DNA of 64,000 nucleotides. It comes from Oceanospirillaceae bacterium (GTDB lineage Bacteria; Pseudomonadota; Gammaproteobacteria; Pseudomonadales; Oceanobacteraceae). Shown piece after piece: positions 1 to 64,000 of the stretch (positions are counted from its first letter, which is position 1; each line of letters starts with the position of its first letter). The notes beneath the pieces are model-generated. The model had not been told where the DNA came from, searched no databases, and saw nothing but the letters and a program-made list of their open reading frames with translations. Both the position numbers and the translations under genes were made by a program. Location: the NCBI GenBank assembly GCA_002724925.1, contig PBQA01000016.1, positions 186,001 through 250,000 of the forward strand, read 5' to 3'.

Positions 1-1796
1 AACTGCAGTCACGTTATGGCAGTCTGCAAAATTACCTCAAAAGCCTGACCGGTATGCAAGTGCAGCACAGCGGTGGGCTCGGTGATCCGGTATTGCTCTC
101 TGTTCGCGGCGCCAGCGGCCGTCAAACCACCGTGCTCGTCAATGGTATCCGCATAAACGATGCTCAGGGTGGCGGTTACGACCTCAGCCAGATCCCCGTT
201 GATATGATTGAACGGGTCGAAATATCCAGCAGCGGCAGTCATGGTGGCCTCTACGACAGCGCAATCGGCGGCACTGTTAATATTATTACCCGTGAGCAGG
301 AGTATCAGAATCAACTGGCGGCCGCCGTAGGTAATCATGGTTATAAGAGTGCTTCAGCACGCGGCAATATCAATAATTATCTTTCGGTATACGCGGGTAG
401 CGAATACAGCGAAAATAGCTTTGATTACCCAGTCCCAGCGCCTTGGAATGGCGATGCACGCAATTCAGAAGAAGCGCTGAACAATGCGGAGTTCTTCCGC
501 CATACCGCGCAACTTGCAGCGACAACAGGCACCGTCGTCAGCCAGCTGAGCTGGCAGCATCAGCGTAAAAACATCCCGGATTATTTTCGGAATTCACCAG
601 AAAATAAAGCCCACTACAGCACCCGGGAAATTCGATTTACGACGTCTAACTCGAACGCCTCAGCCTCTGAAGGATTTCATCTACCCTGGTCATTTGCAGT
701 GTCACGCAAAAACGAAAGCTATCGTGATCCAGAGAGTAATATAGGCTTGGGTGAAGACGATAACCGCTACCGACTCCGCCATGCCGAAATCGCGACATCA
801 CCACAATTGCACTCAGGCAAACTGGTACTCAGAAGTGGCATCCGGGCCGAATTTGATGAGTATCAAAGCCGCTATGTAAATGATACCGACAGCCGCGATT
901 GCACAACTCCGCAAGGCAGTTGTGATCAGAGCGCAAAGCAGCAGGTCATCAATCTGACTGCAGGTGCTGACTACCGAATCAGCCCGCCATGGAAGACCAG
1001 TGCAAGTATCTATCACCGTGGTTACCGCACAAGTAATGAACGAACTCATGCCGATGACGCGGCACGCACTGAGAGTAAAGACAGTTTCACCGGTGCCAGC
1101 GCGTCATTTACTCATGTGTCGTTGTTCAGCGAAACTGCGCTCAGCGCCCGCCGAAGCGTTCGTATACCCAGCCTGTATGAGCGTTATGGTGACAGAGGTT
1201 TAATGCTCGGTAATGACGACCTTTCGGCAGAAACGTCGGATAACCTGAGCATCGACGTACGTCTGTTTAGTCAGCAATCAGAAGCCACTCTGTCTGTATT
1301 TTCCCGTAAAACCAAAGACACCATTGTGCCCATCTATGACAGTCGCGGTATCGGCCGTTATATCAATGTGTCTGACTCGATCATGCAAGGCGTTGAGGTT
1401 GAGCTGATACACACTGAAAAGCTCAAGGGAATCACACTAGAGCCGACGATATCGGCAGCAAGCTACACCAGTGAACTGATCAGCGATGTACGAGCATTTG
1501 AAGGAAAACAAGTGCCAGGCATCTATCACGACCGCTATCTGTTCGGCCTGACTACGTCTTACCAACAGCATTCACTGTCGTTGGATTACGAATTGGCGGG
1601 CAACCTCTATCTGGACTCAGGCAATAATATCGAAGGCGACATACGGCGTTCACTCGATCTGACTTATCAGCTCGAACAGAACCGTTGGGGTCTCAGAGTA
1701 GCAGCAAACAATTTAACCAATAATCAGTTCCGGGATTATTCGAACCGACCCGTTGCAGGACGGCAGATTTATCTTTCGGGACACTTAAATTTTTAA
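1..1796 (+). CDS. TonB-dependent outer-membrane receptor, BtuB-like (5' end outside window)
   Basis: Outer-membrane active transporter that takes up a scarce ligand with TonB/ExbBD energy. The reading frame is open to the left edge (first full codon at base 3), so the signal peptide, TonB box and start of the plug are missing. About 597 residues are visible. The plug carries the typical SVRGASGRQTTVLVNGIRIND and QIPVDMIERVEI signatures, followed by GGTVNIIT at the plug end. A long beta-barrel follows, ending in aromatic GHLNF as outer-membrane barrels do. Plug wording is closest to the BtuB (cobalamin) group, but the ligand cannot be read from this fragment. A lipoprotein gene follows after 27 bases and probably belongs to the same operon. 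Family assignment is firm; substrate is unknown. Confidence 0.93.
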   Translation, partial: LQSRYGSLQNYLKSLTGMQVQHSGGLGDPVLLSVRGASGRQTTVLVNGIRINDAQGGGYDLSQIPVDMIERVEISSSGSHGGLYDSAIGGTVNIITREQEYQNQLAAAVGNHGYKSASARGNINNYLSVYAGSEYSENSFDYPVPAPWNGDARNSEEALNNAEFFRHTAQLAATTGTVVSQLSWQHQRKNIPDYFRNSPENKAHYSTREIRFTTSNSNASASEGFHLPWSFAVSRKNESYRDPESNIGLGEDDNRYRLRHAEIATSPQLHSGKLVLRSGIRAEFDEYQSRYVNDTDSRDCTTPQGSCDQSAKQQVINLTAGADYRISPPWKTSASIYHRGYRTSNERTHADDAARTESKDSFTGASASFTHVSLFSETALSARRSVRIPSLYERYGDRGLMLGNDDLSAETSDNLSIDVRLFSQQSEATLSVFSRKTKDTIVPIYDSRGIGRYINVSDSIMQGVEVELIHTEKLKGITLEPTISAASYTSELISDVRAFEGKQVPGIYHDRYLFGLTTSYQQHSLSLDYELAGNLYLDSGNNIEGDIRRSLDLTYQLEQNRWGLRVAANNLTNNQFRDYSNRPVAGRQIYLSGHLNF

Positions 1797-1823
1797 AGTA
1801 AACGAATTCAATAACGAGGTGGC

Positions 1824-3017
1824 ATGATGAAAAAACTCGCATTAACTGCGCTCTCTACAGCCCTGTTGACCGGCTGTTTTGGTGACGACTCTTCCAACAG
1901 CAGCAGTGTTAGTGGGCATACCTTTATTGCTCAAATGCGAGCCGCTGATTATTCCAGTAGTGAAATCGCGGTCGGCACCGTAGGCGAAACCGAAATTGTT
2001 GAAAACTATGCAAACAAGGATGCCTCGGACTATACCATCGATGTTTACGAGCAATACCTCTACCACATTGGTAAATTTAATATTGATACGCTGACACGTT
2101 ATGACGCCGCTGCTGAATTCCTTCAGGCCGATTACACCTACAGCCTCACTGAACCAGAAAGCTCATCAAGTAATACTTACCAATTTGTACAAGTTGCAGA
2201 AGATAAGGCGTACGTAATCCGCTACGGAAAATCCAGCATTCTGGTTGTTGACCCATCTGCAGATGAAGAGAATTTTGTCCTTGGAGAAATTGGTCTGGCT
2301 GCTTATGTCGCAGAGGGCGCAACCTATCCACGTATGTCTGCCGCCGTCGTCGCGGATGATAAATTATTCGTTGGTCTGCAGCGCCTGGACGCCGACTACC
2401 AACCGACACAGTCTTACGTTGCTGTCATTGATATCGAAAGTGATAACGAGATCGACACTAATACCAACGAGACCGGACTGAAAGGTATTCCTGTTAATGC
2501 CGATAACTTGTTTAAATTAGTCGCTGATGACGATTACGTGTACGTCTCAGGTCGTGGAGACTACAGTAATAATTCGGGTGCACTCGACCGGATAAGCCTT
2601 GATGACTATGCAGTGACTAACTTAGTTAACGGAACCACATTCTCTGACTTAAACGATATTTCAGATGATGAAGATACAAGTAACGACACTTACTACCATG
2701 TGATGAGTATTGCTCTGGTAGACGATACAGGTTTTATAAAGCTGAACCTGGAACAGGGTTATACCAACCTTCGCAGTATTCTTTATAGCTTTCCACTGGA
2801 CGACGTGGCCAGTTTTACGGCTGTGAACCCTGACGTACTAAAAGACGAGAAGATCGGCATTCTTAAATCAGGCCCTGACAACACCTTGTGGGTTGGTATT
2901 GATAACGCAGAAGCGCCTGATATCGTTGTCCTCAACGAAGAGGGCGAAGTGCAGGGCGAAGCTCTCAAATTTTCAATGCCGGTTATTGATCTTGAATTTA
3001 TGGAAATTCGAGACTGA
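1824..3017 (+). CDS. Lipoprotein, 397 aa, possible beta-propeller, partner of the TonB receptor
   Basis: I do not recognise a named family. The N-terminus is a lipoprotein signal peptide with lipobox LLTGC, so the mature protein should be membrane-anchored at Cys18 and exported. The rest is acidic, Asp/Ser-rich and built of repeated short beta-like segments (for example YVYVSGRGDYS and LWVGIDNAEAPDIVVLNEEGEV). This recalls YncE/WD40-like propellers, but that is inference. Two ATGs lie in tandem. GAGG sits 4 bases before the first and 7 before the second (1827), so the second may be the true start. It follows the receptor by 27 bases and is followed by a strong terminator, so the two form a transcription unit. 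A role in ligand capture is plausible but unproven. Confidence 0.8.
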   Translation: MMKKLALTALSTALLTGCFGDDSSNSSSVSGHTFIAQMRAADYSSSEIAVGTVGETEIVENYANKDASDYTIDVYEQYLYHIGKFNIDTLTRYDAAAEFLQADYTYSLTEPESSSSNTYQFVQVAEDKAYVIRYGKSSILVVDPSADEENFVLGEIGLAAYVAEGATYPRMSAAVVADDKLFVGLQRLDADYQPTQSYVAVIDIESDNEIDTNTNETGLKGIPVNADNLFKLVADDDYVYVSGRGDYSNNSGALDRISLDDYAVTNLVNGTTFSDLNDISDDEDTSNDTYYHVMSIALVDDTGFIKLNLEQGYTNLRSILYSFPLDDVASFTAVNPDVLKDEKIGILKSGPDNTLWVGIDNAEAPDIVVLNEEGEVQGEALKFSMPVIDLEFMEIRD

Positions 3018-3036
3018 TCGAAGGCAGTCATATACA

Positions 3037-3062
3037 AAAAAGCCCGCACTAAGCGGGCTTTT
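3037..3062. terminator. Bidirectional intrinsic terminator
   Basis: A hairpin AAGCCCGC/GCGGGCTT with a short loop has an A-run on the left and a T-run on the right. It can therefore end both the rightward lipoprotein transcript and the leftward grxD transcript. Confidence 0.85.
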
Positions 3063-3108
3063 CTGATTTACGGGTACCGAAGCAGCTGTCCGACCCCACA
3101 AGCGGTGT

Positions 3109-3429
3109 TTACTCAGCTGGCGCTGCTTCTTCAAGCAGAGTCTTCAGCTCACCTTTTTCGTACATTTCGGTGACGATGTCACACCCACCTACCAGCTCAC
3201 CTTTCACCCACAACTGCGGGAAGGTCGGCCAGTTACCGTACTTAGGCAGATTCGCGCGAATGTCCTGATTAGACAGTACATCAACGTACGCAAACTTCTG
3301 ACCGCAATCCATGACTGCTTGCACGGTGCGTGCAGAGAAGCCACACAGTGGCTGGTTCGGTGAACCTTTCATGTACAGAAGGATGTCGTTGTTTTCGATC
3401 TGATCTTTAATGACCTGCATGATATCCAT
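3109..3429 (-). CDS. grxD: Monothiol glutaredoxin Grx4/GrxD
   Basis: Cytosolic monothiol glutaredoxin that binds a glutathione-ligated 2Fe-2S cluster and takes part in Fe-S cluster trafficking and iron homeostasis. At 106 residues it has the usual length. The CGFS active site is at residues 29-32 (QPLCGFSARTV), followed by the cis-Pro region WPTFPQLWVKGELVGGCD that binds glutathione. It is transcribed alone, converging on the TonB-receptor operon across a shared terminator, with slt 117 bases upstream on the same strand. Nothing is odd about it. Identification is essentially certain from the CGFS motif and full-length match. Confidence 0.97.
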   Translation of the reverse strand: MDIMQVIKDQIENNDILLYMKGSPNQPLCGFSARTVQAVMDCGQKFAYVDVLSNQDIRANLPKYGNWPTFPQLWVKGELVGGCDIVTEMYEKGELKTLLEEAAPAE

Positions 3430-3546
3430 AGCGTCTGTCTCTCACTGTTCGTATTAACTGAAACTGGCGGCAGTTTACCATATTCCCGACCATGATGCTC
3501 AGGTATGGAGCCAGAGATAAGTGACACGCACTGACGGGGACGTAAG

Positions 3547-5484
3547 TCAGTTGCGAGCCGGTACCACTGATTCCACCTGAGAGAGCTGCTGTGCAAACAC
3601 GCGCTCATCAGGGTCAAGTACTGCCGTCACTTCTTTGCCCTTCAGGCTGCTGAAAATAACACGATAAGCGAGCACTGCTTTGACGTAATCGCGGGTCTCA
3701 CGATACGGGATACTTTCGATAAACTGATCATAAGCAACCGGTGCGTCCTTGAGCCAGCGATCCACTTTATGGGGGCCCGCGTTGTAGCCGGCCAGGGCAG
3801 CAATCAGATTTCCCTGGTAACGCTCAAGCAAAGAGCGCACATAGTAGCTGCCCAGAGGAATGTTAGTGCGGTAGTCCATCAGGTCGTCGTTGACGTCGTT
3901 TAGAACCAGGTTCTTTTCTCTGGCCACCTGCTTCGCCGTTGCCGGCATAATCTGCATCAGGCCACGAGCCCCGACCGGAGAGCGTGCGTGCGGATTAAAC
4001 GCACTCTCACGACGCGCAATCGACATCAGTAATGATGGATCAAGGTCGTATTCTTCAGCCCAGCGGCTGAACTCATCCTGATACGCCAGTGGGAAGCGGT
4101 GCTCCAGCAAGTTCCAGTGGCGCCCGGAAATCGTCGCTTGAACGGCGAGTGCTGGCCAACCATTCTGCTTCGCCAGCTCGGCATACACCGGCGTATCTGA
4201 CGGGTTGCGCAGCAGCGTGAAATTCCACTCATCAGCTGCCAGCCCTTCTTCGCCGATCGCCCAAAGAGCGCGAATACGGGCAACGGCGGGCGTCTCGGCA
4301 ACGGTCTCTAACTGTCCTTCCTGCAAGCTCGTTGTCGACTGCTTCAGCTCATATGGCAAGGCGAGTTTTTCTGCCGCCAGAAAGCCATAAAACTCACGGG
4401 CAGAGGCAGCTTTCGTGTAGGCGTGATGAGCAGCTTCAGATTGCCCCAGCGCTTCAAGCGCACGGCCGCGCCAGTACATGTGGTATCCCGAGTCTTTATC
4501 GCTACCCTGCACTTTATCGGTCCAGGCGAGCACGGCATCCCAGTCTGACTGAGCAATAGCTTCACGCAGTACAGGGCCAATCAGGTTGCCATCGCCCAGG
4601 TCAGTCAGGAGCTGATCAATAATGTCGGGGCGCTCACCGGCATCAAATTTATAACTGCGTGCTGCAAGCATGTTACCAATACGCTCGAGTTGAGCATCAC
4701 TCAACACACCTGCCTCTGACAGTTTTGGATATAACTCAGCGACAGTTTCGGGCTTCCGGCGCACAAGATACGCCAGAACCGCGTATCCCATGTCGCTGCG
4801 CTCAACGCCAGCAGGAAATGTTTTATCCAGGGTAAGAAGTTTTTCTGGCGACGAACGAAGCTGACGGAAGGTACTTGAAGCAACTCTCCACTCCGCTGGT
4901 AATTTTCGCAACAAATAGTCAGATAGGCTGCGGTTACCCGCTTGCAGTGCCATCACAGCACGCTGCCAGATTGCCTGTTCGTTAATTTCACCCCGGCTAA
5001 GCATCGCTTTAAACAGATCATCACATTGCTCTGGGCGCGAGCTGCCGCTCAGCCATAACTGCCGTCCACCATCAAAGGCTGCCGTCTGGTCTTTAATCAG
5101 TTTTGCACGGTAATAAATGCAACGCCCTGGCGCATCAGCGGGTGCGTACTCATTTAACGACAGTACTTCATCCCACTTTCGGGCTGCACCGTAGGTCAGA
5201 GTCGCATGACGGACAATCCAGCGCGAAAGAGGCGAATCGGAGTTCTCTGTCGCATAAGACCTGACGTCAGAGGCAGACACATCCGGCAGATTACGTTTGA
5301 TACGGTGATATTCAATATAGGGAGCAAGAACATGCTCCGAGACAGCGTCATCAACCTGGCTCCACTTACCGCTGCGGGCAGCGTCCAGAGACGTTTTAAA
5401 CTCTGCATCTGACAGCGCAAAAGTGCTGAGGCTGGCCAGCCCGACGATCAGGCCTGTAAGTACTTGCAGATACGATTTACTCAT
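3547..5484 (-). CDS. slt: Soluble lytic murein transglycosylase (Slt70-type)
   Basis: Periplasmic muramidase-type enzyme that cleaves the MurNAc-GlcNAc bond of peptidoglycan to form 1,6-anhydro ends. At 645 residues it matches Slt70. It starts with a Sec signal peptide (hydrophobic stretch ending STFALS). A long alpha-superhelical U-shaped region fills residues about 30-430, and a C-terminal SLT catalytic domain follows. The catalytic Glu lies in RRESAFNPHARS near residue 490, with GLMQIMPATAK and AGYNAGPHKV downstream, all diagnostic. It is monocistronic and divergent from the flavin oxidoreductase gene across a 217-base spacer. No anomaly seen. Confidence 0.97.
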   Translation of the reverse strand: MSKSYLQVLTGLIVGLASLSTFALSDAEFKTSLDAARSGKWSQVDDAVSEHVLAPYIEYHRIKRNLPDVSASDVRSYATENSDSPLSRWIVRHATLTYGAARKWDEVLSLNEYAPADAPGRCIYYRAKLIKDQTAAFDGGRQLWLSGSSRPEQCDDLFKAMLSRGEINEQAIWQRAVMALQAGNRSLSDYLLRKLPAEWRVASSTFRQLRSSPEKLLTLDKTFPAGVERSDMGYAVLAYLVRRKPETVAELYPKLSEAGVLSDAQLERIGNMLAARSYKFDAGERPDIIDQLLTDLGDGNLIGPVLREAIAQSDWDAVLAWTDKVQGSDKDSGYHMYWRGRALEALGQSEAAHHAYTKAASAREFYGFLAAEKLALPYELKQSTTSLQEGQLETVAETPAVARIRALWAIGEEGLAADEWNFTLLRNPSDTPVYAELAKQNGWPALAVQATISGRHWNLLEHRFPLAYQDEFSRWAEEYDLDPSLLMSIARRESAFNPHARSPVGARGLMQIMPATAKQVAREKNLVLNDVNDDLMDYRTNIPLGSYYVRSLLERYQGNLIAALAGYNAGPHKVDRWLKDAPVAYDQFIESIPYRETRDYVKAVLAYRVIFSSLKGKEVTAVLDPDERVFAQQLSQVESVVPARN

Positions 5485-5701
5485 CGGCTTCGAAAAGACC
5501 CCGAATAAGAGATTGTCTGTACAGGTTAGTTCTTATATTCCAGAAAGACACAACAACAACCGCTATGTGGCACAACCGACACGGCTGGTTACTTTCTGTT
5601 ACTGACACTACCCGAGTTTGGCTCAAAATAACATCAATTTACACTTCCCTTCACCGTATAGTGCTGGCTGTTTCTCATATTGGTCACCACAGGAGCCACC
5701 A

Positions 5702-6982
5702 ATGAACGCCAGCCAGATTCTCGGACAGACACTCACGCTTCCAAACGGAAGCATTGTGCCTAACCGCTTTGCGAAGTCGGCACTCAGTGAAACTCTGGGC
5801 AGTGTCGATCTGCGCGTCACTAAAGCGCTGCCGAAACTCTATCAGCGCTGGGCTGAAGGTGGTACCGGGCTCAGCTTTACCGGTAACGTGATGATTGACC
5901 GCCGCCATCTGGGCGAACCCAACAATGTGGTGCTCGAAGACGATCGTGATATGGAGATGCTCAAAGCCTGGGCAACCGCAGCTAAATCGCAGGGCGGCCT
6001 GGTCTGGATGCAGCTTAACCATCCGGGCAAGCAGACCCCAAAGATGCTGAATAATGATCCGATGGCACCCAGCGCCATTCCTTTCCGGAAAGAAATGCAG
6101 GCCTTCTTCGGTACGCCGCGGGCCATGACAGAAGACGATATACAGGATTGCATCAAACGCTTCGCGACCGCTGCGGCACTGGCCAAACAAGCGGGGTTCG
6201 ACGGTGTTCAGATTCACGGCGCACATGGCTATCTGGTCAGCCAGTTTCTGTCCCCTCACCACAATCAGCGGGACGACCGCTGGGGCGGCGAGATAGAAAA
6301 CCGTATGCGCTTCGTTGTCGAAGTCTATAAAGCCATGCGTGAAGCCACAGGAACAGACTTCAGTATTGGCATTAAGATGAATTCTGCAGACTTTCAGCGG
6401 GGCGGCTTTGATGAAAATGACGCAGCCACCGTCGCAACCACACTGGCTGGGCTGGGCATTGATCTGATCGAAATTTCAGGCGGCACCTACGAAACCCCCG
6501 CGATGGCTCAGGGCAGCGAGCATCACAATAGAAAACTCGGTAAAGATGAGCCGGTAAAAGAGTCGACCAAGCTGCGTGAAGCCTACTTCCTTGAGTTCGC
6601 TGAAATGCTGCGCAGCAAAGTGGATGTCCCGCTCATGGTCACTGGTGGTTTCCGTACCTCCGAAGGAATGGCTGCAGCTGTCGAATCCGGAGCCTGCGAT
6701 CTGGTTGGCCTCGGCCGTCCACTGTGTGTCGAGCCTGACCTGGTAAAACGCATTCTCAGCGGTGAAGACTTCACCAGCGTTGTTCGCCCGATCAAAACTG
6801 GCGTAAAAATGATCGATAAAATGGCATTGATGGAAGTCTCCTGGTACGAACGCCAACTGCACCGTATGGGCAAAGGCAAAGCACCACGCCGCCAGGATCA
6901 GGGCTTCTGGTCACTGCTCGACGTACTCTGGTTGATGACATATCGTGGGTTATTCAACCGTGTCGGTCGTTTAAGAGCCTGA
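5702..6982 (+). CDS. Old-yellow-enzyme family NADH:flavin oxidoreductase
   Basis: FMN-dependent TIM-barrel oxidoreductase of the OYE / 2,4-dienoyl-CoA-reductase-like class, which reduces activated C=C bonds with NAD(P)H. I start it at 5702 (MNASQILGQ) rather than the track's 5618, because AGGAG lies 7 bases before this ATG and the family begins at this point. That gives 426 residues. Visible signatures are QLNHPGKQ, the catalytic-loop GFDGVQIHGAHGYLVSQFLSPHHNQR and the phosphate-binding GLGRPLCVEPD. The C-terminal Fe-S and pyridine-nucleotide domains of true dienoyl-CoA reductases are absent. The substrate is not predictable. A redoxin gene follows 16 bases later, suggesting a shared redox/detoxification role. 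Confidence 0.93.
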   Translation: MNASQILGQTLTLPNGSIVPNRFAKSALSETLGSVDLRVTKALPKLYQRWAEGGTGLSFTGNVMIDRRHLGEPNNVVLEDDRDMEMLKAWATAAKSQGGLVWMQLNHPGKQTPKMLNNDPMAPSAIPFRKEMQAFFGTPRAMTEDDIQDCIKRFATAAALAKQAGFDGVQIHGAHGYLVSQFLSPHHNQRDDRWGGEIENRMRFVVEVYKAMREATGTDFSIGIKMNSADFQRGGFDENDAATVATTLAGLGIDLIEISGGTYETPAMAQGSEHHNRKLGKDEPVKESTKLREAYFLEFAEMLRSKVDVPLMVTGGFRTSEGMAAAVESGACDLVGLGRPLCVEPDLVKRILSGEDFTSVVRPIKTGVKMIDKMALMEVSWYERQLHRMGKGKAPRRQDQGFWSLLDVLWLMTYRGLFNRVGRLRA

Positions 6983-6998
6983 TAAAGGAAAAATACTG

Positions 6999-7850
6999 AT
7001 GAAAGGACTGGTTAACCGCCTGAAAGCCGCCTACGTGTCTGCCTACCTCACGGTTGCCTCGCTGATTTCCGCGTATGCCGTGTGGCAACTGGCAGAAGGT
7101 AGTAATGCCCTGACCTGGTCTGGCGTGCTGTTATCGGCCGCGCCCATGGCTCTCGTCATTGGCTTTCTGATGGTCAAGCCAGTGATGGCCCGCACCAGCG
7201 CAGATTTGCCTGAGGCACATGTGCCGATTGCTGTCGGCGTCGCATTGACCGCGTGGGGCTCGTCGGGTGACAGCTGGCTGCCATTAAGCCTCGCCCTGAT
7301 CAGCTACGCTGGTTTTCTGTTATACGTGTACTGGTATTCACGCTACGGGCGCATTAAGAGCGAAGCACTCTCGGTTGGCAAGCCCCTACCGGCATTCACA
7401 CTCACAGACGTTAACGGCGATATCATTCAAAGCAGCGAGCTGGCCGGTAAACCTGCTGTCATTCTGTTTTATCGCGGCAACTGGTGCCCGCTATGCATGG
7501 CACAGATCAAAGAGATTGCTAAGCAGTATCAGGAGCTTGAAGCCTTGGGCGCTGAAGTGATCATGGTATCGCCACAACCCCACAAATACACACGCGAACT
7601 CGCTGAGAAATTCAGTGTGAATTTCCGCTTTATGACCGACAAAGATAATCAGGCTGCCAGAGTACTGGGAATTGCGTCTGAATTTGGCATCCCTACCGGC
7701 CTGGAGGCCATGGGCTACGATACCGAAGCACCCATGCCGACGGTGATTATCATCGATAAGCAAGGGACGGTTGTCTGGACGCATGAGACGGATAATTATC
7801 GGGTTCGCCCAGAACCAGAGACCTTTCTTGAAGTCATCCGGGCGATCTGA
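6999..7850 (+). CDS. Membrane-anchored peroxiredoxin-like (AhpC/TSA) protein
   Basis: Predicted thiol peroxidase or redoxin tethered to the inner membrane. Residues 1-120 hold about four hydrophobic segments, which is unusual for this family. They are followed by an AhpC/TSA domain with FYRGNWCPLCMAQ. The WCPLC motif provides two thiols in CxxC spacing, as in Prx-like proteins that use the first Cys as peroxidatic residue. The domain ends with the thioredoxin-fold strand TVIIIDKQGTVVWTH. It lies 16 bases after the flavin oxidoreductase with AAAGGA upstream, so the two are co-transcribed. Peroxidase activity is inferred from the family. A disulfide-exchange role is the alternative. Confidence 0.88.
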   Translation: MKGLVNRLKAAYVSAYLTVASLISAYAVWQLAEGSNALTWSGVLLSAAPMALVIGFLMVKPVMARTSADLPEAHVPIAVGVALTAWGSSGDSWLPLSLALISYAGFLLYVYWYSRYGRIKSEALSVGKPLPAFTLTDVNGDIIQSSELAGKPAVILFYRGNWCPLCMAQIKEIAKQYQELEALGAEVIMVSPQPHKYTRELAEKFSVNFRFMTDKDNQAARVLGIASEFGIPTGLEAMGYDTEAPMPTVIIIDKQGTVVWTHETDNYRVRPEPETFLEVIRAI

Positions 7851-7894
7851 TGTCGCTCCAAATACCCTTCAACGCAAGGCGCGTCAGAGGGGTG

Positions 7895-7935
7895 TGCTCT
7901 CTACAGATCAGCTAATTACTGTATAGTAGAGAGCA
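7895..7935. repeat. 10-bp perfect inverted repeat with 21-base loop
   Basis: TGCTCTCTAC and GTAGAGAGCA flank an AT-rich loop between the redoxin gene and the next lipoprotein gene. There is no U-run directly after the stem, so it is either a weak terminator or an operator. A TATAGT at 7922-7927 overlaps the right arm. Confidence 0.5.
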
Positions 7936-7960
7936 TATTTCAAGTCGATACGGACCCGTT

Positions 7961-8467
7961 ATGCCACGTCAGGTTGTGACCACCCCACTACTTATCACTA
8001 TAGCAATCAGCGCACTGCTTTCGGGATGCGTCACCGTTTCTCCAGAACGTAAAAACGAAGTTGCTGAAAAACTCGGCTGGGTCACTGGCAGCTGTCTGGC
8101 GATACACAATGAAAACCTGAAAATCGGTGATGAATTAACACTGCACCAGGTATCTGATCAGGAGCACAGTAAGACGCTTACGGTCATTTCACGCGCATCC
8201 TCCTCTGAGCAATGTGTCCCCTTGCAGAAAGATCGACGCTTCGTAAACCAGCTCACCGATGCAACCTTCTACTATGTGAACGCCGACGAACTGCCGGAGC
8301 TGGCGGTGGCCAGTATCAAGGGGTACTCGACCCGAGGAATAAAATTCCGCGCCTGTTACAGCAATCAGGCCGTCCAGTTTTTCGCCTTTAAAGGCGAGCA
8401 ACAGATCTGGCAGGGCTATTATTTTGTCGCAGCACAGGTTCCGGAAACCTGTCGCGGGTCTCGTTAA
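7961..8467 (+). CDS. Small lipoprotein of unknown function, 168 aa
   Basis: Family not recognised. Lipoprotein signal peptide with lipobox LLSGC (Cys22), so it should be exported and lipid-anchored. The mature part is short with few Cys residues (about six) and no motif I can name. It is transcribed on its own after an inverted repeat. Its stop overlaps the 3' end of the convergent hydantoinase gene by four bases, so neither gene has its own spacer terminator here. The signal peptide, even composition and full-length frame make it a convincing real gene. Confidence 0.75.
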   Translation: MPRQVVTTPLLITIAISALLSGCVTVSPERKNEVAEKLGWVTGSCLAIHNENLKIGDELTLHQVSDQEHSKTLTVISRASSSEQCVPLQKDRRFVNQLTDATFYYVNADELPELAVASIKGYSTRGIKFRACYSNQAVQFFAFKGEQQIWQGYYFVAAQVPETCRGSR

Positions 8468-11400
8468 GACCCGCTATCACCATTCCAGCCTCCGCCTCCG
8501 GGCGTGTGTATGCAAAAGGTGTCACCGGATGCAATATCAGTGGCTGCACAGCCCTGTAACCACTCGATCTTCCCAGACTGTCGCAGAACAAAGTTCACCC
8601 CTGTTTTACCCTCTCCGGCACCATTCAATGAGAACGTAGGCACTGATCGGTGACCACTGATAATGTTGGCAGTCATCGGCTCAAGAAAACGAATATGCCT
8701 TTCTACACCATCTCCACCGCGGTGCTCTCCTGCACCGCCGCTGAACTGGCGAACATGAAATAGATCAAGTACCACTGGGTAACGCTGCTCCAGAATTTCA
8801 GGATCGGTCAGACGGGAATTGGTCATGTGAGTATGGACTGCACTCGCGCCCGCGGCCTTTTCTGTTGCTCCCGCGCCACCACACAGTGTTTCGTAATATT
8901 GATAACGCTCATTACCAAAGGTGAAATTATTATTCGTTCCCTGACCACCAGCCATGAGGCCAAGCGCCCCCATTAAGCAATCAACCAGGTACTGGGCTGT
9001 CTCGACGTTGCCAGAAACAACAGCCGCGGGATATTGCGGCGCAATAATCGATGCGTCAGGTACCCGGATTTCTAACGGCCGGAAGAAGCCTGCATTCAAG
9101 GGCATCTGCTTATTCACAAGCACCCGGAAGCTATAGAGAACTGCCGCCTTTACGACCGACGTTGGCGCATTAAAGTTACCCGGATGCATTGGCTGACCTT
9201 TGCGATAGCCGGTACCTTTAAAATCGATCACAGCAGTACGGGAATTATGATCAACATCAATGATCACTTTAAATCGCGTACCATCATCCATGGCATAACT
9301 GAAACTTCCGGATGGCAGTTGCGCCAGACAATCACGCAGTGTCTGTTCAGCATTATCCTGCACGTACTTCATGTACGCGTGCACTGTGTCTGAACCATAC
9401 TGCTGACACAGCCGCTTCAATTCTTCAGCGCCTTTTTCGCAGGCTGCTAACTGAGCCATCAGGTCGGCAATATTCTGATCCGGATTACGGGCCGGATACT
9501 TTGCAGACAGGAGCACCTCACGAAGTGAGGACTCCTGAAACTCGCCAGCACGCATCAGGACCAGATTGTCTAACAACACCCCTTCTTCTTCGATGTGCTG
9601 ACTGTAGGCTGGCATGGAGCCTGGAGTGATCCCACCGATATCCGCATGATGCCCACGCGCCGCGACGAAAAAATCGGCGCGTTGACTATCACTGATAAAG
9701 ACAGGTTTAACCACTGTGACATCAGGGAGATGCGTTCCACCGTTATAAGGGGTGTTTAATACAAACGCGTCACCCGGCTGCATATCGCTATGCTCACGCA
9801 TGACAACGTGAATGCTTTCACTCATTGACCCCAGATGAACGGGAATATGCGGCGCATTTGCAACCAACTCACCCTCGCAATCAAAAACAGCGCACGAGAA
9901 ATCGAGCCGCTCTTTAATGTTGACACTGCTTGCCGTTTTTTCGAGTACAAAACCCATCTGCTCAGCAACGGACATAAACAGGTGGTTAAATATCTCAAGT
10001 GTTACCGGGTCGTACTGCGCAGACTGATCATCAATCGCTGACGCCTCCATCGATTGCCGCTCCAGTACCAGCGCACCACTGGCTAGGACGTTCAGTTGCC
10101 AACCCGGTTCAATAACGTGTGTCGAATTCTGATCGGTCAACAACAGTGGGCCTGTTGCTATAAACCCTTCTGGTAACTCCGCGCGATCATAAACATCGAC
10201 CTCGTGCCAGCGCCCCTGTGCGTATAGACGCGTTGTTGAGCGCGCTTCTGTATCGCTAGCCGATACCTTTGGTAAATCCGCTTCAGGCAATATTGCCCCT
10301 GCCACGGTCACTTCGACCTGCAATGCATCCAGCAAGACGCTTTTCTCAGGGTATATAAATCCGAATAATTGTTTGTGCTGTATTTCAAACGACGCTCTGG
10401 CGTCGGCCTCATTGATCCAATCAACCAGCAAAGGGGTGTCCGAGCCTTCATATCGCAGGTAAACCCGCACAGTGCAGTCGCCAGCCAGTGGACTCGCAGA
10501 CGATAGATTTTTCACTCGCTGCCTGATTTCTGCTGCGGCCACTGACAGTTCTTTTTCAACCGCCTCTTCACCTAACCAGCGCTGATCGGCAATACCAATA
10601 CCATAGGCAGATAAAACGCCCGCCATGGGATGCAGATAGACCGTACTTATTCCCAGGGCAGCAGCAACCGCACACGCATGTTGGCCACCTGCGCCACCAA
10701 ATGCACTAAAGGCATAGTCCTGTACGTCGTAGCCACGCTGTACTGAAATTTTCTTAACCGCAGCGGCCATGCTCTCGACGGCAATATTCAGAAAACCTTC
10801 TGCAAGTTGCTCAGTCGTCCATAGATGCCCTGTTGCCTCGGTGACCTGCTCAGCCAATTCAGAAAATTGTGCCTGCACAGTATCGAGATCCAACGGCTGA
10901 TTCTGCTCTGGACCAAACACAGAAGGAAAAAATGCTGGATTCACCCGCCCCAGCAACAGGTTGCAATCAGTGACGGTCAGAGGGCCGCCATTGCGATAAC
11001 AGGCGGGCCCCGGATAGGCTCCGGCAGATTCTGGCCCTACCTGTAGACGGCCATCGGCAAAGCGGACGATAGAACCGCCACCGGCCGCGACCGTATGAAT
11101 ATTCATCATGGGTACTCGCAAACGCACGCCGTTCACGACAGTTTCAGTTTCGCGCTCAAGCGTCCCTGCGTAGTGACTGACATCCGTTGAGGTGCCTCCC
11201 ATATCAAACCCGACGATGCGCTCAAAGCCATCGGCTTCCGCCGTCCGCACCATACCGACAACACCGCCTGCGGGGCCCGACAGAATCGCATCACGCCCCT
11301 GAAACACTTCGGCTTTGGCGAGCCCACCGTTAGACTGCATAAACTCAAGATCAACACTCTGAGAGGCCGATAATGCCTCTGCCACCTGGTTCACATAACG

Positions 11401-12066
11401 ACGCAACACAGGAGAGAGATAAGCATCGGCGACGGTTGTCTGGCCACGCGGAACAATTTTGACCAGAGGGCTGACGTCATGACTGAGAGAAATCTGGGTA
11501 TAGCCAATATGCTGAGCAATTTCGCGAATGCGTTTTTCGTGCGCCGGATAACGGTATGCATGCATCAACACAACCGCGACACACCGGAACCCTTGATCAT
11601 AGGCTTCCTGAAGCTGAACAAGAGTCGCTTCTTCATCGAGAGCAAACTCCACCGTGCCATCAGCCCGAACGCGTTCAGAGACTTCGTAAACTCGGTCATA
11701 GAGTGGTTCAGGTAAATGAATATTGGTCGCAAAAATATCAGGGCGGGTCTGATAACCAATATCCAGCTGGTCCCGTAGCCCTTTGCTGATCAGAAGAACC
11801 GTCGGCTCTCCTTTGCGCTCAAGCAGAGCATTGGTAGCGACAGTCGTGCCCATACGCACTGACGAAATATCGGTCGGTAAATCAGGGTGGCGAGCCTGCA
11901 GGCGCTGAATCCCCTCAACGGCTGCATCCGCATAATGATCGGGGTTCTCGGATAAGAGTTTGTAAGTCAGTACCCGTTGATCTGGCGTTAAGGCAACGAT
12001 GTCAGTAAAGGTGCCGCCCCGGTCTACCCAGAACTGCCAATGTGTTTGCTGTGAAGCTGATGCCAT
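8464..12066 (-). CDS. 5-oxoprolinase / hydantoinase, fused HyuA-HyuB type
   Basis: ATP-dependent amidohydrolase expected to open 5-oxo-L-proline to glutamate, or a related cyclic amide (hydantoin). At 1200 residues it is the single-chain form like yeast Oxp1, with both halves fused. The HyuA-like half begins [14 protein letters not shown] and includes [10 protein letters not shown] and [18 protein letters not shown]. The HyuB-like half begins around residue 690 ([20 protein letters not shown]) and includes [25 protein letters not shown] and a Gly-rich C-terminus [10 protein letters not shown]. It is monocistronic. The exact substrate in this organism is inferred. No frameshift is seen over its whole length. 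Confidence 0.93.
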
Positions 12067-12111
12067 GATCCGCGCTGCCTCTGAAAATCTGAATCAGCGC
12101 GGATGATACCA

Positions 12112-12786
12112 TCACGGCATATTCGCGACCCAGCGTGCGACAGCCTTCAGGTCTTCGTCACTCATATTGCCAACGACCGCAGTCATCGGAGAATTCTTTC
12201 TCGACTCATCGCCCTGCTTAAACTTCAGCAATGTCTTCTCAAGAAATTCGTACGGCTGACCCGCAATCCGGGGATACGTGTGACTGCCATGCCCTTTGTC
12301 ACCATGACAGGCAAAGCACAACGACTGATACACCTGCCGCCCTTTCATATCGGGTTCGGGCCGGTTATCGCGAGGGGTTACAGGTTTATCTGCGAAGTAT
12401 ACAGCTACCGCAACGCGCTCTTCTGCGCTCAGGATTTCCGCCAGTTTGCTCATCACGTAGTTTTTGCGTGTTCCCGAGGCGAACTTCTCAAACTGAGTAA
12501 ACAAATAAGCGGGATTCTGGCTGGCCAGATTCGGCACATAGTCGCGCACGGAATTACCGTCCTTGCCATGACAGCGGAAGCAGAACTGTGCTCGCTCCTG
12601 CCCTTGTGCATTGGCCTTCTGGCGAGCTTCAGGGTCAGCCACAATATTTTCAAACTGCTGCAGTAATCTGGCCGCTTGCTCTGGGCTATCCGCAGACGGA
12701 GTGTCAGCACTCGCAATTGCAGAGAAAGAAGTCAGTAAAACGACAGCCAGGACACAAAGACTGATATTAATAAGGCGATTACTCAT
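12112..12786 (-). CDS. Dihaem c-type cytochrome, c4-like
   Basis: Periplasmic electron-transfer protein. Two CxxCH haem-binding sites are visible (FCFRCHGKDG and LCFACHGDKG), each heading a class-I cytochrome c domain with a later Met ligand region (MSKLAEILS, MTAVVGNMSDEDLKAVA), as in cytochromes c4. I start at 12786 (MSNRLINIS), which begins a clean Sec signal peptide cut after AIASA. The track's ATG at 12810 adds eight residues without a ribosome binding site. The PCu(A)C copper-chaperone gene lies 141 bases upstream on the same strand. Both fit the biogenesis or supply of a copper haem oxidase, though no oxidase genes are in the window. Confidence 0.9.
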   Translation of the reverse strand: MSNRLINISLCVLAVVLLTSFSAIASADTPSADSPEQAARLLQQFENIVADPEARQKANAQGQERAQFCFRCHGKDGNSVRDYVPNLASQNPAYLFTQFEKFASGTRKNYVMSKLAEILSAEERVAVAVYFADKPVTPRDNRPEPDMKGRQVYQSLCFACHGDKGHGSHTYPRIAGQPYEFLEKTLLKFKQGDESRKNSPMTAVVGNMSDEDLKAVARWVANMP

Positions 12787-12927
12787 GAAAAAGACAACTC
12801 TTGCAGGCATAACGATCGTGAGCGCCGAACATACTCAAGGCCGCCAGCCTATGGCCAGCGGCAAATAATACCTGAGTGTCTATTTCTTGCTGAAAACTGA
12901 CTCAGATCAGTATTTACGAAAGCTGTT

Positions 12928-13359
12928 TTACATCGGAGAAAATAAACGTGCTGTGTGTGCTACGCACTCTGAGTTATCGAAACAGAAGGTCATAGGAAGC
13001 TCGTTTGTCAGTGGTGTTTCCAGACCAAATAACATCAGATGCAGACCACCAGGCTCAAGCGTCACGGACTCTCCTGCGGGGACTTCGAGCGAGTCGATCT
13101 GACGCATTTTCATTACGCCATCTTCGTGCAAATGTGTGTGGATCTCGATGGAGCTGGCCCATGGGGCCGATACTGAAACCAGGCGCTGCAGTTCATTACT
13201 GGTGTTGGTCAACGTCATAAATGCAGCACTCATGCTACGCCCCGGAACAGGTTCACGAACATACGGGTCATTAATAATGACAGAATCAGCAGAAGCAGAG
13301 ATCGAGACAAGCGCGGTTACCGCAAAACCGAGGGCGTATTTCAGACAGAATTTCATCAT
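12928..13359 (-). CDS. PCu(A)C periplasmic copper chaperone
   Basis: Periplasmic Cu(I) chaperone of the PCu(A)C / DUF461 family, which delivers copper to the CuA or CuB centre of haem-copper oxidases. The family pattern H-x10-M-x21-H-x-M is visible: IHTHLHEDGVMKM near residues 70-82, then GGLHLMLFGL. The N-terminus is a Sec signal ending ISASA. The track starts at a TTG (13365). I use ATG 13359, which has AAGG seven bases upstream, giving 143 residues. It sits between lapD and the cytochrome c gene, all on the minus strand. The functional link to the cytochrome is inferred from family roles. Confidence 0.92.
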   Translation of the reverse strand: MMKFCLKYALGFAVTALVSISASADSVIINDPYVREPVPGRSMSAAFMTLTNTSNELQRLVSVSAPWASSIEIHTHLHEDGVMKMRQIDSLEVPAGESVTLEPGGLHLMLFGLETPLTNELPMTFCFDNSECVAHTARLFSPM

Positions 13360-13477
13360 GGACAACCTTAATTACAACCAAAACCAGACTTCTGCCTGCA
13401 ACAGTCAGAAGACGCTCGATAATACGCCATACAGCGGCGTATTCAGAGCGGCAGATTGTCGCACAGGCGACTGGTTA

Positions 13478-15457
13478 TCACACTGCCGGGCGCCAGTTCA
13501 CCGCGTCTTCGAGGCTGTCTAATGGTCGGGTAAAGTAATAGCCACCCAGACCATCAACCCCTGTCTGACGCACGGCATTGACGTCAGGAGCCTCTTCCAG
13601 CCCTTCCGCCAGTACCAACAGGTCCAGGTTGTGTGCAATCTGAACCATACTCTGAATATAGAATTTATGATCCTGTGCCAGATGCACACCGCGGTTAAAA
13701 CTGCCGTCGATACGCACATAGGCCAGTGGCAAGCGTTGCAGATAGGCGAATGCCATGGTGCCCGTGCCTACCTGATCAATGCCGACATCGACACCGAAAG
13801 GTTGCAGTTTCAGCGCAAGCCGGGCAATCGCGTGTTCTGCTGAGTACAGCGCAAACTCCGGTACCTCAAGCGCGATACGACGCGCCTGTTCAGGGTATCG
13901 GGCAAGAAGCTCAGCCAGCGACTGATGGAAACTCTCATCCAGCACAGACGCAGGCGACAGGTTGACGCAGAAGCGGACCGGCTCGGCGTTTTTATCAAGG
14001 CCGCCCATCGAGTTGAACACTTTTTCAATCACCACCAGGTCAAAACGCGCGGCCAGTCTGTGCTGCTCAATCATTGGCCAGAAGCGAGCCGCAGATAGCG
14101 TTTGCCCTTGCCAGCCCACACGGCTGAACACTTCTACCTGTAACAGCTTCTGATCGTGATTAGAAATCACAGGCAGGTATTGCAGCTGAATACTCTGCTC
14201 TTCAAGAACAGTATTCAGCAAAGTCCGCCATTCACCTGCGGTCCATTCATCAAACTCAGAATCACTGCGCTGGTACAACTGATACTTAGCCGTGGGCTGA
14301 CGCTGTGCCTGGCGCAAGGCGGCATCGGCACGACTGAAGGCATCCACAGGGTCATCCTGATCCCCCTGCAGGAAAACAGCTCCCATATGGAAGCAGAGTT
14401 CGTTTCGCTGAGATAATGCTGAAACGCTCATCAGACTGAACGCCTGCTGTACGATATCGTCCGCCTGAGTGCGATCAGCACAAGGGACAAACAGAGAAAA
14501 ATCGGCACCGGCACGGCGCCCTAATAAACTGTGCGGGTAATCCGTGCGCCATTGTTCAAGCGACTTACCCAGCAAAGCCAATAAATCATCACCAGCCTGA
14601 CGGCCCGCATTCAGGTTGAATTCAGCAAAATTCTGAATCTGCATAATAACCAGCACGCCGCTGTGTTCATCATCGCGAGACAGGATATGCCCAAACTGCT
14701 GATCAAAGCCCCGACGGTTGAGCAGACCCGTAGGCGCATCAAGATACGACTCTTCGCGCAGCCGCTCGGTCATTTCAGCCTGCTCAGCGAAAATTGCCTG
14801 TAGCTTACGCACCATTTTATTCATGGCCTCCACGACACGGCGCAGTTCGCGCGCGCGGGGAATGTTCTCCTGCACCTGAAGATCACGTTCGGATATCGCC
14901 AGAGCCTGCTGCTCAACCCGAACCAACGATCTGAACAACAAGCGCAGTAGCAGTTGCAACGCCACCAGCGCAATCAGCAGCACCCAGGCGAACCAGATCA
15001 TTTCAGCACTGATCATGCCCCACAGGTCGCGGTACGCAAAATCCGCATGACTGATGACGGTAACCGTACCCAGGCGTTGCCAGCCTCGGGTGACGTCGGC
15101 CTCGGCCGGGATAAGCTCAAGGGGCACCAGTTTCTGGAACCATTCAGGCGCACCGCCGCTGCTGAACGCTTCACGAGCGCGACGATGAAGAGTTTCACCG
15201 TCGGTCCGGGCAAAAGTGATGTCTTCAAAAAATCCGCGATCAAAGAGCACGTCCATCAGACGGGTCTGCTGCACAGAGTCATCTGCATCAATCTGCGACA
15301 TAGAAAGCGCCAGAGAGGTAGCCGCATCATACGCCCGACCGTTAAGCTGCTGTTCGAAGTAATCACGTCCATTGATCACAGTAACGACCAGGTTTCCTGC
15401 CAGCAACACGACGACCAGCAGACTGGCGAGTAGAGAAAATTGTTGTCTGAGTGTCAT
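13478..15457 (-). CDS. lapD: LapD-type degenerate GGDEF/EAL c-di-GMP receptor
   Basis: Inner-membrane receptor that binds cytoplasmic c-di-GMP and, when bound, sequesters the periplasmic protease LapG. This keeps the large adhesin on the cell surface. Order: TM helix about 7-27, periplasmic output domain, second TM about 150-170, HAMP, GGDEF-like, EAL-like, 659 residues. Both enzymatic sites are decayed. The GGDEF motif reads AGADF (GRRAGADFSLFVP), EAL reads EVF (LLQVEVFSRV), and the usual DDFGTG metal site reads DQVGTG. It is therefore a receptor rather than an enzyme, as in Pseudomonas LapD. lapG lies 4 bases upstream in the same operon, which settles the assignment. Confidence 0.93.
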   Translation of the reverse strand: MTLRQQFSLLASLLVVVLLAGNLVVTVINGRDYFEQQLNGRAYDAATSLALSMSQIDADDSVQQTRLMDVLFDRGFFEDITFARTDGETLHRRAREAFSSGGAPEWFQKLVPLELIPAEADVTRGWQRLGTVTVISHADFAYRDLWGMISAEMIWFAWVLLIALVALQLLLRLLFRSLVRVEQQALAISERDLQVQENIPRARELRRVVEAMNKMVRKLQAIFAEQAEMTERLREESYLDAPTGLLNRRGFDQQFGHILSRDDEHSGVLVIMQIQNFAEFNLNAGRQAGDDLLALLGKSLEQWRTDYPHSLLGRRAGADFSLFVPCADRTQADDIVQQAFSLMSVSALSQRNELCFHMGAVFLQGDQDDPVDAFSRADAALRQAQRQPTAKYQLYQRSDSEFDEWTAGEWRTLLNTVLEEQSIQLQYLPVISNHDQKLLQVEVFSRVGWQGQTLSAARFWPMIEQHRLAARFDLVVIEKVFNSMGGLDKNAEPVRFCVNLSPASVLDESFHQSLAELLARYPEQARRIALEVPEFALYSAEHAIARLALKLQPFGVDVGIDQVGTGTMAFAYLQRLPLAYVRIDGSFNRGVHLAQDHKFYIQSMVQIAHNLDLLVLAEGLEEAPDVNAVRQTGVDGLGGYYFTRPLDSLEDAVNWRPAV

Positions 15458-15461
15458 GAGC

Positions 15462-16139
15462 TTATAAGTCCATACCTAGGTTATTCATCCGGACCCGAAG
15501 GTCCGTCCATAAATCAAGTTTGTTGGGGTCTCCCAACAGTATCCCCTGCCCCTTCATTTTGTCGAGCCACATTCCATTCGCATTGAAGCTGTAAACCGGA
15601 TCAAGATCCGGACGTTTACTGGCAGGACGTATCTGATTGATCAGATTATCAAGCACCAGAGGAATGGCATCAGGGGTGGGGAAATACGTCAGTACCATAT
15701 GTGCCTGATTCAAACGCACCGCCTTAACATAGGTGATACGCAGCTTTGAGACATCCACCCCGATTTTAGACAGGGTGTAATACTTTGCGATTACGTAGTC
15801 TTCGCAGTCGCCACCATTGGTACCCAGTGCCTCATAGGGAGTCGCCCAGTAGTCGATCTTTCCCCAGTGTTTATCATCGTTATAAAAAGGCACACGTTTA
15901 TTAAAGAAGTAATTGACCTCTTCAAGTTTTCTGTCTTCCGGATAGTTGGCCACCCGCTCCATCATGCGACGCCAGTCTTCGATACGACGGCCAGCGCTGT
16001 AGTCGTATTCTTTTTCAGCCCGCGCCACCAGATCCTCTGGAACCCACTGATTCACGTCAGCCACCAGAGTCGCTGATATCAGCAACGAACTCCAGAATAG
16101 CTTTTCAGACAAAGCAGTAGTCAGACGTTTCAGCTTCAT
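15462..16139 (-). CDS. lapG: LapG-type periplasmic cysteine protease
   Basis: Bacterial transglutaminase-like cysteine proteinase (BTLCP, DUF920). It cuts the N-terminal di-Ala site of LapA-like adhesins to release biofilm cells, is Ca2+ dependent, and is held inactive by LapD at high c-di-GMP. At 225 residues it has the family length. The Cys-His-Asp triad is visible as NGGDCEDYVIAKY, NQAHMVLTYF and PLVLDNLINQ. The N-terminus has a signal-like hydrophobic stretch (LFWSSLLISATLVADV). It is transcribed first in the lapG-lapD operon and is divergent from aroQ. The adhesin substrate and its type I secretion genes are not in the window. Confidence 0.94.
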   Translation of the reverse strand: MKLKRLTTALSEKLFWSSLLISATLVADVNQWVPEDLVARAEKEYDYSAGRRIEDWRRMMERVANYPEDRKLEEVNYFFNKRVPFYNDDKHWGKIDYWATPYEALGTNGGDCEDYVIAKYYTLSKIGVDVSKLRITYVKAVRLNQAHMVLTYFPTPDAIPLVLDNLINQIRPASKRPDLDPVYSFNANGMWLDKMKGQGILLGDPNKLDLWTDLRVRMNNLGMDL

Positions 16140-16320
16140 GAACAGTAATGCCAGGCTCGGGTAAACAATGAACGCCCAACAGACCAGAATCAGGGGCTGT
16201 ATAAACTATAGACGTTCCCAGCATTTTCGCTTTCAATCACTCGCTCAGGGCCCGCCCGCTGGACGCTGCGGCGCTTTTTCGGCAAACTCGCAGCAGAAAC
16301 ACACGCATCTGGATACAACC

Positions 16321-16761
16321 ATGTCACGCATACTCCTTCTGCAAGGGCCTAACCTGAACCTGCTCGGCACCCGTGAACCCCATATTTACGGTTCAACCAC
16401 GCTGGCGGACATTGAGCAAACGCTGCGCCCTGCTGCTGAAGCCGCCGGACATGAGCTGGAGCAGCTGCAAAGCAATGCCGAGCACATCCTGATCGACCGG
16501 ATTCACGCCGCACGCGACGACGGCACCCGCTTTATTCTTATCAACCCGGGTGCCTTCACTCACACCAGCGTAGCGATTCGCGATGCCCTTGCTGGCGTGG
16601 CAATCCCCTTCATTGAAGTACACATTTCTAATGTGCATGCTCGCGAGCCATTCCGTCAGCACTCGTACCTGTCAGACATCGCTCAGGGCGTCATCTGTGG
16701 GTTGGGTGTACAAGGCTACGAACTGGCGCTGCAGGCTGCCATTACACAGGTAAACGCATAA
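16321..16761 (+). CDS. aroQ: 3-dehydroquinate dehydratase, type II
   Basis: Dodecameric shikimate-pathway enzyme that converts 3-dehydroquinate to 3-dehydroshikimate. I start at 16321 ([16 protein letters not shown]), 146 residues, the normal size. The track's 16168 start adds 51 residues of non-family sequence. Signatures: [16 protein letters not shown] with the catalytic Tyr and Arg, [16 protein letters not shown], and [17 protein letters not shown] with the catalytic His region. It is followed after only two bases by prmA. In related genomes accB and accC usually stand between them, and here they are absent. Confidence 0.97.
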
Positions 16762-16763
16762 TC

Positions 16764-17654
16764 ATGTCCTGGATCCAGATCCGAATTCATACCAACAGCG
16801 AATGGGTAAGCAAAGTCGAAGACACTCTGATGGAGTGCGGCTCGCTGTCTGTCACACTGAAAGATGATGCTGACCAGCCGATTCTCGAACCCGAACTGGG
16901 CACGACCCCCGTCTGGGACGAAACCTGTGTCATCGGCCTCTTTGAGGCAACACGAGACCCCGCCGAACTCAGTGCAGAACTGAACAGCGTATTTTTTCTG
17001 AAAGCCAAAGCAGACCTGCCTCGTCATAAGATCGAGATCCTCGAAGACAAAGACTGGGTGCGAGAATGGATGGATAACTACCATCCAATGCAGTTCGGCG
17101 AACGACTCTGGGTATGTCCGAGCTGGAAAGAGCCTCCGCAGAAGGATGCGGTTAACCTCCTGCTCGACCCGGGTCTTGCCTTCGGTACCGGCACCCACCC
17201 AACCACGTCGCTGTGTCTGAAGTTTCTCGATCGTGAAGTAAAAGGCGGCGAACTGGTCGTCGACTTTGGCTGCGGCAGCGGGATTCTGGGTATCGCTGCC
17301 CTGCTTTTAGGTGCCAATCACATGGCAGGCACGGATATCGACCCGCAGGCGCTACTGGCCACCGAAGACAACGCTAACCGCAACGGCATCAGCCGTGACC
17401 AATATGAAATCTATCTACCAGAGAATACGCCTGAACTGCAGGCCGATATTATGGTCGCAAACATATTAGCTGGCCCGCTTGAGCAATTGGCGCCAACCAT
17501 TGCAGGACTGACACGTAGCGGTGGTAAACTCGCCTTATCCGGCCTGCTGGCAGAACAAGCCGAGACCATCAGCCAGTGCTACGGTCAATGGTTTGAAATG
17601 AACGCACCGGAGCAAGAAGGCGACTGGGTCGTACTCACAGGGATAAAACGCTGA
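16764..17654 (+). CDS. prmA: Ribosomal protein L11 methyltransferase
   Basis: SAM-dependent enzyme that trimethylates several amino groups of ribosomal protein L11. 296 residues, family length. The N-terminal L11-recognition domain begins MSWIQIRIHTNSEW. The methyltransferase domain carries the GTGTHPTTSLCL motif and the SAM-binding loop VDFGCGSGILGIAAL, with MVANILAGPL as motif IV. It is packed between aroQ (2-base gap) and the zinc-ribbon gene (1-base gap), so all three are co-transcribed. No irregularity is seen. Confidence 0.97.
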   Translation: MSWIQIRIHTNSEWVSKVEDTLMECGSLSVTLKDDADQPILEPELGTTPVWDETCVIGLFEATRDPAELSAELNSVFFLKAKADLPRHKIEILEDKDWVREWMDNYHPMQFGERLWVCPSWKEPPQKDAVNLLLDPGLAFGTGTHPTTSLCLKFLDREVKGGELVVDFGCGSGILGIAALLLGANHMAGTDIDPQALLATEDNANRNGISRDQYEIYLPENTPELQADIMVANILAGPLEQLAPTIAGLTRSGGKLALSGLLAEQAETISQCYGQWFEMNAPEQEGDWVVLTGIKR

Positions 17655-17655
17655 A

Positions 17656-20064
<2,409 letters not shown>

Positions 20065-20080
20065 AAGTCAATGCTGAAAT

Positions 20081-20097
20081 TGCGCAAAATATGCGCA
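20081..20097. other. TGCGCA-AAATA-TGCGCA inverted/direct repeat
   Basis: Two TGCGCA palindromes are separated by five bases just after the DUF3426 stop and are followed by a T-rich stretch. It could be a weak terminator hairpin or part of the dusB-fis control region. Confidence 0.4.
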
Positions 20098-20105
20098 GTT
20101 TTCCC

Positions 20106-20134
20106 TTTATTCATAAAGGGGTTGGGAGTATCAT
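20106..20134 (+). promoter_or_regulatory. Candidate dusB-fis promoter
   Basis: TATCAT at 20129-20134 lies 17 bases after a weak TTTATT and is followed by a GC-rich discriminator (AGCGCC), the type seen in stringently controlled fis operons. The -35 match is poor, so this is tentative. Confidence 0.35.
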
Positions 20135-20182
20135 AGCGCCTCTTTTTCAGCACACTTTTTAACCAGAAGGCCACCGTCTTCT

Positions 20183-21169
20183 ATGCCCTCAATTGGCCCT
20201 TACACGCTACCGAACCCCGTGGTTCTGGCTCCTATGGCGGGAGTCACCGACCGCCCGTTCCGCCAGCTCTGCCGAGAATTAGGTGCAGGACTGGTCGTCG
20301 GCGAAATGGTTTCTGGCAAGCCCGAATTGCGCAACACGCGTAAGTCGAAACTGCGCCTGGACCACACCGGAGAGCCCGAACCAATTGCCGTTCAGATCGT
20401 CGGTGGCGACCCGGAAATCATGGCCAACAGCGCCCGCTTCAATGTTGAGAACGGCGCTCAGATTATCGACATCAATATGGGATGTCCGGCGAAAAAAGTG
20501 TGCAACAAGGCTGCTGGCTCCGCATTACTGCGCGATGAAGCCTTAGTGAAAGATATATTGCAGGCCACAGTTGAAGCCGTCGATGTTCCTGTCAGCCTGA
20601 AAATCCGCACGGGCTGGAGTCCTGACTCCCGCAATGCCGTGCGCATCGCCGAAATTGCAGAAGCCGCAGGCATTGTATCTCTGGCGGTTCACGGACGTAC
20701 CCGCGCGTGTGGCTATGCCAACACCGTTGAGTACGACACCATTCGTGACGTAAAAGCCAGCACGTCGTTGCCCGTGTTCGCGAACGGCGACATCACCAGC
20801 GCCCGCAAGGCCGCGGAAGTGATGAACTATACCGGCGCCGACGGGGTATTAATCGGTCGCGCCGCCCAGGGACAACCCTGGATATTTAGAGAGGTCGTTC
20901 ATTTCCTCAACACAGGAAACGAACTCGCAGCACCAGATCTGCACGAAGTAGAAACGATTCTGCAGCGACATCTGGTTTCTCTCTACGATTTTTACGGTGA
21001 GTACTTAGGGGTACGCATCGCACGGAAACACGTCAGCTGGTACCTGAAGAGCCAGCCGGGCAACAGTTTCCGGAAACAGTTTAATCAATTAGACAGTCCC
21101 ACCGCACAGATGGAATCGATTGCGGAGTATTTCCGTAATCCATCGTTAAGGAAGGAAGCAGCAGCATGA
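20183..21169 (+). CDS. dusB: tRNA-dihydrouridine synthase B
   Basis: FMN-dependent enzyme that reduces specific uridines of tRNA to dihydrouridine using NADPH. 328 residues. The TIM-barrel start [22 protein letters not shown] is diagnostic. The catalytic Cys lies in [20 protein letters not shown], and FMN phosphate is bound at [18 protein letters not shown]. Its stop overlaps the fis start by four bases (ATGA), the classic dusB-fis operon, in which the first gene controls production of Fis. Identification is firm. Confidence 0.97.
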
Positions 21170-21480
21170 GCTCAGAAGCAATTATCAGACAGGTTGAACC
21201 AGTGACAGAACCAGCGAACTCCGAGAACCATTTCACCACCATCGCAGACTCGACACACACACTGCGTGAGAGCGTTGAGATCGCGCTCAAGAATTATTTT
21301 GATGCTATGGATGGCCAGCCAGTATCCGAGCTGTATGAAATGGTTCTGGCAGAAGTTGAAGCACCGCTGCTGGAAACCGTTATGCGTTACACCCGCGACA
21401 ACCAGACCAAAGCGTCCATTGTACTGGGCCTCAACCGCGGCACGCTGCGTAAAAAACTTAAGCAATACGGCATGCTCTGA
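21166..21480 (+). CDS. fis: DNA-binding nucleoid protein Fis
   Basis: Small dimeric nucleoid-associated protein that bends DNA and regulates rRNA, tRNA and many growth-phase genes. 104 residues. The C-terminal helix-turn-helix is intact ([26 protein letters not shown]), preceded by the dimerisation helices ([17 protein letters not shown]). The N-terminal arm is longer than in E. coli. The start codon overlaps the dusB stop as ATGA, and an intrinsic terminator follows 25 bases after the stop, closing the dusB-fis unit. Confidence 0.97.
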
Positions 21481-21503
21481 GCAACGCCCGATATAACGTT
21501 TTC

Positions 21504-21529
21504 AGACGGCTGAGATAATCAGCCGTTTT
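21504..21529 (+). terminator. Intrinsic terminator after fis
   Basis: ACGGCTGA / TCAGCCGT, an 8-bp stem with a five-base loop followed by TTTTC, lies 25 bases after the fis stop and before purH. Confidence 0.8.
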
Positions 21530-21548
21530 CACTTCCCGACTAGTTAAG

Positions 21549-23156
<1,608 letters not shown>

Positions 23157-23424
23157 TTAATACGGAGCTACTGCACCGTAGGTAACGCTTCTTTATGAAA
23201 GAAAGCGATCGAGCTTAAGCGGTGGAAATTAAAATTTTGCGACAACGAATTTAATGCGGTGTCGCATTGAAGAGAATTGGGCGTTGTAGCCCCGGGAGAT
23301 GAAAGGTTTCTGAGCAAGGCAAAACCTGAGGAAAAAGCGGAGTGTACTTTAGTACATGAGCATTTTGACAAAGGTTTTAACACCGCTCAGGAGCGTTTCA
23401 GACCCGCAATAAGAGAAGTCAGCT
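23157..23424 (+). other. Structured purH-purD spacer, candidate cis-acting RNA leader of purD
   Basis: This 268-base spacer holds many complementary arms. TACGG/CCGTA is at 23161-23180 and TGCGACA/TGTCGCA at 23238-23266. A TGTAC-TTTA-GTACA hairpin lies at 23343-23356. AAAACCT (23321-23327) can pair with AGGTTTT (23372-23378) or with the earlier AGGTTT (23304-23309). AGCGG (23336-23340) pairs with CCGCT (23383-23387), interleaving with the previous helix as a pseudoknot. The short ORFs the track reports here look spurious. No class of RNA is assigned; function is inferred from structure and position only. Confidence 0.45.
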
Positions 23425-24717
23425 ATGAAAATCTTAGTAATTGGCAGTGGTGGTCGTGAACACGCTCTGGCCTGGAAGGCTCTACAATCTCCGCTGGTTG
23501 AAAAAGTATTCGTTGCTCCGGGCAACGCTGGCACAGCGATCGAAGACAACATCGAAAACGTTGCCATCGACGTTTTGGATTTCGATGCACTGGAAGCTTT
23601 CGCGAAAGAAAACGAAGTTGGCCTGACGATTGTTGGCCCAGAAGCTCCTCTGGTCGACGGTGTGGTAGATCAGTTTGAAGCCGCTGGCCTGAAGATCTTT
23701 GGCCCTAAAAAAGGCGCTGCGCAGCTGGAAGGTTCAAAAGCATTCACTAAAGACTTCCTGGCACGTCATCAGATCCCTACCGCTGAATACCAGAACTTCA
23801 CCGAAGTTGAGCCAGCACTGGCTTACCTGCGAGAGAAGGGCGCGCCTATCGTTGTTAAGGCCGATGGTCTGGCCGCTGGTAAAGGCGTCATCGTTGCAGA
23901 AACTCTGGAACAAGCGGAAGAAGCCGTAAAAGACATGCTGTCTGGCAATGCTTTCGGCGATGCTGGTTGTCGTGTTGTGATCGAAGAGTTCCTCGCGGGC
24001 GAAGAAGCGTCTTTCATCGTCATGGTCGATGGTAAGAACGTTCTGCCAATGGCCACCAGCCAGGATCACAAGCGTGTTGGCGATAAAGATACTGGCCCTA
24101 ACACCGGTGGCATGGGTGCTTACTCTCCTGCTCCTGTTGTCACGCCAGAAATCGATGCGCGCATCATGCGCGAAGTCATTATGCCGACGGTTGAAGGCAT
24201 GGCCGCTGAAGGCAATGATTACACAGGTTTCCTGTACGCCGGTCTGATGATCGACGAGTCTGGCGCACCTAAAGTCATTGAGTACAACTGCCGCTTCGGT
24301 GACCCAGAAACTCAACCCATCATGCTGCGCATGCAGTCTGATATGGTTGCTCACTGTCTCGCTGCTCTCGAAGGTAAGCTTGATACTGAAAATGCAGAGT
24401 GGGACCCGCGCCCATCACTCGGTGTGGTTCTGGCAGCCGCAGGCTACCCGGCCGACTACCCGAAAGGCGATGTTATTTCTTTGCCTGCGGATGACGGCAC
24501 CGACCGTAAAGTCTTCCATGCCGGGACTAAACTGAATGAGAATGGCGAGGTAGTGACTGCCGGTGGTCGTGTGCTGTGTGCAACTGCTCTCGGCAACTCC
24601 GTCAGCGAAGCTCAGGCACAAGCGTATGAGCTGGTAAAACTGGTCTCATGGGAAGGTATGTTCTGCCGTTCCGATATCGGTTATCGTGCTGTAGCACGCG
24701 AGAACGAAAACGGCTGA
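23425..24717 (+). CDS. purD: Phosphoribosylamine-glycine ligase (GAR synthetase)
   Basis: ATP-grasp ligase of early purine synthesis, joining glycine to phosphoribosylamine. 430 residues, family length. N-terminal KILVIGSGGREHALAWK is diagnostic. ATP-grasp signatures IVVKADGLAAGKGVIVAET, GPNTGGMGAYSP and VIEYNCRFGDPETQP are intact. The gene follows purH after the structured spacer and is followed by two hairpins before the RetS-like gene. The start has AGAAG upstream and fits the family N-terminus. Confidence 0.98.
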   Translation: MKILVIGSGGREHALAWKALQSPLVEKVFVAPGNAGTAIEDNIENVAIDVLDFDALEAFAKENEVGLTIVGPEAPLVDGVVDQFEAAGLKIFGPKKGAAQLEGSKAFTKDFLARHQIPTAEYQNFTEVEPALAYLREKGAPIVVKADGLAAGKGVIVAETLEQAEEAVKDMLSGNAFGDAGCRVVIEEFLAGEEASFIVMVDGKNVLPMATSQDHKRVGDKDTGPNTGGMGAYSPAPVVTPEIDARIMREVIMPTVEGMAAEGNDYTGFLYAGLMIDESGAPKVIEYNCRFGDPETQPIMLRMQSDMVAHCLAALEGKLDTENAEWDPRPSLGVVLAAAGYPADYPKGDVISLPADDGTDRKVFHAGTKLNENGEVVTAGGRVLCATALGNSVSEAQAQAYELVKLVSWEGMFCRSDIGYRAVARENENG

Positions 24718-24734
24718 TTGCCCTATTGTTCTCA

Positions 24735-24779
24735 GGGTCTTGAGACCCAGCAGGGCCAGCCTAGCTGGCCCTTGATTTA
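24735..24779 (+). terminator. Two hairpins after purD, probable terminator
   Basis: GGGTCT/AGACCC (24735-24748) is followed by a strong 9-bp stem AGGGCCAGC/GCTGGCCCT (24752-24772) and a short T-rich tail TTGATTTAA. The U-run is weak, so efficiency is uncertain. Confidence 0.6.
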
Positions 24780-24822
24780 AGCTGTTAAACGCCAAGCATT
24801 CTGGTGAGGGATCACTGCAGTA

Positions 24823-27153
24823 ATGACCGCTCAACACGTTTCCAATCGTATTCTTCACTGCCTGATACTGACCACGCTCTTGTTGCTCGTATCGATGCGC
24901 GCATCAGCCATTGGTCCGATTATTCTTCCTGAAGGTTCTTTCAGCCAGACAATTACTCCGTATACCGCTTTCTACGAAGACACATCGGCCTCTCTAAGCC
25001 TGACTCAGATATTAGCCAGCGATCGTCAACTGAGTTTCACGCCAACGCACACAGTTTCACTTAAGCGGGGGGCGACCTCTGGCGTCGTCTGGATACGCAT
25101 GTCAGTACTGAACCCATTTGCCCAGGAAATGGATTCCATGCTGACGCTGTCAAATTCGCGTATCGACTCAGTCCGGGTATTTAATATATCCAACCCGGGT
25201 CAGCCACTCGAGCTGAATGCTCCGCAACCGCAAGGGTCTTTAAGTCAGGCACACGTCTTCAGCCTGAGCCTGGGAAGCAAAGCAACCAACAGTTATCTTA
25301 TACGTCTCGAAACTGATGCCTTGATGACGACCCGTATTGCTCTGAAGAGCCTGGATCAGTTCAATCTGATAGAGCGTGTCAGTAACCTGTTAACCGGTGC
25401 GCTTCTGGGGCTGGTATCTCTGGTTTTGTTGTACTTTCTCTTCGCTTTCGCTCGTGGCGATAAAGGTATGCTCACCGCGGGCATAATGTGCTCAGTGTCG
25501 GTCATGTTTTTTGTTCCCGCGAGCGTGGGTATCAGTGTCGACCTGCCCATCAACATGTATCTCCCAAATGGCTGCATCGAAACGTTTTCGATAGGCGGTA
25601 TCCTGATCGCCCAGCTCTTGGCTCTCTTGAAGCTCAACTGGCGACAGAACTGGATTCGCGCTCTGATCAAGATGAATATTGCAGCTCAGGTCGCTATTCT
25701 GCTGAGTGATGTATTTACGCCCAGCTATCAAACGGAGTTACTCCTTTATATCACTACGACCCTGGTTCAGCTGCTTACTGTCTTGCTGACGACGGTTTAT
25801 CGCAGCAAGCACCCTGAGTCTCATGTGTACCTACGCAGCGCCGCCATCGTGATCGGTCTGGGAATGGTCGTTACGCTGATGCACAAGATGAACCTGATCA
25901 ACATGCCACTGACTGAACAGATGCTGGTCTTTCTTCTGCCACTGTCCGCGGCTGCCGGTCTGTTTTTCTCACAGCGCGCAATCAGCGCCAAGTATAGCCA
26001 CCGCGAAATCAGTGGGCAGCCGGGGATTCCACCCGAGACGATGGGGCAGATCAGCCACGAACTCAGAACCCCCATTAACGGCGTCATCGGCATGAGCGAA
26101 CTGCTCACCGACACCCCGCTCTCCATCACTCAACGTGATCACCTTGAAACCATCAAGATGGCTGGCAATGATCTGTTGGTGCTGGTTAACGAGCTTTCAG
26201 ATCTTGGAAAACTCAAAGCCCGAGAGGTCTTCCTTGATATCAAACCCGTGCGCGTTATTAACCTTCTCAACCGCACCCTGGGGCACTTCCAGCAAGAAGC
26301 AGCACGTAAGCAGGTTGAGTTGATTCTCGACCTGTCTGACGACTTTCCGGGGCGGCTACTGTGTGACCGGAACAGACTGTTATCCGTGTTTTACAACCTG
26401 CTGTCACGCACGCTGGCGTACACCGAGCATGGTGCTTTGACGGTGTATGCCTCGTACTACTGCGGAGAGCAAGCGCAAGGACTGCGCCTTCAACTTCAGA
26501 TAAGTGGCACTGTGATCAAGCAGCAAGAACTGGAATCCCTTTTCCGCATGCTGCAACCGGGAAACACCAAAGTGGACGGCAACGACCCACACACCTGGAA
26601 TCTAACGGTTGTAAGAGGCCTTATACGCCATATGCGCGGCACGCTGGATATCGAAAGCCTGAGCAGCCAGGGCGGTTCCGTCACCCTATTCATACCGATG
26701 CAGACCGATACCAGCGAAGACCTCTCGCCAAAAGAACAGGACTCTTCTCTTAAGGGCCTGAACGTCCTCATCGTTGACGATAATGCCACACTGCGCTCAG
26801 TCATCGAAAAGCAGCTGAAACGCTGGGGAGTGAACTCAGACAGCACCTACAGTGGCAAAGAGGCTCTGGCCATGCTGCGCACAGAGCATCGCAATGGCAC
26901 CCCCTATGACATCGTCATTATTGATCACGACATGCCAGTGATGTCAGGCCTGCAATTAGCAGAGCGCATCCGCTCAGACGAAGAGATTCGTCGTAAACCC
27001 GCCAACCTGATGCTGACCGGGCTGAGTACCAACAGTGTCGAACGCAGTGCTTCAGCGGCAGGTATCGATTATGTGATTGCCAAGCCTGCAAGTGGTAACC
27101 GCCTGCGGGAAGCACTTGCTATCCTCCAGAAGCGGCGCACACCGGCCTACTGA
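24823..27153 (+). CDS. retS: RetS-like hybrid sensor kinase with degenerate ATPase domain
   Basis: Membrane sensor expected to modulate a GacS-type pathway. Order: signal peptide (cut near ASA), periplasmic 7TMR-DISMED2 domain (residues about 35-180), seven TM helices (about 190-385), HisKA with H412 (QISHELRTPINGVIG), HATPase-like domain, one receiver with phospho-acceptor Asp701 (DIVIIDHDMPVMSG). In the ATPase domain the key second N-box Asn is Arg529 (NLLSRTLAYTEHG), and both Gly boxes are gone (GTGLGL replaced by PHTWNL), so autophosphorylation is doubtful. P. aeruginosa retS also follows purH-purD, which supports orthology. It has one receiver where P. aeruginosa RetS has two. At 776 residues it is shorter. 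Confidence 0.85.
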   Translation: MTAQHVSNRILHCLILTTLLLLVSMRASAIGPIILPEGSFSQTITPYTAFYEDTSASLSLTQILASDRQLSFTPTHTVSLKRGATSGVVWIRMSVLNPFAQEMDSMLTLSNSRIDSVRVFNISNPGQPLELNAPQPQGSLSQAHVFSLSLGSKATNSYLIRLETDALMTTRIALKSLDQFNLIERVSNLLTGALLGLVSLVLLYFLFAFARGDKGMLTAGIMCSVSVMFFVPASVGISVDLPINMYLPNGCIETFSIGGILIAQLLALLKLNWRQNWIRALIKMNIAAQVAILLSDVFTPSYQTELLLYITTTLVQLLTVLLTTVYRSKHPESHVYLRSAAIVIGLGMVVTLMHKMNLINMPLTEQMLVFLLPLSAAAGLFFSQRAISAKYSHREISGQPGIPPETMGQISHELRTPINGVIGMSELLTDTPLSITQRDHLETIKMAGNDLLVLVNELSDLGKLKAREVFLDIKPVRVINLLNRTLGHFQQEAARKQVELILDLSDDFPGRLLCDRNRLLSVFYNLLSRTLAYTEHGALTVYASYYCGEQAQGLRLQLQISGTVIKQQELESLFRMLQPGNTKVDGNDPHTWNLTVVRGLIRHMRGTLDIESLSSQGGSVTLFIPMQTDTSEDLSPKEQDSSLKGLNVLIVDDNATLRSVIEKQLKRWGVNSDSTYSGKEALAMLRTEHRNGTPYDIVIIDHDMPVMSGLQLAERIRSDEEIRRKPANLMLTGLSTNSVERSASAAGIDYVIAKPASGNRLREALAILQKRRTPAY

Positions 27154-27219
27154 CCTGCATCATGCAGGGCTGCACTCAATAGGGTAAAATGGTCACCAGA
27201 TTCAAAGAAGGTGACCTTC

Positions 27220-27867
27220 ATGACCGCCAAACGACAATTTTCTCTGTTCGATAAACTCATCACCAATGCCGACCAGGCGCTGAGAACGCTGGTTCCCGGC
27301 GCGGCCACCGCTGAGCGAGCTTCGCCTGCGCAAAGTCGTGAGTACAGTGAACTGTCAGAGCAGGAACGACAGCACGCTGCCGGGTTGATGCGTATTAATC
27401 ATACCGGCGAAGTCTGTGCACAGGCCCTGTACCAGGGTCAGGCGTTAACCGCAAAGCTGCCAGAAGTGCGTGAGGCCATGGAAGAAGCGGCGGATGAAGA
27501 AATCGATCACCTGGTCTGGTGCGAAGAACGCATTAAAGATCTCGGCAGCCACACCAGTCGCCTGAATCCTGCGTTTTATGCCCTCTCCTTCGGCATTGGT
27601 GCCATCGCTGGCAAAATCAGCGATAAAGTCAGCCTCGGCTTTGTTGCCGCCACCGAAGAGCAGGTCTGTAGCCATCTGAGCAAACACATGACCTCGCTGC
27701 CAACGCAGGACGAGAAGAGCAAAGCTGTATTACTGCAGATGCTCGAAGACGAAGCAAAACACGCGACCAGCGCCATTGAAGCCGGCGGAGCACGCTTTCC
27801 ACTGCCGGTAAAACTTGGAATGACGGCTCTTTCAAAAGTCATGACCAAGGCCACTTACCGGGTCTGA
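27220..27867 (+). CDS. coq7: Coq7-type ubiquinone-biosynthesis hydroxylase
   Basis: Di-iron monooxygenase that hydroxylates the demethoxyubiquinone ring (C6 position) in the penultimate part of ubiquinone synthesis, replacing UbiF in many gammaproteobacteria. I start at ATG 27220 (MTAKRQFSL), which has GAAGG eight bases upstream, rather than the track's GTG at 27211. This gives 215 residues. Iron-ligand motifs are visible: [40 protein letters not shown] and [11 protein letters not shown]. It is monocistronic. A 9-bp hairpin GCCCCACTT/AAGTGGGGC (27881-27906) follows the stop. Confidence 0.95.
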
Positions 27868-28029
27868 CCCGTCCCTTCCTGCCCCACTTTGGTTCAGAAG
27901 TGGGGCATCTATCACTCCCCGGTTAATAGAACAAATAGCTGTATAGCTGCATCTCTTCTGTAAACACTTGTCATATGGCCTACGCTGAAAAGTGAACCTA
28001 CTCTGAAAAGAGACAAGCGGGAGAGAGAG

Positions 28030-28266
28030 ATGCCATCGTTCAACCTGATCAGTAAGATCCGCCGGTTTTATAAAGTACCTGAAAATCACCCAGACATTGA
28101 ATGGACCCGAACTGAGACCTATCGCAAGCGCCTGGAGCAAGTAAAAACAGGCTGGATCATCAGTGGCGTTCTGATGTTGGCCGCAGAAAATGTCGCTGCG
28201 ATTCTTGGAATATTCTTCTTCAGCAGCTTTATGAGCTTCGCATTTCTGGAGCGGGACGAAGAATAA
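28030..28266 (+). CDS. Small single-TM protein, 78 aa, unknown
   Basis: Not recognised. A basic N-terminal half (KIRRFYKV...YRKRLEQVK) is followed by hydrophobic residues 40-70 (GWIISGVLMLAAENVAAILGI, FFFSSFMSF), forming one long or two short membrane segments, and an acidic tail ERDEE. A strong purine-rich ribosome binding site GGGAGAGAGAG directly precedes the ATG, which supports translation. It stands alone between coq7 and the DUF883 operon. Confidence 0.7.
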   Translation: MPSFNLISKIRRFYKVPENHPDIEWTRTETYRKRLEQVKTGWIISGVLMLAAENVAAILGIFFFSSFMSFAFLERDEE

Positions 28267-28521
28267 ACCCCCAGCCCTACTCTCAGTAAACCGACCCGTG
28301 ATCAGTCCCCTGAAGCAGCGCTGTTTACCGTTAGAAAAAACGTGATAACAGCCTGAATGACAGCTTTTTCTTTAATACTTTTTGCTACTCCTACTCCCTT
28401 CAGAAAACCCACCCTACAAAAATTTCCTGAACTCTTTGCCAAACGCTCAGTCACAAAATAAGCAGCAAGAGACTGCACCGCCGGGAATATCCCGAAATCA
28501 TCCTCAAAAAGGAGACGTTTT

Positions 28522-28830
28522 ATGGCTACTGCAAACTCAAAATCAGCGAATAATTCTGCCGATAAGCAAGAAGAGCTAGCCGCAAGTCGTGAGGCAGTAT
28601 CAGAGGCCTACAACAAGCTGATCGATGCCAAAAATCACTTTAAAGTTGCAGCAGAATCAGCCGGTGTTGATGTAAAAAATGACGCCACCGAACAGCTACT
28701 GAAAGGCAAAGACAAAGCATCAGAACTTGCCGACCAGGCCACTGGCTACATGAAAGACAAGCCGCTGGTGACCGCCGGTATCGCATTTGCTGCAGGCTTT
28801 CTGGCATCAAAGGTTCTTTCGCGTAAATGA
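28522..28830 (+). CDS. DUF883 (ElaB/YqjD-family) membrane-anchored protein
   Basis: Tail-anchored inner-membrane protein of the ElaB/YqjD/YgaM family, members of which bind ribosomes in stationary phase in E. coli. 102 residues: a charged, Ala/Lys-rich amphipathic helical region followed by a C-terminal TM helix (PLVTAGIAFAAGFLASKVLSRK) with the usual GFLAS(K)xLSR ending. A strong AAAAAGGAGA site precedes the ATG. The stop overlaps the next gene as ATGA, and four genes are translationally coupled from here to the transporter. Ribosome hibernation is inferred from the family. Confidence 0.85.
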   Translation: MATANSKSANNSADKQEELAASREAVSEAYNKLIDAKNHFKVAAESAGVDVKNDATEQLLKGKDKASELADQATGYMKDKPLVTAGIAFAAGFLASKVLSRK

Positions 28831-29279
28831 ACCACGAAAGCGATAAAAAGCCAGAAAAGAGCGAACAGGAAGCTCTCGCTCAGGCGCTGACAGAACAACT
28901 GTCAGCGCTGTCTGGCCAGACCACAACCGCTGCAAAAGAATTGTCTGAAATATTCAGGCTCGAAATGCAGCTGACGGTCGACGATACTCGAAGATTACTC
29001 ATTACATGGTTAGCCATCGTACCTGCCATTATTCTGGCCTGGATTTCTTTCAGCGGCTTGATTGCCTGGACGATTTACAGCGTCTCTGGGTCGGTAACAT
29101 GGGCAATCTCGGGTGTCACTCTGCTTCAGTTTTCGCTCTGTGCCACATTGCTATCACTGAGAAAACGTTTTCGCAGCGGTATCGGCTTCAGACGCACCAA
29201 ATCACAGGCACGTCGACTCGTACAGGAGGTATCCGGTGAAGCGTCAGACTCTGATCAACCAACTCGATCAACTCGATGA
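28827..29279 (+). CDS. Holin-like (phage holin / YqjE-family) membrane protein
   Basis: 150-residue protein with two central TM helices (LLITWLAIVPAIILAWISFSG and a following GLIAWTIYSV...LLQFSLCATLL), preceded by an acidic helical region and followed by a basic tail. This is the layout of YqjE/DUF1469 partners that accompany DUF883 proteins. The start overlaps the DUF883 stop (ATGA), and its end overlaps the next gene by 44 bases. Function unknown; not a phage gene by context. Confidence 0.75.
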   Translation: MNHESDKKPEKSEQEALAQALTEQLSALSGQTTTAAKELSEIFRLEMQLTVDDTRRLLITWLAIVPAIILAWISFSGLIAWTIYSVSGSVTWAISGVTLLQFSLCATLLSLRKRFRSGIGFRRTKSQARRLVQEVSGEASDSDQPTRSTR

Positions 29280-29508
29280 ACAACTGACACTCAGAACCAA
29301 AGCCATCGGCGTGTTAGCCAAAGATTCACACGACACACTGAAACAGGTTCCGCCTGTCTGGTTAATAGGCACCGGCGCCGTCGCGGGTGCACTTGTGGGT
29401 TTTCTTGGCCCTGCTCGTCTTTCTGCATTAAGCATCAAAGGCAGCCAACTTGTTCCTTTCACACGCGATGCCTTCGCACTGGGCCAACAATTTGGTGGCG
29501 GTGAATGA
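29236..29508 (+). CDS. Small membrane-associated protein, YqjK-like position, GTG start
   Basis: 90 residues, unrecognised by sequence. An N-terminal helical segment LINQLDQLDEQLTLRTKAI is followed by one TM stretch (PVWLIGTGAVAGALVGFLG). It occupies the place YqjK takes in yqjD-yqjE-yqjK operons. The GTG start is fixed by a near-perfect AGGAGGT six bases upstream, located inside the preceding gene, so the 44-base overlap is genuine. Its stop overlaps the transporter start as ATGA. Confidence 0.75.
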   Translation: MKRQTLINQLDQLDEQLTLRTKAIGVLAKDSHDTLKQVPPVWLIGTGAVAGALVGFLGPARLSALSIKGSQLVPFTRDAFALGQQFGGGE

Positions 29509-30677
29509 GTCAACTTAAACAGTTGCATCCTCAGGCAACTGAAGAAAACACACCGCCAGAAAAGAAGCGGCTGACATCAATGCAAATGGTGATGTACTGG
29601 CTCACGGCGTTTGTCGTTTTCTATACCTTATATTTTGCCCAAACACTATTTCTGCCCATCATAGTGGCGGCGCTGTTTGCCTTGCTTCTCAGCCCCGTAG
29701 TCAGACTACTCAAGCGCTTCTACGTGCCTCGATCCTTCTCGGCACTGTTACTGCTCGCCATGCTAGGTGTTCCTTTCACCTTACTCGGCATGCAACTGGT
29801 AGAGCCTGCAGAGCGCTGGGCTGAACGCATTCCAGAACTATCTAATCAATTGACCGCCGAACTCGACGAAATCAGTGAGAAACTATCACCGACCGAACAA
29901 CAGCCACAGACTCCCGTCAAAGAGAAAGAGAGCGGCGGTTGGTTCGGCTGGTTCAGCAAAGATGAACCCGAACCGCCAAAACCCGAACCAGAACCTGATC
30001 AGAACGCGGTATCTGACCGCTTCAAGCAAGGCGGTATTGAGTTGATGATTCAGGTACTGGGAGCCACACCTGTGATGCTGACTCAGTTCTTCACCTTTCT
30101 GATACTTGTTGTTTTCATGCTGGTGTTCGGCCCTTTGCTCTACTCCAGTTTTATGAGCAGCTTCAGCCAGAAGCAGGATAAACAGGCGGCGGACTCTCTG
30201 CTTAATGAGGTTCAGCGTGAGCTATCACGGTACATACTGACCGTGAGCGTTATCAATACGTGTTTAGGCATAGTCACAGGAGCCGCACTCTGGGCTGCTG
30301 GAGTACAGGATGCATTGCTATGGGGGGTAATGGTCGCCCTGCTGAACTTCGCGCCCTACGTCGGCCCGATTGCCGGAATGTTCGTACTCTACCTGGCAGG
30401 CATTGTTCAGTACGGTGCGGGCTGGATGGCAACGATGCCACCACTGATCTTCTTTGCGATTAACACCATTGAGGCGCAGTTCATTACACCCACGGTACTC
30501 GGCCATAATATGAGGCTGAATCCGCTGATACTGATTCTCTGGCTGATACTCTGGGGGTGGATGTGGGGCGCCGTCGGCGTATTGATCGCCGTCCCCCTAC
30601 TGGTTTGCCTGAAGCTGGCAGCGGCACGCCTGAACGTACTATCAAGATGGGTGAAGCTGATAGAAACACCCGGCTGA
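29505..30677 (+). CDS. AI-2E family (PerM-like) membrane transporter
   Basis: Polytopic inner-membrane protein of the AI-2E/UPF0118 family, proposed exporters or antiporters with varied substrates. 390 residues with about eight TM helices. The family ending LNPLILILWLILWGWMWGAVGVLIAVPLLVCLKL is typical. Between TM3 and TM4 (residues about 125-170) an inserted Pro/Glu-rich hydrophilic stretch (WFGWFSKDEPEPPKPEPEPD) is unusual for the family. It is the last gene of the DUF883 operon (ATGA overlap) and is followed by a hairpin terminator. The substrate is unknown; autoinducer export is only one option. Confidence 0.88.
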   Translation: MSQLKQLHPQATEENTPPEKKRLTSMQMVMYWLTAFVVFYTLYFAQTLFLPIIVAALFALLLSPVVRLLKRFYVPRSFSALLLLAMLGVPFTLLGMQLVEPAERWAERIPELSNQLTAELDEISEKLSPTEQQPQTPVKEKESGGWFGWFSKDEPEPPKPEPEPDQNAVSDRFKQGGIELMIQVLGATPVMLTQFFTFLILVVFMLVFGPLLYSSFMSSFSQKQDKQAADSLLNEVQRELSRYILTVSVINTCLGIVTGAALWAAGVQDALLWGVMVALLNFAPYVGPIAGMFVLYLAGIVQYGAGWMATMPPLIFFAINTIEAQFITPTVLGHNMRLNPLILILWLILWGWMWGAVGVLIAVPLLVCLKLAAARLNVLSRWVKLIETPG

Positions 30678-30701
30678 TGAGGATAGCGGGCTGAAGGGAA
30701 T

Positions 30702-30731
30702 ACCGGGCGAGCAAAAGCCGCCCGGTGTTAA
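30702..30731. terminator. Hairpin terminator between convergent genes
   Basis: ACCGGGCG / CGCCCGGT, an 8-bp stem with a nine-base loop followed by GTTAAAT, lies between the transporter and the convergent yjdM gene. Confidence 0.6.
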
Positions 30732-30734
30732 ATA

Positions 30735-31070
30735 TCAGGCTTTCTTGACGAACTTAGCAGTCACCATAATCTCGCCCGCACCGGCAAACTTACAGTCCAG
30801 CTCGTGATCTTTGCCTTCAACAATGCGACGAATCGTGGTTTTAGAACCGATCTTCAGCGGCTGCGATGAACCTTTCACCTTCAGATCTTTGATCAGAGTG
30901 ATCTGATCGCCTACTTCCAGCACCTTGCCGTTCGAGTCACGCACGACAAACGCATCGTCATCGCTATTGTCCGACGGATTCCACTCGTGACCGCATTCAG
31001 GGCACACCAGGTTCGCCTGATCTTCATAAACGTATTCAGACTGGCACTTAGGGCATGGAGGCAAAGACAT
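30735..31070 (-). CDS. yjdM: YjdM/PhnA zinc-ribbon protein
   Basis: Small conserved protein once named PhnA. E. coli YjdM is 111 residues, the length obtained here with the ATG start at 31070 (MSLPPCPKC). The track uses a GTG three codons earlier. An N-terminal zinc ribbon CPKCQS...CPECGHEW is followed by the YjdM core (VRDSNGKVLEVGDQITLIKDLKVKGSSQ). A phosphonate role is historical and doubtful; the molecular function is unknown. Monocistronic. Confidence 0.93.
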   Translation of the reverse strand: MSLPPCPKCQSEYVYEDQANLVCPECGHEWNPSDNSDDDAFVVRDSNGKVLEVGDQITLIKDLKVKGSSQPLKIGSKTTIRRIVEGKDHELDCKFAGAGEIMVTAKFVKKA

Positions 31071-31141
31071 AATGAACACTTCTTATCGAATTTTAAGGAG
31101 GCCGGAGTATACCCGAATAGCCCTACAAACGGTATGGGGTC

Positions 31142-31357
31142 TCAATCGTCATCCTGCATCGGGATGCCGTAGGTACCGGCATCCAGGCCAGCTAACCGCT
31201 CATTGATAGCCGCCTGCTCTACTACCGTTACCTCAACGACATCATCGGGCTGATAGAAGATGTGCTTCCCCTTTGCATCATCAAACCGAATCTTGCCCAG
31301 AATCACACCACGCTCACTAATGCAGTCCAGCTCTTGCTGGATCGGGAAAAACAACAT
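31142..31357 (-). CDS. Hypothetical protein, 71 aa
   Basis: Not recognised. Short acidic soluble protein with no TM or Cys cluster. Its residue make-up (GVILGKIRFDDAKGKHIFYQPDDVVEV) looks like a folded beta-rich domain. The ribosome binding site is weak. It lies 71 bases after (downstream of) no obvious partner, between yjdM and the 59-residue gene. Coding character is moderate, so this remains tentative. Confidence 0.55.
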   Translation of the reverse strand: MLFFPIQQELDCISERGVILGKIRFDDAKGKHIFYQPDDVVEVTVVEQAAINERLAGLDAGTYGIPMQDDD

Positions 31358-31516
31358 ACTGAACAGAACCTGAATAACGTGAAGAGGCGGCGATTATAGC
31401 TATCGGAGTAATCCCCCTCAATTTGTACAACTTACGTATAAGTTCTGGATTTTATGCCCCCTTCTCGTACACAATGGAGCGACTTAACTCACTGACTTAC
31501 CTCTCTGGAGTCATGC

Positions 31517-31696
31517 ATGTTCTCATTCTTGAAAAGCGACCCGACTAAGAAACTCAGAAAACAACACGCCATCCTGCTTGAACAGGCGATGCATGCGCAA
31601 AGGGGTGGCGACATCCGCACTTACTCTAAGTTATCGACGGAGGCCGAGGAGATTTATAAGAAGATTCAGGAGATGGAAGAGTCTGAGGGGAAGTAA
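31517..31696 (+). CDS. Lacal_2735-family (DUF6435) small protein, 59 aa
   Basis: Below the length cut-off of the ORF track. The ATG at 31517 has GGAG six bases upstream. The product starts MFSFLKSDPTKKLRKQH and ends IYKKIQEMEESEGK, with the KL(R/N)KxH...LLEQAMxAQRxGDI pattern I associate with the Lacal_2735 family of tiny, highly charged helical proteins. The function of that family is unknown. A second ATG at 31513 is out of frame. It stands alone at the left edge of the AT-rich accessory region. Confidence 0.8.
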   Translation: MFSFLKSDPTKKLRKQHAILLEQAMHAQRGGDIRTYSKLSTEAEEIYKKIQEMEESEGK

Positions 31697-31788
31697 CGCA
31701 ACGGGTTCGTAGATATCGCGCACCTGGTCAGTATAATTTTCGTGTCTGTTTGGTTAAGGCAAGTTCACTACTGATCTAAAGCGGCTTA

Positions 31789-32160
31789 TCAGAGCCTTTG
31801 CCCAACGTATATACTCAAGACAGCTCTACAAAAAATCACTACCCAAAAGACTACCCATAGGTATACACCGATAACCCACAAGTAGTGAAATACGGCACGG
31901 ATTTTACTTCTGGACGCCTGATAGTGGGGTTCGTCTTGCTCGTAGCGCCTGGCGACAGACTGAAAGACAAAACAGATTGGAACCAGAAGTAGAGCCACGA
32001 TAAAACAAGGCAGAATAAACAACGGATGTATACCGCTAAGAACCGAGCCTATAGCCCCAGTACCCATCGCTGTATAAATTAATTTGACGAGTACGCCATC
32101 AAAATCAGAGTATCTCCCATTCAGCATCATCAATGGTTTTTCAATTATCCAAGGTTTCAT
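31789..32160 (-). CDS. Small multi-pass membrane protein in the OLD-nuclease operon
   Basis: Not recognised. About 123 residues with three predicted TM helices: LVKLIYTAMGTGAIGSVL, FILPCFIVALLLVPICFVF and YLWVIGVYLWVVFWVVIFC. A short charged loop RRYEQDEPHYQASRSK separates the second and third. ATG at 32160 has GAAGG five bases upstream; the track's ATG at 32163 is only two bases from it. It lies 17 bases after the OLD-family gene on the same strand, so the two are almost certainly co-transcribed. A membrane partner beside a nuclease-ATPase is reminiscent of defence modules, but no effector family is identified. Confidence 0.7.
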   Translation of the reverse strand: MKPWIIEKPLMMLNGRYSDFDGVLVKLIYTAMGTGAIGSVLSGIHPLFILPCFIVALLLVPICFVFQSVARRYEQDEPHYQASRSKIRAVFHYLWVIGVYLWVVFWVVIFCRAVLSIYVGQRL

Positions 32161-32177
32161 CATTACCTTCTAACGCC

Positions 32178-33908
32178 TCAATCAGCCGACGCGTCAGCGA
32201 TCGGCTGCATTGACTTGTTAGTTTCGAATTCCAGGCCATAAACTCTCTTATAGCTTTCCGATAGAGCTGTCTCAAGCGTGTCAAATACCTGAGTAAATCG
32301 GGTAGTCCAGCTTAGATCTTCTTGCTCGTTTGCCTTATCAATTAGATAGGTTCTCAATTGAATTTTGCTTTTCTCGTTCTTCATACTAAATGGTTGTAGT
32401 TTCCCTTCAACGTCAACCGAATAATCATCTCCAAACCAATCTGGATTGCTACCTTGTGCTTCAACAATCCATTCATGAGGAAAAAGCCCTTCCAGTGAAA
32501 AGCCGGTATGAAGACTGATGAAGTCTTTATTTGCATGAAATGGTATCTTTTTGTTGCCAAGATAACCTTGTAGATTTCTTCTGGTCTTATCTCCCGCGGG
32601 ATCGCCATCTAAAATAGTTACAACAGGTCTTTCGTTTGCTATAAATTCGTATGTGGCTTTCATAAAGCCTTCCATACCAGAAACACCAGTGAAATCTAAA
32701 AACTCCGAATTTCTTACACAAGGCCAATTATAATTACCATCGCCATCAGGCTTGACCAATTTTAAAAACCATTGGAATGTTTCGCGATCTGACTTTCCCT
32801 CTACAAATACATTTAATAATCCCAAATTATAGTAGTCGCTAAACCTAACTCCTAAAGCATTCCGAATTGAAGAAGTGGCTTCAACATAAGATTTATACTG
32901 GATAATACGTGTTTGGTTATTATTGAGTTCTGTTCCAACTACTTTTCTTGGATCTTGTGCAACGAAGCCCAGAGAATGAGTTGTTGTCACCAATAGAGAC
33001 TCACTACGCAATTGTTCAAGCATCTTATGACAAGATTCTGCCAATTGAGGATGGAGGTACGATTCAGGCTCTTCGATGAGCCATATTGTACTTTTTTTCA
33101 ACTTCAACTCTTCTTTCGTTATCCATAAAAAAGAAGCCAGTATTGCAGATGCTTGAATGCCCATGCCTTTTCTATCAATACTTGTTTTATTTGGATCTGA
33201 TAGGTGGAACTCAAATCGATCTATTAGTTGCTCCATTGAATTACTAGGCAAGCCAAAATGAGACTTAATATGTGAAAGGCCTGCGACTTCTAATTGAGTA
33301 TCAAGAGCACTTGATATGTCAGATAGGTTGTTATTTATTTCAGATACTTTATCAGACAGAACACGGGTTACAGAGCGTTTAATGAAAGGAAGAAGCAAGG
33401 TTGAGTATAAATCGGCAATACTCTTAGATGACGGAACATAGTGACATACAAACTTTTCTAACAAGATGTTTACTGCGGTAATTTGTTTTCTTGAAAACTG
33501 TGCCTGAAACTCCTTCTTCATCTTTTCATTAGAGAAAAATCTATACAACGGTTTTCCCGACTTTGCAAATGATAAATATAAGGAAAAGCTAGAGCCAACT
33601 TCTTTTGGCTCCTCTAACATTGTGTTTAATTCATCGTACAGCTCAAAAAAGTCTTTGTCTGCTTCTCTATCTCCAGTAAAGCTTGCGACAAGGCTTGTTT
33701 GCCCTGAAGTTATCCCAAAAGTCAGATCTCGCTTAGCTTCGTACTCCAACACATTATCATAGCCGGTAAATATCATTTCTATGGCTTTTAGAATGTTGGT
33801 CTTTCCACTGCTATTTGGACCAACTATTGTAAGGCCATTACTCAAATCAACAAATTGCTCACTTCCTAGAGTACGGAAATTCCTAATTCTTAGGCTATCA
33901 AACTTCAT
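32178..33908 (-). CDS. OLD-family ATP-dependent endonuclease (ABC ATPase + TOPRIM)
   Basis: Predicted overcoming-lysogenisation-defect nuclease. An SMC/RecF-like ATPase is fused to a TOPRIM nuclease, the class that includes P2 Old and GajA of Gabija. Residues (counted from MKFDSLRIRNFRTLG): Walker A GPNSSGKT near 33-40, signature region before Walker B WLIEEPESYLHPQLAE, switch TTTHSLGF, then TOPRIM VFVEGKSDRETF and ILDGDPAGDK with the acidic metal ligands. I start at ATG 33908 (AAGGA five bases upstream, family-like N-terminus), 576 residues; the track's 33956 adds 16. The gene is AT-rich compared with the flanks, suggesting transfer. A membrane protein follows in the operon. No UvrD-like GajB partner is present. 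Confidence 0.88.
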   Translation of the reverse strand: MKFDSLRIRNFRTLGSEQFVDLSNGLTIVGPNSSGKTNILKAIEMIFTGYDNVLEYEAKRDLTFGITSGQTSLVASFTGDREADKDFFELYDELNTMLEEPKEVGSSFSLYLSFAKSGKPLYRFFSNEKMKKEFQAQFSRKQITAVNILLEKFVCHYVPSSKSIADLYSTLLLPFIKRSVTRVLSDKVSEINNNLSDISSALDTQLEVAGLSHIKSHFGLPSNSMEQLIDRFEFHLSDPNKTSIDRKGMGIQASAILASFLWITKEELKLKKSTIWLIEEPESYLHPQLAESCHKMLEQLRSESLLVTTTHSLGFVAQDPRKVVGTELNNNQTRIIQYKSYVEATSSIRNALGVRFSDYYNLGLLNVFVEGKSDRETFQWFLKLVKPDGDGNYNWPCVRNSEFLDFTGVSGMEGFMKATYEFIANERPVVTILDGDPAGDKTRRNLQGYLGNKKIPFHANKDFISLHTGFSLEGLFPHEWIVEAQGSNPDWFGDDYSVDVEGKLQPFSMKNEKSKIQLRTYLIDKANEQEDLSWTTRFTQVFDTLETALSESYKRVYGLEFETNKSMQPIADASAD

Positions 33909-33934
33909 CTCAATCCTTGTGCATCCTGTAGAAA

Positions 33935-34027
33935 CTACCAGCTTATTAGTATGCATGCGCGTTTATCCTGGGATACTCTTTCGAGGTTTCCTGGATAACT
34001 CTTTGAACTGATTGAAGAATCTTCCAT
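33935..34027 (-). CDS. Possible 30-residue small ORF just upstream of the OLD gene
   Basis: ATG at 34027 has a very strong AAGGGAGG nine bases upstream. The frame runs 30 codons (MEDSSISSKSYPG...) to a TAG 26 bases before the OLD start. Such a good ribosome binding site without a longer gene suggests a small peptide or translational leader, but composition gives no support. It is listed as a possibility only. Confidence 0.3.
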   Translation of the reverse strand: MEDSSISSKSYPGNLERVSQDKRACILISW

Positions 34028-34071
34028 AACTCAAACCTCCCTTCCAGAAAAACGAGCATATAACTCTTCTA

Positions 34072-35007
34072 CTATGACTTATTCTCGATCCAGTCCTGTC
34101 CATGCATAGATGTAATATCTCTCTCCTTCGGTTTTTTTGAAGGTTTCTCTTCAAACAACGGCCATTGATACTCACCCATGGTTTCAGCCAGAGACATATC
34201 CGGGCAATTGTCTTTCACCTTTTCCCACTCTGAAAGCGTCTTCTTTCCCACCTTAAGGCTCATCGACTCAATAATTGAATCGCACAGTGCCATCGTTGGC
34301 TTCGTCGTTATTTCATCGTGAAGAAGCAGTGCTGTCATATCAAAATAGATAATAACAAACTGACTTGAACTAATCGGGAATGCTACCACCCTTACTAATT
34401 CTGGATTATCTTTCCCACCATTAGCTATATAGTGCAGGTCAAATTTCACTCCCTGAACACTGTCTGATAACGGCAATAGCCTCCAATTTAATGGAGCACG
34501 ACAATCAGGACGTTTACCCGATCGTTTGTAACCGTGACTATGGTCAAAATAGTCTGCGATAGCAGATTCAAATACTCGCGGATGAAAAAGGCTCAACCCT
34601 TTAAATTGTGAGTCATCAGCGACCGTATTCAGAATTCCCCGCATGGTTAATCTTGATTTTCGCCCAGAAAACCACTGCCCGACAAAGTACCAGGTATTTT
34701 CATAAAATCGTTCTTTAATCCAGGCATCAACGGGGCCTGGCCCTCGACCATATACTCTTTCAAGATACTGAATTTTTAATATATCCCGACCACCAGGCTT
34801 AATTGCATCCACAGACCAAAAATCACCACCAAAGCCGAACACGGGATTTGCCCAAGGAGCGTCAAAGTAGAAATTCACATCTCCGAATATCCACTTATTG
34901 AGCCTTGGTTTAGAAAAATATGGCCCACGAATCTCTGTTGCATTTCTAACTGCACCTTGCGTGTAAGCAAACGGGAAGAATTTTAACCAACCAAGCATGA
35001 GATTCAT
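34072..35007 (-). CDS. Unrecognised protein, 311 aa, accessory operon
   Basis: No family recognised. Trp/Phe/Tyr-rich N-terminal half (FGDVNFYFDAPWANPVFGFGGDFW, FYENTWYFVGQWFSGR), Lys/Glu-rich C-terminus ending WIENKS. No signal peptide, and no strong TM apart from a short hydrophobic VIIYFDMTALLLH. The start overlaps the stop of the upstream 383-residue gene as ATGA. A second ATG at 34998 has GAGG at better spacing and may be used instead. It is AT-richer than the core genes. Translational coupling means it works with its upstream neighbour; toxin-immunity or effector-chaperone pairing is conjecture. Confidence 0.7.
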   Translation of the reverse strand: MNLMLGWLKFFPFAYTQGAVRNATEIRGPYFSKPRLNKWIFGDVNFYFDAPWANPVFGFGGDFWSVDAIKPGGRDILKIQYLERVYGRGPGPVDAWIKERFYENTWYFVGQWFSGRKSRLTMRGILNTVADDSQFKGLSLFHPRVFESAIADYFDHSHGYKRSGKRPDCRAPLNWRLLPLSDSVQGVKFDLHYIANGGKDNPELVRVVAFPISSSQFVIIYFDMTALLLHDEITTKPTMALCDSIIESMSLKVGKKTLSEWEKVKDNCPDMSLAETMGEYQWPLFEEKPSKKPKERDITSMHGQDWIENKS

Positions 35008-36155
35008 CCTCGTCCTAGTCGCTCTTTAATTGTTTTATAGGCAAACTGCAATGCTCCAATTCCCCCTGTAATAGTACCAACAGTCGCCAGAAGCGGTGAA
35101 CCCGTTGCCAGACCACCACCGAGGGCACCAATACCTATAATTGTATTGGCAGTCATAGTGCCATTGGCTAACTCACGACCATAATCATCCCAGTTGTACG
35201 GATCAGATCGATCAGCAGCGCGTTGCGCATTGCCTATCGTGGCACTTAACGTCGCACGAACATGGCTATTACTTCTCAACAAGTCTTTATCCGCGATCAT
35301 GCCCAGATGATTCACCGCGCTCAATGTTTGCTTAGGATCAGATGTTGCCCAACACATTTTTACGATATGGTTCTGTTCATTGAAGGTGACTCCTTTACTC
35401 GCTAGAGCAGTCAATGCTTGAGTCAGTACAACCGAACCGCCACGTTGAGATGTCCATTCCACACCTTTCTGACCTTTAGATTTCTCGATAACATCGGCCA
35501 GCAATCCCGCATACCCATAGGTCTGCCGAACCATGGCAGCATTATAATTTCGCATACCTTTCAGATCACATCCAAGTGGCGAATAGAAAAGGTCGAAATC
35601 GCATTTTAAAGCTGCACTACTACCGAACAACTGATCTAATTCCCTTGCCGCCCTATCAGCAGCATCTTTCGGCAAGGCGAAAGTAGTATCAGAAATAACG
35701 ACTCTACGATCATTTTGGGCCTGAATACGACGATTCTGCCTGTACTTAGCCTCAACACTATCTCTCTCACGCGTAACACTATATACACCTGGCTTTTGCC
35801 GACTGCCTTTCTCTATCGCCATATACTCATCGCTCAAGTCGAGGCGAGTAATTGCCAGTACGTCATCAGGGCGACGCTCCACCATGGCAGCAATACCCGG
35901 AACATAAACGACAACCTGTTGAAGACTGTTCGTTTTAAAGTCGTTGATGTTAGGAATAAAAACGTTGTTTTTACCTGTCAGTCCTGTTGATAAGGCGGCA
36001 AGATGTTTCAAAGCAAGCAAGGGATAGTAATACCCTTCTTTTGCTGCTTTTTGCAAAATCAGAGCATCTTTTTCAGTGTTTGGGGTAAATACGACAGGCT
36101 TACCAATTCCTGGCGTATTCAGTTGCAGGCCGTCAGGAGTTTTTACGAGGTTCAT
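35004..36155 (-). CDS. Unrecognised protein, 383 aa, with Gly-rich hydrophobic C-terminus
   Basis: No family recognised. ATG at 36155 has AAAGGA seven bases upstream; the track's TTG at 36158 is one codon earlier. A central segment VVVYVPGIAAMVERRPDD and a later VEWTSQRGGSVVLTQALTAL weakly resemble a serine-hydrolase core (Ser-Gln-x-Gly-Gly after a strand, helix following), but the spacing differs from G-x-S-x-G. This is a hint only. Residues about 335-375 are a long Gly/Ala-rich hydrophobic stretch (TIIGIGALGGGLATGS...TITGGIGALQFAY), as in membrane-inserting toxins or glycine zippers. It is the first gene of the accessory operon. Confidence 0.7.
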   Translation of the reverse strand: MNLVKTPDGLQLNTPGIGKPVVFTPNTEKDALILQKAAKEGYYYPLLALKHLAALSTGLTGKNNVFIPNINDFKTNSLQQVVVYVPGIAAMVERRPDDVLAITRLDLSDEYMAIEKGSRQKPGVYSVTRERDSVEAKYRQNRRIQAQNDRRVVISDTTFALPKDAADRAARELDQLFGSSAALKCDFDLFYSPLGCDLKGMRNYNAAMVRQTYGYAGLLADVIEKSKGQKGVEWTSQRGGSVVLTQALTALASKGVTFNEQNHIVKMCWATSDPKQTLSAVNHLGMIADKDLLRSNSHVRATLSATIGNAQRAADRSDPYNWDDYGRELANGTMTANTIIGIGALGGGLATGSPLLATVGTITGGIGALQFAYKTIKERLGRG

Positions 36156-36270
36156 CAAGCAATCCTTTGTATCGGGTCAGTAGGATGACCGCCAAGCGTC
36201 CATTTAATGTTTGTTCACAGGATACCTTTTGTTTATTCGGGTGAAAAGCACTCTGGTGGTTGAAAAGTAA

Positions 36271-36292
36271 CGGTGGGCAATGCCCACCCTAC
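36271..36292. repeat. Short palindromic repeat, copy 1 (GGTGGGCA-A-TGCCCACC-CTAC)
   Basis: A perfect 8-bp inverted repeat with a one-base centre is followed by CTAC. On the other strand it reads GTAGGGTGGGCATTGCCCACC, a form of small intergenic repeat frequent in proteobacteria. A near copy lies 105 bases to the right. Confidence 0.7.
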
Positions 36293-36331
36293 GTGATGAT
36301 TTTCAGGTGTGCAGGCAAAAAACAGAGCAAC

Positions 36332-36354
36332 AAAAAAGGGCCCGAAGGCCCTTT
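36332..36354 (-). terminator. Intrinsic terminator of ilvIH
   Basis: On the minus strand AAAGGGCC-TTCG-GGCCCTTT is followed by a six-T run, an 8-bp stem with a stable UUCG tetraloop, 44 bases after the ilvH stop. Confidence 0.9.
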
Positions 36355-36374
36355 CTGTGAGTCGATAATTTAAG

Positions 36375-36396
36375 AGGTGCGCAGTGCACACCCTAC
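36375..36396. repeat. Short palindromic repeat, copy 2 (degenerate)
   Basis: GGTGCGCAGTGCACACCCTAC is the same element as copy 1 with three substitutions, including a mismatch in the stem. It ends one base before the ilvH stop codon triplet. Confidence 0.65.
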
Positions 36397-36397
36397 A

Positions 36398-36889
36398 TCA
36401 GAGACTCAGTACTTTCTCACCACGTGCGATACCAGATACACCAGTACGTACGGTTTCGAGTACACAGCCAGCACCGATGGATTCGATGAAGGCTTCAAGC
36501 TTGTCGCTCGTGCCGGTCAGCTGGATGGTGTACACACTTGGACTGACGTCAACGATCTGGCCGCGGAAGATGTCAGCCGTACGTTTGATTTCAGCGCGCT
36601 GTGCACCAATCGCTTTGACTTTTATCAGCATCAGCTCGCGTTCAATGTGCGGGCCTTCTGACAGGTCAACCAGCTTAACCACTTCTACCAGTTTGTTGAG
36701 CTGCTTGGTGATCTGTTCGATCTTGCGCTCGTCGCCGGTGGTGGTCATGGTCATGCGCGACAGGGTTTCGTCTTCTGTTGGCGCGACCGTTAAGGTTTCG
36801 ATGTTGTAGCCGCGCTGTGCAAACAGACCAACAACGCGGGACAAAGCACCTGGCTCGTTTTCAAGCAGGATTGAAATAATGTGTCTCAT
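36398..36889 (-). CDS. ilvH: Acetolactate synthase small (regulatory) subunit
   Basis: ACT-domain regulatory subunit that activates the catalytic subunit and gives valine feedback inhibition in branched-chain amino-acid synthesis. I start at 36889 (MRHIISILLENEPGAL), the family N-terminus. The track's start adds ten residues of the preceding gene. 163 residues, matching E. coli IlvH. ACT motif ENEPGALSRVVGLFAQRGYNIETL, and the C-terminal half is intact to GEKVLSL. It begins two bases after the ilvI stop, so the two are coupled. A strong terminator follows. Confidence 0.97.
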   Translation of the reverse strand: MRHIISILLENEPGALSRVVGLFAQRGYNIETLTVAPTEDETLSRMTMTTTGDERKIEQITKQLNKLVEVVKLVDLSEGPHIERELMLIKVKAIGAQRAEIKRTADIFRGQIVDVSPSVYTIQLTGTSDKLEAFIESIGAGCVLETVRTGVSGIARGEKVLSL

Positions 36890-36891
36890 GA

Positions 36892-38616
36892 TCAGGTACG
36901 CTCCGTCTTGCTCAGCCACATATCACGCATGGAGCCGGTTGGCACCTGCATTGGATATACGTGTTCGGTTTCATCAACTGCTACGTCGAGGAATACCAGA
37001 CGGTCGTTGTACTTGCCGAAGGTGTCTTCAAGCGCTTGTGGCAACTGATCGCGATCGGTCACACGGATACCCACGTGGCCATACGCTTCTACCAGCTTAA
37101 CGAAGTCAGGCAGTGACTCCATGTAGGAGTGTGAGTGACGACCTTCGTAGTTCATGTCCTGCCACTGGCGAACCATGCCCAGTGAGCCGTTGTTCAGACA
37201 CAGGATTTTCACCGGGATGCCGTACTGCAGACAGGTCGACAGTTCCTGGATGTTCATCTGAATAGAACCTTCACCGGTAACACACACAACCATGTCGTCC
37301 GGGAAGTTCATTTTGATGCCCATTGCCGCCGGGAAACCAAAGCCCATGGTGCCCAGACCACCGGAGTTGATCCAACGGTTTGGCTTGTCGAACTTGTAGT
37401 ACTGCGCTGCAAACATCTGGTGCTGACCCACGTCAGAGGTGATGAAGGCATCACCTTTGGTGGCCGTCCACATGGCTTCGATCACTTCTTGTGGCTTCAT
37501 CAGCTGGCTGTCGTTTTTCTCGTAACGTCCGCCATGACGCTCACGCCATTCGTTGATCTGCTTCCACCAGGTTTCCAGTGCTTCTGCATCTGGCGTTTCA
37601 CCTGCTTCATCCAGCAGTGCCATCATTTCATCCAGAACCGCGCCTACTGGGCCAACAATCGGCACATCAGCAATGATGGTTTTAGAGATTGATGATGGAT
37701 CAATGTCTACGTGGATGATTTTCGCATCCGGGCAGAATTTGTTCGTTGCGTTGGTTACGCGGTCATCGAAGCGCGCACCAATACAGATAACCACGTCTGC
37801 GTTATGCATGGTCATGTTCGCTTCATAAGAACCATGCATGCCGAGCATGCCGATAAAGCGCTCGCCAGTCCCCGGATACGCACCCAGCCCCATCAGGGTG
37901 TTGGTGCATGGGAAGTTCAGGCGATCTACCAGAGCGCGCAGTTTGTCAGAGCTGCCATCAATGATGACACCACCACCGGAATAGATTACCGGGCGCTTAG
38001 CAGCCAACAGCAACTCAACGGCCTTTTTAATCTGACCGGAGTGACCACGCTGTGGCGGCGTGTAAGAACGCATTTTAATTTTCTTCGGATAGACGTACTC
38101 ATAACGTTCGTTCGGCATCGTCATATCTTTCGGAATATCGATCACAACCGGGCCAGGGCGACCGGTGCTGGCAATGTAGAATGCTTTGGCAACGATCTCT
38201 GGAATATCTTCAGGACGACGAACCGCGAAGCTGTGCTTAACGATAGGACGCGAGACACCCAGCATGTCGGTTTCCTGGAATGCATCATCACCCACAAGGT
38301 GACTCATTACCTGACCGGAAATAACGACCATAGGGATGGAGTCGGTGAACGCTGTCGCAATACCCGTAATGGTGTTTGTTGCGCCAGGACCCGAAGTAAC
38401 CATCACCACGCCCGCTTTACCCGTTGCGCGCGCATAACCATCAGCCATGTGAGCAGCAGCCTGCTCATGACGGACGAGTACGTGCTTCACCGCGCTCTGC
38501 TTGTACAGCGAGTCGTAGACGTGAAGCAGCGAACCGCCCGGATAACCATAAACGTATTCAACACCTGCTTCGTGAAGTGCACGAACCAGCATGTCTCCGC
38601 CGGAAATTAATTCCAC
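36892..38616 (-). CDS. ilvI: Acetolactate synthase large (catalytic) subunit
   Basis: ThDP/FAD enzyme condensing two pyruvates to acetolactate, or pyruvate plus 2-ketobutyrate, the first common step of Val/Leu/Ile synthesis. I start at GTG 38616 (VELISGGDMLVRAL, read as Met), which has AGAGGA seven bases upstream. This gives 574 residues, exactly the IlvI length. The track's 38715 start adds 33 leader-encoded residues. ThDP motifs: VLVRHEQAAAHMADGYAR with the catalytic Glu, and GEGSIQMNIQEL. The Mg-binding GDG reads GEG, a variant also known in pseudomonad IlvI. The FAD/pyruvate domain RFIGMLGMHGSYEAN is intact. Transcribed from a strong promoter with a 260-base leader. Confidence 0.97.
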   Translation of the reverse strand: MELISGGDMLVRALHEAGVEYVYGYPGGSLLHVYDSLYKQSAVKHVLVRHEQAAAHMADGYARATGKAGVVMVTSGPGATNTITGIATAFTDSIPMVVISGQVMSHLVGDDAFQETDMLGVSRPIVKHSFAVRRPEDIPEIVAKAFYIASTGRPGPVVIDIPKDMTMPNERYEYVYPKKIKMRSYTPPQRGHSGQIKKAVELLLAAKRPVIYSGGGVIIDGSSDKLRALVDRLNFPCTNTLMGLGAYPGTGERFIGMLGMHGSYEANMTMHNADVVICIGARFDDRVTNATNKFCPDAKIIHVDIDPSSISKTIIADVPIVGPVGAVLDEMMALLDEAGETPDAEALETWWKQINEWRERHGGRYEKNDSQLMKPQEVIEAMWTATKGDAFITSDVGQHQMFAAQYYKFDKPNRWINSGGLGTMGFGFPAAMGIKMNFPDDMVVCVTGEGSIQMNIQELSTCLQYGIPVKILCLNNGSLGMVRQWQDMNYEGRHSHSYMESLPDFVKLVEAYGHVGIRVTDRDQLPQALEDTFGKYNDRLVFLDVAVDETEHVYPMQVPTGSMRDMWLSKTERT

Positions 38617-39001
38617 CGTAAAATCCTCTGTTCTTGTGCTCGTCGTTGAGCACGAGTTACGTATGTTCGAGTCGGGTCTGCACCAACAACAGCTCAAACG
38701 GAACCGTTGGGGCAATCCCTTAAAAGGCTGGATGAGTCACTCTTAGTTCGTCATCAGATACCGGGTACCTGGTCCAGGAAGCCGGGGTCAGGGCCGGACA
38801 CGGGGGGTAACCGCATCAAAGGCCATGTATGACACTTACCACGCTCCGGGTGTGTAGCATTGGGCAAGCTGTCATTTATGGCGTTTATTCTAACAGCAGA
38901 TGTCGCACGTGTGAACCACCAAACCCCTGTAAAATCAAGGCTCAGGCCGGTTTTATCATGGTATTTAGTAAGGTTATGGCAACGGTGTTTTTACCTGGGG
39001 T
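38617..39001 (-). other. ilvIH leader and promoter region, no gene
   Basis: This 385-base gap between pgeF and ilvI holds the promoter above and a long transcribed leader. In the leader I see a GTGCTC/GAGCAC hairpin (38636-38656) just before the ilvI ribosome binding site, and two short ORFs near the 5' end. One, beginning at about 38877, encodes 19 residues with a VVSVI stretch. No clear attenuator stem followed by a U-run is visible. Track ORFs here are judged non-coding. Confidence 0.5.
38887..38915 (-). promoter_or_regulatory. Strong sigma-70 promoter for ilvIH
   Basis: On the minus strand TTCACA, a 17-base spacer and TAGAAT, each five of six matches to consensus, with an extended TGT before the -10. 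The predicted start of transcription is near 38880, giving a leader of about 260 bases before ilvI. Confidence 0.65.
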
Positions 39002-39742
39002 TTATGACGCCGGTGACGACTCAATCCAGATCATGCTGGCCTGACGTCCTGTGACACCATCCCGCCGGTACGAGAAGTACTGCTCAGGCTCTGAAAACGT
39101 GCAGTGTTTTCCGCCCAGAACCTCCCCCACACCGGCCTGCATCAGCTGCCAGCGGGCAAGCTCATACAAGTCTGCGTACCAACGGTCATGGTGCCCTTTG
39201 TGAAAGCAAACGTCGGGAGCCTCAGCAAACGCCGCCTTTACTTCTGGCCCTACCTCAAACGCTTCGGGGCCAATCGCAGGACATAAGTAAGCACTTACCT
39301 TTGATGGCTCTTCAAAGGTATTCAGAGTTTCGAGCAGAACGCCCGCCGCCAGCCCTCGCCAACCCGCGTGCGCGGCGGCGACTTGTGTCCCTTTTTGATC
39401 GCAGAAAAGTACCGGCAGGCAGTCGGCCGTCATCACTGCGCAAACAATCCCTGGCTCACCCGTCATGACCGCATCCGCCTCTGGTACCCTATCGACGGTC
39501 GTCCCCGCCGCCTTGATGACCTCAATACCATGAACCTGTTTCAGCCATTGAATGGCTCGTGCTCCAGGCAAGGCGTTAAGTAAAGCAGCTCTGTTCGCTT
39601 CCACGGCTTCAGGCAGATCCCCTACGTGATCGCCGAGATTAAACCCGTGATACGGAGGCAGAGATACACCACCCCGACGCCCCGTATAACTGGCATGCAC
39701 GCCTTCCGGGAGTCGCCATTCGGGTTGGTGCAGGTCAATCAT
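39002..39742 (-). CDS. pgeF: Peptidoglycan editing factor PgeF (YfiH, multicopper polyphenol oxidase fold)
   Basis: Laccase-domain protein of the YfiH/DUF152 family. In E. coli PgeF removes misincorporated L-Ser from muropeptide precursors; zinc-dependent purine nucleoside activities are also known in the family. 246 residues. Signatures GGVSLPPYHGFNLGDHVGD, WLKQVHG, VMTADCLPVLFCD and AAHAGWRGLAAG carry the metal-binding His/Cys set. The start codon overlaps the rluD stop by one base, so rluD-pgeF is a coupled pair, the common gammaproteobacterial order. Confidence 0.95.
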   Translation of the reverse strand: MIDLHQPEWRLPEGVHASYTGRRGGVSLPPYHGFNLGDHVGDLPEAVEANRAALLNALPGARAIQWLKQVHGIEVIKAAGTTVDRVPEADAVMTGEPGIVCAVMTADCLPVLFCDQKGTQVAAAHAGWRGLAAGVLLETLNTFEEPSKVSAYLCPAIGPEAFEVGPEVKAAFAEAPDVCFHKGHHDRWYADLYELARWQLMQAGVGEVLGGKHCTFSEPEQYFSYRRDGVTGRQASMIWIESSPAS

Positions 39743-40707
39743 TAATAGATGTCCTGCTGAGCTTCGTCGTCGGCCAATGTATTGAGCAGTTCAATAAAGT
39801 CATCCGGCAGCTCGATTTCCCACTCCATGATTTCTTCTGTTCGCGGATGGATCAGCGTGAGTGCTTTAGCGTGCAGTGCCTGCCGCGGGAATTTCGCCAG
39901 CATTTCCCGCAGCTCAGGGCTGACACCCTTTTTAAGGCGGGTTCGCGCAGCGTAAGTCGCATCACCGACAAGCGGATGACTGATGTGCGACATGTGCACA
40001 CGAATCTGGTGGGTACGGCCCGTTTCCAGCTTGCAGCGGATATAGGTGTGCGACGGAAATTTATGTAACACGCGATAATGCGTGGTGGCATCTTTGCCCA
40101 TGGGGCTAACAGCCATTTTCGTACGCTGAGTACCGTGCCGACCAATCGGTTCATCGACTGTACCGCCCGCCACCATGTGCCCCTGCACTACCGCCTCATA
40201 CTCACGTCCCATGCTGCGGTCCTGCAATTGAGCAACAAGATGCGTCTGAGCTTGCAGTGTTTTTGCCACCACCATCAGACCGGTGGTGTCTTTGTCGAGG
40301 CGGTGAACAATGCCCGCGCGTGGGATATTGATCAGATCCGGGCAGTGAAACAGCAGACCATTGAGTAACGTACCGGTGCGGTTGCCTGCCGCAGGATGAA
40401 CGACCAGGTTGGTGGGCTTGTTCAGGACCAGAATATCGTCGTCTTCGTAAACAATATCCAGTGGGATGTCTTCGGCCTGCCACTCGCCTTCTGCTTCAAG
40501 CTCAGCTTTTAAGGTCAGGGTCTCGCCCCCGACAAGCTTGTCGCGCCCGCGCACGGACTTTCCGTTCACCAGCAACTGGCCATCTTTAATCCATTGTTGC
40601 AGGCGTGAGCGCGAGTAATCAGGAAACAGCTTCGCAGCCACCTGATCCAGGCGTTTGTTCCCCTCGTCGAACGGGACCTCGACGGTGTGATCTATCTGAT
40701 CAGACAT
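39742..40707 (-). CDS. rluD: 23S rRNA pseudouridine synthase D
   Basis: Makes pseudouridines 1911, 1915 and 1917 in helix 69 of 23S rRNA. I start at 40707 (MSDQIDHTVEVPFDEG), giving 321 residues as in the family. The track's 40845 start reads into the bamD promoter. An N-terminal S4 RNA-binding domain (KRLDQVAAKLFPDYSRSRLQQWIKDG) is followed by the catalytic domain with IVHRLDKDTTGLMVVAK (catalytic Asp) and TGRTHQIRVHMSH. It is divergent from bamD, the conserved arrangement in this class. Confidence 0.97.
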   Translation of the reverse strand: MSDQIDHTVEVPFDEGNKRLDQVAAKLFPDYSRSRLQQWIKDGQLLVNGKSVRGRDKLVGGETLTLKAELEAEGEWQAEDIPLDIVYEDDDILVLNKPTNLVVHPAAGNRTGTLLNGLLFHCPDLINIPRAGIVHRLDKDTTGLMVVAKTLQAQTHLVAQLQDRSMGREYEAVVQGHMVAGGTVDEPIGRHGTQRTKMAVSPMGKDATTHYRVLHKFPSHTYIRCKLETGRTHQIRVHMSHISHPLVGDATYAARTRLKKGVSPELREMLAKFPRQALHAKALTLIHPRTEEIMEWEIELPDDFIELLNTLADDEAQQDIY

Positions 40708-40801
40708 ATTAACCCTGTAGTAAACCTGTGAATGTGCGCGACGGATGATGATGACGCGCAGGTGTGTTCTAATACGGCGTATCGCGAAATTATATAGATG
40801 T

Positions 40802-41647
40802 ATGAGAATGCACTCCATAAAGTCCATCCTGTTGGCACTGATCACAGCCTCTTTTCTTTCAGCCGGTCTGAGCGCCTGCTCTTCGAATCCTGAACGTGAA
40901 GTCCGTACCGAAGCTGAATACTACGACGAAGCCCGCGAGGCCATCGACGACGACAACATGCTCATCGCCGAAGACCGCCTGAAGCGACTGGAAAGCGAGT
41001 ACCCGTTTGGTCAGTACGCTGAACATGCCCAGCTTGAGCTGATTTATGTCAGCTTCAAGATGTCTGACATGGAAGGCGTTCTGGCAAAATCAGAGCGTTT
41101 CATCCGTCTGCACCCGCAACACCCGAAGGTCGACTACGCCTATTACATGCGTGGTCTGGCAACCTATGAGCTGGGTTTTGCGTTCGTTGAACGTTACCTG
41201 AGTGACGAAACAGAGTACCGTAATCCGGTGCCTCTGCAGGACTCATTCGCGTATTTCTCTGAATTGCTGCGCCGCTTCCCTGACAGCGAATACAACGCCG
41301 ACGCCCGCGCCCGGATGATCTACCTGCGTGAACGCCTGGCCAGCTACCAGATCAATGTCGCCAAATATTATATGAAGCGTCATGCCTATCTGGCGGCTGC
41401 GAACCGCTGCGAAGAAGTTCTGATTCACTACCAGAAGACACCCTATGTTGAAGATGCGCTGGCAATTATGACCGAAGCCTATCAGCTCCTTGAAATGGAC
41501 GAACTGGCTGAGAAATCTCTTGCTCTGCTTAAGCTCAACTACCCAGACCACCCTCAACTGGTGGACGGCCAACTCAAAGAAAGTGGGCTGGCAGATGTTG
41601 ATCGTCGCAGCTTCTGGAACATCATCAGCTTTGGCCTGATCGACTGA
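40802..41647 (+). CDS. bamD: Outer-membrane assembly lipoprotein BamD
   Basis: Essential TPR lipoprotein of the BAM complex that folds and inserts outer-membrane beta-barrels. I start at 40802 (MRMHSIKSILL; 40808 is also possible) because it begins a lipoprotein signal ending LSAC. The track's 40745 start adds 19 basic residues. TPR repeats follow (YYDEAREAIDDDNMLIAEDRLKRLES, FGQYAEHAQLELIYVSFK), with the conserved YAYYMRGLATYELG and the C-terminal WNIISFG. It is divergent from rluD over about 94 bases. Confidence 0.96.
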   Translation: MRMHSIKSILLALITASFLSAGLSACSSNPEREVRTEAEYYDEAREAIDDDNMLIAEDRLKRLESEYPFGQYAEHAQLELIYVSFKMSDMEGVLAKSERFIRLHPQHPKVDYAYYMRGLATYELGFAFVERYLSDETEYRNPVPLQDSFAYFSELLRRFPDSEYNADARARMIYLRERLASYQINVAKYYMKRHAYLAAANRCEEVLIHYQKTPYVEDALAIMTEAYQLLEMDELAEKSLALLKLNYPDHPQLVDGQLKESGLADVDRRSFWNIISFGLID

Positions 41648-41666
41648 TTATCCCGATGTTTTTGGC

Positions 41667-41716
41667 CCTGCCAGCCTGACTTTCCTCTCAGCTGGCAGGA
41701 AAAGTGAATTTTTTGT
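41667..41716 (+). terminator. Hairpin after bamD, probable terminator
   Basis: CCTGCCAGC/GCTGGCAGG, a 9-bp perfect stem with a 15-base loop, is followed after some spacing by a six-T run (GAATTTTTTG). The separation between stem and T-run makes it less certain. Confidence 0.5.
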
Positions 41717-41746
41717 TACCCTAACGCACTCTTTAGCCAATATTTA

Positions 41747-41775
41747 TTGACAGAAAGTCCATCCCGGCCCATAGT
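41747..41775 (+). promoter_or_regulatory. Promoter of the cold-shock gene
   Basis: A perfect TTGACA, 17-base spacer and CATAGT place the transcription start near 41782. This leaves about 165 bases of untranslated leader, close to the size of the thermosensing cspA leader of E. coli. Confidence 0.6.
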
Positions 41776-41946
41776 TCGTGCGGCAAGAAAGAAAGTCTCC
41801 TGTCTAAATACTCCATCTCGATGTCAGTTAGCTGTAATACCTCGGTTTGTAGTTTCTAAGTTCAGCCTTATTTCATGCTTTATCGTCCTCAGCGTGATTT
41901 AGAGTCGTGCGGGACACCACTGAATACAATCCGAAAGGTACAAATT

Positions 41947-42156
41947 ATGTCTGATAAAACAACTGGCACAGTAAAATGGTTCAACGAATCTAAAGGTTTC
42001 GGCTTCATCGAGCAGGAATCTGGCCCTGACGTTTTCGCTCACTTCAGCGCGATCACTGGTTCTGGCTTTAAAACTCTGGCTGAAGGCCAGCGTGTTGAGT
42101 TCACCGTAACTCAAGGTCAGAAAGGCCCTCAGGCTGAGAACATCGTCGCTCTGTAA
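41947..42156 (+). CDS. Cold-shock domain protein (CspA family)
   Basis: Single-stranded nucleic-acid binding RNA chaperone. 69 residues from ATG 41947, with AAAGG eight bases upstream; the track's 41875 start is inside the untranslated leader. RNP1 KGFGFIEQ and RNP2 VFAHFSAI are intact, and the ending [10 protein letters not shown] is typical. A long leader and a very strong terminator flank it, so it is a single-gene unit. Whether it is cold-induced or constitutive cannot be told from the protein. The 299-base gap before it contains only the bamD hairpin, the promoter and the leader. Confidence 0.96.
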
Positions 42157-42174
42157 TCAGAACGAGATGCATAG

Positions 42175-42210
42175 AAAAGCGCAGTCGGGACACCGACTGC
42201 GCTTTTTTTA
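42175..42210 (+). terminator. Strong intrinsic terminator after the csp gene
   Basis: AAAGCGCAGTCGG-GACA-CCGACTGCGCTTTTTTT: a 13-bp stem and a seven-T tail, 19 bases after the stop. Confidence 0.95.
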
Positions 42211-42234
42211 TAACCGTAGAAAAGCGGAGGAGGA

Positions 42235-43065
42235 TTACTCCTCGCTCCAGATATCCGCCAGATTATGCATCGCGTCAGAAAAAGCCAGGTTCATCGCGTT
42301 CAGCATAGATGCTGTCGAAGCCTGAGTGAAATTGCGGCCAGCATCGGTGCGCAATACTGCGACATACTCTTCAAGGTCGGCTTCTGGGATGTCTTTCCAG
42401 GCGTATATCATATAAGCAACGACCATCTGATCCATCTGTCCACTCACCGCCTGTAGCTGAGCATCAATCACTGGTTCTATTGCGTCAAAATCCATCGGCT
42501 CTTCGGGGTTCTGCTTGGCAGACACAGCGGCATACACAGAGAGCGCGATACGCTTTTGAAATTCCTTCAACATATCAGCGGCATTGCTCAGCTCAGCAAC
42601 CTCTGACGCCAGCGACAGAAGCTTTGTTCTGTCCTGAAGCTTCTGCACTTCTCCCATGAGCACTTCTGGCTGAACCAGAGTGGCATTATTTTCTGCTTCT
42701 GTGATGTTTTTAGCTTTGTCAGAGCTATACCACTTGAGCATGGTCTCTGTTTCAGAATCGGTAAGAGAGGACTTCAGCTCACCGCGAACATGATCAGCGA
42801 GTTTCTCCTCACGAAATGCAGTGGCGAGCACATCCCCTGATTTTTTCAGAGCACTGTCGCTCATACCAGTGGTTTCAGGAGACAATCCTGACGCCATCAT
42901 CGGGCCCAGCGATTCCAGCTGATGCTGAATGCCTGAAAGCTCCATCAGACGATCGACTTTAGACTGAGCGAAAGAGAACGACGCCATCAGCATCAGCAGG
43001 CTGAAGGTAGTGAATCTGAGCAAGCGATTGTTGATAGGTTTTGAGGTAATACGTGTTACGGCCAT
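42235..43065 (-). CDS. Exported DUF2059-like protein, 276 aa
   Basis: Function unknown. N-terminal Sec signal (LLMLMASFSFAQS, mature from about residue 35). The rest is alpha-helical. The C-terminal segment LEEYVAVLRTDAGRNFTQASTASMLNAM has the look of DUF2059 (helical periplasmic proteins whose ending resembles 'YxxFYxSPxGxK'). A similar segment occurs earlier (SETETMLKWYSSDKAKNITEAE), suggesting an internal duplication. Monocistronic, convergent with the cold-shock gene across its terminator. Confidence 0.75.
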   Translation of the reverse strand: MAVTRITSKPINNRLLRFTTFSLLMLMASFSFAQSKVDRLMELSGIQHQLESLGPMMASGLSPETTGMSDSALKKSGDVLATAFREEKLADHVRGELKSSLTDSETETMLKWYSSDKAKNITEAENNATLVQPEVLMGEVQKLQDRTKLLSLASEVAELSNAADMLKEFQKRIALSVYAAVSAKQNPEEPMDFDAIEPVIDAQLQAVSGQMDQMVVAYMIYAWKDIPEADLEEYVAVLRTDAGRNFTQASTASMLNAMNLAFSDAMHNLADIWSEE

Positions 43066-43165
43066 GAAGATACCTTATATCCTTGGTTGAGAATGATTAT
43101 TCAGAATTGGGCAGTGCGCGTAAGAGAATGGAGAGGCGAAGCAGCGAGGTCAATTGTCCATATGC

Positions 43166-43194
43166 GCCCGCCCAGAGTAATTAACTGGGCGGGC
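43166..43194. other. 10-bp GC-rich hairpin after the catabolic operon
   Basis: GCCCGCCCAG / CTGGGCGGGC with a nine-base AT loop sits 48 bases past the aldehyde dehydrogenase stop. There is no U-run on either strand, so it is perhaps an attenuating or 3'-end-protecting structure. Confidence 0.5.
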
Positions 43195-43241
43195 ACCAAG
43201 TGACAACCTGACTCGATAGACTGGCTGACTTGAAAGACTGG

Positions 43242-44669
43242 CTACTGAGGCGTACGTACCACCATCAGACGCAGTTCGGTCATGTCTTCGAGTGCATAGC
43301 GGATGCCCTCACGACCGATACCAGAGTCTTTTACGCCGCCATACGGCATGTGATCGACGCGCCAGCTCGGTACATCACCAATAACGACACCGCCGACTTC
43401 GAGTTCGTCCCAGGCTTTCTGTGCTTTATACAGATCGCGGGTAAAGATACCGGCCTGCAGACCATAACGACTGTCATTCACTTTCTTAAGAACTGTGTCG
43501 TAATCATCGAACGGCTCAAGAATCGCCACCGGGCCAAAGGCTTCTTCGGCGCTGAGGTCGCAATCCGCAGGCACATTCTCAAACAGACTGGCCTGAAGCA
43601 TGTTTCCTTCACGCTCGCCACCGCACAGCAGGGTTGCACCGCGGTCCAGTGCGTCTTTGATCCAGCCGTGCAGACGCTCCGCTTCGCCTTCTGAAATCAT
43701 CGGGCCGATAAAGGTCTCCGGGTCTTTAGGGTCACCGCTCTTCAGTGCTTTGGTTTTCGCAACCAGCTTCTCTTTAAATTCATCGTACACATCGCTGTGA
43801 ACGTACAGGCGCTGCACACCAATACAGCTCTGACCTGACTGGTAAAACGCACCAATGATGACTCGCGATATGGCATCATCGAGGTCCCAATCGTTATCAA
43901 CCACACACGCCGCATTACCACCAAGTTCAAGCACGACGGGCTTTTTACCGGCACGTGCTTTCAGTGCCCAGCCGACTTCGGGCGAGCCGGTAAAGCTCAG
44001 CAGCTTCAGGCGATCATCTTCGGTGAGCATATCGGCGCTGTCACGGCGACAAGGCAAGATCGAAAACGCGCCTTTCGGGAGATCCGTTTCTGCGAGAATT
44101 TCACCAATCACCAAAGCCCCGATTGGCGTCATGCTGGCCGGTTTAAGAACAAACGGACAACCGGCAGCAATCGCAGGAGCGACTTTGTGTGCAGCGAGAT
44201 TCAGCGGAAAGTTAAACGGGCTGATAAAGGCACACGGGCCAATCGGCACGCGCTGAGTCATACCACGATAGCCTTTGGCACGCGGGCTGATATCCAGAGG
44301 CAGTGTCTCACCGAGCATGCGCGGTGTTTCTTCTGCGGCAATTTTAAAGGTGTCGATCAGGCGGCCGACTTCGCCTTTTGCATCATTAATTGGCTTACCG
44401 GCTTCAATGCAAAGCGCTTCTGCCAATTCGTCCGCGCGCTCAGTAAAGCGTTTTACGCAGTGCTGAAGGACGGCCTGACGTTCGTACACCGTCATATTAC
44501 GCATTGCCTCGGCTGCGCCTTCGGCGGCGGCGATGGCTTCATCGAGAACATCCGGCGTCGCCAGTGGTACTTCGTAGGCCACTTCGCCGCTGTATTTATC
44601 GGTGACTTTCAGGTCTGTATTGGCGTATACCGCTTCGCCTGCGAGATAATAGGGATAGGTCTTACTCAT
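43242..44669 (-). CDS. NAD(P)-dependent aldehyde dehydrogenase
   Basis: ALDH-superfamily enzyme oxidising an aldehyde to the acid. 475 residues, family length. Cofactor-site ISPFNFPLNLAAHKVAPAIAAG and LLSFTGSPEVGWAL, catalytic Glu in VVLELGGNA and catalytic Cys in QSGQSCIGVQRLYVH are all intact. The sequence is of the GapN/lactaldehyde/phosphonoacetaldehyde dehydrogenase branch rather than a betaine-aldehyde type, but the substrate is not fixed. It is the last gene of a five-gene operon, starting one base after the thioesterase stop, and probably acts after the iron alcohol dehydrogenase. Confidence 0.92.
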   Translation of the reverse strand: MSKTYPYYLAGEAVYANTDLKVTDKYSGEVAYEVPLATPDVLDEAIAAAEGAAEAMRNMTVYERQAVLQHCVKRFTERADELAEALCIEAGKPINDAKGEVGRLIDTFKIAAEETPRMLGETLPLDISPRAKGYRGMTQRVPIGPCAFISPFNFPLNLAAHKVAPAIAAGCPFVLKPASMTPIGALVIGEILAETDLPKGAFSILPCRRDSADMLTEDDRLKLLSFTGSPEVGWALKARAGKKPVVLELGGNAACVVDNDWDLDDAISRVIIGAFYQSGQSCIGVQRLYVHSDVYDEFKEKLVAKTKALKSGDPKDPETFIGPMISEGEAERLHGWIKDALDRGATLLCGGEREGNMLQASLFENVPADCDLSAEEAFGPVAILEPFDDYDTVLKKVNDSRYGLQAGIFTRDLYKAQKAWDELEVGGVVIGDVPSWRVDHMPYGGVKDSGIGREGIRYALEDMTELRLMVVRTPQ

Positions 44670-44670
44670 A

Positions 44671-45105
44671 TCAGATCACCAGTTGCGAGAGTGCATTTCG
44701 TATCGGTTCAGGTATTGGGACGGATTTATTCGCCGCGCGTTCCACAAACACATGAATAAAGTCGCCAAAGGCACAGGCCTGCTCTTCGCCTTCTTTAAAT
44801 ATGGCCACACCGTAAGTCACCGAGCTGTTGCCCAGTTTGTTAACCCGCAAGCCCACTTCAATGGCGTCAGGATACGCAATCGGCGCTAAGTAATTGCAAT
44901 GCGAATTCACCACAAAACCTACAATCGGTGCATCGTGAATATCCAGCCCGCCCTCTTCGATTAAATGACGGTTAACCGCAGAGTCGAAGTAAGAGTAATA
45001 GGTAACGTTATTCACATGACCGTAAATATCGTTATCCATCCAGCGCGTCGTGATGGGTACGAATTTTTTATAATCACTGCGTAACAGCGGCTTTTCACTG
45101 CTCAT
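44671..45105 (-). CDS. Acyl-CoA thioesterase, 4HBT hot-dog family
   Basis: Hydrolyses an acyl-CoA thioester to free acid and CoA. 144 residues. The 4-hydroxybenzoyl-CoA-thioesterase-type active-site pattern RWMDNDIYGHVNNVTYYSYFD with the catalytic Asp is clear, followed by the hot-dog strands HCNYLAPIAYPDAIEVGLRVNKLG. A good AAAAAGGA precedes the ATG. It lies 18 bases after the alcohol dehydrogenase in the operon. It may release CoA from an intermediate that accumulates; chain-length preference is unknown. Confidence 0.92.
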   Translation of the reverse strand: MSSEKPLLRSDYKKFVPITTRWMDNDIYGHVNNVTYYSYFDSAVNRHLIEEGGLDIHDAPIVGFVVNSHCNYLAPIAYPDAIEVGLRVNKLGNSSVTYGVAIFKEGEEQACAFGDFIHVFVERAANKSVPIPEPIRNALSQLVI

Positions 45106-45123
45106 GGGTCATCCTTTTTCAAA

Positions 45124-46293
45124 TTAATAAGCGGCGGTATAAATAGCCAGAGCATCCGCTTCGCTAACTTCGCGCGGATTATTAATGAGCAAACGTTGTT
45201 GCAGCATGGCTTCGCTGGCGAGCATGGGAATGGCATCCTCCGGAATATCACATTCACGCAACGTCATCGGCAGGCCCGTCTCTTTGATGCGCTGTTCAAG
45301 CCAGGTAATGAGTGCATCTGTGATTTGCGCCGGACTGCCTTCGGGTGCATCCAACCCCATGATGTAAGGCGCAAGCTCAGCATACTGCGCCGCTGCCGTG
45401 TCATTCGCTGCGTTAAAGCGCATCACATGCGGCAATACCAAAGAATTACTCAGACCGTGCGGAATATGAAAATGACCGCCCAGCGGATACGCCAGCGCAT
45501 GCACTGCCGCCACTGGCGCATTAGCAAATGCCTGACCCGCGTATAGTGCACCGAGCAGCATATTACTGCGCGCTTCCAGGTTATGCCCTTCGTTGACCGC
45601 AGCCATTAAATTTGACGACAGTAACCGCAAGGCTTCTTTAGCCAGCATATCGGATACAGGGTTTTTCTTGTGCACTGAGGTATACGCCTCGATCGCGTGC
45701 ACCATGGCATCAATACCGGTGGCCGCCGTCACATGCGCTGGCAGGCCTTTGGTCAGCTCCGCGTCTAATAGAGCAATGTCGGGCTGCAATACCGGCGATA
45801 CCACACCTGCCTTGGTCGTCGCGCCTGTGGTCACAATCGCAATCGGTGTGACTTCAGACCCTGTGCCAGCGGTGGTCGGCACCTGCAATAAAGGCAGACG
45901 TTTACCACGCGCATTGCCAACACCATACATATCGCTGAGCGGCTGTTTGCATTCAGAGTGTGCAAGCAACGCCACCAGCTTGGCGACATCCATTGAACTG
46001 CCACCACCAAAACCAACCACGTAATCTGCTTTTGCAGCGCGCGCTTGATTCGCAGCGTCGGTGACAGTGCTGTCGGCCGGGTCGGCTTCAACGTCTTTGA
46101 ATAAGGTTAACTGAATGCCGGATTCTTTAAATGCAGGCAATACGTCTTCGAGCAGGCCGACGTTGATGATGCCCGGGTCAGTCACCAGCATCACACTACG
46201 AGCGCCCTGCTCTTCACAGATAGCGGCAAGGCGTCGGGCCGAACCCGGCTCGTTGATGATGGTACGGGTCGTCGTAAAGGTAAATGCTGTCAT
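45124..46293 (-). CDS. Iron-containing alcohol dehydrogenase
   Basis: NAD-dependent group III alcohol dehydrogenase. 389 residues. The NAD motif VVGFGGGSSMDVAK and the metal ligands in GIDAMVHAIEAYTS and HALAYPLGGHFHIPHGLSNSLVLPHV are intact. ATG is preceded by AGGAGAATAATA, a good site. It stands between the acyl-CoA dehydrogenase (26 bases) and the thioesterase. With the aldehyde dehydrogenase it would turn a primary alcohol into an acid. No acyl-CoA ligase is present in the operon. Confidence 0.93.
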   Translation of the reverse strand: MTAFTFTTTRTIINEPGSARRLAAICEEQGARSVMLVTDPGIINVGLLEDVLPAFKESGIQLTLFKDVEADPADSTVTDAANQARAAKADYVVGFGGGSSMDVAKLVALLAHSECKQPLSDMYGVGNARGKRLPLLQVPTTAGTGSEVTPIAIVTTGATTKAGVVSPVLQPDIALLDAELTKGLPAHVTAATGIDAMVHAIEAYTSVHKKNPVSDMLAKEALRLLSSNLMAAVNEGHNLEARSNMLLGALYAGQAFANAPVAAVHALAYPLGGHFHIPHGLSNSLVLPHVMRFNAANDTAAAQYAELAPYIMGLDAPEGSPAQITDALITWLEQRIKETGLPMTLRECDIPEDAIPMLASEAMLQQRLLINNPREVSEADALAIYTAAY

Positions 46294-46319
46294 TATTATT
46301 CTCCTTTTTACGTCTCAGG

Positions 46320-48104
46320 TTACTGGCGCACAAATTGTTCAGCGGTCAGCCCAAACAGGTTATCCGCCGACGATTGCAGTACCTGACGGTGCAATTCAGC
46401 ACGCGGTAAAATACGCTCAAAGTAGAAACGCGACGACGCCAGCTTTGCCTCATAAAAGGCGCTGTCGCCAGAGCCGTCATCGAGTTTTTTCTGCGCCGTT
46501 AACGCCATACGTAACCAGCCATAAGCCAGAAGTACATAGGATGAGAAATTCAGAAAATCCGTCGCACAGGCGCCGATTTCTTCCGGGTTATCAGCTGCGC
46601 GCTGAATAATATCCTGTGCCAGTTTGCGCCAGTGGGCGTTCGCTGAAGTCAGTGCTGCGACCTGCTCACGCAGGGATTCGTGCAGATCGTTGGCCTCGCA
46701 TAAGGCGTCGATTTCGTCCTGCAGGCGCGACAGCTCAGCCCCCTGATCGCCCATGACTTTACGACGCATCAGATCCAGCGCCTGAATGCCGTTGGTACCT
46801 TCATAAATCTGGGTAATTCGACCATCGCGCACCAGCTGCTCCATACCCCATTCGCGTATAAAGCCATGACCGCCATATACCTGCATGCCGATGTTCGCGG
46901 CCTCTGCGCTCATATCAGTGAGGAAGGACTTCACGACCGGAATCAGAAGAGCTGCACGCACAGCAGCTTTTTCGCGCTCTTCAGCGTCTGGGTGATGTTG
47001 CTCCATATCCAGATACTGGGCGGCTTCATACGCCAGAATACGGCAACCTTCGACTAAGGTTTTCTGCGTCAGCAACATACGGCGTACATCCGGATGCACG
47101 ATAATCGGGTCAGCCGGTTTTTCAGGGGCTTTCGGGCCAGTCAGTGAACGCGACTGCAAACGATCAATCGCGTATTCCACCGCGCCCTGATACGCCATTT
47201 CGGCAACGCCGAGGCCTTGCAGCCCGACCTGAAAACGGGCGTCGTTCATCATGGTAAACATACACGCCAGGCCGCGGTTTTCTGTGCCGATCAACCAGCC
47301 TTTGGCGCCATCGAAATTCATCACACAGGTGGCCGCCGCTTTAATCCCCATTTTGTGCTCAACAGAACCACAGGCAACGCCGTTGCGGCTGCCATCTTCA
47401 AGCATCTTAGGTACGAGGAAAAGCGAAATACCTTTTACACCCGCCGGAGCATCCGGCAGACGTGCCAGCACCAGATGAACAATGTTATCGGTGAAATCCT
47501 GCTCGCCACCACTGATAAAGATTTTGGTGCCGGAAATCGCATAACTGCCATCGGCCTGAGGCTCGGCTTTGGTACGCAGCAGCGCCAGGTCTGTGCCGGC
47601 GTGCGGTTCGGTCAGGCACATGGTGCCAGTCCATTCACCAGAAATCATTTTCGGCAGGTAGGTAGTTTTCAACTCGTCAGTGCCGTGCATATTCAACGCA
47701 AACACAGCACCGTCGGTCAGGCCGGTATACACGCGAAATGATAAATTGGCACTCATCATCATTTCCTGGAATGGCGCTGCCATAGAGACCGGGAAGCCCT
47801 GCCCGCCGAAATCTTCGCCGCCGGTCATTGAGGCCCAGCCGTTCTCGCAGAACTGACGATAAGCATCAGCAAAGCCTTCTGGTGTGGTGACTTCACCGTC
47901 TTTAAATGTGATGCCTTCTTCATCACCACTGCGATTCAGTGGCGCCAGTACGCCTTCATTGAATTTGGCGCCCTCTTCCAATACAGCATCAACAATCTCG
48001 GCGGTCAGGTCATCGCGCCCCAGGCGCGCAAAATGTGCCGTAGAATCGAGTACGTCGTGCAGAATAAAACGCATGTCCTGCAGTGGAGCCTTATACGCTG
48101 TCAT
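46320..48104 (-). CDS. Acyl-CoA dehydrogenase, long C-terminal-domain type
   Basis: FAD enzyme introducing the alpha-beta double bond in beta-oxidation. 594 residues, the larger class with an extra C-terminal helical domain. N-terminal YKAPLQDMRFILHDVLD, FAD/substrate region MCLTEPHAGTDLALLRTKAE and ISGTKIFISGGEQDFT, then the C-terminal YGGHGFIREWGMEQLVRDGRITQIYEGTNGIQALDL. The same ending is found in the truncated gene at the right edge of the window, so the two are paralogues. It is the second gene of the operon behind the 3-hydroxyacyl-CoA dehydrogenase. Confidence 0.95.
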   Translation of the reverse strand: MTAYKAPLQDMRFILHDVLDSTAHFARLGRDDLTAEIVDAVLEEGAKFNEGVLAPLNRSGDEEGITFKDGEVTTPEGFADAYRQFCENGWASMTGGEDFGGQGFPVSMAAPFQEMMMSANLSFRVYTGLTDGAVFALNMHGTDELKTTYLPKMISGEWTGTMCLTEPHAGTDLALLRTKAEPQADGSYAISGTKIFISGGEQDFTDNIVHLVLARLPDAPAGVKGISLFLVPKMLEDGSRNGVACGSVEHKMGIKAAATCVMNFDGAKGWLIGTENRGLACMFTMMNDARFQVGLQGLGVAEMAYQGAVEYAIDRLQSRSLTGPKAPEKPADPIIVHPDVRRMLLTQKTLVEGCRILAYEAAQYLDMEQHHPDAEEREKAAVRAALLIPVVKSFLTDMSAEAANIGMQVYGGHGFIREWGMEQLVRDGRITQIYEGTNGIQALDLMRRKVMGDQGAELSRLQDEIDALCEANDLHESLREQVAALTSANAHWRKLAQDIIQRAADNPEEIGACATDFLNFSSYVLLAYGWLRMALTAQKKLDDGSGDSAFYEAKLASSRFYFERILPRAELHRQVLQSSADNLFGLTAEQFVRQ

Positions 48105-48153
48105 AGTAAAAAACCTGTTTCTGAATTTTTATTGTCTGTTTTTTTGCGTTTGC

Positions 48154-49416
48154 TTAGTTCGAAATATCTGCAAACTTACCGCCGCTTTCCGCCAGCTGTT
48201 TCAGCAGTGGTGCCGGAGCACAGGCTTCACCGTGTTGTTCGGCAAGTGCCTCGGTACGCGCAAGAATATCGGCTAAACCGCATTCATCCGCATAGGCCAT
48301 CGGGCCACCGCGTTCTTTCGGGAAGCCATAACCATTCAGGTACACCTTATCGATGTCGGCACTGTTGCGGGCAATGCCTTCTTCAAGGATTTTCGCGCCT
48401 TCGTTAATGAGTGCCAGAATGCAGCGGTCGACGATCTCTTCATCGCTGATTTGACGACGCTCAAAGCCTGCTTTTTCTGACGTCTCGACGACTAAGGCTT
48501 CGACCGTTTCATCAACGATGGCTTCACGGCTGCCTTTTTCATAGCGGTAGTAACCCTTGCCGGATTTCTGGCCAAAGCGCTCCTGTTCACACAGTTGATT
48601 ATCCACTCGTACGTTCAGTTCTTCTGCTGAACCTTCTGGCAACTGCTCGCCCGAGAGCTGGCGCGAACGCCACTCAAGATCAATCCCAACAACGTCGTAC
48701 ATACGGAACGGCCCCATCGCCATACCGAAGTTCTGCAAGGCACTGTCTACCTGAGCCGGCAAGGCACCTTCGAGCAGCAGGCGACGAGCCTGAAAGACAT
48801 AGGGCTTAAGCATGCGGTTACCGATAAAGCCATGGCAGTTACCGGCAACAACAGCGACCTTACCGATATGCTGACCCAGCTCTTCGGCTAACTTGAGAAC
48901 CGCAGGAGCAGTTTTCTCACCGCGCACGATTTCGAGTAGCTTCATGATGTGCGCCGGGCTGAAGAAATGTAAACCGAGCACCTGCTCTGGGCGAGAGGTT
49001 GCCGCGGCAATCGCATCAACATCGAGGTATGACGTGTTGGTCGCCAGGATGGCGTTCGCGTTCAGCGTCTCATCCAATTGCTTGAAGATCGTCTTTTTGA
49101 GGTCGATGTTTTCGTATACGGCTTCAATCGCCAGCTGAACGTCTGCAATTTCAGCGTAATCGCCACTCAGACTGAAACAAGCCAGGCGCTCATCCGCCTG
49201 AGCCTGCGTGATGCGTTCACGCTTCACCATCCCGGCATAGATGCCTTCGATGTAACTCATGGCTTGTGAACGAACCTCTTCATTCAGATCAAGCAGAGTG
49301 ACATTGATACCCGCATTAGCAAAAGAAATAGCGATGCCGCGCCCCATGGTACCGGCGCCAATCACTGCAACCTGTTGAATGTCGTTTACGTTTGAAGGGA
49401 GGTTTGCTTGAGTCAT
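48154..49416 (-). CDS. 3-Hydroxyacyl-CoA dehydrogenase
   Basis: NAD-dependent enzyme oxidising L-3-hydroxyacyl-CoA to 3-ketoacyl-CoA. 420 residues. N-terminal Rossmann QQVAVIGAGTMGRGIAISFANAG, catalytic HFFSPAHIMKLLEIVRG, NCHGFIGNRML linker, then two C-terminal dimerisation domains (the second contains YLNGYGFPKERGGPM). The enoyl-CoA hydratase half found in FadB/FadJ is missing, so it is a stand-alone or short-form enzyme. It is the first gene of the operon, divergent from the LysR regulator with 134 bases between. Confidence 0.94.
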   Translation of the reverse strand: MTQANLPSNVNDIQQVAVIGAGTMGRGIAISFANAGINVTLLDLNEEVRSQAMSYIEGIYAGMVKRERITQAQADERLACFSLSGDYAEIADVQLAIEAVYENIDLKKTIFKQLDETLNANAILATNTSYLDVDAIAAATSRPEQVLGLHFFSPAHIMKLLEIVRGEKTAPAVLKLAEELGQHIGKVAVVAGNCHGFIGNRMLKPYVFQARRLLLEGALPAQVDSALQNFGMAMGPFRMYDVVGIDLEWRSRQLSGEQLPEGSAEELNVRVDNQLCEQERFGQKSGKGYYRYEKGSREAIVDETVEALVVETSEKAGFERRQISDEEIVDRCILALINEGAKILEEGIARNSADIDKVYLNGYGFPKERGGPMAYADECGLADILARTEALAEQHGEACAPAPLLKQLAESGGKFADISN

Positions 49417-49550
49417 ATACCTTGCCTGTCCCGTGTGTTATCCGGGTTACTATTAAGTTGTTATGCTTGTTCGATCAGTTTCTCGGCTCATTCTGACCAA
49501 GATTGAAGAAGCACATGAAATTAAACATAGTGATATAGCTTATTGTGATG

Positions 49551-50453
49551 ATGAATATCCGCAACTTTGACCTGAACCTGCTGGTCATCTTCGACGCACT
49601 TATGCGCGAACGCAATGTGTCGCGGGTCGCCGACCAGCTGGCTCTGAGCCAACCGGCCATCAGCAACGCTCTCAACCGTCTGCGCAGCCTGCTTGATGAC
49701 CAGTTGCTCATCCGTACGGCACAAGGCATGCAGCCGACCGCGTTGGCATTGTCACTGGAAGCACCTATACGTCAGGCCATTCAACAGATTGAGACCACTC
49801 TGTCGGGAGGTCATCAATTTGACCCTCAATCCAGCCGCAGACGTTTCCGTATCGCCACTACAGACTACGCCGAACTGGCGCTGATGCCACGTTTATTGGC
49901 TTACATGCGCACAACAGCACCCGGCATCGAATTCGACATCCTTGACCTGCCACCAGATACGCCTACGAAAGCACTGGAGGATGGCAACCTCGATCTCTGT
50001 ATCGGGCGTTTTGGCGAACTGCCGCCCCGTATCCGTCGCACGCCATTTCTGAAAGAGAACCTGGTCGTCGCTTACGACCCACAACAGCTCGATCTGACCA
50101 CTGGGCTTGATCTCGACCAGTTTCTTGCCCTGCGCCATATTTGGGTATCCGGCGGACAGCACCGTGGCGTTGTTGATATGTGGCTCGACGATAATAATCT
50201 TGAGCGTGACATCGTCCTTGTGACCCCAAATTACCTGGGCGCTACCCACCTGATCATAGGCAACGATATGGTGGTTGTACTGCCCAAGCGTATGGCAGAT
50301 CAGTATTCTGGCCTGCTGCCCATCAAGCTTGCCCCTCTGCCTTTGCCGATTCCTCCGTTTGATGTGGATATCATCACATCGTCCCTTCGTGGTGACGACC
50401 TCGCGCTGGACTGGCTTATCGGCACACTGCAGCAGGAATTTACCGCAATCTGA
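49551..50453 (+). CDS. LysR-family transcriptional regulator
   Basis: Probable regulator of the divergent catabolic operon. It begins with three start codons in tandem (GTG 49545, ATG 49548, ATG 49551). I use the last, MNIRNFDLNLLVIFDAL, as family proteins start there; no clear ribosome binding site separates them. About 300 residues: winged HTH in residues 1-65 (NVSRVADQLALSQPAISNALNRLR), then a periplasmic-binding-protein-like effector domain. The effector is unknown, possibly an operon substrate or acyl-CoA. It is separated from the downstream photolyase operon by 105 bases with its own operator-like repeats, so it need not regulate that operon. Confidence 0.92.
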   Translation: MNIRNFDLNLLVIFDALMRERNVSRVADQLALSQPAISNALNRLRSLLDDQLLIRTAQGMQPTALALSLEAPIRQAIQQIETTLSGGHQFDPQSSRRRFRIATTDYAELALMPRLLAYMRTTAPGIEFDILDLPPDTPTKALEDGNLDLCIGRFGELPPRIRRTPFLKENLVVAYDPQQLDLTTGLDLDQFLALRHIWVSGGQHRGVVDMWLDDNNLERDIVLVTPNYLGATHLIIGNDMVVVLPKRMADQYSGLLPIKLAPLPLPIPPFDVDIITSSLRGDDLALDWLIGTLQQEFTAI

Positions 50454-50514
50454 CCAACAGACAGCTCTGGTAGTCTGCGTTGGCAGGCTCGCACACTGGC
50501 AAATCCAGCCATAT

Positions 50515-50557
50515 AGTTATACATTAGTTATACTTTCAAACGTAGAAATGTATAACT
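50515..50557 (+). promoter_or_regulatory. Operator-like repeats before the photolyase operon
   Basis: AGTTATACAT (50515-50524), AGTTATAC (50526-50533) and ATGTATAACT (50548-50557) lie directly before the first start codon. The third is the exact reverse complement of the first, and the second is a direct copy. The block leaves no Shine-Dalgarno, so translation may be leaderless or nearly so. A TATACT within the block could be the -10 element. Confidence 0.6.
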
Positions 50558-50558
50558 T

Positions 50559-52088
50559 ATGCGCCTCGGGCTGATTCTCGGTGATCAACTGACTCATGAC
50601 CTCGCTAGTCTTCGCGTCCTCGACCCGAAGGTCGATCGCCTGATCATGGCCGAGGTCCGCGACGAAGCCACCTACGTCAAACACCACAAACAGAAGATAG
50701 CCCTGCTGTTCAGCGCCATGCGTCACTTCGCGCAGGAGTTGAGAGATGCTGGCTGGCAGGTCGATTACTACGAGTACAATTCACAGGGAAACTTCAAATC
50801 CCTGTTTGATGTGGTGGCACATTACACCAAAGAGTACTCAGCAGAACGGCTGGTTCTGACTCAATGTGGTGAATACCGACTTCAGAATGCCATGGATCGC
50901 GAGTGGTCAAAGGCCCTGAATATTCCAGTGGAGGTCTATGGCGACGATCGTTTTATTGCGACGACCAAAGAGTTTGCTGACTGGGCAGACGGCCGTAAGC
51001 AATTACGCATGGAATACTTTTATCGGGAAATGCGCCGTAAAACCGGCTATCTGATGAAAGATGGCGAGCCCGAAGGCGGACAATGGAACTACGACGCGGA
51101 CAACCGCAAAAAGTGGGATGGAAAAACCCCCTTCCCTAACCCTCCGGTATTTGAGCGCGATGATATCGACCGGGAAGTCATCAAACTTGTTGAAGAAAAC
51201 TTCGACGATCACCCCGGCTCCCTTGAAGACTTTCATTGGGCGACGACAAAAGCACAGGCCTCAACCGCACTGGGCTTTTTTATTCAGCATTGCCTGACGA
51301 ATTTTGGTGATTTTCAGGATGCCATGGTGCGTGGTGAAAAGGCCTTGTTCCATAGCCTGCTATCACCCTACCTGAACTGCGGCTTACTGACCGCAAAACA
51401 AGTATGTGATGCCGCCCAACGTGCCTGGAACGATGATCGTGCTCCGCTTAATGCAGTAGAAGGTTTTATTCGCCAGATTATCGGCTGGCGCGAGTACGTA
51501 CGAGGCATTTACTGGCTACACATGCCCCGCTACGCGAAACAGAATACTTTAAAGAACAAGCGCTCACTGCCCCGCTATTACTGGGATGGCAACACTAAAA
51601 TGGCCTGCATGTCGGACTGTTTTAAAAATACGTTTGATCATGCTTATGCGCATCATATTCAGCGTTTAATGGTCACGGGAAATTTTGCCCTGCTGACCGG
51701 CATTAAGCCCGAAGAAATCTGCGACTGGTATCTGGCGGTGTATGCCGATGCGTACGACTGGGTCGAACTTCCTAACACCCTCGGAATGGTCATGCATGCG
51801 GACGGTGGCTACCTCGGCAGTAAGCCCTACGCTGCATCCGGCAACTACATTCATAAAATGTCGGATTATTGCTCCCACTGCCACTACTCGGTCAAAACCC
51901 AGATAGAAGAAGACAGCTGCCCGTTCAATAGCCTCTATTGGCATTTCATTGACCGACATCGTGATGACTTTAAAAACAATCATCGTATGGGAATGATTTA
52001 CCGGACTCTCGATAAGATGAAAGACGACAAAAAGGATCGGATTATTGCCCGCGCCGACGATCTTCTGAGTCGCCTGGATAATCTCTGA
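50559..52088 (+). CDS. FeS-BCP / CryPro-type photolyase-cryptochrome
   Basis: Flavin photoreceptor enzyme of the iron-sulfur bacterial cryptochrome and photolyase class, whose characterised members repair (6-4) photoproducts using light. 509 residues. N-terminal alpha/beta antenna domain begins MRLGLILGDQLTHDLASL. Helical FAD domain contains GFIRQIIGWREYVRGIYW and TGIKPEEICDWYLAVYADAYDWVELPNTLGM. The four cluster Cys are visible as one in MACMSDCF plus YCSHC and EEDSCPFN. First gene of a four-gene operon with two other photolyase homologues. Repair of (6-4) lesions is inferred from the class. Confidence 0.93.
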   Translation: MRLGLILGDQLTHDLASLRVLDPKVDRLIMAEVRDEATYVKHHKQKIALLFSAMRHFAQELRDAGWQVDYYEYNSQGNFKSLFDVVAHYTKEYSAERLVLTQCGEYRLQNAMDREWSKALNIPVEVYGDDRFIATTKEFADWADGRKQLRMEYFYREMRRKTGYLMKDGEPEGGQWNYDADNRKKWDGKTPFPNPPVFERDDIDREVIKLVEENFDDHPGSLEDFHWATTKAQASTALGFFIQHCLTNFGDFQDAMVRGEKALFHSLLSPYLNCGLLTAKQVCDAAQRAWNDDRAPLNAVEGFIRQIIGWREYVRGIYWLHMPRYAKQNTLKNKRSLPRYYWDGNTKMACMSDCFKNTFDHAYAHHIQRLMVTGNFALLTGIKPEEICDWYLAVYADAYDWVELPNTLGMVMHADGGYLGSKPYAASGNYIHKMSDYCSHCHYSVKTQIEEDSCPFNSLYWHFIDRHRDDFKNNHRMGMIYRTLDKMKDDKKDRIIARADDLLSRLDNL

Positions 52089-52089
52089 T

Positions 52090-52278
52090 ATGGCACATAA
52101 AAAAGCAAACCTACCAGAGAAGAACTGTGCTCATTGTGAACGACCATTTTGCTGGCGGCGAAAATGGGCGCGTGACTGGGACAACGTTCGCTATTGCTCG
52201 CAACGTTGTAAGCGTGCAGCCAAATCAGCGCCAGCTGCAAATCTGTGCGCAAGCGCGAGTGTGGAGGACGAGTTCTGA
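52090..52278 (+). CDS. DUF2256 small zinc-finger-like protein
   Basis: 62 residues with the DUF2256 pattern KNCAHCERPFCWRRKWARDWDNVRYCSQRCK: two Cys pairs around a Trp/Arg-rich core, probably binding zinc. The family often sits beside FeS-type photolyases, but its function is unknown. It starts one base after the photolyase stop and its own stop overlaps the next start (TGATG), so all are translated in a chain. Confidence 0.9.
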   Translation: MAHKKANLPEKNCAHCERPFCWRRKWARDWDNVRYCSQRCKRAAKSAPAANLCASASVEDEF

Positions 52279-53663
52279 TGCAGAAGACGACCCAAGTATT
52301 GTGGCTGCGGAATGATCTGCGTCTGCATGACCACGAGGGATTCCGGCTTGCCGTTGAAGACGGTGCGCCGCTGGCCGTTGTTTATATCTTACCTGAGCAT
52401 TGGCTGACGACAGACGACGATGGCATGAGCAGGCTGGGTAGCGCTAAAGCACATTTTTTACGCGCCTCACTGATTGACCTTCATCGACAACTTGAAGATC
52501 AGACCATTAACTTCCATATGTACCACGGCCACCCGGTCGATATTATCACGCGCCTGCGGGATGAACTCTGTGGTGATATGAAACTGCTGACAGCCGATGC
52601 ACAGGCCCCTGAAGAACGCCAATGGCTTGAAGCCATCAAAAACTATGACATCGACCTGGTGACCTATGAGAGTCAGACACTGTTCAGTCAAACTCAAGTA
52701 GAGTCACTACTGAACGACTTTCCTGCGTCTTTCTCTAAATTCCGTAAAACGGTAGAGAAATGGCCAGATAAATTTTTTATTCCGGAAAGTAAAGAAGCAA
52801 CACGTCTCCTGATTCATGAACAACCACTGAGGACCAGCGCATCCATCAGTTGGCCGCAAAGCGAATACGCTGTTTCGCTTGGCTGTCAGGGGGGAGAAAG
52901 ACCAGGAAAAGCCTGGTTAAACCGCTATCTATGGCAAGAAAAAGCCATCTCCCATTACAAAGAAACACGGAATGCGCTGACTGGCGAACTGTTCAGTAGT
53001 CACTTCAGTCCGTGGCTGGCATGGGGGTGTCTGTCACCGCGATACATCTGGCACGAAATACTGAAGTACGAGGCCAGCTATGGAGAAAACGAACATACCT
53101 ATTGGCTGAGGTTCGAACTACTCTGGCGCGAGTATTTCCACTGGTCTATGCGTGTACATGGTGAACGCCTGTTTGCACGCTCTGGCATTCAGAGAAAAAG
53201 CATTGAGGCGTCAGAAAACAGCGTCCATTGGCAGGCCTGGTGCAACGCCAGCACTGGCGTCCCTATGATTGACGCAGGACTGCGAGAACTCAGACATTCC
53301 GGATTTGTTTCTAACCGACTACGTCAGAACATGGCCAGCTATTTTATCCATCAACTCAAGCTGGACTGGCGCCTAGGGGCTCGGTGGTTTGAGATGTACC
53401 TGTGCGATTTTGATGTCGCCAGCAATTACGGTAATTGGTCTTACCTTGCAGGTGTGGGTCATGACCCAAGACCGGTTCGTGAGTTCAACCTGAACAAGCA
53501 GCTGCAGCAGTATGATCCGGAACTCAGCCATATCCGCCGTTGGTGCCCGGAAATTGAAGAGAATAGTCTGCAGGAAATTCTCGATCATCAGGCTGGAAGA
53601 AAACTGCTCGCGTCTTTCCCCCCTCCCGTCGTCACCGTTCCTGCTTTCGATCTCACATCATGA
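52278..53663 (+). CDS. DASH-type cryptochrome / photolyase
   Basis: Flavoprotein of the CRY-DASH group, members of which repair cyclobutane dimers in single-stranded or looped DNA and may act as blue-light sensors. I start at 52278 (MQKTTQVLWLRNDLRLHDHEG), overlapping the DUF2256 stop by one base, with GTGGAGGA upstream. This gives 461 residues. FAD-domain signatures HYKETRNALTGELFSSHFSPWLAWGCLSPR and DFDVASNYGNWSYLAGVGHDPR are intact, including the flavin-proximal Asn. Third gene of the operon. Compared with its neighbours it is the most canonical in its active site. Confidence 0.93.
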   Translation: MQKTTQVLWLRNDLRLHDHEGFRLAVEDGAPLAVVYILPEHWLTTDDDGMSRLGSAKAHFLRASLIDLHRQLEDQTINFHMYHGHPVDIITRLRDELCGDMKLLTADAQAPEERQWLEAIKNYDIDLVTYESQTLFSQTQVESLLNDFPASFSKFRKTVEKWPDKFFIPESKEATRLLIHEQPLRTSASISWPQSEYAVSLGCQGGERPGKAWLNRYLWQEKAISHYKETRNALTGELFSSHFSPWLAWGCLSPRYIWHEILKYEASYGENEHTYWLRFELLWREYFHWSMRVHGERLFARSGIQRKSIEASENSVHWQAWCNASTGVPMIDAGLRELRHSGFVSNRLRQNMASYFIHQLKLDWRLGARWFEMYLCDFDVASNYGNWSYLAGVGHDPRPVREFNLNKQLQQYDPELSHIRRWCPEIEENSLQEILDHQAGRKLLASFPPPVVTVPAFDLTS

Positions 53664-55183
53664 CCCAGATCGTCTGGTTTAAGCGTGACTTACGACTTGA
53701 GGATCACGCAGCGCTCTGGCATGCCGCACAATCAGGCACTGTTCTGGCTCTGTATATTTTTGAGCCGGATTACTGGCAACTGGATGACACCAGTCAGCGC
53801 CAGTGGGCCTTCACACGAGAAGCATTGATCGATCTGAATAAACAGCTGAAAAAAATTGGCGGCGAGCTTATCTGTATGAGCGGTGATGCGGTGCTTCGTT
53901 TTAATAAGCTCGCAGAAAGCCTGACCATTCAAGGTGTTCATAGCCACGAAGAGACCGGGAACCTCTGGACCTACTCACGTGACCTGAAGCTGAAAAAGCT
54001 ACTGAAGAAATCAAATATTCCATGGACAGAGTACCCACAGAATGGTGTACGACGCCCTCATGGTAGTCGCGATAACTGGGCATCTCATTGGAATCAATGG
54101 ATGACGCAGGCGCAATATCCAAAGCCTGAGCACATTCATTTTCTGGCCGTAAATAGAAATGACGATTTTCTGAAGCCTGAACAATTACCAGAACGTGTTT
54201 CCTGCCATCTGCCTGACGTGGCGAACCCACAACACGGAGGGCGGGCTGCTGGTTTAAGTGTACTCTCAGACTTTCTGAACCAACGTGGGGAATATTATCG
54301 CGGCTCAATCAGTTCGCCGCTGACCGCAGAAACAGGCTGTTCACGTTTGAGCCCCTATCTGGCACTTGGCTGCATCGGTATGCGCGAACTGGTTCAGGCC
54401 GTCAGGACCCGACGCAGATCCGCAGAAGGACGCTGGAAGGCCAGTTTATCCGCCTTTGAATCCCGGCTCTGGTGGCACTGCCATTTTATTCAGAAGCTCG
54501 AAGATCAGCCGGATATGGAAATTCACAATCTGCATCCTCTGACAGAGCAACTCAACCGCCCCTTCGATGAGGCAAAGTTCGAGGCCTGGAAAACGGGCAA
54601 CACGGGCTGGCCAATGGTCGACGCCTCTATGCGCTATTTAATTGCCAACGGCTGGGTTAACTTCCGCATGCGCGCCATGCTTATTTCAATTGCGTCTTAT
54701 CCTCTCGCACTGCCCTGGCAACCTGTATCGCGCTATCTGGCATCACTGTTTACCGATTACGAGCCGGGTATTCATTACCCGCAGGTGCAGATGCAGGCAG
54801 GCACTACCGGGATTAATATTCCACGTATGTACAACCCTATCCTGCAGGCGCAAAGGCTGGATGCCAAAGGGTTGTTTGTGCGTCGTTGGGTGCCCGAATT
54901 AGAGCATGTCTCAGATCAGTGGATATTCGAGCCCTGGTTGATGCCACGCTCACTTCAGGAAAAATCAAACTGCATTATTGGTAAGGATTACCCCACTCCT
55001 CTGGTCGACTTCGCTGCGGCAACCCGACAAGCGCGGGCAGACCTGAAGTCTGTTCGTGACTCTGAATTTTTTACCACCGCTCAGGTTATTGGCGAGAAGC
55101 ATGGCTCGCGTAAACGCAGTAACAACCGACATTCTTCAGGCAAAAAAAAGGCCCGCAGTGCGGGCCAAATGACGTTGTTTTAA
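53660..55183 (+). CDS. Photolyase-like FAD protein with altered flavin site
   Basis: 507 residues. The N-terminal antenna domain begins MTQIVWFKRDLRLEDHAAL as in class I photolyases. The helical domain has FESRLWWHCHFIQKLED and WKTGNTGWPMVDASMRYL. The canonical DxDxAxNNGGWQW flavin loop is replaced by DYEPGIHYPQVQMQ (from Asp366), placing His372 where the flavin-N5-facing Asn normally is. The end IPRMYNPILQAQRLDAKGLFVRRWVPEL is normal. The C-terminus is a basic Lys/Arg/Ser tail and ends QMTLF. The start overlaps the CRY-DASH stop (ATGA). It is in the photolyase superfamily, but dimer repair activity is uncertain. Its last codons overlap the pnt terminator. Confidence 0.88.
   Translation: MTQIVWFKRDLRLEDHAALWHAAQSGTVLALYIFEPDYWQLDDTSQRQWAFTREALIDLNKQLKKIGGELICMSGDAVLRFNKLAESLTIQGVHSHEETGNLWTYSRDLKLKKLLKKSNIPWTEYPQNGVRRPHGSRDNWASHWNQWMTQAQYPKPEHIHFLAVNRNDDFLKPEQLPERVSCHLPDVANPQHGGRAAGLSVLSDFLNQRGEYYRGSISSPLTAETGCSRLSPYLALGCIGMRELVQAVRTRRRSAEGRWKASLSAFESRLWWHCHFIQKLEDQPDMEIHNLHPLTEQLNRPFDEAKFEAWKTGNTGWPMVDASMRYLIANGWVNFRMRAMLISIASYPLALPWQPVSRYLASLFTDYEPGIHYPQVQMQAGTTGINIPRMYNPILQAQRLDAKGLFVRRWVPELEHVSDQWIFEPWLMPRSLQEKSNCIIGKDYPTPLVDFAAATRQARADLKSVRDSEFFTTAQVIGEKHGSRKRSNNRHSSGKKKARSAGQMTLF
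55142..55166 (-). terminator. Intrinsic terminator of the pnt operon, inside the photolyase gene
   Basis: On the minus strand GGCCCGC-ACT-GCGGGCC is followed by eight T, 28 bases after the pntB stop. The same bases encode KKKARSAG in the convergent photolyase-like gene. Confidence 0.9.
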
Positions 55184-55193
55184 ACAGCGAACT

Positions 55194-56603
55194 TTACAGG
55201 TCCTTCAACGCCGAAATTGTATCCTGCAGAACCTTCTTAGCATCGCCTGCCACCATGAGTGAGTTATCACGGATGAAGAGTTCGTTAGGAATACCTGCAA
55301 AGCCAGGTGACAGACCACGTTTAACAACAACGACAGTCTTAGCATGGTGCACATCGAGAATTGGCATACCGAAGATTGGTGAATTCGGATCTTCTGCAGC
55401 CGCTGGGTTAACCACGTCGTTCGCACCGAGAACAATCGCAACATCAGTCTGCGAGAATTCAGGGTTGATCGCGTCCATTTCTACCAGCTGGTCGTACGGT
55501 ACTTCTGCTTCTGCCAGAAGTACGTTCATGTGACCCGGCATACGACCGGCAACCGGGTGAATAGCGTATTTAACTTTCGCACCCTGTTTTTCCAGCATGC
55601 CCGCCAGTTCACGTGTTGCGTGCTGCGCCTGAGCGACGGCCAGACCGTAACCCGGTACGAATACGACGTTCTGAGCGCCATCAAGCAGCATCGCCAGCTC
55701 ATCAGCAGAAGAGAACTTCACTTTACCTTCGTAGAAAGCATCATTTTCTGAACGGCTTACGCCTGAGCTTTCAGACATAGAACCACCGAACAGTACGTTC
55801 GTCAGTGAGCGGTTCATTGCTTTACACATAATGCTGGTAAGGATGATGCCGGACGCACCTACTAAAGAACCAGTAATAATCAGACCATTGTTACCCAGTA
55901 CGAAACCTGCGGCAGCACCAGCCAGACCTGAGTATGAGTTCAACAGTGCAACAACCACCGGCATATCTGCGCCACCGATTGGCATCACCAGACAGATACC
56001 CAACACCAGACACAGAACAATCAGGCCAGCGATCAGCAGATCAGAGTTAACAGGATCAACCGCAGCGAAGTACGCGGCACCGGCCAACAATGCAGCCAGG
56101 CTCAGTTTTACAATCCACTTGAACAGGCGAACCTGCTTAGCATCACCGATTTTTCCTTTCAGTTTACCAACAGCAATAAAAGAACCGGTCAGAGTCACGG
56201 CACCGATCAGGATCGACAGAATAACGGCGATTGACCAATCGTAGGTAGGAACGAACTGACCCATTTCAGCCAGTTTCTGGCTTTCGAGATAGTTAGCAGA
56301 CGCCACCAGCAGGGATGCACCGCCACCAATACCGTTCAGAGCAGCAACCAGCTCCGGCATGTCAGTCATTGCGACTTTCTTGGCGATAAACGCACCAATC
56401 GTACCGCCAATCAGCACACCAATAATGATGTACTCGTAGCTCACGACATTGTGGTCCAGCAGAGCAGCAATGATCGCCACCAGCATACCGGTTGCAGACA
56501 TCTGGTTACCACGAACCGCTGTCTTTGGCTTGGTCATGCCTTTAATGCCGAGAATAAAGAGTACGGCGGCGACCAGATAACCGATGTTAATTACAGTTTC
56601 CAT
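55194..56603 (-). CDS. pntB: NAD(P) transhydrogenase subunit beta
   Basis: Inner-membrane subunit of proton-translocating transhydrogenase, which makes NADPH from NADH using the proton gradient. 469 residues: about nine TM helices, then the cytoplasmic NADP-binding domain III with VVFVPGYGLAVAQAQHATREL, MPGHMNVLLAEAEVPYDQL and VAIVLGANDVVNPAA. Last of a three-gene operon with a split alpha subunit, 14 bases after pntAb. Confidence 0.97.
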   Translation of the reverse strand: METVINIGYLVAAVLFILGIKGMTKPKTAVRGNQMSATGMLVAIIAALLDHNVVSYEYIIIGVLIGGTIGAFIAKKVAMTDMPELVAALNGIGGGASLLVASANYLESQKLAEMGQFVPTYDWSIAVILSILIGAVTLTGSFIAVGKLKGKIGDAKQVRLFKWIVKLSLAALLAGAAYFAAVDPVNSDLLIAGLIVLCLVLGICLVMPIGGADMPVVVALLNSYSGLAGAAAGFVLGNNGLIITGSLVGASGIILTSIMCKAMNRSLTNVLFGGSMSESSGVSRSENDAFYEGKVKFSSADELAMLLDGAQNVVFVPGYGLAVAQAQHATRELAGMLEKQGAKVKYAIHPVAGRMPGHMNVLLAEAEVPYDQLVEMDAINPEFSQTDVAIVLGANDVVNPAAAEDPNSPIFGMPILDVHHAKTVVVVKRGLSPGFAGIPNELFIRDNSLMVAGDAKKVLQDTISALKDL

Positions 56604-56617
56604 GAATTAATCGCCCC

Positions 56618-56902
56618 TTACTTCTTTTTAAACATGTTGAGCATGCGGTCAGTAACCATAAAGCCCGCCACAATATTAATGGTCGCCAGCGCGATCGCTG
56701 CCACACCCAGAACCGTCGACAGAACGGTGGTGTGCTCGCTGCCGCCAGAGCTGATGATGGCACCCACAACAACAATGCCCGAAATAGCGTTAGTGCCACT
56801 CATCAGTGGCGTGTGCAGTGTTGGTGGTACTTTATTAATCACTTCCACACCAACGAATACAGCCAGCACAAAAATCGTGAGGCTCAGGATAAACATTTCC
56901 AT
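56618..56902 (-). CDS. pntAb: NAD(P) transhydrogenase alpha-2 (membrane) subunit
   Basis: 94 residues with three TM helices (ILSLTIFVLAVFVGVEVI, AISGIVVVGAIISSG, VLGVAAIALATINIVAGFMV) and the conserved PPTLHTPLMSGTNAISG. This corresponds to the C-terminal part of E. coli PntA. It is encoded separately, as in Rhodospirillum and many pseudomonads. It sits between pntAa (11 bases) and pntB. The ending RMLNMFKKK is typical. Confidence 0.96.
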   Translation of the reverse strand: MEMFILSLTIFVLAVFVGVEVINKVPPTLHTPLMSGTNAISGIVVVGAIISSGGSEHTTVLSTVLGVAAIALATINIVAGFMVTDRMLNMFKKK

Positions 56903-56913
56903 AAGACTACTCC

Positions 56914-58050
56914 TTACGCGTTTCCAGCCAGTTGAGCACTGAGCCCTTCGTGTTTTACTTCACCGTTTTCGGTCACCAGAGTGGCCGCAACAATATCGTC
57001 TTCCATATCCACAGACAGTTCACCATCATCCGCCATATTCAGCAGGAAGGTAGAAATGTTTTTGGTCAGAAGCTGGGAAGCATGTACAGGCACACGACCT
57101 GGGTGATCGGTGTAACCGATGATAGTCACGCCATCGAGGTACACTTTATCGTTCGCGACAGTGCCTTCGACGTTACCGCCGCGCTCTGCGGCCAGATCGA
57201 CAATCACTGAACCTTTTTTCATGTAGTGCAGCATGTCTTTGGTGATCAGACGCGGAGATGGCTTACCTGGGATAGCAGCGGTGGTGATGACGAGATCTGC
57301 CTGAGAGATCTTAGTAGTCATCTGCTCACGCTGCTTGCGATAAAATTCTTCTGATTTTTCGCTAGCGTAACCAGAGCTGTTGCCTTCTTCGGTCTCAAGA
57401 TCAAATTCAACGAACTTAGCACCCAGAGATTCAACCTGCTCACGCACTTCTGCGCGGGTATCGTACGCTTCTACCACAGCACCCAAACGACGAGCAGTAG
57501 AAATAGCCATCAGACCGGCAACACCAGCGCCGATAATGAATACTTTAGCCGGGTGGATAGTACCTGCGGCAGTCATCAGCATCGGGAAATACTGAGGCAA
57601 GGCCATGGCGCCCGTCAGTACAGAGCGGTAACCACTGATCGCGCCCATAGAGCTGAGTACGTCCATTGACTGCGCACGGGTAGTGCGTGGAATAAATTCC
57701 AGAGCGAAAGAACGTACTTTCTGTGCTGCCAGTTTTTCTACCATGGGCAGATTAAACCAGGCATCCATCAGGCAGATCAGCGTGCTGTTTTCTTTCAGCA
57801 GCGGCAGCTCTTCTTCCTGAGGGTTGCGCACTTTCAGAATAATATCCGCCTGCTCGTAAAGAGACTCTGCAGACGGCGCAATACTCGCACCGCACGCACG
57901 ATATTCTTCATCGCCAAAGTGTGCGCCATCACCAGCACCTTCCTGAACAACGACGGCAAAGCCTTTGTCCAGAAGCGCCTGTATACCCGAAGGTATAATG
58001 GCAACCCGGGCTTCCCCAGGATAAATTTCCTTAGGTACACCAATCAGCAT
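56914..58050 (-). CDS. pntAa: NAD(P) transhydrogenase alpha-1 (NAD-binding) subunit
   Basis: Cytoplasmic NAD(H)-binding domain I of transhydrogenase, related to alanine dehydrogenase. I start at 58050 (MLIGVPKEIYPGEARVAIIP), which has AGGAG nine bases upstream; the track's 58104 adds 18 unrelated residues. 378 residues. Motifs FIIGAGVAGLMAISTARRLGAVVEAYDTR and ITTAAIPGKPSPRLIT are intact. First gene of the pntAa-pntAb-pntB operon. Confidence 0.96.
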   Translation of the reverse strand: MLIGVPKEIYPGEARVAIIPSGIQALLDKGFAVVVQEGAGDGAHFGDEEYRACGASIAPSAESLYEQADIILKVRNPQEEELPLLKENSTLICLMDAWFNLPMVEKLAAQKVRSFALEFIPRTTRAQSMDVLSSMGAISGYRSVLTGAMALPQYFPMLMTAAGTIHPAKVFIIGAGVAGLMAISTARRLGAVVEAYDTRAEVREQVESLGAKFVEFDLETEEGNSSGYASEKSEEFYRKQREQMTTKISQADLVITTAAIPGKPSPRLITKDMLHYMKKGSVIVDLAAERGGNVEGTVANDKVYLDGVTIIGYTDHPGRVPVHASQLLTKNISTFLLNMADDGELSVDMEDDIVAATLVTENGEVKHEGLSAQLAGNA

Positions 58051-58103
58051 GGTTAGTACTCCTGTTAATTTAAATTTAAAGTCTGAAGTTTTTAAAACAA
58101 ACA

Positions 58104-58149
58104 AGAGCCGCCTGCGGTCAGGTAACTGACTGCATAAGCGGCTTTTTTG
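58104..58149. terminator. Hairpin between mqo and the pnt operon
   Basis: AAGAGCCGC ... GCGGCTTTTTT with an inner imperfect GCGGTCA/TGACTGC stem. It has T-rich sequence on both strands and so can end mqo transcription before pntAa. Confidence 0.75.
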
Positions 58150-58180
58150 TAAATATGGAATTAACTACATGAAACTTCTG

Positions 58181-59731
58181 TCAGCCAAAGGAACGGCGTT
58201 GCTCCTGTCGTTCCTGGTGGTGAGTTTCCTCTGAGGTCTCATTGCCGGCAATGGCCTGCAAACCCAGCGTAGTCAGAGTATGACGGCGAACGTCCTGCAG
58301 CAGATGTGCATTATCTACCAGAGATTCACCGTAAGAAGGCACCAGAGCCTTCAGTTTTGATTTCCAACCACCGTCCATACGCATACGGAAACAGCGTTCT
58401 AACACTTCGATCATCGCCTTGGCCGCCACTGATGCACCCGGAGATGCACCGAGTAACGCTGCCAGAGAACCGTCTTCGGCAGCCACCAGTTCGGTACCGA
58501 ACTCCAGCTTGCCGCGGCCCTTTTCATCCTTCTTAATAATCTGCACGCGCTGACCAGCTTGCGCCAGCGTCCAGTCCTCTGCTTTTGCAGAAGGCAGGTA
58601 TTGTTGGAGTGTTGCAACACGGTCTTTGTGTGACTGCATCACCTCGCTAATAAGATAGCGGGTCAGATCCATGTTATTCAGGCCTACGTCGATCATGGGT
58701 TTCAGATTGTTAGCGCTGACGGATTTTAACAGATCTAGACGTGACCCTGCCTTAAGAAATTGCGTTGTGAACCCCGCATACGGTCCAAACAGCAGTGCAG
58801 GTTTGCCATTAATGATACGTGTGTCGAGGTGTGGCACTGACATCGGAGGTGCTCCGATGGCTGCTTTACCGTACACCTTAGCGTGATGTTGCTTAATTAC
58901 TTCTTCGTTCTGACAGACTAACCACTGACCAGATACCGGGAAGCCGCCGTAACCTTTGCTTTCCGGAATATCTGATTTCTGCAGCAAGGGTAATGCTCCA
59001 CCACCCGCACCCAGGAAAACAAACCCTGCCGTGATGGCTTCTTTCTTGCCAGTGCTGCGATCCTTAATAGTAACGTGCCAGTTATTGCCACCGTTCTTTT
59101 TCAGGTTGGTCACTTCATGGCCAAGACGCAGATCAAAACCATGTTGCTTTTCAAGGCTGGCCACCATGTTGCGAGTGAGAGAACCAAAATCAACGTCGGC
59201 ACCGTAAGCCACACGCGTCGCCGCAACAGGCTCTCCATCAGCGCGCTCACCCATCACGAGAGGCATCCACTCAGTGAGAGTATCGGCATCTTCACTGTAT
59301 TCAATATCTGCAAAGAGGTGATGATCTTTCAGCTTTTCATAGCGTTTACGCAGGAATTCAACGTTTTTCTGCCCCCAGACAAAACTGATGTGTGGCGTTG
59401 AATTAATGAATTGATCAGGAGAAGGCAGATCGCCAGACTCAACCAGAGACGACCACAGCTGCTGTGAAATCTCGTAGTTAGCATTGATCGTGAGCGCTCG
59501 CTCAATGGCCACCTGGCCATCGGCATCTTGCGGCGTGTAATTGAGTTCGCAGTAGCCCGCGTGCCCGGTACCGGCATTGTTCCAGCCGTCGGTGCTCTCT
59601 GCAGCAATCTGATCCAGACGTTCTACCATCAGGATGTTCAACGAAGAATCCAGTTTCTTCAGTAATGTCGCCAGTGTTGTGCTCATTACGCCACTGCCTA
59701 CGAGCAGGGCATCTACTTTATTCGTTGCCAT
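58181..59731 (-). CDS. mqo: Malate:quinone oxidoreductase
   Basis: FAD-dependent, membrane-associated TCA-cycle enzyme oxidising malate to oxaloacetate and passing electrons to quinone. 516 residues, family length. FAD motif ALLVGSGVMSTTLATLLKKL, then the Mqo-specific STDGWNNAGTGHAGYCELNYTP, HISFVWGQKNVEFLRKRY and PALLFGPYAGFTTQFLK. The C-terminal tail is longer and basic (HHQERQEQRRS). It is monocistronic. The 287 bases upstream contain an AT-rich stretch with TTGACT and TATAAT elements at loose spacing, a likely promoter, and no gene. Confidence 0.97.
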   Translation of the reverse strand: MATNKVDALLVGSGVMSTTLATLLKKLDSSLNILMVERLDQIAAESTDGWNNAGTGHAGYCELNYTPQDADGQVAIERALTINANYEISQQLWSSLVESGDLPSPDQFINSTPHISFVWGQKNVEFLRKRYEKLKDHHLFADIEYSEDADTLTEWMPLVMGERADGEPVAATRVAYGADVDFGSLTRNMVASLEKQHGFDLRLGHEVTNLKKNGGNNWHVTIKDRSTGKKEAITAGFVFLGAGGGALPLLQKSDIPESKGYGGFPVSGQWLVCQNEEVIKQHHAKVYGKAAIGAPPMSVPHLDTRIINGKPALLFGPYAGFTTQFLKAGSRLDLLKSVSANNLKPMIDVGLNNMDLTRYLISEVMQSHKDRVATLQQYLPSAKAEDWTLAQAGQRVQIIKKDEKGRGKLEFGTELVAAEDGSLAALLGASPGASVAAKAMIEVLERCFRMRMDGGWKSKLKALVPSYGESLVDNAHLLQDVRRHTLTTLGLQAIAGNETSEETHHQERQEQRRSFG

Positions 59732-59977
59732 CTTGATTTCTCCAGTAGGCGAAGATCATATTGTCCGATTAGCGCGGGTGTGCGCAGCGACAGCCGGGCT
59801 TGTGGCCCTGACTGTCTGAATATGTGCCTATGATACAACGAACGCTGAAAAGCTAATCTGTATAGTTTTTTATTATAAGTATAAGTCAAAGCTTATAGAT
59901 AAAAGATGCCGTATCCATACGAGTTATACGAAAGTCAGGCTAGAAGCTGGCAGAAGTCGACGCCAAAGCAGGCGAAA

Positions 59978-60002
59978 AGCGGCGGCAGGCCTGCCCTGCC
60001 GC
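59978..60002 (-). terminator. Hairpin after the FMN glutamate-synthase-like gene
   Basis: On the minus strand GCGGCAG-GGCAGGC-CTGCCGC is followed by CGCTTTT, 16 bases past the stop of the preceding gene. It is a plausible terminator with a short T-run. Confidence 0.5.
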
Positions 60003-60018
60003 AGAGAAAAGAGGGGAT

Positions 60019-61548
60019 TCAGGATGCCTCGGCAGCCCCTTCGGTTGGCGGGTGGAAACCTTCTTTGCCGTATAACTCTGATAGGAGTCGGGCCTCGCCA
60101 TTTGGCTGCACCATACGGGCGTGATGTCGCTGTAACTGGCGCGGATCTTCTACACCGCAACTGTGAGCGATCACGCCCACTTCTTTGACCAAGGTACTGG
60201 CAAAATGAGCAACACGCTCAGCCTTATCTTTCGGAACCAGGCCCCGCTGCAACCTGGGGTCGTGGGTTGTAATGCCGGTCGGACAGGTATTCTTATTGCA
60301 CTGCAACGCCTGAATGCAACCCAGAGCGAACATGAATCCGCGTGCGGACGTTACGAAATCTGCACCGACACAAATCGCCCAAGCGACCCGATCTGGCGTG
60401 ATCAGTTTGCCGGAGGCAATGACTTTAATTCGAGGGCGTAATTCAAATTCGTCGAGGGTATCCACCAGCATAGGCAGCGCCTGAGCCAGTGGCAGCCCCA
60501 TGTAATCAATTAACGATTGAGGCGCCGCGCCTGTTCCGCCTTCTGCACCGTCTAAGGTTATAAAGTCCGGGGCACTGTCTTTGCCACGCAGGTGAATCTC
60601 ACGACATAACTCCCGTATCCAGTCATTCCCACCCAGTACCACTTTGAATCCAGTGGGTTTACCGGTGATATCACGAACGTGGTTGATCATATCGAGCAGG
60701 TCGCTGACCGAACGGACTTCGGGCTGGCCGTTCGGGCTGATGGAGTCTTCCCCAACAGGAATATGACGAATCGCGGCGATTTCCTCCCCCACTTTGGCGC
60801 CCGGTAATATGCCGCCTTTTCCGGGCTTAGCGCCCTGGCTTAGTTTGATCTCAAACATTTTCACCTGCGGACGGTGCGCAATTTCGATCAGTTTCTCATC
60901 ATCGAGAGAGCCATCTTCTTTGCGAACGCCGTACTTGGCCGTTCCAATCTGAAAAACTATGTCGCAATCCCCCTCAAGATGGTAAGGAGACAACCCGCCC
61001 TCTCCTGTATTCATCCAACAGCCCGCTTTTGCTGCTCCCCGTGAGAGCGCCTGCACAGCCGGCTTCGACAAGGCGCCGTAGCTCATGCCAGAAATATTGA
61101 TCAACGCGCTGGTACTGTAGGGGGTACGACAATTTTTGCCTATGGTGAGTACCTGAGACTCGCTCAGATCTTTGCTTAGCGATGGAAATGGGCTATTCAC
61201 AAACATGACGGTGCCCGCGGTATCAAGGCGTCGCGTTGAGCCAAAGGCAACCGTTGTGCTCAGGTTCTTAGCCGCGCGATAGACCCAACTCCGGTCTGCC
61301 CGGTTAAACGGCATTTCTTCTCTGTCCATGGCAAAGAAATACTGGCGAAAAAATTCACCCAGATGCTCAAACAGGTAACGGAAGCGACCAATGACCGGGA
61401 AATTACGCCGTACCGTATGCTGTGTCTGGAGTCGGTCTGACACATAGGCCCACAAAAACCAGAGTGTTCCGAGCAGGATTCCGCCCAAAAAAAGCGCCAG
61501 CAGAGCAAGTACGCCCCAAGCGGCGGCATAAAAAATATCGTCGGTCAT
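60019..61548 (-). CDS. Membrane-anchored FMN-binding glutamate-synthase-family protein
   Basis: GltB central/FMN-domain homologue without amidotransferase or NADPH domains, so classical GOGAT activity is doubtful. Related proteins are annotated only as FMN-binding glutamate synthase family. I start at 61548 (MTDDIFYAAAWG) with AGGAGA six bases upstream, giving 509 residues. A TM helix spans residues about 8-35. The FMN/synthase core follows: INISGMSYGALSKPAVQALSRGA, NTGEGGLSPYHLEGDCDIVFQIG, KLSQGAKPGKGGILPG, FITLDGAEGGTGAAP and the Fe-S region LQCNKNTCPTGITTHDP. Monocistronic. Confidence 0.92.
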   Translation of the reverse strand: MTDDIFYAAAWGVLALLALFLGGILLGTLWFLWAYVSDRLQTQHTVRRNFPVIGRFRYLFEHLGEFFRQYFFAMDREEMPFNRADRSWVYRAAKNLSTTVAFGSTRRLDTAGTVMFVNSPFPSLSKDLSESQVLTIGKNCRTPYSTSALINISGMSYGALSKPAVQALSRGAAKAGCWMNTGEGGLSPYHLEGDCDIVFQIGTAKYGVRKEDGSLDDEKLIEIAHRPQVKMFEIKLSQGAKPGKGGILPGAKVGEEIAAIRHIPVGEDSISPNGQPEVRSVSDLLDMINHVRDITGKPTGFKVVLGGNDWIRELCREIHLRGKDSAPDFITLDGAEGGTGAAPQSLIDYMGLPLAQALPMLVDTLDEFELRPRIKVIASGKLITPDRVAWAICVGADFVTSARGFMFALGCIQALQCNKNTCPTGITTHDPRLQRGLVPKDKAERVAHFASTLVKEVGVIAHSCGVEDPRQLQRHHARMVQPNGEARLLSELYGKEGFHPPTEGAAEAS

Positions 61549-61667
61549 GCAGAATCTCCTGTGTCTGCACACAGGGTAAAACAGTCTATTGAGTCGTAAA
61601 AGTCACTTTATCAATAATCTCACGAGACAGAGCGTTGCCGGTGTAAAAAATAATGTAAGAGACACAA

Positions 61668-61692
61668 AAAAAGCAGCCCGAAGGCTGCTTTC
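61668..61692 (-). terminator. Strong intrinsic terminator, UUCG loop
   Basis: On the minus strand AAAGCAGCC-TTCG-GGCTGCTTT is followed by further T residues (seven in all), 34 bases after the stop of the 109-residue gene. Confidence 0.9.
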
Positions 61693-61725
61693 TGGTGCTG
61701 TGGCATGGCCAACTTAACCCCGGCT

Positions 61726-62055
61726 TCATGCCATTGGGGTGATGTTCTTTACGTTCTTCGCGGTGAAGTAGGCAAACCCACCGTCGATGTCGCCAACTTC
61801 AACCCGATTTGGCGCCAGAGGCGAGCTTTTAATCGCTGCGATATAAAGCCCCTTACTGGCGACAAGATTCTTGTCGACGTCGTTAAAATGCGGTTGGGAA
61901 AAAGCGAACGTTTTACGTTCACAACCCCGTTCTAATGTGAGAATCAGCTGAGCATCTGCAAGATCCGATGCACGTGAAAAGTTTACGTAACTCACCTGAT
62001 AACTCTGATCGAATTCAAAAAGGTACTGATCGAGTGTCTGACGGCTGATGCTCAT
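61726..62055 (-). CDS. Hypothetical protein, 109 aa
   Basis: Not recognised. Soluble, no TM, one Cys; beta-rich look (VEVGDIDGGFAYFTAKNVKNI). ATG at 62055 has only a distant AGG, but a strong terminator exactly after the stop supports a real single-gene unit. The 227 bases before it contain a 7-bp hairpin GCGATGG/CCATCGC (62108-62130) and no gene. Confidence 0.65.
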   Translation of the reverse strand: MSISRQTLDQYLFEFDQSYQVSYVNFSRASDLADAQLILTLERGCERKTFAFSQPHFNDVDKNLVASKGLYIAAIKSSPLAPNRVEVGDIDGGFAYFTAKNVKNITPMA

Positions 62056-62282
62056 GATGCTTATTACCTGTAGCAGTTCTGTCTGTGTACAGTCTTAGGT
62101 TTAGCTGGCGATGGGCGCCTTTTCCATCGCGGATAACAGAAAACTACACGAAACTTCCGGGTGTCATTTTTCCGTGTTTTCAGCATGAATGAAGAGAACA
62201 AATGGGAAAGTTAAGGTAGGAATGCTACCTATGACAGGTGTCAATTATCCGTTCTGATTCACACCCCGTTACGCGGCTGAGA

Positions 62283-63188
62283 TTACCACTCAGCCGCAAT
62301 TACCTCTAATGCCTGGCTTAAATTGGGGTACTGGAAAGTAAATCCGGCGGTCATGAGCGCCGTGGGTAGAACTTTCTGACCCTGAAGCAACAGCTCTGAC
62401 ATTTCACCGAACACCATACCAGCTGCAAAGGCAGGCATAGGAAAGAGGGTTGGACGATTTATGGCTCTGCCAAGTGTGCGCGTAAACTCACGATTCATCG
62501 CTGGGTAGGGAGCCGTCATATTGACCGCGCCGCTTAATGAATGCTCCGTGATGAAGTCTAATGCACGTATATAATCGTCACGGTGAATCCATGAGATAAT
62601 CTGATCACCAGACCCGATTACGCCACCTAAGCCCAGACTGAATGGCAGCCACATCCGCTTCAACATGCCACCGTGCTGGCCGAGCACAATACCAGTACGC
62701 AACCAGACAATCCGTTCAGAAATTTCCTGCAAAGGATCGGCCGCTTGTTCCCAATCGATACACAGACTGGCTGAAAAACCCGTACCTGGTGCGGATGATT
62801 CATTAAACGAGGGGGTAGAACCCGCCACGCTGCCGTAGTACCCCACCGCGGAACCGGTAAGTACTAACTCGAAGTGCTGGCCGGTCGATTTCGCCCAGCG
62901 GACAAGACTTTCAGTCAAGGTCACTCGACTGGCCCTGAGTTCGGCCTTACGAGGCTCGCTCCAGCGTTTATCGGCTATTCCCTCGCCCGCCAGATTGATC
63001 ACCCAGTCGACCTTATCCGTCACTTCAGCGAAGTCTTTTACGAACTTCACTGACTTGCCGAGCAACCTCGCTCCTCTGCCAGGATCACGGGTCAGAACTG
63101 TAATTCTGTGCCCGAGTGATCCCCAATGAGGTACCAGCTTTGAACCGATAAATCCGGTGCCGCCTGTGATCAGGATGTGTTTGCTCAT
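62283..63188 (-). CDS. TIGR01777-family NAD-dependent epimerase (YfcH-like)
   Basis: Extended short-chain dehydrogenase fold protein. I start at 63188 (MSKHILITGGTGFIGSKLVP) with GGGAGGA eight bases upstream; the track's 63239 adds 17 residues. 301 residues. NAD motif ITGGTGFIGSKL, then VINLAGEGIADKRWSEPRKAELRASRV and SAVGYYGS (catalytic Tyr), and the C-terminal DUF1731 domain (GQKVLPTALMTAGFTFQYPNLSQALE). This is the E. coli YfcH / plant SulA layout. Substrate unknown. It lies 50 bases after the acyl-CoA dehydrogenase on the same strand. Confidence 0.93.
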   Translation of the reverse strand: MSKHILITGGTGFIGSKLVPHWGSLGHRITVLTRDPGRGARLLGKSVKFVKDFAEVTDKVDWVINLAGEGIADKRWSEPRKAELRASRVTLTESLVRWAKSTGQHFELVLTGSAVGYYGSVAGSTPSFNESSAPGTGFSASLCIDWEQAADPLQEISERIVWLRTGIVLGQHGGMLKRMWLPFSLGLGGVIGSGDQIISWIHRDDYIRALDFITEHSLSGAVNMTAPYPAMNREFTRTLGRAINRPTLFPMPAFAAGMVFGEMSELLLQGQKVLPTALMTAGFTFQYPNLSQALEVIAAEW

Positions 63189-63238
63189 GGCTCTATCCTC
63201 CCGGCCGCAGTGGCCACCAGATTTATTGGGTACGCCCA

Positions 63239-64000
63239 TCAGAACTGATCGGCGGTCATTCCCATCAGACTGTCTTTACCCGTTTCGATTTCGGCCAGCA
63301 GAGACAGTGTTTGTGGCAGAAGTTTATGCATGTAGAAAGCCGCTGTCTCTTTCTTGGCTGCATAAAAGTCGGTTTCGGTCGAACCATCGGCCAACGCCTG
63401 TTCTGCCGTCACCACCATACGACTCCAGAAATAAGCGATCGCCGTCAGAGCAAACAAACGCAGATACGGCGTTGCCGCAGAACCAGCCTGCTCGCGGTCG
63501 CTCATACCGTTTTGCATCAACCACATCGTCGCTTTCTGCAGACGGCCGGTTGCAGCTTTCAGCTCGTCACCGAACGGCACGCCGCCCTCGGTCTTGATAT
63601 AGCTGTCCAGCATAGCGAAGAAACTCTTTACTGCACGACCGCCGGCATGACCCAGTTTACGACCCACAAGGTCGAGCGCCTGAATACCGTTGGTGCCTTC
63701 ATAAATGCGGGTGATACGCGAGTCACGTACGAATTGCTCTACCGGCCAGTCCTGAGTGAACCCAGAACCGCCCATAAGCTGCAGACCATCGTTTGCGCAG
63801 AAGAAACCTTCATCGGTCAGGAATGCCTTCACGATAGGCGTTAACAGCTGCACCATGTCGTCTGCCTGCTGACGCTCTTCTTCTGTTGCCGCCTTGTGTG
63901 CGATATCAAGCTGCATCGAAGTAAAGTAAGCCAACGCCCGACCGCCCTCAATTGTTGCTTTCTGGCGCAACAGCATGCGACGTACATCCGGGTGAACAAT
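63239..64000 (-). CDS. Acyl-CoA dehydrogenase, C-terminal part (5' end beyond window)
   Basis: The frame is open to the right edge; 253 residues of the C-terminal half are visible. IVHPDVRRMLLRQKATIEGGRALAYFT, LMGGSGFTQDWPVEQFVRDSRITRIYEGTNGIQALDLVGRKLG and the terminal GMTADQF match the long-form acyl-CoA dehydrogenase family. It is a clear paralogue of the gene at 46320-48104, which shares IIVHPDVRRMLL and the ending LTAEQF. Beta-oxidation role inferred. The active-site N-terminal half lies outside the window. Confidence 0.93.
   Translation of the reverse strand: MVHPDVRRMLLRQKATIEGGRALAYFTSMQLDIAHKAATEEERQQADDMVQLLTPIVKAFLTDEGFFCANDGLQLMGGSGFTQDWPVEQFVRDSRITRIYEGTNGIQALDLVGRKLGHAGGRAVKSFFAMLDSYIKTEGGVPFGDELKAATGRLQKATMWLMQNGMSDREQAGSAATPYLRLFALTAIAYFWSRMVVTAEQALADGSTETDFYAAKKETAAFYMHKLLPQTLSLLAEIETGKDSLMGMTADQF

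What the first reader, a model, noticed from the sequence alone, without database searches (positions are those of the whole stretch)
23157..23424. purH-purD spacer looks like a structured RNA with a pseudoknot and alternative pairing
AAAACCT (23321) can pair with AGGTTTT (23372) or with the upstream AGGTTT (23304). AGCGG (23336) pairs with CCGCT (23383), interleaved with the first helix. A TGTAC/GTACA hairpin sits between. A separate perfect 7-bp stem TGCGACA/TGTCGCA lies upstream. Mutually exclusive helices just before a purine gene are what a riboswitch or attenuator would need. A promoter for purD could also be hidden here.
Basis: partly seen in the sequence, partly recalled or inferred. 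Interest (0 to 1): 0.62.

Follow-up and report, generated by a model that had tools for sequence, protein, structure and literature searches.

The report
Mobile hairpin repeat before purD
The folded stretch between two purine genes is not a purine sensor but one copy of a widely scattered mobile DNA hairpin, distantly like the ERIC and Correia repeats, that mostly sits right behind the stop codons of housekeeping genes.

Summary
The structure is real; the riboswitch reading is not supported. Window 23293-23406 folds into one long rod-like hairpin (z -6.5) with compensatory changes among seven purD orthologues (97.5% of cells paired, 12 doubly changed pairs). The proposed pseudoknot and alternative helix get no support; Rfam finds nothing. 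The segment is one copy of a dispersed repeat: 19 copies in this genome, 67 in one congener, present in 41 of 96 genomes sampled from the order, and in Beta- and Zetaproteobacteria and Bacteroidota records. Stems covary while internal-loop boxes stay fixed. In the genus 82 of 108 distinct copies end at the stop codon of an oppositely oriented gene; only 2 have a sense gene's stop at the other end. Empty sites, unrelated elements at one site and 2-4-bp target duplications indicate mobility. Covariance models reach E. coli ERIC (E 1e-5) and Neisseria Correia (E 2e-4). The purD copy is an old insertion, sense to the mRNA, of unproven, probably mRNA-processing function; one congener lacks it. New variant of a known kind.

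The parts
23293..23406 (+). The element: one long imperfect hairpin; folding strand is the purH-purD mRNA strand
   Evidence: z -6.53; only model hit in the window, 121.3 bits, E 9.5e-36 (R1 was built partly from it); covariation at the locus
23293..23304 (+). Outer stem 5' arm CGGG, internal loop AGA (23297-23299), TGAAA
   Evidence: pairs with TTTCA/GA/CCCG; compensatory G-C to U-A and G-C to C-G in relatives
23306..23315 (+). Stem 1, 5' arm GTTTCTGAGC
   Evidence: pairs with GCTCAGGAGC 23385-23394
23316..23320 (+). Conserved internal-loop box AAGGC, opposite AACACC 23379-23384
   Evidence: near-invariant columns in 29 copies
23321..23327 (+). Stem 2, 5' arm AAAACCT; pairs with AGGTTTT 23372-23378
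   Evidence: compensatory changes at the locus and family-wide
23333..23338 (+). Stem 3, 5' arm AAAAGC; pairs with GC(A)TTTT 23360-23366
23339..23341 (+). Conserved loop GGA opposite GA 23358-23359, beside an almost invariant G.U pair 23342/23357
   Evidence: G.U in 29 of 29, 95-98% in larger sets
23342..23357 (+). Terminal hairpin GTGTAC-TTTA-GTACAT
   Evidence: becomes GCTTAG/CTAAGT in relatives
23372..23406 (+). 3' arms of stems 2, 1 and the outer stem
23412..23427 (+). Likely ribosome-binding site AGAGAAG and purD start ATG (23425), just outside the hairpin
   Evidence: site by inspection
23163..23174 (.). CGGAGCTACTGC: probable scar of a lost second, inverted element behind purH
   Evidence: aligned to G003, which has a full antisense copy there; inference
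23238..23266 (+). The separate 7-bp stem TGCGACA/TGTCGCA; not part of the element
   Evidence: present; region z -1.46; shared only with G003 among those aligned

Best explanation
The spacer carries one copy of a dispersed, non-coding, MITE-like mobile element that folds, as RNA or single-stranded DNA, into a rod of about 115-140 nt with variable stems and fixed internal-loop boxes (AAGGC / AACRCC; GA / GA; GGA-G.U / GA). Shown: dispersal, turnover within the genus, conservation of the fold, and oriented placement right behind stop codons. Inferred: copies spread as non-autonomous elements with 2-4-bp target duplications (TA, TNA or YTAR); a stop codon can be the target and the duplication restores it, so such insertions do no harm. 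The purD copy is an old insertion in the other orientation, so here the constrained strand is the purH-purD mRNA. Most likely (inferred) it works there as a double-stranded RNA site that affects processing or stability of that transcript, or access to the purD start, as reported for ERIC and Correia hairpins, and not as a ligand sensor. My confidence is about 0.85 for the identity as a mobile hairpin repeat and about 0.35 for the RNA-processing role; the figure below is for the whole statement.
For: Many copies. Family-wide covariation, 33 of 39 pairs with double changes, 91.7% of cells paired against 67.8% in shuffles. Covariation at this locus. Behind stop codons, 82 of 108 distinct copies against 2 in the other arrangement; wider sample 30 against 13 of 60. 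Empty sites in G006 and other genera, unrelated elements at one site in genomes with identical DnaJ, a new element truncating an older one at the dnaJ stop. Target duplications TCA/TCA, TAA/TAA, YTAR in Pseudomonas-type copies of about 140 bp. Precedents: RNase III on Correia transcripts (PMC2649163), orientation-dependent effect of ERIC on upstream mRNA (PMC2229807).
Against: No mobilizer was found. In this genus the element ends and target duplications are not clearly defined; the duplications come from other genera. Nearly every copy in a genome has unrelated stems, which simple copy-and-paste would not give unless copies are old or come from outside. No expression or processing data exist for the purD copy; the fold is constrained at purD, which leaves room for a specific regulatory role.
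Confidence: 0.65

Rival explanations
1. Host-selected 3'-UTR or leader structures: the rods protect or tune mRNAs of highly expressed genes, are kept because each copy works for its gene, and mobility is incidental.
For: Orthologous copies keep pairing through compensatory change; one copy is nearly identical between G006 and G001 although its flanks are 78-81% identical; copies lie between stop codon and terminator of core genes.
Against: Patchy presence among close relatives; for most copies the better-folding strand is not the one in the mRNA of the gene they follow; unrelated stems at one site.
Confidence: 0.17
2. Single-strand DNA recombination sites of the integron attC or REP/IS200 kind: the folded bottom strand is the substrate of a tyrosine recombinase or Y1 transposase, which would explain fixed boxes, free stems and one orientation.
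For: Folding strand antisense to the preceding gene and next to its stop codon, as in attC; many genomes of the order hold an integron integrase.
Against: Element presence and number do not correlate with IntI or Y1 transposases over 96 genomes (Fisher p 0.54 and 0.84); the own genome has no IntI match; no clear copy near twelve IntI genes; direct target duplications; the attC end boxes as I know them are absent.
Confidence: 0.1
3. A purD-specific riboswitch or attenuator with a pseudoknot, as first proposed.
For: Position before purD, strong and constrained structure.
Against: No covariation for the switching helices; same element at non-purine genes; absent in G006; no Rfam match.
Confidence: 0.03

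Closest known systems
ERIC / IRU repeats (Enterobacterales, Vibrio)
   Same: Similar size, long hairpin, same inner motif GGA-G-stem-U-GA with the G.U pair; the wider model R2 matches one E. coli ERIC over its whole length, E 1.2e-5 in 46 kb, R1 its centre, E 0.008. Two of the three ERIC copies fetched also end at a stop codon (panC, afr).
   Different: ERIC consensus and ends are not shared; stems here are free; much wider distribution.
Correia / NEMIS elements (Neisseria)
   Same: Order of boxes CAAGGC, CGAAG, GTAC-hairpin, AACGCYG; R1 match E 1.6e-4 in 6 kb. A Cupriavidus repeat shares the Correia core and has stem 2.
   Different: Neisseria 26-bp ends absent, stem 2 missing in Correia; R2 does not match it and a strict whole-record search finds none. 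PMC2649163 says the repeat is known from Neisseria only.
REP / REPIN and CGTC or GTAG repeats
   Same: Extragenic palindromes mostly behind coding regions (PMC3733652).
   Different: Three to five times longer, internal-loop boxes, target duplications, no link to Y1 transposase genes.
Integron attC sites
   Same: Folded antisense strand, stop codon at the edge, conserved unpaired boxes with free stems.
   Different: Dispersed behind core genes, no integrase link, other boxes.

Membership tests
Bacterial MITE (non-autonomous hairpin element) | Short, non-coding, several dispersed copies per genome | tested here: met
   19 copies here, 2-67 in the genus
Bacterial MITE (non-autonomous hairpin element) | Terminal inverted repeats and target-site duplication | tested here: inconclusive
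   Met in Pseudomonas-type copies; not definable for the shorter copies of this genus
Bacterial MITE (non-autonomous hairpin element) | Occupied and empty sites among close relatives | tested here: met
   dnaK/dnaJ/dapB and purH/purD comparisons
Bacterial MITE (non-autonomous hairpin element) | Autonomous partner with the same ends | tested here: not met
   None found with end type ii in 12 genomes; a limited search
ERIC | 127-bp ERIC consensus | tested here: not met
   Only remote model similarity
ERIC | Long hairpin with ERIC inner loop | tested here: met
Correia / NEMIS | 26-bp Correia ends | tested here: not met
   Absent from all copies seen
Correia / NEMIS | RNase III substrate in mRNA | not testable with these tools
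Purine-related riboswitch | Match to a known class | tested here: not met
   No Rfam hit up to E 10
Purine-related riboswitch | Covarying mutually exclusive helices or pseudoknot | tested here: not met
Integron attC | Association with an integron integrase | tested here: not met
REP / RAYT | Association with a Y1 transposase | tested here: not met

The most novel reading that the evidence does not exclude
ERIC, Correia and this family are one cross-phylum superfamily of mobile hairpins defined by structure. An unknown mobilizer recognises the folded single strand through the conserved internal loops rather than through end sequences, and inserts it behind stop codons in one orientation; stems are therefore free and nearly every copy differs.
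Probability: 0.3. Interest if true: 0.78.

Novelty: new variant of a known kind. Interest (0 to 1): 0.55.

Why it matters
How ERIC and Correia repeats move, and why they fold, has stayed open, partly because each was treated as an oddity of one clade. Models built here from other bacteria reach both, and find relatives in Pseudomonas, halomonads, Nitrosomonas, Chromobacterium, Zetaproteobacteria and Bacteroidota. The fixed loop boxes, the invariant G.U pair, the stop-codon placement and the strong orientation bias are handles for finding the mobilizer. It also warns that leader-like structures before biosynthetic genes may be mobile repeats and not riboswitches.

Tried and rejected
Riboswitch or attenuator: no covariation for the switching helices. 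attC: no integrase link. Y1/RAYT link: none. Shared mobilizer gene near copies: all-against-all comparison of proteins from 80 loci gave no transposase-like cluster. IS partner with end type ii: no pairs at IS spacing in 12 genomes. Viral carrier: only 8 viral contigs hold the core pattern. Literature by sequence string: nothing relevant. CGTC/GTAG REP families: much shorter, do not match. Strict whole-record search of Neisseria and Cupriavidus records with R1: empty, so the Correia link rests on a short search. R2 did not match Correia, nor two of three ERIC copies. Laying the whole genome in the script box was not available. A first try at locating purD starts in other genomes by regular expression failed; those spacers were read by eye.

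Full report
WHAT WAS CLAIMED AND WHAT IS THERE. The dominant structure is one hairpin, 23293-23406, -48.7 kcal/mol, z -6.53 against dinucleotide shuffles; the upstream half of the spacer is not unusual (z -1.46). AAAACCT/AGGTTTT and the TGTAC hairpin are parts of this rod. AGCGG/CCGCT and AGGTTT/AAAACCT are competing pairings that do not covary.

COVARIATION AT THE LOCUS. Seven orthologous purD leaders from two genera, aligned by sequence only, keep 97.5% of cells paired (85.7% in shuffles); 12 of 40 pairs have double changes, 33 cells in all, and no shuffle of 500 reaches that number of cells. Rows are related, so the shuffles are not a probability; slid structures pair in at most 52% of cells. 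The G.U pairs seen there fit the + strand, the purH-purD mRNA strand, as the one that folds. Yet G006, in the same genus, has a purH-purD spacer of about 26 nt without any element, and G011, G013 and G014 show no element in theirs. G012 has only a copy nearer purH, and G010 and G022, another genus, carry a diverged inverted pair.

A DISPERSED FAMILY. A search with the spacer hit many other places. A covariance model, R1, built from 29 copies found 19 copies in this genome, 2 to 67 per genome in the genus, and at least one in 41 of 96 genomes of the order. Some metagenome bins may be mis-assigned. Family-wide, 91.7% of cells pair (67.8% in shuffles) and 33 of 39 pairs show double changes. The constant parts are internal loops: AAGGC opposite AACRCC, GA opposite GA, and GGA opposite GA beside an almost invariant G.U pair.

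WHERE COPIES SIT. In the genus, 82 of 108 distinct copies with enough flank have the hairpin's 3' end within -12 to +25 nt of the stop codon of a long frame on the other strand, mostly -5 to +8; only 2 have a sense frame's stop at the 5' end, one of them with both. In the wider sample the numbers are 30 and 13 of 60. Judged from their protein ends, the genes include dnaK, dnaJ, dapB, eno, lysS, ffh, serA and acnA (DnaJ read in full). In several loci an intrinsic terminator lies beyond the element. The window copy differs: it lies before a start codon and in the sense direction. Relatives also carry the usual antisense copy right behind purH; here only a short scar seems left at 23163-23174.

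MOBILITY. Behind dnaK and dnaJ, G006 and other genera have no element while five congeners do. G000 and G003 have 100% identical DnaJ but unrelated element stems at the same sites; in G003 a new element sits at the dnaJ stop and an older one, intact at that stop in G008, is truncated behind it. Copies at one site are often 90-100% identical in variable stem columns, others about 40%. One element is nearly identical between G006 and G001 although its flanks are only 78-81% identical. Pseudomonas-type copies are close to 140 bp when uninterrupted, have at least three kinds of outer repeats, and are flanked by TCA/TCA, TAA/TAA or YTAR duplicates. That the stop codon is itself the target, kept by the duplication, is an inference.

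WHICH STRAND. On the modelled strand G.U exceeds A.C 122 to 46 and 122 to 55 after removing the invariant pair. So for most copies the better-folding strand is antisense to the gene they follow. Either the sense orientation is selected against, as the orientation-dependent destabilisation reported for ERIC would suggest (PMC2229807), or insertion is directional. This is unresolved.

RELATION TO KNOWN REPEATS. R1 matched the centre of two E. coli ERIC copies, identical there (15.1 bits, E 0.008). R2, built from the wider set, matched one of three ERIC copies over its whole length (23.1 bits, E 1.2e-5 in 46 kb) and none of nine control loci. R1 matched a Neisseria Correia element over its length (19.9 bits, E 1.6e-4 in 6 kb); R2 did not and a strict whole-record search found none. 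The Correia and ERIC query sequences were recalled from memory and then confirmed by database matches. Calibration is short, so E-values are rough. A Cupriavidus repeat with a Correia-like core was found by sequence and also folds with the extra stem. The kinship is supported but distant; membership in ERIC or Correia is not claimed, because their consensus and ends are not met.

MECHANISM AT purD. Shown: a conserved hairpin, constrained on the purH-purD mRNA strand, that ends about six bases before the likely ribosome-binding site. Inferred: an effect on mRNA processing, stability or purD translation. Precedents are RNase III acting on Correia transcripts and RNase E exposure by ERIC. Not shown: transcription, cleavage or any effect on PurD.

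LIMITS. Alignments A2-A4 were fitted to the model and lean towards its structure; A1 and A5 were not. Copy counts are capped. The mobilizer is unknown.

Noticed in passing
L127 (contig labelled Pedobacter MAG), 4606-4767: Carries a typical gammaproteobacterial copy (130.9 bits), unlike the diverged Bacteroidota copies; the contig is probably mis-binned.
   Followed up: no
G000:C7:285705-288400 (L054): dnaK, dnaJ and dapB each end in their own element, three in a row with different stems.
   Followed up: yes
L116, L129, L162 (Mariprofundales contigs): Near-perfect hairpins of about 130 nt or more with the same core occur several times within a few kilobases, in L116 three times in 400 bp.
   Followed up: partly
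L066 1501-1712; L155 and L174: Some copies hold an extra hairpin inserted inside the element, enlarging it to about 200 bp.
   Followed up: no
G042: Many solitary copies of the outer repeat CAGGCYGTTGAAAAA without a partner at element spacing; nature not examined.
   Followed up: no
order-wide sample: Integron integrase genes over the curated cut-off in 44 of 96 genomes of this order, but none in the window's own genome.
   Followed up: partly
L344 and L349 (purH-purD spacers of G010 and G022): Two diverged inverted rods fill the same spacer in another genus, so this spacer seems to be a repeated landing place.
   Followed up: partly
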